Positions 1 through 32,983 of a stretch of 32,983 bases of DNA are shown piece by piece. This stretch comes from Archaeoglobales archaeon (GTDB lineage Archaea; Halobacteriota; Archaeoglobi; Archaeoglobales; Archaeoglobaceae), in NCBI GenBank assembly GCA_003662995.1, contig QMZC01000020.1:1-32983 (forward strand), in the 5' to 3' direction. Under the pieces are notes generated by a model. It worked only from the letters and a program-made list of their open reading frames with translations, did not search any database and had not been told where the DNA came from. Numbering within the stretch: position 1 is the first letter of the stretch; the number at the start of each line of letters is the position of its first letter. The position numbers and the translations under genes were made by a program.

Positions 1-111
1 AAACAAACACCTATTCCATGTACAACCCCTGATCACTCTAACCAAATAACTTCCAGCCTCACTTGGGGGGCGGTAAGGTGGGAAATCGTAATCGTTGATT
101 TCGGCTTGCAT
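1..111 (-). CDS. Radical SAM protein, N-terminal 37 residues only (cut by window edge)
   Basis: The minus-strand frame opens with ATG at 111 and stays open to the window edge. The peptide contains [17 protein letters not shown] followed by TWNRCLF, the approach to a radical SAM CxxxCxxC motif. Two of the cysteines are visible and the third would lie just past the edge. This family cleaves S-adenosylmethionine reductively with a [4Fe-4S] cluster; the substrate cannot be told from this fragment. A TATA-like ATTTTATA at 129-136 lies about 22 nt before the start and suggests a very short leader. The gene is divergent from serA. Family assignment is good, function unknown. Confidence 0.7.
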
Positions 112-128
112 AACTTATGTTTGGTGGC

Positions 129-136
129 TATAAAAT
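129..136 (-). promoter_or_regulatory. TATA-like box for the radical SAM gene
   Basis: Minus-strand ATTTTATA lies about 22 nt before the ATG at 111, inside the divergent intergenic region shared with serA. Confidence 0.4.
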
Positions 137-187
137 ATCTTTCAACTGAAATGCTTTTAGCACACTTAACAAAAAATAAAGCAAAAA

Positions 188-195
188 TTTATAAT
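188..195 (+). promoter_or_regulatory. TATA box of serA
   Basis: TTTATAAT is centred about 28 nt before the ATG at 220. This supports that ATG over an upstream in-frame TTG at 106. Confidence 0.5.
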
Positions 196-219
196 CCTTT
201 TTACAAAGCTTTAATTCCA

Positions 220-1797
220 ATGAAAGTACTAGTGTCAGACCCGATATCGGATGAGGCTATTGAAGCGATGGTGAATGCTGGATTAGAAGTTGATGTCAAA
301 ACTGGTTTGAGCAAAGATGAGCTGTTAAAGATTATTTCAGACTACGATGCAATTGTTGTCAGGAGTCAGACCAGGGTTACTAAGGATGTTATTGAAGCTG
401 CAAAAAACCTCAAGATCATCGGAAGGGCTGGTGTTGGCATAGACAACATTGATGTAAATACAGCAACACAGAAAGGCATTGTTGTTGTTAATGCCCCTGG
501 AGGTAACACAGTTTCTACTGCTGAATTGACAGTCGGCATGATTTTGTCAGCGGCAAGAAGGATTCCTCAAGCCTGTAAGAGTGTTAAAGAGGGCAAATGG
601 GAGAGGAAGAGATTTGTCGGAATGGAATTGAGGGGTAAAACGATAGGCATAATTGGGTTGGGCAGGGTAGGCTACGAGGTTGCGAAAAGGATGAGAGCAT
701 TTGAGATGAACATTTTAGCTTACGATCCGTATATAAGCAAGGAAAAAGCCCAAGCTGTTGGGGCAAAGCTTGTTGAGTTGGATGAATTGTTAAAAAACTC
801 TGACATAGTAACGATTCACGTTCCAAAAACGAAGGAGACTATCAAGCTCATCTCACACAAGGAAATAGAGATGATGAAGAATGGGGCTTATTTGATAAAT
901 TGTGCCAGAGGAGGGATTGTTGATGAGGAGGCTTTATACAAGGCTTTAACCAATGGTAAGATAGCCTTTGCAGCCTTGGATGTTTATGAGAAAGAGCCAC
1001 CTGAAAACAATCCGTTAGTAAAACTCGACAATGTTATAACCACTCCACACATCGGTGCATCAACGAGAGAAGCTCAGGTAAGCGTTGGCATGACGATTGC
1101 TGAGGAGATAATAAACATGTATAAAGGATTGCCAGTTAAGAATGCCGTCAATCTGCCATCAATTGACCCTGCTGAATACGAATACATGATGCCCTATTTA
1201 ACGCTGGCTGAAAAAATGGGAAAAATTGCCTGTGTAAGGCTTAACAAGAAATTCAAGCACGTTAGAGTAACATACAGGGGTAAAATTGCCGAGAAAAACA
1301 CGGAATTTCTAACAAGAGCTTTGCTTAAGGGATTACTTGAGCCAATACTGGGGGAGAACATAAACCACGTTTCTGCGATGCCAATAGCAAAAGATAGAGG
1401 AATTGTGGTTGAAGAAAGCAAAACGGAAAGCGTTGAACACTATGAAAGTCTGTTGGAAATCAACATCGCTGACGGTAAAGGCATATACATTGCGGGAACG
1501 TGCTTTGGTAAGGAATACAGAATTGTGAAGATCGATTTGTACAAAGTTGACTTCATCCCAGAAGGACACTACATAATTTCGATGCATGAAGACAAGCCTG
1601 GGGTAATAGGCAGGGTTGGAACTCTGTGTGGGCAGTACGGAATAAACATCGCAGGAATGATCGTTGGGAGATATGGTGATAAACCTGGAGGAGTACAATT
1701 GATGCTGTTGCTCGTGGATGATCCACCAACTGAGGAGGTATTAAATAAGATGATAAAGTTGGATGGGATCATCGATGCTACATACGTCTACTTGTGA
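220..1797 (+). CDS. serA: D-3-phosphoglycerate dehydrogenase
   Basis: First step of phosphorylated serine synthesis: oxidises 3-phosphoglycerate to 3-phosphohydroxypyruvate with NAD. At 525 aa it matches the long SerA form. The N-terminal substrate domain carries GRAGVGIDNID (68-78). The Rossmann domain carries GIIGLGRVG (143-151). Catalytic positions are Arg230 in NCARGGIVD, a Glu near 259 in YEKEPP, and His277 in TPHIGAS. An intervening domain (about 315-445) of the allosteric-substrate-binding type precedes a C-terminal ACT domain (about 452-525), so serine or related feedback control is likely. The frame extends upstream to 106 and beyond, but homology starts at MKVLVSDP and a TATA box sits just before it. 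The 3' end overlaps the convergent downstream gene by 20 nt. Confidence 0.96.
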   Translation: MKVLVSDPISDEAIEAMVNAGLEVDVKTGLSKDELLKIISDYDAIVVRSQTRVTKDVIEAAKNLKIIGRAGVGIDNIDVNTATQKGIVVVNAPGGNTVSTAELTVGMILSAARRIPQACKSVKEGKWERKRFVGMELRGKTIGIIGLGRVGYEVAKRMRAFEMNILAYDPYISKEKAQAVGAKLVELDELLKNSDIVTIHVPKTKETIKLISHKEIEMMKNGAYLINCARGGIVDEEALYKALTNGKIAFAALDVYEKEPPENNPLVKLDNVITTPHIGASTREAQVSVGMTIAEEIINMYKGLPVKNAVNLPSIDPAEYEYMMPYLTLAEKMGKIACVRLNKKFKHVRVTYRGKIAEKNTEFLTRALLKGLLEPILGENINHVSAMPIAKDRGIVVEESKTESVEHYESLLEINIADGKGIYIAGTCFGKEYRIVKIDLYKVDFIPEGHYIISMHEDKPGVIGRVGTLCGQYGINIAGMIVGRYGDKPGGVQLMLLLVDDPPTEEVLNKMIKLDGIIDATYVYL

Positions 1798-2221
1798 AGC
1801 TTGTAAGTTCCTTGAACAATCCCTTTAATTTGTTAACTGGGTTGTTAGTAGAATAAAATAGGTGACTGTAACATTTGCAATCAGAACAGCCGAAATTTTT
1901 GATTTTTTCAAAGTGTTTTGACAGTGTATTGGCTAATTCACACTCCTCAATGTGAAACAGCATAGCATCCAAGACTTCAGAATTGGTGCTCAAGTAGTCA
2001 ATGTGCCACCTCAATCTCTTTTTACTTTTAAAGTGCCTTTCAATTCTTTTTATGCTGTTTTTTGCACTTCCCACATACATGTAATAGCCTTTTTTGAAGC
2101 TAACTTCGCCTAAGCTTCCAACTTTAATCCTCTTATCTTCGTTGAGCCTTAAGATTAAGATGTAGCCGACCACGTTTATGATTGGATCGCATTTCAAAAA
2201 TTTGTTTCTATAAGTTATCAA
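1778..2221 (-). CDS. GIY-YIG / DUF123 family nuclease-like protein
   Basis: 147 aa. The DUF123 subfamily of the GIY-YIG fold is recognisable: GYILILRL near residue 19 and GYYMYVGSAKNSIKRIERHF near 45-64, followed by RWHIDYL and a Cys-rich tail (CSDCKC). The tyrosines and the YVG segment correspond to the GIY...YIG core, and an Arg follows at the usual distance. DUF123 proteins are small stand-alone archaeal and bacterial proteins also found fused to endonuclease III; their substrate is not established, and a DNA repair role is inferred. It converges on serA with a 20-nt overlap of coding sequence. Confidence 0.82.
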   Translation of the reverse strand: MITYRNKFLKCDPIINVVGYILILRLNEDKRIKVGSLGEVSFKKGYYMYVGSAKNSIKRIERHFKSKKRLRWHIDYLSTNSEVLDAMLFHIEECELANTLSKHFEKIKNFGCSDCKCYSHLFYSTNNPVNKLKGLFKELTSFTSRRM

Positions 2222-2272
2222 TTGACAAAAATTCTAAACCATTATAACTGTTCAAACACACAATCAAAAACC

Positions 2273-2280
2273 TTTATAAT
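2273..2280 (+). promoter_or_regulatory. TATA box of the argB operon
   Basis: TTTATAAT is centred about 25 nt before the argB ATG, which predicts a leaderless transcript. Confidence 0.6.
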
Positions 2281-2301
2281 TTACAACATCCTGCCAACTT
2301 T

Positions 2302-3174
2302 ATGGATGATGTGGGAATACTAATCGAGGCTTTACCTTACATCAAAGAATTCCACGGCTCCTACATGGTCATAAAGATTGGTGGTCATGCGATAGTCAAA
2401 GAAAACATGCTTGAAGATACAATTAAAGATATCTTACTGCTCTACTTTGTTGGAATTAAGCCAGTCGTTGTCCATGGTGGTGGCCCCGAGATTTCGGAAA
2501 AGATGGAAAAACTTGGCTTAAAGCCGAGATTTGTAGATGGGTTAAGGGTTACAGACAAAGAAACGATGGAGGTAGTTGAGATGGTTCTGGATGGAAAGAT
2601 CAATTCAAAAATCGTTACCACTTTCATCAAGAACGGTGGCAAAGCTGTTGGCATAAGTGGCAAAGATGGATTGCTCGTTATCGCAAAAAAGAAGAAGGTG
2701 AGGAAAAGAGAAGGTGAGGAGGAGAAGATCATCGACTTGGGTTTCGTTGGTGAGACGGAGTTCGTCAACCCTGACATACTGAAAGTTTTGCTTGATAACA
2801 AGTTTATTCCTGTTATCTCACCAATTGCTACTGATTTGGAGGGTAACACATACAACCTGAATGCTGATCTGGTTGCAGGAGACATTGCTGCTGCTTTAAA
2901 GGCTAAGAAGCTGATAATGTTAACAGATGTAGATGGAATTTTGGCTGATTTGAACGATCCGAATTCTCTAGTCTCCAATATGAGTGCAAAAGAATTGAAA
3001 GACATGCTCAAGAGCGGGAAATTGCAGGGAGGGATGATTCCAAAGGTTGAAGCTGTAATAAAGGCATTGGATGGGGGAGTTGAGAAGGCACACATAATCA
3101 ACGGCTCAAAGCCCCACGCCATACTGCTCGAGTTGTTTACAAAGAGAGGAATAGGCACAATGGTTGTCAGGTGA
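2302..3174 (+). CDS. argB: Acetylglutamate kinase
   Basis: Phosphorylates N-acetyl-L-glutamate in the second step of cyclic or linear arginine synthesis. 290 aa, normal length. Amino-acid-kinase fold motifs: KIGGHAI near residue 25, VVHGGGPEIS near 57 (glycine-rich nucleotide/substrate loop), GLRVTD near 80, NLNADLVAGDIAAAL near 190, LTDVDGIL near 212 and GGMIPKV near 247. A Lys/Arg-rich stretch near residue 130 (KKKKVRKREGEEEK) forms a charged surface loop. Start chosen from the family and a TATA box 25 nt upstream. Followed after 4 nt by the TIM-barrel gene and then the LOR/SDH gene, which suggests one arginine/ornithine-related operon. Confidence 0.95.
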   Translation: MDDVGILIEALPYIKEFHGSYMVIKIGGHAIVKENMLEDTIKDILLLYFVGIKPVVVHGGGPEISEKMEKLGLKPRFVDGLRVTDKETMEVVEMVLDGKINSKIVTTFIKNGGKAVGISGKDGLLVIAKKKKVRKREGEEEKIIDLGFVGETEFVNPDILKVLLDNKFIPVISPIATDLEGNTYNLNADLVAGDIAAALKAKKLIMLTDVDGILADLNDPNSLVSNMSAKELKDMLKSGKLQGGMIPKVEAVIKALDGGVEKAHIINGSKPHAILLELFTKRGIGTMVVR

Positions 3175-3178
3175 TTAG

Positions 3179-3952
3179 ATGAGCATAAAGCTGGGAATGC
3201 AACCCGACATTTATCAAAAACCAAAGGAGGTTTTTGAATTTGCGTCACAAAACAAGTTCAGCCATGTGGAAATTCTGATGGACCATCCGTATTACTGCTA
3301 TGAAAAATTGAGTTTTGCCGAGATTTTAGAGCTTAAGGGCAGTTACGATTTGGATGTGTTGATTCATGCCCCTGCCACAACCACAAATTTCATTTCCATA
3401 AGTGAAGTTTTCAGGAAGGCAAGTTATGAGGAGCTGAGAAGGACAATATTTTTTGCCGAAAAGTGTGGGGCTGAACTAATAACATTTCATATAGGGTGGA
3501 ATCCGGGCTTTATAACTGCAAAGGGTTTTGTATTTCAAAAAGATTTGTATGCTGAACACAACTACAACGTTTTAACGACTGAACTTTATTCCTTTTTGGA
3601 GACCATTGACAATCCATCCGTTTTAGCGTTAGAAAACACCATTGAAATTGATGAACGTTTAAAGGCGGCAATAGAATTTTTACTTGATAACACCGAATTG
3701 AGTTTAACGTTTGATATTGGACATTACTACGTTAAAGAGGGGCACGATGTCTTCTTGAACAACTTTGATAGAATTAGAAACGTGCATTTACACGACAACA
3801 ATGGCGTTTACGATGAGCATTTGGCGTTGGGAAAAGGAAAGGTTGATTTGAACATACTACCAAAAACATATAAAGGATATTTAACTCTGGAGTTGAGAGA
3901 GAGAGACGCTATAATTGAATCGAAGAGGTACATTGAAGAGGTGTTTAAATGA
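3179..3952 (+). CDS. Xylose-isomerase-like TIM barrel protein (AP endonuclease 2 family)
   Basis: 257 aa. Belongs to the endonuclease IV / sugar-isomerase-like TIM-barrel superfamily (PF01261 type). Candidate metal ligands lie on successive strands: HAPATTT near residue 62, TFHIGW near 103, ALENTIE near 149, FDIGHYY near 180 and VHLHDNNG near 203 followed by DEHLALGKGKVD. Members act as endonuclease IV, sugar isomerases or epimerases; nothing here fixes the reaction. It lies 4 nt after argB, and its stop overlaps the next start as ATGA, so it is translated with arginine-metabolism genes. A metabolic isomerase role is therefore more likely than DNA repair, but this is inference. Confidence 0.8.
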   Translation: MSIKLGMQPDIYQKPKEVFEFASQNKFSHVEILMDHPYYCYEKLSFAEILELKGSYDLDVLIHAPATTTNFISISEVFRKASYEELRRTIFFAEKCGAELITFHIGWNPGFITAKGFVFQKDLYAEHNYNVLTTELYSFLETIDNPSVLALENTIEIDERLKAAIEFLLDNTELSLTFDIGHYYVKEGHDVFLNNFDRIRNVHLHDNNGVYDEHLALGKGKVDLNILPKTYKGYLTLELRERDAIIESKRYIEEVFK

Positions 3953-5163
3953 TATCCAAAGAATTGGAGTTTACTGGACATCTGATTGACTCGATGATAT
4001 TTACAAAGGTGTTGGATACGATTCTCGAGCTGGAAGGTGAATTCGAGATAGTTGAGTTTGATGTTGGAAAGAAAAAGGAGGATTACAGTTATGCTAAGCT
4101 TATCGTAATTGGAAAAGATGAAGAGCATCTGAACAAAATTTTACACGAATTACACAAGTTGGGGGCGAAAATTCCTGAGGTTGAAGAGGTGGAACTAAAA
4201 GAGGCACCAGCAAACAAGGTGCTGCCCGACGGGTTTTACGTAACAACAAACCATCCAACGTTCATAAACTACAAGGGAGTCTGGATGGAGGTGGAGGACA
4301 TAAGCATGGATAGGGTTATAGCAATTAGAAACAACAAAGCAGTTTGCATATCAATTGGTGAGGTTGAAAAGGGAGATTTGATTGTTGTTGGGGAGAGGGG
4401 TGTTAGGGTAATTCCACCTGAAAGACCTAGAAAATCCACCTACTTTCAATTTATGGGGGGCAGTGTATCGTCTGAAAGACCAACCGAGGAAATAATCGAA
4501 ATCGTTGCCCGAGAAATTGTAAACTTGAAGAAAAATGGTGGTAAGATTGCCGTTGTTGCCGGTCCTGCCGTAGATCATACTGGAGCTAGAGATGCATTGG
4601 CAGGAATGATCAGAGATGGTTATGTTGATTTACTACTGAGCGGGAATGCTGTTGCTGTCCATGACATCGAACTTTCAATTTTTGGCACATCCCTTGGCAT
4701 GGACATACGAAGTGGAAAACCTGTACCAGGAGGGAACAGACATCATTTGTACACAATCAGCAAGGTGATAGCTGCCGGTGGAATTAAAAAAGCAGTTGAG
4801 GCAGGAATTATTAAGGACGGGATAATGTATGAATGTATCAAAAACAACGTTCCGTTTGTGTTGGCTGGTTCAATAAGAGACGATGGGCCACTGCCAGAGG
4901 TAATAACAGACGTTATGGAGGCTAAGAAGGAAATGAAGAGGGCTTTGAAGGGCATAAACATGGTAATAATGCTTGCCACCATGCTCCACAGCATTGCGGT
5001 TGGTAACTTACTACCTTCAACGGTAAAAACGATATGCGTTGACATAAACCCTGCAACAGTCACAAAACTTATCGATAGGGGAACAGCTCAGGCAATCGGA
5101 ATCGTTACAGACGTTGGATTGTTCGTTCCACTGCTTTATGAGAAATTAAAGGAAATTGAGTGA
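3949..5163 (+). CDS. LOR/SDH-domain protein, probable archaeal ornithine cyclodeaminase (TIGR00300 family)
   Basis: 404 aa. The N-terminal region (about 1-100; ELEFTGHLIDSMIFTKVLD) is the small domain known from lysine-oxoglutarate reductase/saccharopine dehydrogenase bifunctional proteins. The C-terminal part binds a dinucleotide: GGKIAVVAGPAVDHTGARDA near 200-215, then LLLSGNAVAVHDIE. Members of this family in methanogens, and the matching domain of cyanobacterial AgrE/ArgZ, convert ornithine to proline and ammonia. Co-translation with argB (ATGA overlap with the TIM-barrel gene) fits a role in ornithine use or proline synthesis. Family assignment is firm; the reaction is inferred from homologues. 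Confidence 0.82.
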   Translation: MISKELEFTGHLIDSMIFTKVLDTILELEGEFEIVEFDVGKKKEDYSYAKLIVIGKDEEHLNKILHELHKLGAKIPEVEEVELKEAPANKVLPDGFYVTTNHPTFINYKGVWMEVEDISMDRVIAIRNNKAVCISIGEVEKGDLIVVGERGVRVIPPERPRKSTYFQFMGGSVSSERPTEEIIEIVAREIVNLKKNGGKIAVVAGPAVDHTGARDALAGMIRDGYVDLLLSGNAVAVHDIELSIFGTSLGMDIRSGKPVPGGNRHHLYTISKVIAAGGIKKAVEAGIIKDGIMYECIKNNVPFVLAGSIRDDGPLPEVITDVMEAKKEMKRALKGINMVIMLATMLHSIAVGNLLPSTVKTICVDINPATVTKLIDRGTAQAIGIVTDVGLFVPLLYEKLKEIE

Positions 5164-5229
5164 AAAACAAAATAAAAAACAAACCGAAAGAATTGTAAAA
5201 CTTGAAAATAAGTCCGTATAGGTGGAAGT

Positions 5230-5580
5230 ATGTTTTACAAAAACTCCTATCTGGAAAAAATGGCTGATGTTCTGCAAAAGAAGGATGTTGAAAACTTGGT
5301 CAAACAATTGACAAACAAAGAAGAAATTGAAAAAATGTTCAAGAGTGATGGTGAATACATAGTTAAAACATACAGAGATGGTAGTATTACGATTGATGAG
5401 GCAAAAAAGAACTTTGATTTGCTGAAAGCCTACACTTTAACCCAGCTAAAGTTCCACTTTGAGAGGGTTAAAGAGATGGCAGAACATTTTGGCGTTAGTT
5501 ATGTCGATGAGGGTATCGACGATGAGTTGGTAGAGAGAATTATGGAAATGTTGGTTGAATATGAGAGCAAACTAGAATAA
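5230..5580 (+). CDS. Small helical protein of unknown function
   Basis: 116 aa, mostly charged and predicted helical; no motif recognised. It has a Lys/Glu-rich N-terminal half (LQKKDVENLVKQL) and a C-terminal half ending in an acidic helix (DDELVERIMEMLVEYESK). The start at 5230 has a good ribosome binding site, GGTGGAAG, 3-10 nt upstream; an internal Met at 5260 is a weaker alternative. The stop is followed after 1 nt by surE, so the two are probably co-transcribed. No signal peptide or membrane segment. Confidence 0.7.
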   Translation: MFYKNSYLEKMADVLQKKDVENLVKQLTNKEEIEKMFKSDGEYIVKTYRDGSITIDEAKKNFDLLKAYTLTQLKFHFERVKEMAEHFGVSYVDEGIDDELVERIMEMLVEYESKLE

Positions 5581-5581
5581 C

Positions 5582-6358
5582 ATGGCTCCAAAAATTCTAA
5601 TAACAAACGATGATGGACTGTACTCTGCAGGACTTAAAGCGAGTTATGAAGCTTTACGTGGTTTAGGAGAGATTTACGTGGTTGCTCCGGCAGTCCAGAA
5701 AAGCGGTGTTGGAAGAAGTATGTCAATAATGGAGCCAATAAGAGTTTCGGAAGTCAATGTGAACGGCATAAAAGTTTATGCAGTCGATGGTACCCCAACA
5801 GATGCTGTAATTATTGGGATTCACGAAGTAATCGGTGAAGTCCCGAACATTACAATATCAGGGATTAATCTTGGTGAGAACTTATCAACCGAGGCGGTAA
5901 CAACTTCTGGAACTGTGTGTGCGGCTTTGGAAGCGGCAACCCAAGGTAGCAATGCGATAGCTATATCAATGGAGTTACCCGATGTTGAGAAGTTTGAACT
6001 GTTTTTCAAACCCTACGACTTTGGCTTTGCCAAGGAAATTTTGAGAAGCATTGCCAGAGTTGTTTTAAAGAAGGGAATGCCAATGGGAGTTGATGTGTTG
6101 AATGTAAACGTGCCATCCAAACCAAATGGAGAGGTAGAAGTAACGAGGTTAGCAAAGAAAATGTACAAAACGAGAATTGAGAAAAGATACGATCCGAGGG
6201 GCAGGAAGTACTACTGGATAAGTGGGGTTGAGAGAAAAGAGGCAGAAAAGGATACAGACATACATGCATTGAAGAACGGAAAGGTTTCAATAACTCCCTT
6301 ATCAATTGATCTAACAGCAAATGTGGATTTTGATGTTATAAGGAGTTGGTTTGAATGA
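5582..6358 (+). CDS. surE: 5'-nucleotidase SurE
   Basis: Metal-dependent phosphatase acting on nucleoside 5'-monophosphates, also reported on exopolyphosphate. 258 aa, normal size. The N-terminal ILITNDDG motif (residues 5-12) supplies the paired Asp ligands. Ser41 in QKSGVGRSMS and an Asn in SGINLGENLS complete the usual metal site, and GTPTDAV follows near residue 65. The start lies 1 nt after the preceding stop. Its end overlaps rpiA as ATGA, indicating translational coupling of a nucleotide phosphatase with a pentose phosphate isomerase; both could feed ribose-phosphate turnover. Confidence 0.95.
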   Translation: MAPKILITNDDGLYSAGLKASYEALRGLGEIYVVAPAVQKSGVGRSMSIMEPIRVSEVNVNGIKVYAVDGTPTDAVIIGIHEVIGEVPNITISGINLGENLSTEAVTTSGTVCAALEAATQGSNAIAISMELPDVEKFELFFKPYDFGFAKEILRSIARVVLKKGMPMGVDVLNVNVPSKPNGEVEVTRLAKKMYKTRIEKRYDPRGRKYYWISGVERKEAEKDTDIHALKNGKVSITPLSIDLTANVDFDVIRSWFE

Positions 6359-7029
6359 GTGAGGCAAAAGCTAATGCGGCTAAGGAGGCTTTGAGGTTTA
6401 TTGAAGATGGGGTTGTTTTAGGTATTGGAAGTGGCACAACCGTTGAAATTTTTCTGGAGTTGCTTGGCGAGAAAATACGGAATGAAGGTCTAAACGTTTA
6501 TGGCATACCAACTTCCTACCAATCGCACATTGCTGCCATAAAAAGCGGAGTTAGGGTTGTAGATCTGTTTCAATATCCCGAACCAGACGTTTGTGTTGAT
6601 GGGGCTGATCAAATCGATTACAATTTTAACTGCTTGAAGGGGGGTGGAGCGGCGTTAATGAGGGAAAAAATCGTAATTTCTGCCTCAAAAAAAGTGATAA
6701 TAATCGCCGATGAAACCAAATACTCGTCAAAACTGGACAAAGCCATTCCTATCGAAGTTTTGCCATTTGCGTACGCATGTGTTGTTAATAGACTGTACAA
6801 AATTGCCAAAAAAGTTGAGTTGAGAATTGCAGAAAAAAAGCTTGGTCCAGTGATAACTGACAACGGAAACTTCATTGTCGATTGTTTGATGGAGATTGAC
6901 GATGTTGAGAATTTGGAAAGGGATCTCAATGCGATTCCAGGTGTTGTTGAAAACGGTTTGTTCCCCTCAAAGCTGATAGATTTTGTAGTATTAGGTAATG
7001 AGAACGGTGCAAAAGTGTTACAAAAGTAA
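6355..7029 (+). CDS. rpiA: Ribose-5-phosphate isomerase A
   Basis: Interconverts ribose 5-phosphate and ribulose 5-phosphate. 224 aa. Family motifs in order: GIGSGTT (22-28) phosphate loop, PTSYQSH near 52, VDGADQID near 81 (catalytic Asp region), KGGGAALMREKI near 95 and DETKYS near 118. Archaea lacking a classical oxidative pentose phosphate pathway need this enzyme to make nucleotide ribose. The start overlaps the surE stop. It is the last gene of the run, followed by an AT-rich 110-nt gap with the egsA promoter. Confidence 0.96.
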   Translation: MSEAKANAAKEALRFIEDGVVLGIGSGTTVEIFLELLGEKIRNEGLNVYGIPTSYQSHIAAIKSGVRVVDLFQYPEPDVCVDGADQIDYNFNCLKGGGAALMREKIVISASKKVIIIADETKYSSKLDKAIPIEVLPFAYACVVNRLYKIAKKVELRIAEKKLGPVITDNGNFIVDCLMEIDDVENLERDLNAIPGVVENGLFPSKLIDFVVLGNENGAKVLQK

Positions 7030-7081
7030 TAAGTCAAAATAAATTAATCAATTTTTATAATAATTTCAAAAAGAGCGAAAT

Positions 7082-7090
7082 ACTTATATT
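7082..7090 (+). promoter_or_regulatory. TATA box of egsA
   Basis: CGAAATA followed by CTTATATTT looks like BRE plus TATA. Transcription would begin near 7110, leaving a leader of about 30 nt that carries GGTGAT just before the ATG at 7140. Confidence 0.5.
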
Positions 7091-7139
7091 TGATGAAAGA
7101 AATTTTATTCGTTTTCTATTTAAATTTAAGGGTGATAAA

Positions 7140-8210
7140 ATGAGAAAGCTTGTAGGTCATTTAAAAAATGTGGGTTTTCCACGCATTGTTGAAGTTTCAG
7201 AAAATGCAAGAAAGAAGATCAGAAACATTTTGGAGGGTATGGAATGCTCATCTGTCATACTGGTTACAGGAAAAAACGTTTACAAAGCTACTGCAAGCAG
7301 AATTGAGGAGCGGTTAGAAGGATTGATTTTGAGAACGATTTTTGTAACATCATTAAAGGTTGGGAGCGTCAGAAAAGTGGAATTTGAAATTGGGTTTGAG
7401 GAAGTTGATGGTATTGTTGGAGTTGGTGGTGGGAGAGTTTTGGATTTTGGAAAGGTTTTAGCTACTGAAATTAACGTACCATTCATAAGTATCCCATCCA
7501 CCGCATCTCACGATGGTATTGCATCGCCTATAGCGAGTTTCAGGGAGAGAGGCAAGCCAATTTCAATTTCTACAGACCCTCCAGCAGCGGTCCTTGCGGA
7601 CATCACAATCATAAGAAATAGCCCAATAAGGCTTGTAAGGAGTGGTTATGGCGATTTAATTTCGAATGTTACTGCAGTAAAGGACTGGAAGCTGGGCAAA
7701 GACGTTGTTGGTGAAGAATACAACGAGGTAGCTGCATCAATGGCTTTGATGCCAGCAAATCTGTTACTTGTGGAGGCTGAAAGGCTTGATTTGAAAACCC
7801 CATCGCATTTAGAACTACTTGTTAAAGGTTTGATTTTGAGTGGTGTCACGATTTCGCTGGTAGGTAATAGCAGACCAGTCAGCGGTGCAGAACACAAGTT
7901 CAGCCATGCTCTGGATTATCTGGGATACGGTAAAGGGACACATGGGGAGCAAGTTGGACTGGGGACGATAATAATGGAGTACTTCCATGAAAAGGCTTAT
8001 GGTATTGGTGATTGGGAGCTGATAAAGAAATCCCTTGAAAAGATTCACGCTCCAACGACAGCCAAAGAAATTGGATTAACAAAAGAACAGCTCATTGAGG
8101 CTTTGGAGTACGCAAAAAAGATAAGAAGAAAGAGGTACACAATACTCGAAGACTTGAATCCAACTAAAAACGACTTTGAGATTGCCATTGAGAAGACGGG
8201 GATAGTTTGA
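7140..8210 (+). CDS. egsA: sn-Glycerol-1-phosphate dehydrogenase
   Basis: Reduces dihydroxyacetone phosphate to sn-glycerol-1-phosphate, setting the archaeal stereochemistry of membrane lipid glycerol. 356 aa. NAD(P) binding: GIVGVGGGRVLDFGK near residues 91-105. Family segment PSTASHDGIASPIAS near 120. Zinc ligands are expected from an Asp in YGDLISN, His in GAEHKFSH and His in GTHGEQ. The ribosome binding site GGTGAT sits at 7130-7135. Its end is 10 nt from the convergent RecJ-like gene. This gene alone identifies the source as archaeal. Confidence 0.96.
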   Translation: MRKLVGHLKNVGFPRIVEVSENARKKIRNILEGMECSSVILVTGKNVYKATASRIEERLEGLILRTIFVTSLKVGSVRKVEFEIGFEEVDGIVGVGGGRVLDFGKVLATEINVPFISIPSTASHDGIASPIASFRERGKPISISTDPPAAVLADITIIRNSPIRLVRSGYGDLISNVTAVKDWKLGKDVVGEEYNEVAASMALMPANLLLVEAERLDLKTPSHLELLVKGLILSGVTISLVGNSRPVSGAEHKFSHALDYLGYGKGTHGEQVGLGTIIMEYFHEKAYGIGDWELIKKSLEKIHAPTTAKEIGLTKEQLIEALEYAKKIRRKRYTILEDLNPTKNDFEIAIEKTGIV

Positions 8211-8220
8211 TTAGATAAAA

Positions 8221-10302
8221 TCACTGTATCGAACTAATTTTTGCCGCAAGCTTAGCTAAAACATCCTTTCTCTTTGCAGGAATGAACTTTATCGAACCAA
8301 CAACCAAATGTCCTCCACCTTCAACACCAGCAACTATCTCCTCTTGCAACTCCTTTACAATTTTTGGAATGTCTAATTCAACACCCTCACTTCTGATGAT
8401 AGCAAAATCGGGCCCGTATCCAATTGTAACCAAGCGATTGTGCTTTTTCTTCAACCTGTCATGTATCTCTCCCGTTAACTTGCCAGGTGGTGGAAATGTA
8501 AATCTTCTTGCGTAGTTTTCAACATCTAAGGCTGCTAAGACAATTCCATTTGGCAATTCCTGAACCTTTACACCTTCCATGGCTGTTTTTACTTGTTCCT
8601 CAATTGCCTCTTTCGCATAACCAGAAAGCATCTCAACAAGCTTTTTCTGCCTGTCTTTCCTTCCAAAACCAAGTATTTCGTGCATTATGTAGCTTGAAGC
8701 CCTAAATCGCAAGTAAAATCCTTCATATTCCAAAGCTAAGGCAATGTCGTAAAGCTCCTCCTTGCTCAACCCACTAATATCGACGTACTTCAAAACCTCA
8801 CCCTCACTCCTATCTCCAACCACCGACACAGCAGCCAAATCCTTCAAATCGATGTTTGGATGGATCATCCTTGCAATCTCGACACACAAAATTCCTGAAG
8901 TGTAATTGCTATCTCCCCCAGCTTTATATGGATTTACGTGATGCAATAGATACCTATCGACCTCCTTATCGGGAAAGTGGTGGTCAATGGTTATGATGTC
9001 TGCTCCAAAAAGTAAAAACTGCTGTATGGCTGGGATATCCTCATAACCTGAACCGTTGTCAACTAAGACTACGAGGGGTATCTTATCACCATGTTTGTCT
9101 GCATCTTCCAATGATTCATCGATATCTCTAACAACATCTTCTAATTCGTAAAAAGGTGCTCTTGAAACCCTCCTCTTAACCAAGTAATACTTAGCCTCGC
9201 TATCGGCATGAACATCCTCAACCAACTCAACCAAAGCCTTTTCCAAAGCCACTCCACCACACGTCCCATCGGCATCCCAGTGGTGTCGAATTATGATTGG
9301 GCGGGATTCAAACACCGCCTTCTTCAACTCCTTTGCAACCTTGAACATCTCATCCTTCAGCTTGTCCAACACATCACTTTCTATCAAGAAAGATGTAAAT
9401 GTAGGCTCACTCCTCTTCTCAAGCTCCTCCTGAATGCTTTTTTGGATTTTGTACGCCTCCTCTCCCAACAACCTCTCCATCTCAAGTATCTCAACCTGAA
9501 TTTTCGTGTCTCTCCTCTTAACAATACCTATAACTCTCACAACCTCATCAACACTAATCTCAGGATATGCCCTGTCTCCACCCTCAAAGGCAGCAGCGTT
9601 AACACTTCCACTCTCATCCAAAATCGTGAAGATTGTAGGACCACCAGTCTGCCTTATGTGTGTAACTTTGCCTTTTAACTCAACCATTTTACCTAAAAAT
9701 TTCTCAAGCTCTGAAATTTGAGCAAAAGGAGCATCCTTAGAAACCTCAACGATTGCATAATTCTCCATCGGGCTTGGAATCAAATCAATGTCTCCAGACG
9801 TCCTTATACCAGAAACCTTAACCAGTATCTCGTCGTCTTCATTGAAGTTTGCATTATTTAAATTCTTTCTGTGAATTAAACCCTTCAGTCTTTTGTTTAA
9901 ATTAACAAAAACGCCTATGTCTGTTACACTTGCAACTTTTCCCACATAAACCCTGTTTAATCTGATATCCTCTAAACCACAGCTGTTTTTTAACAGATAA
10001 GCATGGGGTTTTCTTCTGCAATTGGCACATAAGTCATGGTTGCCAACAATTTTAGCTCCACAGATCTTGCATCTACCAGCCTTTCCTGTTCCGTTGCAAA
10101 CTTTACAGACTTCCATTGTTTTTATCTTGCCCTTACCTTTACAAACCCCGCAAATTCCCTTCATAAAGAGCTTCAATTGCTCTTCACCAAGCTCAGCAGT
10201 AATCTTAGGATCAAAACCCTTAGCTTTTCCAGAACCATTGCAAATCTTACAAGGTTGCTCAATTTCAACGTAACCCTTGCCATTGCAAGCTTCACAGATC
10301 AT
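8221..10302 (-). CDS. RecJ-like DHH-family exonuclease with zinc-finger, S1 and OB domains
   Basis: 693 aa, unusually long for a RecJ-like protein. Order of parts: DnaJ-type CxxCxGxG zinc knuckles at C3/C6, C18/C21, C51/C54 and C66/C69, then CxxC pairs at 78/81 and 92/95; an S1 domain (about 116-175; VGKVASVTDIGVFVNL); an OB-fold (about 203-277; LKGKVTHIRQTGGPTIF); the DHH phosphoesterase core with RHHWDADGTCGG (339-350), VLVDNGSG (413-418) and DHH at 440-442; and a C-terminal DHHA1-type GGGH motif. Archaeal RecJ homologues are single-strand exonucleases on DNA or RNA, some bound to GINS. The S1 and zinc parts suggest RNA or mixed substrates, which is inference. The promoter is probably CTTTAAAAA near 10335-10343. 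Confidence 0.9.
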   Translation of the reverse strand: MICEACNGKGYVEIEQPCKICNGSGKAKGFDPKITAELGEEQLKLFMKGICGVCKGKGKIKTMEVCKVCNGTGKAGRCKICGAKIVGNHDLCANCRRKPHAYLLKNSCGLEDIRLNRVYVGKVASVTDIGVFVNLNKRLKGLIHRKNLNNANFNEDDEILVKVSGIRTSGDIDLIPSPMENYAIVEVSKDAPFAQISELEKFLGKMVELKGKVTHIRQTGGPTIFTILDESGSVNAAAFEGGDRAYPEISVDEVVRVIGIVKRRDTKIQVEILEMERLLGEEAYKIQKSIQEELEKRSEPTFTSFLIESDVLDKLKDEMFKVAKELKKAVFESRPIIIRHHWDADGTCGGVALEKALVELVEDVHADSEAKYYLVKRRVSRAPFYELEDVVRDIDESLEDADKHGDKIPLVVLVDNGSGYEDIPAIQQFLLFGADIITIDHHFPDKEVDRYLLHHVNPYKAGGDSNYTSGILCVEIARMIHPNIDLKDLAAVSVVGDRSEGEVLKYVDISGLSKEELYDIALALEYEGFYLRFRASSYIMHEILGFGRKDRQKKLVEMLSGYAKEAIEEQVKTAMEGVKVQELPNGIVLAALDVENYARRFTFPPPGKLTGEIHDRLKKKHNRLVTIGYGPDFAIIRSEGVELDIPKIVKELQEEIVAGVEGGGHLVVGSIKFIPAKRKDVLAKLAAKISSIQ

Positions 10303-10390
10303 CGTGTTTTGTTGATGTGACAGGTTAATAAGAATTTTTAAAGAGTTTTCAGAGCTTAAGTTTTCGTGATGACATTACTTGTCAATAACA

Positions 10391-10398
10391 TTTATATC
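10391..10398 (+). promoter_or_regulatory. TATA box of the 237-aa gene
   Basis: TTTATATC is centred 25 nt before the ATG at 10420. It decides that start over the longer frame from 10366. Confidence 0.6.
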
Positions 10399-10419
10399 TT
10401 GCAAGTAATTACAATACTT

Positions 10420-11133
10420 ATGCCAAATTTTAATAGAGAAATAAACATTCTAAATTTGATAAAAAAGCTGGAAAACAAGCGTGTATTAATAAAATACGAA
10501 TCCACATATCCAGCGTTGAGCTTACTCTATAACAACTTCTGTTTAACCTTTAAAAATAAAAATCTCGTAATAATCTGCTTTTCAGATACGGCTTGCAGGA
10601 GGTTAAGGGAGAGTTTCGAGTCGTTCTCAGTAAAATCTCCAGAGATTGTTGGAATCGTTAGCAAAGCAAGGTTTATCAAAGTTGGTGAGAAGAGGTGTTC
10701 GCCAATTGGGAAAAACAAGTGTGTAGAGTTTGATGATGCACTCATTCTAAGGGGCAAATTAAATGACGTGTTCTCACATCTAAGAAAAATTGTATGTGAG
10801 TTGAGTGAAGACGACCTTCTCCTTCTCTTTGGAATGCACTTCATTCCATCGCTTTACAGTATTGTTGGTTTGAGGTACATGCTATCTCTTTTTAATTCAA
10901 TACCCTGCGATGTAACAACCGTAACCCTCTGCCAGAAAGATATTCTAAAAAAAGACCTCTTTAACATTATGGAGAGATTATACGATGTAGTTGTAGCAAT
11001 TCGTAAGGAAAAGGATACGTACTTTGAGAGTGGAGTTTATTTGATAGGTGTTGAGCAGAGCATACTACAAGATATCGAGCCAGTTTATGAAAAATACAAG
11101 GTTGATATCAATGGAAAACTAATACAAGTTTAA
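10420..11133 (+). CDS. Protein of unknown function, possibly RecA/KaiC-like fold without P-loop
   Basis: 237 aa from the ATG chosen by its TATA box. An N-terminal VLIKYESTYPALSLL segment followed by a hydrophobic strand (NLVIICFSDTA) and later LLLLFGMHFIP and TTVTLCQKD resemble the strand pattern of RecA/KaiC-like or DUF257-type archaeal proteins. No Walker A GxxxxGKT is present. There is no signal peptide or clear membrane helix. It stands alone: divergent from the RecJ-like gene and convergent with the M42 peptidase. The fold suggestion is weak; the function is unknown. Confidence 0.7.
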   Translation: MPNFNREINILNLIKKLENKRVLIKYESTYPALSLLYNNFCLTFKNKNLVIICFSDTACRRLRESFESFSVKSPEIVGIVSKARFIKVGEKRCSPIGKNKCVEFDDALILRGKLNDVFSHLRKIVCELSEDDLLLLFGMHFIPSLYSIVGLRYMLSLFNSIPCDVTTVTLCQKDILKKDLFNIMERLYDVVVAIRKEKDTYFESGVYLIGVEQSILQDIEPVYEKYKVDINGKLIQV

Positions 11134-11218
11134 ATCCCGTAAGCTTTGTAGCAAGCAAATCTCGAAATTGGACTTTTAAAAAATTTTTGTTGGATAAATG
11201 GATGAATATGCTAACAAA

Positions 11219-12262
11219 TCATCTAAAATATTTTTTAGCAGTCTCCAAAGCTCTTGCTATTAACTTACTCCCATTCTCCAAATCCTGCAAGTCTATAACT
11301 TCAACTGGACTGTGGATGTAGCGGGCTGGAACACTTATTACGCCTGCAGGAATTCCAGCTTTCGTCAAGTTTATGGCTGTTGCATCTGTCGTTCCACCTT
11401 CAGCCACTTCAAGTTGATATGGAATTTCGTTTTCCTCGGCAGTACTTTTTAACCAATCAAGTACTTTCTTAGAGGCTATCAAACCTCTGCCAGAAGCGTC
11501 GGCTATTGTTATTGCAGGGCCACTACCAAGCTTAACATCCATGTAACTTGACTCAGCTCCAGGAAAGTCAGCAGCAACGCAAACGTCTGTTGCAATGGCT
11601 GCGTGAGGTTCGATGGCAAAAGCTGAAGTCCTTGCCCCCTTCAAACCAACCTCCTCTTGCACAGTGCCAACAGCGTAGATTGTAGCATCACTTTTTGTTG
11701 TTTTAATGGCTTCAATCATCATTGCCAAACCAGCTCTGTTATCAAAAGCCTTACCCGTAATTCTGCTTTTGTGAAGAATTTGAACCTCTCTATCAACAGT
11801 TATTGGATTTCCAACCTCTATACCCATCTCCAAAACCTCGTCTTTATTACTTGCACCAACATCTACGAACATGTCTTTAATTTCAATTGCTTTCTTCCTC
11901 TCATCTTCCTTCATTAAATGCGGCGGTTTACAACCAACAACACCATAAACCTTCTTTTTTCCATGTACTATTACTCTCTGCCCCACAGCAATCTGGCTAA
12001 ACCAACCTCCAATCGGTGTAATTCTGATAAAACCCTTGTCATCGATAAACTTCACCATAAAACCAATTTCATCCATGTGAGCTGCAACCATTAGTCTTAG
12101 ATCGTTACCGTTTCTAACACAAACGACGTTTCCCATCTTATCAATTTTTACTTCATCGACATAATTTTCCAACTCTGCCCTTACAATCTCCTTTACTTCG
12201 TCCTCAAATCCGCTTATACCGTGAGCATTACTCAACCTTTTAATCAGCTCCAAAACACTCAT
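11219..12262 (-). CDS. M42 family metallopeptidase (tetrahedral aminopeptidase / CelM-like)
   Basis: 347 aa, normal length. Two-zinc site motifs: AAHMDEIGFMV near residue 65-75, DNRAGLAMM near 180, VQEEVGLKGA near 210, ATDV near 230 and a C-terminal IHSPVEVIDLQDL. These enzymes form large tetrahedral dodecamers and trim short peptides released by the proteasome; older annotations call them endoglucanases. A TATA-like TTTTAATAA at 12286-12294 is about 26 nt before the ATG, so the gene probably has its own leaderless transcript in addition to lying after two small genes on the same strand. Confidence 0.93.
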   Translation of the reverse strand: MSVLELIKRLSNAHGISGFEDEVKEIVRAELENYVDEVKIDKMGNVVCVRNGNDLRLMVAAHMDEIGFMVKFIDDKGFIRITPIGGWFSQIAVGQRVIVHGKKKVYGVVGCKPPHLMKEDERKKAIEIKDMFVDVGASNKDEVLEMGIEVGNPITVDREVQILHKSRITGKAFDNRAGLAMMIEAIKTTKSDATIYAVGTVQEEVGLKGARTSAFAIEPHAAIATDVCVAADFPGAESSYMDVKLGSGPAITIADASGRGLIASKKVLDWLKSTAEENEIPYQLEVAEGGTTDATAINLTKAGIPAGVISVPARYIHSPVEVIDLQDLENGSKLIARALETAKKYFR

Positions 12263-12303
12263 GTCTTTAAATTCCTACTGCAATTTATTAAAATTGCCAT
12301 GCG

Positions 12304-12459
12304 CTACAAATTTTTACTTAAAAACATTCCAAGGAGAAACAGTACAAACATGATAATACCCGTAACGGCTATGTATTCCACACTTAACGGTAAAAAAAGA
12401 TACGCAAAAATAAGCATACCAAAAATGAGCAAGGCAACAATAAGAATATCCTGCTCCAT
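12304..12459 (-). CDS. Small membrane protein, 51 aa
   Basis: ATG at 12459 to TAG. The protein is two hydrophobic helices joined by a short polar turn: residues 5-23 (ILIVALLIFGMLIFAYLFL) and 29-48 (YIAVTGIIMFVLFLLGMFLS), with an acidic N-terminus (MEQD) and a Lys-Asn C-terminus. GTGATGAA lies just before the start and could serve as ribosome binding site. It follows the 57-aa gene by 9 nt. No family recognised; the two-helix hairpin and operon position support a real gene. Confidence 0.6.
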   Translation of the reverse strand: MEQDILIVALLIFGMLIFAYLFLPLSVEYIAVTGIIMFVLFLLGMFLSKNL

Positions 12460-12468
12460 TTCATCACT

Positions 12469-12642
12469 TTACAAGTTTGCTCTAAGCTCAAATTCTTTCA
12501 GTATCTTCTCAACTTCAGGATAGTACTTTTCATCAACGCCTATGGTGTCGATCTTTATCTCTTTATAGGGTATTCCCCTGAAAATCAATCGATTTCTGAT
12601 AGAAAACGCTGCCTCTCTCGGCAACTTGACAATTTTAACCAT
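12469..12642 (-). CDS. Small soluble protein, 57 aa, unknown
   Basis: ATG at 12642 (another ATG at 12646 is out of frame) to TAA. The sequence begins MVKIVKLPREAAFSIRN and ends KILKEFELRANL, with a basic N-terminal half and an acidic amphipathic C-terminal helix. A TATA box 25 nt upstream strongly supports expression. It heads a short minus-strand run: this gene, a 51-aa two-helix membrane protein, then the M42 peptidase. Family unknown. Confidence 0.6.
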   Translation of the reverse strand: MVKIVKLPREAAFSIRNRLIFRGIPYKEIKIDTIGVDEKYYPEVEKILKEFELRANL

Positions 12643-12663
12643 GCATCAAACTTACATTATTAA

Positions 12664-12671
12664 AATATAAA
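12664..12671 (-). promoter_or_regulatory. TATA box of the 57-aa gene
   Basis: Minus-strand TTTATATT is centred 25 nt before the ATG at 12642. Confidence 0.55.
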
Positions 12672-12748
12672 GTTTTCTCTTTTTTATTTAGCATTCATTT
12701 AATAAAAAAGTTGTAGGTTAAAGTAATATAATTGTAATTGCAAAAAAA

Positions 12749-14032
12749 CTAAGCTTTCCTTGGATCTGTGATCTCACCATAAATTGCGGTTATTGCAGCG
12801 GTTGCTGGTGATACGAGGTATATTTTCCCTTCTGGACTTCCTTGTCTACCTATAAAATTTCTGTTTGATGTTGAAACGCTCGTTTCACCACTTGCTATCA
12901 ACCCGAAGCTACCACCCATGCAAGGACCGCATGAGGGAAATTCCACAATAGCTCCAGCCTCAACGAAGATATCAATCAAACCCTCCTTTAACGCCATAAC
13001 ATATTGAGAACGGGATGCTGGGATTACAATTAGCCTTGTATTTTTTGCAACTTTCTCACCCTTCAAGATTTCAGCAGCTATTTTCAAATCCTCAAATCTG
13101 CCATTGGTGCAGGATCCAATGAAAACTTGGTCAGCTTTAATACCTTCAACTTCAGAAACACCAACAACGTTATCAACTCTGTGGGGTTTTGCAACCTGCG
13201 GCTCCATGTTCGTAACATCTAATTCAACAATTTTCGCATACACAGCATCTTCATCACTGCTTATACATTCGAAATCATCAAATCTCTGTCTTAGGTAACC
13301 TTCTGTGATGCCATCGACTCCTATTATTCCTGCCTTACCACCCATCTCAATTGCCATATTCGTTATTGTAAAGCGTTGGTCCATGCTCAAAGTTTTTATA
13401 GTTTCTCCTGTAAATTCACAGGCTTTGTAGTTTGCCCCGTCAGCACCAACAATACCAATGAGCTTTAATATTATGTCTTTGCCATAAACGTGTTTGTCCA
13501 ATTTACCGTTAACAACGAATTTTATGGTTTCTGGAACTTTAAACCATAGTTTTCCCAAAGCTAAAACTGCTCCCATGTCCGTAGATCCAATACCAGTTGA
13601 AAAAGCTGCCAAAGCCCCATACATACATGTGTGGCTATCCGCACCAACAATCAACATTCCCGGCTTCACGTGTTTTTCAACCATTATTTGATGTGCTATT
13701 CCTTCCTTAACATCGTAATTTAGAATTCCTTGTTCTTCAGCAAACTTTCTCAGCATCTTTTGGTTTTCAGCAGCGGTAATGCTATCTGCAGGACATTGGT
13801 GGTCAAAAGCCATTACGATTTTTGAGGAATCCCAGACCCTTCCATCGCCAGCAATCTCCTTAAAAGCTTTAATTGCTAGAGGAGCGGTTATATCGTGAAT
13901 CATAGCCAGATCTATTTTTGCAAAAACGTACTCATTTGCTTTGACGTCTCTTCCACAAGCCTTTGAGAAAATCTTTTCTGTTATAGTCTTCCCTTTATTT
14001 TGTTTTTGTTCACTTTGTCCCTTTTCAATCAT
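12749..14032 (-). CDS. leuC: 3-isopropylmalate dehydratase / homoaconitase-type large subunit
   Basis: 427 aa, aconitase superfamily large subunit of the archaeal LeuC/HacA type. [4Fe-4S] ligands are Cys308 in IGSCTNGR and Cys368/Cys371 in SCGPCMGG. Other family segments: DHQCPAD near 77, [11 protein letters not shown] near 130 and [12 protein letters not shown] near 238. It catalyses hydro-lyase isomerisation of a malate derivative (leucine synthesis, or homocitrate-type substrates), with a separate small subunit that is not in this window. The 14 residues before GKTITEKI are a slight extension, but a TATA box 24 nt before this ATG supports it. Substrate choice between isopropylmalate and relatives is not decidable here. 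Confidence 0.9.
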
Positions 14033-14051
14033 ACAAAAAAGAAAAAGAGTC

Positions 14052-14059
14052 TATTTATG
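14052..14059 (-). promoter_or_regulatory. TATA box of leuC
   Basis: Minus-strand CATAAATA is centred about 24 nt before the ATG at 14032, implying a leaderless mRNA. Confidence 0.5.
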
Positions 14060-14170
14060 TTTTTTTCTGTTAGCCAATAATTGCTGTTGATATATTATTT
14101 AGCACAGACCTAAAAAGGTAACCTGCGTAATCCTTTTAATTATCAAAATCTACTAAGTTTTGGTGATTGC

Positions 14171-14356
14171 ATGTGTGAGTCAAAAGTTTTTTTGGTTAGA
14201 GATGGAGAGGAGAAGTTGGTTATGGAGGATGTCACAAAGATTGAGGTTAGAGGAGATACACTGATTATACACGGAATTTTGGGGGAGAAGAAAGAATTGG
14301 TTGGTAAAGTTACTCTGATGGACTTGGTTGGACACAAAATTATTGTGGAGGGGTAA
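14171..14356 (+). CDS. CooT-family nickel-binding protein
   Basis: 61 aa. Begins MCESKVFLV and ends VGHKIIVEG, the typical all-beta CooT/PF10133 layout with a conserved Cys2. CooT helps deliver nickel to carbon monoxide dehydrogenase, and purified relatives bind Ni(II) through Cys2 at the dimer interface; many genomes carry it without nearby CODH genes. A ribosome binding site GGTGATT precedes the ATG. The stop is 1 nt before the gap ATG, so both are co-translated. Why a nickel chaperone sits with GAPDH is unknown. Confidence 0.8.
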   Translation: MCESKVFLVRDGEEKLVMEDVTKIEVRGDTLIIHGILGEKKELVGKVTLMDLVGHKIIVEG

Positions 14357-14357
14357 A

Positions 14358-15365
14358 ATGATTAAGGTGGCGATAAACGGTTATGGGACTATTGGAAAGA
14401 GAGTAGCGGATGCAATAGGTTATCAGAAAGATATGGAAGTTGTGGGCGTTACAAAAACAAAACCCGATTTTGAGGCTAAGCTTGCGGTTAACAAGGGATA
14501 CAAGCTGTATACGGCAATTCCGGAAAGATTAAAGGTTTTTGAGGATGCGGGAATTAAGGTTGAAGGCACAATCGAGGATCTGATTGAAAAAGTGGATATT
14601 GTTGTTGATTGCAGTCCAAACAAGGTTGGAGCTGAAAATAAAGCTAAATACTACGAAAAAGCTGGCGTGAAAGCTATTTTTCAGGGTGGTGAGAAGAAGG
14701 ATGTTGCCGAGGTTTCATTCAACGCTTTGGCGAATTATGATGAAGCAAAAGGAAAGCAGTTTGTTAGAGTTGTGAGTTGCAACACAACTGGGTTGACGAG
14801 ATTGCTTTATCTGATAAGGGAGAACTTTGGGATTAAAAAGGTGAGAGCCACGATGATAAGAAGGGTTGTTGATCCCAAAGAGGACAAGAAGGGGTTGGTT
14901 AATGGAATTATGCCCGATCCCGTTAAATTACCATCCCACCATGGACCAGACGTGCAGACAGTTTTGGATGTCGATATCACAACAACTGCCTTCAAAATAC
15001 CTACGACCTTGATGCACGTACATTCCATAAACGTTGAACTGGAATCTGATGCGAAAAGTGATGACGTTGTTGCCGTTTTGGATAAGGAGCCAAGAATCAT
15101 GCTTGTATCTGCAGAGGATGGTTTTACTTCAACTGCAAAGGTTATTGAGTTTGCCAGGGAATACAGAATGAGGTACGATTTGTTCGAGAACGTTGTCTGG
15201 AAAGAGTCAGTATCCGTTGTGGATGGAGAGCTTTACGTAACACAGGCAATCCATCAGGAAGCAATTGTTGTTCCCGAAAACATAGATGCAATAAGGGCGA
15301 TGTTTGAGTTGGCTGACAAGGATGAAAGTATGAAGATCACAAACGAGACACTTGGTATTTGTTAA
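14358..15365 (+). CDS. gap: Type II glyceraldehyde-3-phosphate dehydrogenase
   Basis: Archaeal phosphorylating GAPDH, NAD(P)-dependent, converting glyceraldehyde 3-phosphate to 1,3-bisphosphoglycerate, mainly in the gluconeogenic direction. 335 aa from the chosen start. Rossmann motif INGYGTIGKRVADAI (6-20), catalytic Cys141 in SCNTTGLTRLL, and a following MIRRVVDPKEDKKG segment. The frame is open ten codons further upstream (14328), but that overlaps cooT, and GGAGGGG sits directly before the ATG at 14358. Operon with cooT. Confidence 0.95.
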   Translation: MIKVAINGYGTIGKRVADAIGYQKDMEVVGVTKTKPDFEAKLAVNKGYKLYTAIPERLKVFEDAGIKVEGTIEDLIEKVDIVVDCSPNKVGAENKAKYYEKAGVKAIFQGGEKKDVAEVSFNALANYDEAKGKQFVRVVSCNTTGLTRLLYLIRENFGIKKVRATMIRRVVDPKEDKKGLVNGIMPDPVKLPSHHGPDVQTVLDVDITTTAFKIPTTLMHVHSINVELESDAKSDDVVAVLDKEPRIMLVSAEDGFTSTAKVIEFAREYRMRYDLFENVVWKESVSVVDGELYVTQAIHQEAIVVPENIDAIRAMFELADKDESMKITNETLGIC

Positions 15366-15404
15366 TACATCCAAAACTTTTTTTATTTTGAATTTACCTT
15401 TTCT

Positions 15405-16475
15405 GTGGAATACGAGTATATTTACTTTCATGAAGATGAAATGGAGTGTGTTCTTGAAGAATTGAGGAATAAAGGTATTTTTCTCGACTCAAAATTTAAA
15501 AGGTTCAACTACACTGAGATGATTGCTGGCAACGACACTTTCACGCTTGGAAAGTGTGAAAATATTGGATTTCTGATTTCAAAGGATTTTAAGCTGGATA
15601 TCAATTGTTACATGCTTGAAAAAATCACAATAAAAATTGTAAAGTTGGATAAGGGTTTTGAAGAGTTTACTTATGGAAGGTTTAGGGTTAAGAATAGTAT
15701 GATTGAATTAGATGCGGAATTCGACGAAAACCTATTTTATAACCTGATTCCAGCACTACAGATCCAGATTTTGAAATCAGAAATACTGTTGAAAGAGAAC
15801 GATTTAAGGGCAAAAACCATATCTAAGGAGGAAAGTGAAACTATCAAGGAGATTTCAAAGCTTTCAGAGGTTGCCAAGAAAACAAACGATGTGCTGGAAT
15901 TGAAAAACATACTTTCAGAAGTTTCCACATACCAAGTAGATTTCTTCAGGAAGTTTATGCAGTTCAAAGACATAAACGAGGAAATCTTTAAGCATATAAC
16001 AAAATTCGAAGTAATATCGAGGAAGATGGGCAGATGGTTTGTTGAAAAGAGAGAAGAATTAAAGGACTTCCTTGAAAGTATGAAGTACTACGAGTCTAAA
16101 TTCGAACAAACCTTGAATGGTATAAGGGATTTGTTCTCGGTAGTTTCACTCAGGCTTGACATGCTCAGAAACAAAGAGTACATGGAGATGCAAAAAAGGA
16201 TGTCATCATTGCAAGCGGCTGCTGCTATAATTGAGTTTGTTGCGGTATTCTACTACACACTAAAGGTTTGGGAATATTTTGTTGCAATTGAAAGCATGCC
16301 AAAATCCATAGCTTTTTTGATTTTGACAATGTTCACAACTTCCGTTGTTGTTTATACAGAAGTTCTTGCAGAACTCGTTAGAGAAAAAAGAATCACGGTG
16401 CAATTTATTATCACAACAGCCTTGCTTATCCTAATTCTGTTTTTCATGTATTTCATTTCGAGTTTGTACCATTAA
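15405..16475 (+). CDS. Coiled-coil membrane protein, unknown
   Basis: 356 aa with a GTG start (a T-rich TATA-like TTTTATTTT lies about 20 nt before it). Residues 1-130 look like a mixed alpha/beta soluble domain. Residues 130-265 are long charged helices (for example SKEESETIKEISKLSEV). Three hydrophobic segments follow near 268-290, 298-320 and 333-352. The arrangement of soluble N-domain, long helix and C-terminal membrane helices recalls CorA-type transporters, but no GMN motif is present, so I do not assign it there. It abuts the convergent half-ferritin gene with no gap. Confidence 0.75.
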   Translation: MEYEYIYFHEDEMECVLEELRNKGIFLDSKFKRFNYTEMIAGNDTFTLGKCENIGFLISKDFKLDINCYMLEKITIKIVKLDKGFEEFTYGRFRVKNSMIELDAEFDENLFYNLIPALQIQILKSEILLKENDLRAKTISKEESETIKEISKLSEVAKKTNDVLELKNILSEVSTYQVDFFRKFMQFKDINEEIFKHITKFEVISRKMGRWFVEKREELKDFLESMKYYESKFEQTLNGIRDLFSVVSLRLDMLRNKEYMEMQKRMSSLQAAAAIIEFVAVFYYTLKVWEYFVAIESMPKSIAFLILTMFTTSVVVYTEVLAELVREKRITVQFIITTALLILILFFMYFISSLYH

Positions 16476-16664
16476 TCATTTTTTCAGAAGTTTAACAGCT
16501 TTTAACCTCTCGTTTATCATTCTCAGATGTTCCCTTTCCTGCTCAATCAAAAAATCAAGTAAGTCTGCTGTTTCGTGATCGGCATCTTTTTTCATTTCGG
16601 TATATTCTTTTATAGCTTCTTTCTCTAATTCTAAAGCTCGATTGAGTATTTCCTCAATTTCCAT
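16476..16664 (-). CDS. Rubrerythrin/ferritin-like half-bundle protein, 62 aa
   Basis: Two predicted helices: residues 2-26 (EEILNRALELEKEAIKEYTE) and 30-58, with EREHLRM giving ExxH at E43-H46. The pattern A-x-ELEKEAI-x-x-Y followed by ExxH is that of one half of a rubrerythrin-type diiron four-helix bundle, so a dimer could form a complete site. Full rubrerythrins are at least twice as long. TATA-like TGTAAATA at 16686-16693 is 25 nt before the start. Likely role is oxidative stress or iron handling, by inference. Its stop directly abuts the convergent membrane-protein gene. Confidence 0.7.
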   Translation of the reverse strand: MEIEEILNRALELEKEAIKEYTEMKKDADHETADLLDFLIEQEREHLRMINERLKAVKLLKK

Positions 16665-16685
16665 GGTATTGATTTGTCAATTTCC

Positions 16686-16693
16686 TATTTACA
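16686..16693 (-). promoter_or_regulatory. TATA box of the half-ferritin gene
   Basis: Minus-strand TGTAAATA is centred 25 nt before the ATG at 16664. Confidence 0.5.
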
Positions 16694-16754
16694 GTTTTCG
16701 AATTGAAATAAAAAACCCAGAAAGATTTAAGAAATTAAACAATCATGATTAATT

Positions 16755-17381
16755 ATGACTTCAACGTTTAAGTATGGGGATGTGGAAATTACCTTTTTGA
16801 AGCATGCAGGCTTTAAAATAAAGGGTAGCAAAACGATATACATTGACCCCTATGCTTTGCCAGATGTGGAGATGGAAAAGGCTGATTTGGTTTTGATCAC
16901 TCACGAACACTTCGATCACATGGACATGGATGCCGTTAAAAAGATTAGAAAGGATGAGACTGTTGTGATAGTCCCAACCGGTTGCATGGCTGAAGGATAC
17001 AGGACTTGCGAGCTTGATATTGGTGCAAGAGAGGAAGTTGAAGGTGTGACAGTTGAGCCTGTACCAGCCTACAACGTTGACAAGCACTTCCACGGAAAAG
17101 GCGAGGGAGTGGGATACGTAATAACAATTGACGGTGTAAAAATATACCACGCAGGAGATACAGACTTCATTCCCGAAATGAAGGAGATAGAGGTTGATGT
17201 TGCCCTAATTCCTGTCGGCGGAACTTATACAATGGATGTTGAGGATGCAAAGAAGGCTATTGAGGCAATTAAGGCTAAGTATTTCATTCCGATGCATTAT
17301 GGAACGTTGCCCGAAACCAAAGCGGATTTGAGCAAGCTAAAATCAGATAAGGTTGTTGTTCTGGAGCCGATGTTTAAGTAA
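16755..17381 (+). CDS. Metallo-beta-lactamase-fold hydrolase (UPF0173 type)
   Basis: 208 aa. Metal-binding THEHFDHMD (H50, H52, D54, H55) and YHAGDTDF (H132, D135), with a C-terminal MHYGT supplying the last His. Compact size and the motif spacing fit the UPF0173 / UlaG-like group of MBL hydrolases, whose substrates are mostly unknown. Start at 16755 has a TATA-like GATTTAAG about 27 nt upstream; a nearer out-of-frame ATG at 16745 is not used. Divergent from the half-ferritin gene. Confidence 0.85.
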   Translation: MTSTFKYGDVEITFLKHAGFKIKGSKTIYIDPYALPDVEMEKADLVLITHEHFDHMDMDAVKKIRKDETVVIVPTGCMAEGYRTCELDIGAREEVEGVTVEPVPAYNVDKHFHGKGEGVGYVITIDGVKIYHAGDTDFIPEMKEIEVDVALIPVGGTYTMDVEDAKKAIEAIKAKYFIPMHYGTLPETKADLSKLKSDKVVVLEPMFK

Positions 17382-17406
17382 TTTTTAAATTTTTTAATAT
17401 AATTGC

Positions 17407-18096
17407 CTATTTTAAAATCCCACCTCTAATCACGTCAATGGGTATTCTGCCATTGTGAATGGCTGTTGAGATTAAAACACCATCACACCCAACCTCTTTG
17501 GCTTTTATCAAATCTTCTGTATCTCTTATTCCCCCACCCCCATATACGGGATTGTCAGATAACCCTACAGCCATCTCCAAACTCTCAAAATCTAGGGAGG
17601 TTGATGTGCCGACTTTATCCAACATCAAAACTATAACTCCTTTGAGATTAAATGAATTTAAAAATTCCATGGCATCAATCCAGTTTCTAAAAGAATTAGA
17701 TGCATCTAAAAGCTCTTCCTCCTTTAAATCCAAGCTAACGTAGACTCTCTTTGCATCAACCTCCTCCAATCTTTTTATATTAAACGTCTCTGTCCCGAGA
17801 ATCGGGTAAACATCATAAACAACGTCATTCGGTTCTTTGAATCCGCAATCTGCCATTGTTTCCTCAACTTCTTTTCTCAACTCTAAAATAATCTCCAAAT
17901 TGCTTCCCTTACCCATTATTCTGTCTAAATCGGCTATATACAAATATTTGGGCTTCAATTTTTTTATCACCTCATAGGGGTTGCTTGATTTCACAATCTT
18001 GCTAAAATGGTGAATCGGTTTGTACGATTCTCTTTCACCTTTATAACCTCTAACAACTCTGCCATCAATGAGGTCTATAACAAAAACAACCTTCAT
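17407..18096 (-). CDS. HisA/HisF-family paralogue (COG1411 type)
   Basis: 229 aa TIM barrel related to HisA but divergent: FVIDLIDGRVVRGYKGERES at the N-terminus, YIADLDRIMGKG near 53-64, VYVSLDLKEEE near 118 and YGGGGIRDTEDL near 184 (phosphate loop). The true HisA is encoded separately at 31295-31999, so this is a second, specialised member. Stand-alone HisA-like proteins of this type occur in archaea and methylotrophs; a link to C1-carrier coenzyme synthesis has been suggested from gene context, but I cannot confirm it here. Divergent from the glycosyltransferase across a palindromic promoter. Confidence 0.75.
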   Translation of the reverse strand: MKVVFVIDLIDGRVVRGYKGERESYKPIHHFSKIVKSSNPYEVIKKLKPKYLYIADLDRIMGKGSNLEIILELRKEVEETMADCGFKEPNDVVYDVYPILGTETFNIKRLEEVDAKRVYVSLDLKEEELLDASNSFRNWIDAMEFLNSFNLKGVIVLMLDKVGTSTSLDFESLEMAVGLSDNPVYGGGGIRDTEDLIKAKEVGCDGVLISTAIHNGRIPIDVIRGGILK

Positions 18097-18117
18097 AGGT
18101 GTTCTTAGACTGCAAAT

Positions 18118-18134
18118 ACTAAAATTTTTTTAGT
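18118..18134. promoter_or_regulatory. AT-rich palindrome in a divergent promoter
   Basis: ACTAAAA-TTT-TTTTAGT: perfect 7-bp arms around a 3-nt centre. The centre is about 29-30 nt from both flanking start codons (18096 minus and 18155 plus), so one element could act as TATA box in both directions. Confidence 0.45.
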
Positions 18135-18154
18135 TGTTGTGTAATGCTTGAAAA

Positions 18155-19135
18155 ATGAAAATTTTGATGTATGGAAGGCTAATAGGTGGGATTGCAAATC
18201 ATATCTATGCCCTCTCAAGGGAATTAAAAAAACTTGGGCATGAGGTTGATATAATCTCTCAAAAGGAAATTTCTTTGATAAAAATAATGGATGGGTTTTA
18301 CTATTTGGATTATCCATCTTCCTCAAAAAAAATTGTTAAAATTGCTCAAAACTACGATATTTTGCACGTTCACAACTGTGCAACATCAATGGAACTCCTT
18401 TTACCAAGTTTAATTAAAATACCACTTGTCAATACAATTCATGTTGCCATTGGTGGTAAAATTTACGGAAAAATAGGCTTTGAAGTGACAAAGACGATAG
18501 CAAAGCTATATTCCAAAGCCAACATAACAATAGCATTAAGCAACAAATCCATGGAAATAACAAAAAAGTATCAACGTAATGTTAGATTGATCCCAAACGG
18601 TGTTGACGTTGAAGAATTCAAGCCAAAAAAAAGCACAAGAATATTCGATGACACAACAATAGGCTACTTAGGGCAATTAAGGAGGGAAAAAAATGTTGAA
18701 AGTTTGGTTAAAGCCTGCAAAGTGCATGGTTTTAACTTAGCAATTGGTGGCACAGGGCCACTATACAAAAAAATTAAGGCAATGGAGGATAAGAAAATTA
18801 AAGTTCTGGGTTTTGTAAAGGATGCCGTTGAGTTCTACAACTCCATTGACATATTCGTGCTGCCATCTTACGCTGAAAACGATCCACTAACCGTTTTGGA
18901 GGCGATGGCATGTGGTAAGCCTGTTATAACCACAGAGTGCATCAAAGATTCCATTAAAGATGAGTTTGGCATGGTTTGCGGTTACGACGCAAGTTCAATT
19001 GGAGAAGCAATAAGCGAGATGCTAAAATTGGATTTCCAAAAAATGGGAAAAAATGCGAGAAAATACGTTTTAAAACATCGTACTTGGAATGTGTGTGCAA
19101 AAAGGGTAGAAGATGTTTATAGACTGTTAAAATGA
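18155..19135 (+). CDS. GT4 family glycosyltransferase
   Basis: 326 aa, GT-B fold. The N-terminal domain begins MKILMYGRLIGGIANHIYAL with the GGIxxH-type acceptor loop. The linker has RLIPNGVDVEEF near 145. The C-terminal nucleotide-sugar domain has GYLGQLRREKNV near 170 and the E-x7-E motif in SYAENDPLTVLEAMACGKPV near 244. Transfers a sugar from an activated donor with retention; likely targets are surface glycans or glycolipids, not determinable from sequence. It is slightly short for the family, but both domains are complete. Confidence 0.88.
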   Translation: MKILMYGRLIGGIANHIYALSRELKKLGHEVDIISQKEISLIKIMDGFYYLDYPSSSKKIVKIAQNYDILHVHNCATSMELLLPSLIKIPLVNTIHVAIGGKIYGKIGFEVTKTIAKLYSKANITIALSNKSMEITKKYQRNVRLIPNGVDVEEFKPKKSTRIFDDTTIGYLGQLRREKNVESLVKACKVHGFNLAIGGTGPLYKKIKAMEDKKIKVLGFVKDAVEFYNSIDIFVLPSYAENDPLTVLEAMACGKPVITTECIKDSIKDEFGMVCGYDASSIGEAISEMLKLDFQKMGKNARKYVLKHRTWNVCAKRVEDVYRLLK

Positions 19136-19166
19136 TTTTTAGTGGATCGATTTAAAAAATTTAAAT

Positions 19167-20000
19167 TTAATCTGAGATGTCCACAACTTTCAAATCTACA
19201 ACGTATCTATTGACGTAGGGGGCGAAGCTCCCGCATTCTTTAACTTTTAAAATCTCGACCTTCATATCTTCTTCCTCAAATATTTTTTTAACAACTTTGG
19301 GTAGCTTTTCCTCATCATTTTGGCTGGCAAAGGTGTAGTAATGAACAATTCCTCCAACTTTTATCTTGTCTTTAACGAGATACACGAATTCCTCCGCTGA
19401 ATGGGGGGCGGGCATGAGAACTCTGTCAAACCTTTCGTTAATTTTTAGTAACATCTCTTTGACGTCTCCCTCATAAACTCTAACAACATCGCTTACCTTG
19501 TTAAGCTCAACATTTTTTCTAAAGTACTCGACTGCCTTTGGATTGAGCTCAATCCCGATCACAACCTTTGGTTTTGCAAGCTTTGCAATCACAATCGGAT
19601 AAGGCCCCACACCAGCAAACATCACCAAAACTTTCTCACCATCTTTTACCTGTTTGGCAATCCTCTCCCTCTCTCCCGAAAGCTTTACAGAGTAATAAAC
19701 TTTTGTTGGATCGACTAAGAACCTACAACCATGCTCCTTTGCAATTGTTTCTGTTTCCTTACCATAAATCACCTCATACTTTGCAATTCTAAAGACTCCA
19801 TTAACCTCCCCCGTTTTTCTCAGAATTGTCTTTACATGCTTATGTTTCTTCAAAATTGCCTCAACGATAAGGTCTTTGATGTGCATTATTTCATCAGGAA
19901 TCTCTATGATAACAACATCACCTACTATCTCAAAGCTCCTCCTCACCAATCTGATTTTATTACCGCTAATCTTTCCCTTGAGCATCTCTTTTAGTGACAC
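19167..20000 (-). CDS. trm5: tRNA (guanine(37)-N1)-methyltransferase Trm5, short form
   Basis: Methylates G37 next to the anticodon using S-adenosylmethionine, preventing +1 frameshifting. AdoMet motif VLVMFAGVGPYPIV. By comparison with the M. jannaschii enzyme, catalytic Arg (GVFRIAKYE), Glu (LSGERERI) and Asn (IELNPKAVEY) positions are retained. The later NLPK-like segment reads MPAPHSAEEF, which is divergent. The N-terminal D1 tRNA-elbow domain is absent, as in short archaeal Trm5 forms. Start uncertain: GTG at 20000 matches the family's LKExLxGK beginning; TTG 20015 and ATG 19985 are alternatives. The frame also runs open into the upstream Cas4-like gene, which I consider non-coding for Trm5. 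Confidence 0.88.
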   Translation of the reverse strand: MSLKEMLKGKISGNKIRLVRRSFEIVGDVVIIEIPDEIMHIKDLIVEAILKKHKHVKTILRKTGEVNGVFRIAKYEVIYGKETETIAKEHGCRFLVDPTKVYYSVKLSGERERIAKQVKDGEKVLVMFAGVGPYPIVIAKLAKPKVVIGIELNPKAVEYFRKNVELNKVSDVVRVYEGDVKEMLLKINERFDRVLMPAPHSAEEFVYLVKDKIKVGGIVHYYTFASQNDEEKLPKVVKKIFEEEDMKVEILKVKECGSFAPYVNRYVVDLKVVDISD

Positions 20001-20035
20001 AATTAACTTAAACAATCGCTTTAAAATCGTTAGCC

Positions 20036-20683
20036 TTACAAAAATTTGGATGCAAAGGTTGAGGGCTTGGAGTTGCAAACTTCAAGATACCAGCATTTGC
20101 TACAAACCCTCCTCTTTTGTTTTTCTGGAACAAAACCCTTCTTTACCTTCAATACCCGTTCAATCAACCTCAAAACCTGATATTTTTCCCGCCTAGTAAT
20201 CTCAACTTTTTCAAGCTCACCATCAAAGCAGTAGTAAACCAAACCTTCATTCACCTCCAAAAGCATACAAAATGCTGTAATCTTAACCAAATCCCTGAAC
20301 CAGACTTTATCTCCATCTGGCTTTCTTAAAGCCAGAGTTAGCGGTAATTTTTTACCCCTAAACAAAACGATTTCATCTAAAACACCTTTGAGCCTTAATT
20401 TATTTGATTCGAGTTTTATTTCCCACTCTATTGGTTGAAATTCGTCGAGGATTAAGTTGTACTTGAAATTCTTGCACGCCTTATTGAAAACTTCTGGCTC
20501 ATCATAGAGTTGTTTAAACCTTTCAAAAGCCCAGTCGTTGTCAAAACCTTTTCTCCTGCTCAGATAAATCTCCCTCGCCGCATGCATTTCTGTGATACGA
20601 TCTTCTCCAAACCTTAGTCTGAAATATAAAAGGCGAGGGCAAAAGGCGTATGTAGAGATGTCGCTAACGTTGACCAAATCCAT
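20036..20683 (-). CDS. Stand-alone Cas4/RecB-like protein with degenerate nuclease site
   Basis: 215 aa. The Cas4 iron-sulfur layout is visible: Cys15 in AFCPRLLYF and C194, C197, C203 in CSKCWYLEVC. His34 in MHAAREIYL and Asp103 in KGVLDEIV match nuclease motifs. The E-x-K motif expected next reads PLTLALRKP (114-122), with no Glu, and the usual QxxxY reads KITAF. Nuclease activity is therefore doubtful. No CRISPR array or other cas gene is nearby. TATA-like TTTTTAAT at 20703-20710 precedes the ATG by about 24 nt. Probably co-transcribed with trm5 downstream. Possible roles are nucleic-acid binding or Fe-S-dependent repair, by inference. Confidence 0.78.
   Translation of the reverse strand: MDLVNVSDISTYAFCPRLLYFRLRFGEDRITEMHAAREIYLSRRKGFDNDWAFERFKQLYDEPEVFNKACKNFKYNLILDEFQPIEWEIKLESNKLRLKGVLDEIVLFRGKKLPLTLALRKPDGDKVWFRDLVKITAFCMLLEVNEGLVYYCFDGELEKVEITRREKYQVLRLIERVLKVKKGFVPEKQKRRVCSKCWYLEVCNSKPSTFASKFL
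20316..20336. repeat. Perfect 9-bp inverted repeat inside the Cas4-like gene
   Basis: TCTGGCTTT, 3-nt loop, then AAAGCCAGA. It covers codons 117-123, exactly where the nuclease E-x-K motif should be. Confidence 0.7.
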
Positions 20684-20736
20684 AATTTACGTATTAAAAA
20701 TAATTAAAAAATTTTGCTAAAACACTTTTGCACAAA

Positions 20737-20745
20737 TTTTAAATA
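20737..20745 (+). promoter_or_regulatory. TATA box of the TIP49 gene
   Basis: TTTTAAATA lies about 38 nt before the ATG at 20779. The short leader contains GGGTGGT just before the start. Confidence 0.5.
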
Positions 20746-20778
20746 GTCTCATATACCCACTAAAGTTGGGTGGTAACG

Positions 20779-22125
20779 ATGGAGGAGATTAGAGAGCTTG
20801 CTGCCCGATTTGAAAGAATTGGTGCACACTCACACATCAGGGGATTAGGTTTAGACGAGAACTTGAAGGCCAAGGATGTTGCTGATGGATTGGTTGGACA
20901 GATAAAGGCAAGAGAGGCTGCAGGAGTGATTGTCAAGCTGATACAATCTGGAAAGATGGCTGGTAGAGGAATTTTGATGGCTGGGCCACCAGGCACTGGA
21001 AAGACCGCTATTGCAGTTGCTATTAGTAAGGAGTTGGGTAAGGACATTCCATTTGTTCAGGTTTCAGCCTCAGAATTCTACAGCAGTGAAATGAAAAAGA
21101 CTGAGGCTTTAATTCAAACGATGAGAAAGGCAATTGGTGTAAGAATTAGAGAGACGAGAACAGTTTTGGAGGGTGAAGTTGTTGGTTTAGACTACAACAT
21201 GGTTCCAAATCCATACAATCCAACGCAAAAGATTCCTGAATCGGCTACACTAACATTGGCAACTAAAGACGAAAAGAGAACGTTCAGCATTAGTGGAAGA
21301 TTAGCTTTACAGTTCTTATACAATGGAATTGAAACTGGAGATGTTGTTGTGATTGACAAAGAAACTGGAAGGATTTCAAGGGTTGGCAGAAGTGAAAAAG
21401 CCACGAAAAAGTATGATTTGGGAGATTACGACATTGTTGAGGTGCCAAAAGGCAAGGTTGAGAAAAACAAGGAGTTTACTTACGTCGTAACTCTGCACGA
21501 CTTGGATGAGGCTAATGCTAGAAGAACGACCATATTCAGCCTGTTTTCAACAGAAAGTAGAGAGATTGATAATGAGATAAGAGAAGCGGTTGATGAACAG
21601 GTTAAGAGATGGGTTGAAGAAGGAAGAGCAGAGTTGGTGCCAGGAGTGTTGTTTATTGATGAGACTCACTTAATGGACATAGAGCTGTTTGCCTTCATGA
21701 ATAGGGCAATGGAGTCGGAGATGGCTCCGATAATAATACTTGCGTCGAACAGAGGATTTTCAAAAATCAGAGGCACAGATATAGTTGCACCTCATGGCAT
21801 ACCATTGGATTTGCTCGACAGATTGTTGATAATAACCACCGAGGAGTACAAGAAAGAAGAAATCAGAACAATCCTTGAAATCAGGGCTGCAGAGGCGGGA
21901 ATTATGTTGAGTGAGAAATCGCTAGAAAAATTAACTGAGTTGGGAGTTACAAACAGCTTAAGATACGCCGTTCAATTGTTAGCTCCAGCATACGAATATG
22001 CAAAATTGAGAAATTCTGGAAAGGTTGAAGTGGAGGATGTTGAGAGGGCTGCAAGCATATTCGTCGATGTAAATCAGTCCTCAGCCTACCTCAAAAAGTG
22101 GGAGGAAAAGATGTTGAGTATGTGA
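20779..22125 (+). CDS. TIP49 / RuvB-like AAA+ ATPase
   Basis: 448 aa. Archaeal homologue of eukaryotic RuvBL1/2 (TIP49), AAA+ helicase-like subunits of chromatin and snoRNP assembly complexes. Walker A GPPGTGKT (69-76); Walker B LFIDETHLMD (291-300); between them, roughly 120-235, the OB-fold insert typical of TIP49 (GEVVGLDYNMVPNPYNPTQ). The C-terminal helical lid contains SLRYAVQLLAPA. A GTG nine bases earlier is in frame, but the GGGTGGT ribosome binding site favours the ATG at 20779. Followed on the same strand by pcn and priL, placing it in a replication neighbourhood. Its archaeal function is not established. Confidence 0.93.
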   Translation: MEEIRELAARFERIGAHSHIRGLGLDENLKAKDVADGLVGQIKAREAAGVIVKLIQSGKMAGRGILMAGPPGTGKTAIAVAISKELGKDIPFVQVSASEFYSSEMKKTEALIQTMRKAIGVRIRETRTVLEGEVVGLDYNMVPNPYNPTQKIPESATLTLATKDEKRTFSISGRLALQFLYNGIETGDVVVIDKETGRISRVGRSEKATKKYDLGDYDIVEVPKGKVEKNKEFTYVVTLHDLDEANARRTTIFSLFSTESREIDNEIREAVDEQVKRWVEEGRAELVPGVLFIDETHLMDIELFAFMNRAMESEMAPIIILASNRGFSKIRGTDIVAPHGIPLDLLDRLLIITTEEYKKEEIRTILEIRAAEAGIMLSEKSLEKLTELGVTNSLRYAVQLLAPAYEYAKLRNSGKVEVEDVERAASIFVDVNQSSAYLKKWEEKMLSM

Positions 22126-22223
22126 TTTTGTTTGATTTTTTGCCCAACATTCTTCTTCCACACCTCTAAAATACACCCAATTTGCAGTTATACGAATCAC
22201 CTATCCAAATAGTAAAGAAAAAA

Positions 22224-22233
22224 TTATAAATAA
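22224..22233 (+). promoter_or_regulatory. TATA box of pcn
   Basis: TTATAAATAA. Transcription would begin near 22254, so the leader is only about 8 nt and includes GTGAT before the ATG at 22262. Confidence 0.55.
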
Positions 22234-22261
22234 TTTCAACCCCATCCAATTTGTGATAACC

Positions 22262-22999
22262 ATGATTGACACAATTGTAGCTGGAGAAGTTCTTAAAGCC
22301 GTTACAAAAGCCATGGTTGCGTTGGTCAGTGAGGCAAGATTTCATTTTTTGGAGAACGGTTTGCACTCCAGAGCCGTTGACCCTGCAAACGTGGCGATGG
22401 TGATTGTGGATGCACCATCAGATTCTTTTGAAGTGTATAGAGTTGATAATAGCCCCACAATTGGCGTGGACATCAACAGAATATACGACATTTCAAAATC
22501 AATTAAGAGTGGAGAGCTTGTGGAGTTGAAAACTGTAGATGAATCAACACTAAAAATCAAGTTTGGAAGTGTTGAGTATTCTGTTGCTTTAATTGACCCG
22601 TCGGCAATAAGGAAAGAGCCAAAGGTTCCGCAATTGGAGTTACCGGCAAAAATAGTTTTAAATGCTGGTGAATTTAAGAAAGCTATTGTTGCTGCTGACA
22701 AAATAAGTGACCACGTTGTGTTCAGAACGAATGAGGATGGATTTTACATCGAGGCTGAGGGGGATGTTGACAAGATCACCTTCTACATGAGCGATGCTGA
22801 ACTTATCGAATTCAATAAACAGGAGGCAAGGAGCATGTTCTCCATTGAATACTTGAAGGAATTCACCAAGATTGCCGGGAGCGGAGATTTGCTCACGATA
22901 TATCTGGGCATAAACTATCCGGTAAGGCTACAATTTGACGTAGCTAATGGTAAAGTTAAAGTAGAGTACATCCTCGCCCCAAGAATTGAAGCAGAGTAG
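22262..22999 (+). CDS. pcn: DNA polymerase sliding clamp PCNA
   Basis: Homotrimeric ring that tethers polymerases, ligase and nucleases to DNA. 245 aa from MIDTIVAGEV, the standard clamp length; the frame begins three codons earlier at a GTG. Typical segments: KAMVALVSEARFHFLE, LHSRAVDPANVAMV near 35-50, the interdomain region around PQLELPAKIVLNAGEF, and C-terminal VKVEYILAPRIE. Basic residues line the helices expected in the pore. The stop is followed after 5 nt by priL, so clamp and primase are co-transcribed. Confidence 0.97.
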   Translation: MIDTIVAGEVLKAVTKAMVALVSEARFHFLENGLHSRAVDPANVAMVIVDAPSDSFEVYRVDNSPTIGVDINRIYDISKSIKSGELVELKTVDESTLKIKFGSVEYSVALIDPSAIRKEPKVPQLELPAKIVLNAGEFKKAIVAADKISDHVVFRTNEDGFYIEAEGDVDKITFYMSDAELIEFNKQEARSMFSIEYLKEFTKIAGSGDLLTIYLGINYPVRLQFDVANGKVKVEYILAPRIEAE

Positions 23000-23004
23000 A
23001 AGTA

Positions 23005-24186
23005 ATGGAGTACTTACCATTATTACCTTTTTTGATAAAGTATCCATTTCTTAAAGCATCAGGAGTTTTAATCTCTCAGGAATATTCCAATCTGGAAGAA
23101 ATAATAAATTCAGAAAGAGAATTTGAAAGAGAAGCAAAAGAACTTGGAAAGTGTATTATTTTGTCGATATTCAACAGGTGTGATGTTGAGTTTGAAGATG
23201 TAAAAAAGAGCTTCATCTGCTTGAGTTGTGAGGAGAAATCGTGTAAGGTTTATTGTAAAAACGGAGCAATAAACGGGAAATTTGATTGGAATAAATGTGA
23301 TTTATGCTTGGAATGTTTTAAGAATTGTGGCAAAGATGACAGGAGGTACATGGAATACAAAAACAAGGCGAAAAAGGGCATAGTTGCCTTCTTGTTCTCA
23401 AGAATTCTTGTATCAAATTTAGATGAATGGGTGAGGAGGAGGTATGCAGTAAATGAGGCAAGGAGATACAGAGAGCTTATGAAAAATGAAAGTGATGAAT
23501 TTCTGTTGTTTTTGGCTAAAGACTTGGGAGTTAAAAGCTTCATAAATGAGGATTACTACGTTCACGTAACGTCTTACATTAAAGCTTCATCCAGAATTAA
23601 ATCCGAGGACTGGAGATTGGTAAACAGAGTGTTAAAAGAGGGATACGTTGTTTTAGACAAGGGCAAATTTGTGAGAGTTCTAGAGGAATTTTTGAAAGAA
23701 AGACTTCTGGAAAGAATTGTAATCGATGATTTGGAATCCATTAAACCGTATCTCAAGGAAATTGAGAGAGTTGTGGCAAAGGAAAAAAAGAAGTTTGAGA
23801 AGATTGAGTTTGACAGGGTTGATTTTAGCTGTTTTCCGCCATGCATGAGAAACATATTGGCTGATCTAAGAAAGGGGATAAACATCCCACATACAGCCAG
23901 ATTTGCTGTAACATCGTTTTTGCTAAACATTGGGCTTGACACGGAACAGATAATTGATCTATTCAAGTCAGCCCCAGATTTTGATGAGGAGAAGACAAGG
24001 TATCAGGTTGAACACATCGCAGGCTCTAAAGGGACAGAGTATGATTGTCCAGCATGCGATACCATGAAAACGTATCAAAACTGCTATGAAGATAACAGTT
24101 GCAAAAAAATAAACCATCCCATCTCTTACTATAGGAGATGTATGAAACGCATGAAACTAAGCCAAAAAGATGGGGACAAAACTTAA
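23005..24186 (+). CDS. priL: DNA primase large subunit with an extra ferredoxin-like insert
   Basis: Regulatory subunit of archaeal primase, partner of PriS (not in this window). 393 aa, longer than typical archaeal PriL (about 300-400, varying). The N-terminal helical domain matches through RRRYAVNEARRYREL near 144-158, and DWRLVNRVLKEGYVVLDKG near 202-220 is characteristic. C-terminal [4Fe-4S] ligands are Cys280 (FPPCMRN), Cys351 (ACDTMK), Cys360 and Cys366, with ARFAVTSFLLNIGL and TRYQVEHIAG between them. Unusual: residues 72-108 hold eight cysteines in ferredoxin spacing within the N-terminal half. The start is 5 nt after pcn. Confidence 0.93.
   Translation: MEYLPLLPFLIKYPFLKASGVLISQEYSNLEEIINSEREFEREAKELGKCIILSIFNRCDVEFEDVKKSFICLSCEEKSCKVYCKNGAINGKFDWNKCDLCLECFKNCGKDDRRYMEYKNKAKKGIVAFLFSRILVSNLDEWVRRRYAVNEARRYRELMKNESDEFLLFLAKDLGVKSFINEDYYVHVTSYIKASSRIKSEDWRLVNRVLKEGYVVLDKGKFVRVLEEFLKERLLERIVIDDLESIKPYLKEIERVVAKEKKKFEKIEFDRVDFSCFPPCMRNILADLRKGINIPHTARFAVTSFLLNIGLDTEQIIDLFKSAPDFDEEKTRYQVEHIAGSKGTEYDCPACDTMKTYQNCYEDNSCKKINHPISYYRRCMKRMKLSQKDGDKT
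23218..23328 (+). other. Ferredoxin-like two-cluster cysteine motif inside priL
   Basis: Residues 72-108 of PriL: C72-x2-C75-x4-C80-x3-C84 followed by KNGAI, then C98-x2-C101-x2-C104-x3-C108. The second half is an exact CxxCxxCxxxC cluster motif, and CxNGAI resembles the CPxGAI of dicluster ferredoxins. The proline normally following the last cysteine of each motif is missing. Confidence 0.75.
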
Positions 24187-24190
24187 ATAA
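24182..24190 (+). promoter_or_regulatory. TATA box of rps17e-dapA
   Basis: CTTAAATAA overlaps the end of priL and lies about 34 nt before the ATG at 24220; the leader ends in a GGTG ribosome binding site. Confidence 0.45.
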
Positions 24191-24219
24191 ATTAACGATT
24201 AGTCACTTTTGGTGTCGAT

Positions 24220-24417
24220 ATGGGGACGGTTAAGCCTGCGTATATTAAAATAATAGCGATGGACTTGTTGAAAAAGTATGGAGAAGAATTTACGAATGAT
24301 TTTGATGAAAACAAGAAATTAGTTTCCCAATACACAAACATCACGAGCAAGAGGGTTAGGAATAGGGTGGCTGGTTATATAACAAGAAGGGTTAACAGAG
24401 GGTTGATAAATGTTTGA
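24220..24417 (+). CDS. rps17e: 30S ribosomal protein S17e
   Basis: 65 aa, the usual length for archaeal S17e. Matches through MGTVKPAYIKIIAMDLL, FTNDFDENKKLVSQYT and SKRVRNRVAGYITRRV. Small basic protein of the small subunit, shared by archaea and eukaryotes only. GGTG precedes the start. Its last codons overlap the dapA start by 8 nt, coupling a ribosomal protein gene to lysine synthesis. Confidence 0.96.
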   Translation: MGTVKPAYIKIIAMDLLKKYGEEFTNDFDENKKLVSQYTNITSKRVRNRVAGYITRRVNRGLINV

Positions 24418-25279
24418 AGGCATTATTCCTGCCCTGATAACTCCCTTTAAGGAGGACTTTGAAGTAGATTACGAGGGCATTGACAGAAACTTAGATTACC
24501 TTGAAAAGTACGTTGATGCTGTTGTTCCCGCTGGCACAACTGGTGAGTCGGCAACGTTAAGCTATGGAGAACACATCGATGTTGTCAGGCATGTAATAGA
24601 GGTGTCAAACGTTCCAGTGATTGCAGGTTCAGGCTCGAATTCAACAAAGGAGGCTTTGTATTTGACGCAGAAGGTTGAGAAGGCTGGGGCAAACGCTGCC
24701 ATGCTGATAACACCTTACTACAACAAGCCGAATCCAGATGGTTTGCTGGAGCATTATAAGACTGTTGCCAATGAGGTTTCAATCCCAATAATTGTATATA
24801 ACGTCCCCAGCAGAACCGGAATCAATGTTACACCAGAATTGGTGGAAAAGCTCGCAGAGATTGACAACATAGTGGGTATTAAGGAGGCGAGTGGAAATTT
24901 AAAGCAGATTGCTGAAATAATCAGGAGAACAATAGACAAGGACTTTATATTGCTATCTGGTGACGATTTTATGACGTTTCCAATTCTCTGCCTAGGTGGC
25001 AAGGGTGTTGTGAGCGTTGCAGCAAACGTTGCTCCTCACCTAATGAAGGAGATGTACAAGGCTTTTAAGGATGGAAACTTGGATAAGGCGAGGGAGTTGC
25101 ATTACAAGCTAACACCACTCTTTGATATCTTGTTCATAGACACAAATCCGATTCCCGTCAAGAAGGCTTTAAATTTGATGGGCTTGGCTGCAGGAAAGCC
25201 AAGGTTGCCATTAATTGAATTGAACGAGGAGAAGACTGAGAGGCTGAAGGCAGTTCTACAGTCATTGGATTTACTTTAA
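24410..25279 (+). CDS. dapA: 4-hydroxy-tetrahydrodipicolinate synthase
   Basis: Condenses pyruvate with aspartate semialdehyde in lysine synthesis. 289 aa. Key residues: Thr43/Thr44 in AGTTGESATL, Tyr130 in IVYNVPSRTG, and Schiff-base Lys158 in GIKEASGN. GKGVVSVAANVAP near 205 completes the family signature. The start overlaps the rps17e stop; dapB follows after a T-rich 50-nt gap, probably in the same operon. Confidence 0.97.
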   Translation: MFEGIIPALITPFKEDFEVDYEGIDRNLDYLEKYVDAVVPAGTTGESATLSYGEHIDVVRHVIEVSNVPVIAGSGSNSTKEALYLTQKVEKAGANAAMLITPYYNKPNPDGLLEHYKTVANEVSIPIIVYNVPSRTGINVTPELVEKLAEIDNIVGIKEASGNLKQIAEIIRRTIDKDFILLSGDDFMTFPILCLGGKGVVSVAANVAPHLMKEMYKAFKDGNLDKARELHYKLTPLFDILFIDTNPIPVKKALNLMGLAAGKPRLPLIELNEEKTERLKAVLQSLDLL

Positions 25280-25329
25280 TTTTTTGTTGTTTGATTGTTT
25301 GATTGGTTTGGTTGTCAAGAGGTGGAAGA

Positions 25330-26121
25330 ATGGTTAAGGTAGCTGTAACTGGGGCTGCAGGAAGGATGGGTAGATTAATCGTTAAAAACGTTGTTGAAGA
25401 TGAGGAATTGCAACTTGCTCAAGCGTTTGATGTCGTTGAAGTTGGTAGAGATGTAGGAGAGTTGGCTGGAGTGGGAAAGGTTGGTGTGGAGATAGAGGAT
25501 GCTAAAAATCTCGAGAGTAAGCTTGATGCTGGCATTTTGATAGACTTTACAAACGCAGATGCTGCAGTTGAGAACATAAGGGTTGCTGCAGATAAAAAAA
25601 TTAAATTGGTTGTCGGAACGACTGGATTTAGCGAAGAGCAAAGGAAGTTAATTGAAGAGTACTGTAAGAAAGTACCAGCAGTCATCACACCAAACTTCAG
25701 CATCGGTGTGAATGTTTTTTGGAGACTTTTAGAGTTTGCTGTAAATTATCTTGCAAACTACGATATTGAAATCGTTGAGGCGCATCACAGATTTAAGAAG
25801 GATGCCCCAAGTGGGACAGCTTTAAAGGCTGCTGAAATAATAAAAAATAAGCTAAAAGAGATGGGTTATGACAGAAAATTTGTTTTTTGTAGGGAAGGGT
25901 TGAGCGAAAGAAAGGACGAAATAGGAATCTTTGCAGTCAGAGGTGGTGACATCGTAGGAGAACACACAGTTTACTTCATAGGGTTTGGTGAGAGGGTAGA
26001 GATTACCCACAGAGCAACATCAAGACAGGCTTTTGCATCTGGTGCTGTAAAAGCGGCAAAATGGATTAGCAAGGTTGATAAACCAGGATTGTACAGAATG
26101 AACGATGTTTTAGGTCTCTAA
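25330..26121 (+). CDS. dapB: 4-hydroxy-tetrahydrodipicolinate reductase
   Basis: Second dedicated enzyme of lysine synthesis, NAD(P)H-dependent. 263 aa from MVKVAVTGAAGRMGRL, with nucleotide motif VTGAAGRMG (residues 5-13), GTTGFSEEQ near 94, PNFSIGVNVFW near 119 and the signature EAHHRFKKDAPSGTAL near 149 including the catalytic His and Lys. AGGTGGAAGA just before the ATG at 25330 is the ribosome binding site; the frame opens nine codons earlier, but that region is intergenic. Confidence 0.96.
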   Translation: MVKVAVTGAAGRMGRLIVKNVVEDEELQLAQAFDVVEVGRDVGELAGVGKVGVEIEDAKNLESKLDAGILIDFTNADAAVENIRVAADKKIKLVVGTTGFSEEQRKLIEEYCKKVPAVITPNFSIGVNVFWRLLEFAVNYLANYDIEIVEAHHRFKKDAPSGTALKAAEIIKNKLKEMGYDRKFVFCREGLSERKDEIGIFAVRGGDIVGEHTVYFIGFGERVEITHRATSRQAFASGAVKAAKWISKVDKPGLYRMNDVLGL

Positions 26122-26210
26122 TTTATTCTTTAATATTTTTATATTCAAATAAATTATAAGTAATTTCCGATAGACGTAAGTTTTTCAATCTTTAGTTTTT
26201 ATAACAACAT

Positions 26211-26843
26211 GTGCGACTGGACAAACTACTCGTCACAAAAGGCTACTTTACAACGAGGCAGAAAGCTAAGGAGGCGATAAAGAGGGGTTTTGTTATCGTT
26301 AACGGAGTGAGAATTACAAAGCCATCGAAAGAAGTTGACATTGACGCTAAAATTGTGGTTGTTGAGAGGGAAAAACCAAAGGGTTACTGGAAGCTAAGAG
26401 AGTTGGATGAGAAATGGAACTTCGTTAAAGGTGTTGTTTTGGATTTGGGAAGTAGTGCAGGTGGATTTTTGATTTATGCGAGTGAGAAAGCTGAGTTTGT
26501 TTATGGAATTGAATACAGCAAAGAATTTGAAGAAGAGCTAAGAAGCATCGAAAGAAAAGCCAAAAATGTTAGAGTTTTCATTGAAGATGCTTTTAAATTC
26601 GATCTATCCAAAATAGGGAATGTAGATGTTATCCTAAACGATTTGACATTGGATACTGAATCGTCACTAAAGGCCTTAGAGAGGTTTTTATCCAATCTGA
26701 AAGATGATGGATTTGTTTTGTTTATTCAAAAAATTGGTAAAAGATTTGAGAAAGTTGATTTTAGTAGAATAGGATTGAAGATCATTAAAAGAGAGAGATC
26801 GGATAGCAAAAAGGAAATTTACTATTTGTTAGAGAAATTATAA
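26211..26843 (+). CDS. S4-domain FtsJ-like RNA methyltransferase (TlyA family)
   Basis: 210 aa with a GTG start (an ATG two bases earlier is out of frame). The S4 RNA-binding domain occupies residues 1-55: MRLDKLLVTKGYFTTRQKAK and GFVIVNGVRI. The Rossmann methyltransferase has LDLGSSAGGF (77-86). A K-D-K-E set like that of FtsJ 2'-O-methyltransferases is present as Lys61, Asp144 (LNDLTLD), Lys174 (FIQKIGK) and Glu202. TlyA methylates ribose in 16S and 23S rRNA; the archaeal target is not known. Shorter than bacterial TlyA. Ends 3 nt from the convergent asnB-like gene. Confidence 0.88.
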   Translation: MRLDKLLVTKGYFTTRQKAKEAIKRGFVIVNGVRITKPSKEVDIDAKIVVVEREKPKGYWKLRELDEKWNFVKGVVLDLGSSAGGFLIYASEKAEFVYGIEYSKEFEEELRSIERKAKNVRVFIEDAFKFDLSKIGNVDVILNDLTLDTESSLKALERFLSNLKDDGFVLFIQKIGKRFEKVDFSRIGLKIIKRERSDSKKEIYYLLEKL

Positions 26844-26846
26844 AGG

Positions 26847-28049
26847 CTAAAACCAAAAATCCTTGGCATCACCTTTTAGACTATCCAGGTACTCTTTAAT
26901 CTTCTTCCCCTCCCTTCTTGCTATTCTGAACAACAAGTTCTTGGTTTTTGTGGAGTACTGGACAGCTTTTTTATCACGATGGGCAATTTCCTTCGGCAAG
27001 TATTTGGATGCTATTTTTCTCAAAGCGTATTTTCTTATCGTTACTCCATCATCTCTCCTAACCTTGTAATTTGGAGGGATGTTGATTGCCGCTTTGATTA
27101 CATCCCACTGCAAGTAGGGAGTTTCAATCTTTATTTCATTCCCGTAAGCTATCTTGTTATCCCTAATTAGATTGTTTCTGCCGATTCTTCTGACATCAAG
27201 CTCAAGTTGTTCTTCCAATTCAAATTCGTTCAGCATTTCATACCTCTTGTATCCGCCAAAAAGTTCATCTGCACCCTGACCAAACACAATTCTGTTGTAT
27301 CCTAGTTCTTTTGCAAATCTCGTTGTGAAGTAAATGGGAATTGCAATTGAGACTTGCATCGCATCGTGTGTTTCTATTAACGATGTTATTTCAGGTAGAA
27401 CTCCTTTGACGTCCTTCTCATCAAATATGAAAATCTCCAAATCCCGTCCAATTTCCTTTGCAGCCTTTTTAATCCACTCTTTTTCCTTTTCATTCGCAGT
27501 AACAGCAACCAACTGTAAATCGTACATGGCTGCAAGTAAAGACGAATCTACACCGCCAGAAAAGGCTATACAGCTATGTTTTGGCTTGAAATTTAATAAG
27601 GATTTTTCAATAGTTTCCATAAGTTCTTTAACCAATTCAGCACTTCCATCCATTTTGAACCTCTTGAACACGTCATGAAAGTAATAGACCCTCCTTTGAA
27701 CAATACTGCCGTCATAATCTATTTTTAAAACTTCACCCTCAGAAACCTCCACAACTTCGTTACTGTTTGAGCAAAACTCTTTAAAGGATGAAATTGCCAA
27801 ATTCACTGGATTGTAATACAAAGGCTTTCCACCCAGAACGTCTCTTGATAACAGTATGTGGGAAGGGCGAAAGGCAATTAGTGAATAGAAGCCATTCAAT
27901 TTAAGAGGCATTTCATCGGCATACTTCAAATTAGGTGTTAAATCACAATCAAAAAACAGATTTCCAATCTGCCTTGACGGATATTTTGCACTCGCAAAAA
28001 TCCTTGTTATCTTTCCATCTTCAATTTCTGGTGTTGCAAATAAAGACAT
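26847..28049 (-). CDS. AsnB-like asparagine synthase family protein lacking the glutaminase Cys
   Basis: 400 aa. The N-terminal half is a shrunken class II glutamine amidotransferase domain: SRDVLGGKPLYY near 68-79 and LAISSFKEF near 84-92 match, but the protein starts MSLFATPEIED, so the nucleophilic Cys2 of MCGI is absent. The synthetase half is complete: ATP pyrophosphatase loop AFSGGVDSS (162-170), VFGQGADELFGGY and YLPKEIAHRDKKA. It would adenylate aspartate or a similar carboxylate and use ammonia rather than glutamine. TTG and GTG codons upstream are in frame, but TATA-like CTTTTTAG (28071-28078) lies 25 nt before the ATG. Confidence 0.85.
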   Translation of the reverse strand: MSLFATPEIEDGKITRIFASAKYPSRQIGNLFFDCDLTPNLKYADEMPLKLNGFYSLIAFRPSHILLSRDVLGGKPLYYNPVNLAISSFKEFCSNSNEVVEVSEGEVLKIDYDGSIVQRRVYYFHDVFKRFKMDGSAELVKELMETIEKSLLNFKPKHSCIAFSGGVDSSLLAAMYDLQLVAVTANEKEKEWIKKAAKEIGRDLEIFIFDEKDVKGVLPEITSLIETHDAMQVSIAIPIYFTTRFAKELGYNRIVFGQGADELFGGYKRYEMLNEFELEEQLELDVRRIGRNNLIRDNKIAYGNEIKIETPYLQWDVIKAAINIPPNYKVRRDDGVTIRKYALRKIASKYLPKEIAHRDKKAVQYSTKTKNLLFRIARREGKKIKEYLDSLKGDAKDFWF

Positions 28050-28070
28050 CACAAACAATCGTCGCGATGA

Positions 28071-28078
28071 CTAAAAAG
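28071..28078 (-). promoter_or_regulatory. TATA box of the AsnB-like gene
   Basis: Minus-strand CTTTTTAG is centred 25 nt before the ATG at 28049. Confidence 0.5.
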
Positions 28079-28094
28079 TTTTTGAATGGATAAA

Positions 28095-28742
28095 TCACTC
28101 AACAAACAAGTAATCAAACGTTAACATCGCAACCGTTAGCATCATTACGGTATAACTACCGATAAGCAAGAAGGCATTGTAGTTTATCTCACCAACTACA
28201 GAAGAGTTTAAAGCGGTAATGGTTGAGGAAATAACGGGAAAAATCACAGGAAATATTATTATGGGCATTAAAAGCTCTCTTGCCTTAGATTTTAACACGA
28301 GCATAGAGAGACTCGAAATTACAATTACGAATGCCAAATTTCCTGCTGTTACTGAAAGAAACAACAGTAAAAAATCGACGTTTAAGTTAAACAAAGCCAC
28401 AAATATTGGTAGAATGATTATTTCAATTAGTAGCATTAAAATGACGTTGTAAATAATTTTCCCGAGCAAGACAGCCGTAGGGCTAATCGGACTTATGCGT
28501 AGTCCATCAATCGTCTCCAATTCTGCTTCTCTCAAAAAAGCTCTCGTATAGCCAAGGATTCCAACAAAGATGAATACGAGCAATAGAAGTGATATGGCTA
28601 CATCCCCGATGACATTAGATGGAACAGCAATACTAAACATGAAAGAAACGACTAACGAAAACAAAACCATGAAGTTTAGCGTACCTTTACTTCTAAACTC
28701 AATTTTCAAATCCTTTTTAGCAATCTCAAAGGCTTTGAGCAA
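28095..28742 (-). CDS. CcmB-like ABC transporter permease
   Basis: 215 aa with about six membrane helices; the cytoplasmic start KAFEIAKKDLKIEFRSKG and LREAELETIDGLRISPIS after the second helix match the CcmB family. In cytochrome c maturation system I, CcmB pairs with ATPase CcmA and CcmC/CcmE to load heme. The start overlaps the ATPase gene by 17 nt, so the two form a transporter. No ccmC, ccmE or ccmF is in the window, so the substrate (heme or something else) is open. Confidence 0.85.
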   Translation of the reverse strand: MLKAFEIAKKDLKIEFRSKGTLNFMVLFSLVVSFMFSIAVPSNVIGDVAISLLLLVFIFVGILGYTRAFLREAELETIDGLRISPISPTAVLLGKIIYNVILMLLIEIIILPIFVALFNLNVDFLLLFLSVTAGNLAFVIVISSLSMLVLKSKARELLMPIIIFPVIFPVISSTITALNSSVVGEINYNAFLLIGSYTVMMLTVAMLTFDYLFVE

Positions 28743-29367
28743 AAACCTTACCTCCTTTTACTTCCAACATTCTGTCACAATTTTTCACTTCATCGAGGTG
28801 GTGTGTGATGAACAGAATTGTTTTTTTCATTTTGTTTATCTCTGTCAAATAGTCCAAAACTACTTCTCGAATCGTAGGGTCTAAACCTGTGGTAACTTCA
28901 TCCAAAATCAGTAGATCTGGGTCGTTTATCAACGCTCTAGCAATTGCTACTCTCTGTCTGAAACCCCTTGAAAGGTTTTTTACTCGCTCATCTTTTTTTC
29001 TGCTCAAACCCAAAAACTCGAACAGCTCATTTATTTTAATTTCAAAATTCTTCACATCGTAAAGCTTTCCGTAAAATTCAAGGTTTTCGTACGCTGTTAA
29101 CTCAGGGTAGAGCAACAGGTTGTGAGAAGCAAATCCAATCCTTTGTTTCACCCCATAATCCTTGTATGGAGGGGAATTAAAAACTAAAACTTCGCCATGA
29201 TCTGGCTTTAGCTGACCGCTTGCAATTCTTGCTATCGTTGTTTTTCCTGAAGCGTTCTCCCCTATTAGTCCAACAAATTCACCTTCATCAATTTCAAAAC
29301 TAACATCTTTCAGAACAACGTTGTTTCCATACCTTTTTGTGACGTTTACAAACTCCAAGGCTTTCAA
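28726..29367 (-). CDS. ABC transporter ATPase, CcmA-like
   Basis: 213 aa. Walker A GENASGKT (36-43), Q-loop region near 82-90, signature LSRGFRQR (132-139; degenerate from LSGGQ as often in this group), Walker B LLILDE (152-157) and H-loop FITHH (186-190). A single ATPase domain of minimal size. Its start overlaps the flavoprotein stop by 4 nt and its end overlaps the permease by 17 nt, giving a tightly coupled operon. Confidence 0.92.
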   Translation of the reverse strand: MKALEFVNVTKRYGNNVVLKDVSFEIDEGEFVGLIGENASGKTTIARIASGQLKPDHGEVLVFNSPPYKDYGVKQRIGFASHNLLLYPELTAYENLEFYGKLYDVKNFEIKINELFEFLGLSRKKDERVKNLSRGFRQRVAIARALINDPDLLILDEVTTGLDPTIREVVLDYLTEINKMKKTILFITHHLDEVKNCDRMLEVKGGKVFAQSL

Positions 29368-30557
29368 ATTAACTCACCAAACCTCAAAACCCCCAAAGCA
29401 ATTCCATCAACCTCTATGTCGTCTCCTTTAGCCCCATCTCCCACAACGAAAAGATTTGTGTATGGTGTTTCAACTCCAATATCCATCCCAGCCTTAACCC
29501 TGTTTACGGGCCAACCATCCGTGTAACTTTGAACTACTAGAATTTCATAGTTGTAACCGTTGAGGATTCTCTTTAGATCTTTTAATCCCAAAGAAATCTC
29601 GTATTTCACATTAGATGTTAGCATGGGCTGGTGAGCCATGAGTAGATGCTTGCCGTTTGGAGCCAAATTGGGGTCAGCGTTTGTAACCTCGTTTAATCCC
29701 GCTATTCTTTGAGCATCAAGCGTGAATAAAACACCCGAATGTCCTATGAAGGGTTCGTTTAAAGCAATTGAATACTTGATACCACTACTTTCCGACAGTT
29801 TCATTTTTAGATATCCTAAGTAATCTTTACCAACCAATTTTTGCGTCTCATAATGGCCTACATTGGAGATAACTAAATCACAGTCTATTCTTTCATTTTT
29901 TACGATCACTCCCTTCGCCTTCGCACTTTCAACAACGATTCCTTCCACCTTCTTTCTTAAGTGTATTTTACCATCGTAGCTCTTTAAATTTTCAACTAAC
30001 CCGTCTATTACCGCCTTACATCCACCAATTGGTATGCCTGGCCCTCTAAATCTCATCGTTTGCTGGTAAATCTTCAAAAATTTCGAGAATAGGATTTCTC
30101 TGGATGTTATGCTTAGAGACCATCCCAAAAAAGCATCTATGAATTTACCGCTAAACTCATCGATTCCCTTTTGAAATTCGTTGAGATAAAAATCCCTGCC
30201 AAAAAATTTGTGAATCAAACTCTTAGCATAGAACTTCATTAAAGTTTTGAATGGTGCAACCTTTTTTGTTAAAATTTCCCGCTTATCGTTGTATAACGCT
30301 TCTCCTTCAGGTTTTGAGTCTTTTATTTCAACATCTACTTTTAATTCTTTTAAAAGACTACCTAATGGGCCTCTTTTTCCATGGGGAATCATGTGCAAAG
30401 CCCCTGTTGACAGTTCAAACCCCTTGTAAGTTAAATTCGTAAATCTACCACCTATAAATGGTAATTTCTCAAAAACGTCAACTTTATATCCCTCTTTTGC
30501 AAGAAGGTTTGCTGCAAGTAAACCTCCCAAGCCCGCTCCAATTATTGCCGCCCTCAT
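29364..30557 (-). CDS. FAD-dependent phytoene-dehydrogenase-like oxidoreductase
   Basis: 397 aa. N-terminal FAD motif AAIIGAGLGGLLAANLL with a later VFEKLPFIGGRF, the di-nucleotide signature of the CrtI/COG1233 group; PIGGCKAVIDGLVENL near 195 and C-terminal VVGDGAKGDDIEVDGIA match the same family. Such enzymes desaturate, reduce or isomerise isoprenoid chains. The longer frame upstream overlaps the ferredoxin gene; ATG at 30557 overlaps that gene's stop as ATGA. A dedicated ferredoxin next door suggests it as electron partner, as known for archaeal geranylgeranyl reductases; that link is inference. Confidence 0.88.
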   Translation of the reverse strand: MRAAIIGAGLGGLLAANLLAKEGYKVDVFEKLPFIGGRFTNLTYKGFELSTGALHMIPHGKRGPLGSLLKELKVDVEIKDSKPEGEALYNDKREILTKKVAPFKTLMKFYAKSLIHKFFGRDFYLNEFQKGIDEFSGKFIDAFLGWSLSITSREILFSKFLKIYQQTMRFRGPGIPIGGCKAVIDGLVENLKSYDGKIHLRKKVEGIVVESAKAKGVIVKNERIDCDLVISNVGHYETQKLVGKDYLGYLKMKLSESSGIKYSIALNEPFIGHSGVLFTLDAQRIAGLNEVTNADPNLAPNGKHLLMAHQPMLTSNVKYEISLGLKDLKRILNGYNYEILVVQSYTDGWPVNRVKAGMDIGVETPYTNLFVVGDGAKGDDIEVDGIALGVLRFGELI

Positions 30558-30721
30558 TCCACAACCCGTATGGCTTCCAGTGGGCAATAAATTATGCAAA
30601 GCTTGCATTCAATACATCTATCTCTGTCAATCTCAGCTCTACCCAGCACATCGATTGCAAATTCTTTACAAACGATTTTACAAAACGCACATCCGACGCA
30701 ACTGTCCGTTATTACTATCAT
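30554..30721 (-). CDS. Small 2[4Fe-4S] ferredoxin, 55 aa
   Basis: ATG at 30721 to TGA, too short for many gene callers. Eight cysteines in two CxxCxxCxxxC motifs: C8, C11, C14, C18 (CVGCAFCKIVCK) and C36, C39, C42, C46 (CIECKLCIIYCP). The first lacks the usual proline. It is a low-potential electron carrier. It starts 10 nt after hisB ends and its stop overlaps the flavoprotein start by 4 nt, so it is almost certainly made together with that enzyme. Confidence 0.93.
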   Translation of the reverse strand: MIVITDSCVGCAFCKIVCKEFAIDVLGRAEIDRDRCIECKLCIIYCPLEAIRVVE

Positions 30722-30731
30722 CTTTGTTTAT

Positions 30732-31298
30732 CTAATCCAAAGTTCCCTTGGTACTTTTTACCTCCCCATCAACAATTTCCGTAGCCTCTTTAAACGCCAA
30801 TGCGAAAGCTTTAAACGCAGACTCCATCATGTGGTGGGCATTTTTACCTTTAATGCTCATGTACACGTTTATTCCAGCATTTCTGCAGAGCGTGTCAAAG
30901 AAGTGGATGAAATTTTCCGCACTCAAGTTTTTAGCATCTTTTACACCACCATCGAAATTGAAGAATCCCCTACCGCTAACATCAACTCCACACATAGTTA
31001 CTGAATCATCCATAGGTACAATTGCATCTCCAAACCTCCTTATTCCCTTTTTATTCCCTAAAGCTTTTCTTATAGCGTTTCCCATTGCTATTGCCACATC
31101 CTCTATTGTGTGGTGTTCGTCAACATCTAAATCTCCCTTTGCTTTGATTATCAATCCAATTCCAGCATGTTTCGCAAAGCTCTCAAGCATGTGGTCAAAA
31201 AATGGAATTCCAGTATCCACAGAATACTCTTTGTCTTCAAAATCAATTTTAACCTTCACTTCTACCTCCTTCGTCCTTCTTTCCACAACAGCTCTCAT
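30732..31298 (-). CDS. hisB: Imidazoleglycerol-phosphate dehydratase
   Basis: Sixth step of histidine synthesis. 188 aa, monofunctional as usual in archaea. Metal-site motifs: FFDHMLESFAKHA near 33-45, DEHHTIEDVAI near 60-70, FFDTLCRNAG and NAHHMMESAFKAFA near 154-167, ending STKGTLD. Its start overlaps the hisA stop as ATGA. Confidence 0.97.
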   Translation of the reverse strand: MRAVVERRTKEVEVKVKIDFEDKEYSVDTGIPFFDHMLESFAKHAGIGLIIKAKGDLDVDEHHTIEDVAIAMGNAIRKALGNKKGIRRFGDAIVPMDDSVTMCGVDVSGRGFFNFDGGVKDAKNLSAENFIHFFDTLCRNAGINVYMSIKGKNAHHMMESAFKAFALAFKEATEIVDGEVKSTKGTLD

Positions 31299-31999
31299 TT
31301 TATCAACTCCTCAAATTTTAATTTTCCAGTATATAAAGCTGACCCTATAATGACTCCTGCTGCTCCCAACTTTTTTATATTCTTAACATCTTCTTTTGAT
31401 GATATGCCTCCAGCAACGTAAACCGGCAATGAGACTTTACTAATCACCTCCTCGACTTTGTCCAACACCACTCCAGACACCAAACCTTCAACGTCAATGT
31501 TCGTGTATAAAATCGAGACATCCAAGTCCTCATAAAGCTTAGCCAACTCATAAGGCTTGAATTTTGTATCCTTTTTCCACCCCTCTATTGCAACAAAATC
31601 TTTTTTTGAATCGATCGCTATCATTACACTTCCCGGATGTTTTTTAGCAAACCCCCTAACATCATCAATTTTCTTTACTGCCAAGGTTCCAATGATGATT
31701 CTATCCACACCACCATCTATCAACCTTTCAGCAACTTCAAAGTCCCTTATTCCACCCCCAACCTCTATTTCCACTTTACACTCCTCAACTATTTTGAAAA
31801 TAACATCCTCATGTACCAATTTACCCTTAAACGCACCATCCAAGTCTATTATGTGCAATGCCTTAGCCCCTTTTCTTACCCACTTCTTCGCAACTTCCAA
31901 TGGGTTGTCTATTTGAAAAGTGATCTCATCTTCTCTTCCCTGTCTGAGTCTCACTACTTTACCGCCTTTTAAATCAACTGCTGGAATTACCTTGAACAT
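31295..31999 (-). CDS. hisA: ProFAR isomerase HisA
   Basis: Phosphoribosylformimino-5-aminoimidazole carboxamide ribotide isomerase, fourth step of histidine synthesis. 234 aa TIM barrel: VIPAVDLKGGKVVRLRQG at the N-terminus, HIIDLDGAFKG near 50, EVGGGIRD near 79, YTNIDVEGLVSG near 163 and YVAGGISSKEDV near 192. The frame opens three codons earlier at a TTG, but a TATA box 25 nt before ATG 31999 decides the start. First gene of the hisA-hisB-ferredoxin-flavoprotein-ABC operon. Confidence 0.95.
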   Translation of the reverse strand: MFKVIPAVDLKGGKVVRLRQGREDEITFQIDNPLEVAKKWVRKGAKALHIIDLDGAFKGKLVHEDVIFKIVEECKVEIEVGGGIRDFEVAERLIDGGVDRIIIGTLAVKKIDDVRGFAKKHPGSVMIAIDSKKDFVAIEGWKKDTKFKPYELAKLYEDLDVSILYTNIDVEGLVSGVVLDKVEEVISKVSLPVYVAGGISSKEDVKNIKKLGAAGVIIGSALYTGKLKFEELIK

Positions 32000-32020
32000 T
32001 GCCAACAATTTTTATTCAAG

Positions 32021-32028
32021 ATATTTAA
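32021..32028 (-). promoter_or_regulatory. TATA box of the hisA operon
   Basis: Minus-strand TTAAATAT is centred 25 nt before the ATG at 31999; the transcript is predicted leaderless. Confidence 0.6.
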
Positions 32029-32096
32029 CCTTTAGTTGCTGAATTAGTTTTGAGTGGCTTTTATGATATTTTTAGAGGCATAGATTGTGCGTAATT

Positions 32097-32115
32097 GTTT
32101 GATATCGTTTGATAT
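32097..32115. repeat. Tandem 9-bp direct repeat upstream of hisA
   Basis: GTTTGATAT repeated after one base, giving a 10-bp period, about 70 nt upstream of the hisA TATA box. Could be a helical-phased regulator site; no regulator is known. Confidence 0.35.
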
Positions 32116-32158
32116 TACAACCACAAATAACAGGATACAAACGTGAGAAAGTATAGAG

Positions 32159-32302
32159 GTGGTTAAACGTGAAAAGAAAGGAGAAGCTCTGAGTAAACTT
32201 TACACTCAAGAAAGAAAATGTAGAATAGTTAAGGAAAAATGTCAGAACATGCTTGCTTTCGTTGATAGGCTTATAATCTCAAAGCTACTTTTCAATCCGT
32301 GA
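32159..32302 (+). CDS. Doubtful small ORF, 47 aa
   Basis: GTG start, basic and charged (begins VVKREKKGEALSKLY, ends LIISKLLFNP). No family recognised. Its stop is followed by another small ORF. It lies in a stretch that looks like decayed accessory DNA, so it may be a gene fragment rather than a functional gene. Confidence 0.2.
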   Translation: MVKREKKGEALSKLYTQERKCRIVKEKCQNMLAFVDRLIISKLLFNP

Positions 32303-32310
32303 GGTATTCA

Positions 32311-32409
32311 ATGATAGTCTGTTTCTGCATTAATATCTACAATTCAGAAGTTGAAAAGGATTTCGTTGCAGTGTTTGATTTCGATGAGGCTGTTTTTGAG
32401 AAGAATTAA
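32311..32409 (+). CDS. Doubtful small ORF, 32 aa
   Basis: ATG preceded by GAGGT at 32301-32305 and a TATA-like TTATAATC near 32271-32278. The peptide begins MIVCFCINIY and ends DEAVFEKN. Signals look reasonable but the product is too short to identify; possibly the start of a truncated gene. Confidence 0.2.
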   Translation: MIVCFCINIYNSEVEKDFVAVFDFDEAVFEKN

Positions 32410-32418
32410 TAAATTAAA

Positions 32419-32553
32419 TCAAAGCAACTTAACAAACTCTTCAACACTCAATCCAGCTTGCTTTAGTATTATTCTGAGAGTTCTTTCCTAAGTGATGTAC
32501 GCAATGAACGGCAACTTAATCGTTCCTTTCTCAGTCTTTTCTAAGGGGATTTT
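32419..32553 (-). pseudogene. HicA-like toxin remnant
   Basis: The minus-strand frame ends ERTLRIILKQAGLSVEEFV then KLL, closely matching the C-terminal helix of HicA mRNA-interferase toxins. In frame upstream, after a TAG at 32488-32490, comes KTEKGTIKLPFIAY, which resembles the preceding strand. The N-terminal part with the catalytic His and dsRNA-binding face is not recognisable, so this is read as a broken gene. No intact hicB is seen beside it. Confidence 0.5.
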
Positions 32554-32612
32554 GGGTAACAGAAATAGAAACAAACATAAAGAAAATGAAGTTGAAGAGG
32601 GGCGATGTGAGT

Positions 32613-32867
32613 TTAACGCTTGTATGCTCTGCTTCTTTTATCAACTTTGGAGATGAAAACAATTTTCCGCTCAAAATCTATAAAAAAGAGACTCCTATAG
32701 TCTCCAACCCTGATACGGTAAGTGTCTTTTTCTCCACGAACTTTTCTTGGTTTGGCAGCAAAGGGATCTTTGAGACTCAGGATTTTATTGCGAATCTTTT
32801 CAGCATCATCCTTTGGAATTCTCTTAAGGAACTTTTCTATAGCTTTGTTGACCTTTACTCGATCTGT
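32613..32867 (-). pseudogene. RelE-family toxin frame without a start codon
   Basis: 84 codons encode a near full-length RelE/ParE-fold toxin: RVKVNKAIEKFLKRIPKDD at the start, KILSLKDPF, then RIRVGDYRSLFFIDFER and final VDKRSRAYKR. Length and the Arg/Lys/Tyr-rich end match ribosome-dependent RelE mRNases. However, no ATG, GTG or TTG occurs in frame near the 5' end; the frame begins directly after the TGA of the upstream antitoxin in the same reading frame. It is either inactivated or translated in an unusual way. Confidence 0.7.
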
Positions 32868-32983
32868 TCAACTCCTGAAAATTTTCTTAATTTGTTCGTC
32901 TATGTATTTCTGAGCTTCCTCTATGGCTACTTTCTCCGCCAGTTTTTTAGGCAGATCGACTTGGGTAAACTCTCTCTTACAAT
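32868..32983 (-). CDS. Antitoxin C-terminus (cut by window edge)
   Basis: The minus-strand frame is open from the window edge to TGA at 32868-32870. The visible 37 residues include FTQVDLPKKLAEKVAIEEAQ and end KKIFRS, a charged helical tail such as antitoxins use to cover a RelE partner. Position immediately upstream of the RelE frame supports this. The DNA-binding N-terminus lies outside the window. Confidence 0.5.
   Translation of the reverse strand, partial: CKREFTQVDLPKKLAEKVAIEEAQKYIDEQIKKIFRS

Follow-up and report, generated by a model that had tools for sequence, protein, structure and literature searches.

A cysteine-rich insert of probable dicluster ferredoxin ancestry in the DNA primase large subunit of Archaeoglobales

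The large subunit of DNA primase (PriL) in the order Archaeoglobales carries a cysteine-rich insert between two helices of its N-terminal domain. On balance, we consider it probable that the insert is a minimised dicluster ferredoxin that was captured once, that it probably binds two [4Fe-4S] clusters, and that its role is mainly structural or connected with assembly. Ferredoxin ancestry is well supported by profile matches and by the pattern of cysteine loss; cluster binding, the pairing of the ligands and the structural role are what we infer from sequence.

The priL gene and its cysteine-rich insert

The window (the whole stretch of 32,983 nucleotides that was analysed) contains the priL gene for the large (regulatory) subunit of DNA primase at 23005..24186 on the forward strand, the strand of all priL features given below. 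A PriL protein of 393 aa is translated from this open reading frame without interruption. It matches the Pfam family PF04104 (DNA_primase_lrg) with E=5.5e-35 and 121.4 bits, above the curated cut-off of 22.4, and its residues 1-382 are aligned with the NCBIfam PriL model NF002589 at a score under the curated cut-off. It is the only match in its genome. It is flanked directly upstream by the gene for PCNA (22253..22999, forward strand; Pfam PCNA_N and PCNA_C) and downstream by that for ribosomal protein S17e, a neighbourhood that is usual for a housekeeping gene of replication. Two other genes of the window encode a TIP49/RuvB-like AAA+ ATPase, a homologue of RUVBL in an archaeal host (20770-22125, forward strand; Pfam TIP49, E=4e-157), and, adjoining it, a Cas4-like (DUF83) protein with a cysteine-rich C-terminus (20036-20683, reverse strand).

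The PriS partner is encoded in the same genome (PF01896, 86 bits; G000:C54, 188-1315, L179). An Fe-S subunit of the Fer4_11 (DMSO-reductase) type is encoded ~2.8 kb away from priS (4100-4894).

In the full-length AlphaFold2 model of PriL (mean pLDDT 89), the N-terminal helical part that precedes the insert (residues 1-54, 23005..23166) contains predicted helices at residues 4-12, 17-26, 30-35 and 39-54, and the insert forms a module between helix 39-54 and helix 115-137. Alignments and the model place the ferredoxin-like insert at approximately residues 61-114 (23185..23346), and it adds ~45 residues to the domain. It is followed by the rest of the N-terminal domain, including the RRYA helix (residues 115-237, 23347..23715; alignment and model), and by the region of the C-terminal [4Fe-4S] domain with C280, C351, C360 and C366 (23821..24135; Pfam and alignments).

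The insert contains eight cysteines in 37 residues (C72-C108, hereafter C1-C8) in the arrangement C-x2-C-x4-C-x3-C-x13-C-x2-C-x2-C-x3-C. The first-pass annotation had reported this array at 23212-23337, and we found it there with the same spacing, the eight codons occupying 23218-23328. Alignments delimit motif 1 (C72-x2-C75-x4-C80-x3-C84, C1-C4) at 23218..23256 and motif 2 (C98-x2-C101-x2-C104-x3-C108, C5-C8) at 23296..23328. The other cysteines of the protein are residues 50 and 59 ahead of the insert and 276, 280, 348, 351, 360, 366 and 379 in the C-terminal part. The cluster of cysteines in the insert is non-random, because Cys accounts for only 1.0% of residues in the other long open reading frames of the window and the chance of at least eight in 37 residues is P ~4e-9 per position, or ~8e-5 over the window. 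The cysteines of the classical C-terminal cluster are also as first annotated: C280, C351 and C360 are invariant in all 49 aligned PriLs of the order, and C366 is present in the window protein and displaced by an indel in many relatives.

The insert had been read as in frame and free of frameshift, and this reading is borne out by its presence in 49 of 49 aligned PriLs of Archaeoglobales and by the short loop at the same position in related methanogen PriLs. The window genome is a draft of 187 contigs, which would leave room for a frameshift, a misassembly or a chimeric gene; however, independent genomes across the order, some of them single-contig, share the homologous in-frame insert, so we regard an artefact as ruled out, its probability being negligible.

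Distribution of the insert and conservation of its cysteines

On the evidence of these alignments, the insert is a trait of the order Archaeoglobales and not, as could be supposed from the window alone, a peculiarity of one genome. Matches to the profile of Archaeoglobales PriL span the insert in 56 of the 57 order genomes; the remaining one (G051) has only a contig-end fragment, which covers profile positions 2-54. Named relatives with a matching PriL are metagenome-assembled genomes of Archaeoglobus, Geoglobus and Ferroglobus. Among 393 evenly sampled genomes of the phylum, all matches listed from outside the order start at profile position 106 or later, past the insert; the comparison beyond the phylum comprised the solved PriLs of Sulfolobus and Pyrococcus. 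On the window protein, the PriL matches of Methanosarcinales start at residue 126 and one from Methanoperedenaceae at residue 109. A lineage of the same class outside Archaeoglobales (G026, L138) has a short cysteine-free extension of its own at the insert loop, which indicates that this loop tolerates insertions.

Several genomes encode a second protein with a domain of the PriL C-terminal type (L182:140-1228 in G025:C1, G049:C1:1083765, G046:C22:25586 and G050:C2:9861). These proteins, with open frames of 344-383 aa, are matched outside the insert only and are possibly primases of mobile elements. A viral origin of the window PriL was considered and rejected, as no relative of it was found in a scan of IMG/VR.

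The cysteines are the conserved part of the insert. In an alignment of 26 inserts they are the sole columns flagged as invariant or at least 90% conserved, and mean column identity outside them is ~31%. C72, C75 and C108 (C1, C2 and C8) are Cys in all 49 PriLs of the order, and C80 in 46, the other three showing indel ambiguity. Every sequence has at least four cysteines in the insert. At least eight are present in 41 of the 49 (nine in some), many with changed spacing; in many members motif 1 reads C-x2-C-x3-C-x2-C, which is a non-canonical spacing for [4Fe-4S] binding. The remaining eight PriLs have four insert cysteines (five in one of them, with a CC doublet), and none of the 49 has six or seven.

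The four-cysteine proteins (L036, L039, L041, L043, L062, L071, L093 and L026) form one clade with support 97/98 in a tree calculated with the insert columns excluded. The same tree recovers the order Archaeoglobales as one clade (support 100/99), in which L050 and L072 branch first. The intact motif in these deep branches fits a single gain followed by reduction: the insert was probably captured once by the ancestor of Archaeoglobales, with one of its two metal sites later lost in a single branch. In five of the four-cysteine PriLs (L036, L039, L041, L043 and L062) the retained cysteines align as exactly C1, C2, C3 and C8, and in the other three (L071, L093 and L026) the third insert cysteine is of ambiguous identity. 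The clade offers a natural one-site variant for comparison.

Ferredoxin ancestry of the insert

The basal inserts of L050 (CERCEELTCIAHCPNNAI...CEGCGKCLEHC) and L072 (CRDCEFISCISVCPEKAI...CSGCGRCLQGC) keep the textbook ferredoxin motif. L050 matches Fer4_7 with E=6.1e-5 and 23.8 bits, below the curated cut-off of 27, and L072 matches the LdpA Fe-S profile with E=1.2e-5 and 25.4 bits, below the curated cut-off of 27.6. These two inserts also match DsrO (E=3.5e-7, below the curated cut-off), DmsB (2e-4) and NrfC (2e-4). The best Pfam matches of the window insert are Fer4 with E=0.4 in the whole protein and Fer4_6 with E=0.036 and 14.5 bits (cut-off 25) when the insert is searched alone. No match of a Fer4-clan profile above its curated cut-off was obtained for the window insert or for those of L050 and L072. 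Since significant E-values are found in the basal members only, we call the insert ferredoxin-derived and not a full member of a ferredoxin family.

A profile of 26 inserts was compared with PDB chains. The best matches are 6cz7_B (ArrB-type, 3e-4), 6x6u_B and 6x1o_B (Fe-S subunits of tungsten enzymes) and 1kqf_B (formate dehydrogenase beta), with E from 3e-4 to 1e-3; these top matches, Fe-S subunits of the DMSO-reductase type, are aligned over both motifs, and zinc-finger chains appear lower as weaker matches. In the own genome, the insert profile matches PriL itself and, next best, a Fer4_11 subunit of the DMSO-reductase-B type (E=5.6e-7). For the isolated insert, AlphaFold2 gave a weak model (pLDDT 62). 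In a Foldseek search with this model, ~21 of 25 matches are ferredoxin-fold Fe-S proteins, each of them non-significant, with archaeal RNA polymerase subunit D at the top (E ~2). Given the poor model and the individually non-significant matches, the fold claim is based on sequence more than on structure.

The way in which cysteines were lost is informative as well. In an interleaved dicluster ferredoxin, C1, C2, C3 and C8 are the ligands of cluster I. Of the 70 possible sets of four retained cysteines, this is one of the two that leave an interleaved ligand set intact, and it disrupts both sites of a model with two tandem zinc sites. Retention of C1, C2, C3 and C8 supports the ferredoxin topology over the tandem zinc model; as it comes from one clade, and so from one evolutionary event, the loss pattern is suggestive. 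The insert of this clade would then bind one cluster. The dicluster ferredoxin arrangement proposed in the first-pass annotation therefore stands as to ancestry, given the matches to Fer4_7 (6e-5) and DsrO (3.5e-7), the PDB profile matches and the loss pattern; the spacing of motif 1, C-x2-C-x4-C-x3-C, is that of the DMSO-reductase-B/DsrO type and not of a classical small ferredoxin.

Probable role and comparison with known systems

We propose that an ancestral PriL of Archaeoglobales captured a dicluster ferredoxin domain of the DMSO-reductase-B/DsrO type in the loop between two N-terminal-domain helices. The predicted ligands are interleaved, with C72, C75, C80 and C108 binding cluster I and C84, C98, C101 and C104 binding cluster II. 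The window PriL would probably hold three clusters, two in the insert and one in the C-terminal domain. The idea of a three-cluster primase agrees with the eight insert cysteines and the C-terminal set found here; with four insert cysteines in one clade, it does not extend to the whole group. The insert clusters could stiffen a small surface knob and so stabilise PriL or dock a partner, for which PriS, the mobile C-terminal domain of PriL, RPA or a polymerase are candidates. Cluster I would be indispensable, and cluster II would have been lost a single time, in the four-cysteine clade.

A structural or assembly role is favoured because one clade dispenses with cluster II, because the ferredoxin-like domain of Rpo3, especially its cluster 1, affects assembly of RNA polymerase, and because the cluster domain of Sulfolobus PriL is not needed for priming: it can be replaced without loss of this activity (PMC5700102). 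Sulfolobus PriL is also lost on hydroxyurea treatment, and the authors speculate that the cluster is destabilised (PMC5134839); stability of PriL may thus be sensitive to its cluster. An alternative is redox control, in which electrons would pass between the insert clusters and either the cluster of the PriL C-terminal domain or an external donor, and DNA affinity, primer length or hand-off would be tuned in this way. The eight ferredoxin-type cysteines, the resemblance of the basal inserts to the electron-transfer subunits DsrO and DmsB, and a redox-dependent DNA affinity of the human primase cluster domain, reported but disputed (PMC6298731), would all agree with such control. We nevertheless hold it to be unlikely, given an apparently single-site clade that manages without cluster II, the unimpaired priming after domain replacement in Sulfolobus and the assembly function of the Rpo3 domain; redox control of priming by the insert is possible but unsupported. 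Still less likely is its most far-reaching form, a three-cluster primase in which the DsrO-like domain is electronically linked to the C-terminal cluster or to the respiratory electron pool and couples priming or hand-off to redox state.

Replacement of Fe-S clusters by Zn(Cys)4, at least in the lineages with C-x2-C-x3-C-x2-C and in the four-cysteine clade, also appears improbable. It would account for the four CxxC pairs of many members, the zinc-finger chains among the weak profile matches and the fact that the derived family has lost the CP/CG signature of ferredoxins. However, the set C1, C2, C3 and C8 kept by five four-cysteine members breaks tandem zinc sites and preserves cluster I, the best matches of the insert profile are [4Fe-4S] proteins, and the window PriL retains both the C-x2-C-x4-C-x3-C and the C-x2-C-x2-C-x3-C spacing. 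The variable loop length and spacings, together with the cysteines lost in one clade, might be taken as signs of an accidental capture that is now decaying and has no important function, but we consider this very unlikely: at least four cysteines persist in every sequence of the order while the other columns of the insert diverge, which points to purifying selection on metal ligands. Compensation for a lost zinc site in PriS was rejected. PriS proteins of the window genome and of seven others (Archaeoglobales and the outgroup G026) have 1-4 cysteines and no obvious zinc site, and that of G026 is equally cysteine-poor in a genome whose PriL has no insert, so the two features are not coupled.

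The redox role of the iron-sulphur cluster of primase is disputed. This question would become testable by comparing related primases predicted to hold a single cluster (outgroups), two clusters (the four-cysteine clade) or three clusters (most Archaeoglobales). PriSL of Archaeoglobus fulgidus has been used biochemically, as cited in PMC4538821; if its insert were partly demetallated in air, the reported activities may need re-examination. In agreement with the first-pass annotation, which knew of no description of the insert, we found none in the open literature searched (open-licence papers only). PriL and ferredoxin domains are each known, and the absence of any earlier description of their combination is not proven.

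The window PriL belongs to the same family as the solved Sulfolobus PriLs (1ZT2 and 5OF3; PF04104), with which it shares the C-terminal [4Fe-4S] cysteines, the RRYA helix and the following N-terminal alpha/beta region. The two are alignable only from residue 134-136 of the window protein, where its RRYA helix aligns from residue 72-74 of Sulfolobus PriL onward. In related methanogen PriLs, a short loop takes the place of the cysteine-rich domain. The Fe-S subunits of the DsrO/DMSO-reductase type (DmsB, NrfC, FdnH, ArrB) share the C-x2-C-x4-C-x3-C ... C-x2-C-x2-C-x3-C pattern, and the basal PriL inserts are significantly similar to them. These subunits contain several such motifs each and transfer electrons between enzyme subunits; in contrast, the PriL insert is one trimmed domain in a replication protein, and the CP signature is lost in the derived family.

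The ferredoxin-like domain (D3/FLD) of Rpo3, subunit D of RNA polymerase, is likewise a dicluster domain inside an information-processing enzyme of anaerobic archaea. Its cluster 1 is more conserved, cluster 2 is more often lost, the clusters matter for assembly of RNA polymerase, and both motifs are reported in Rpo3 of Archaeoglobales (PMC5300874). The enzymes differ, and the own-genome profile search ranked the DMSO-reductase-B-type subunit first; no Rpo3 was recognised among the matches listed from that search, and descent of the insert from the Rpo3 domain is unsupported, the best own-genome matches being DMSO-reductase-type subunits. The comparison suggests that, after Rpo3, PriL is a second instance in which a core information enzyme of anaerobic archaea acquired a dicluster ferredoxin domain that was subsequently trimmed, with cluster I apparently kept.
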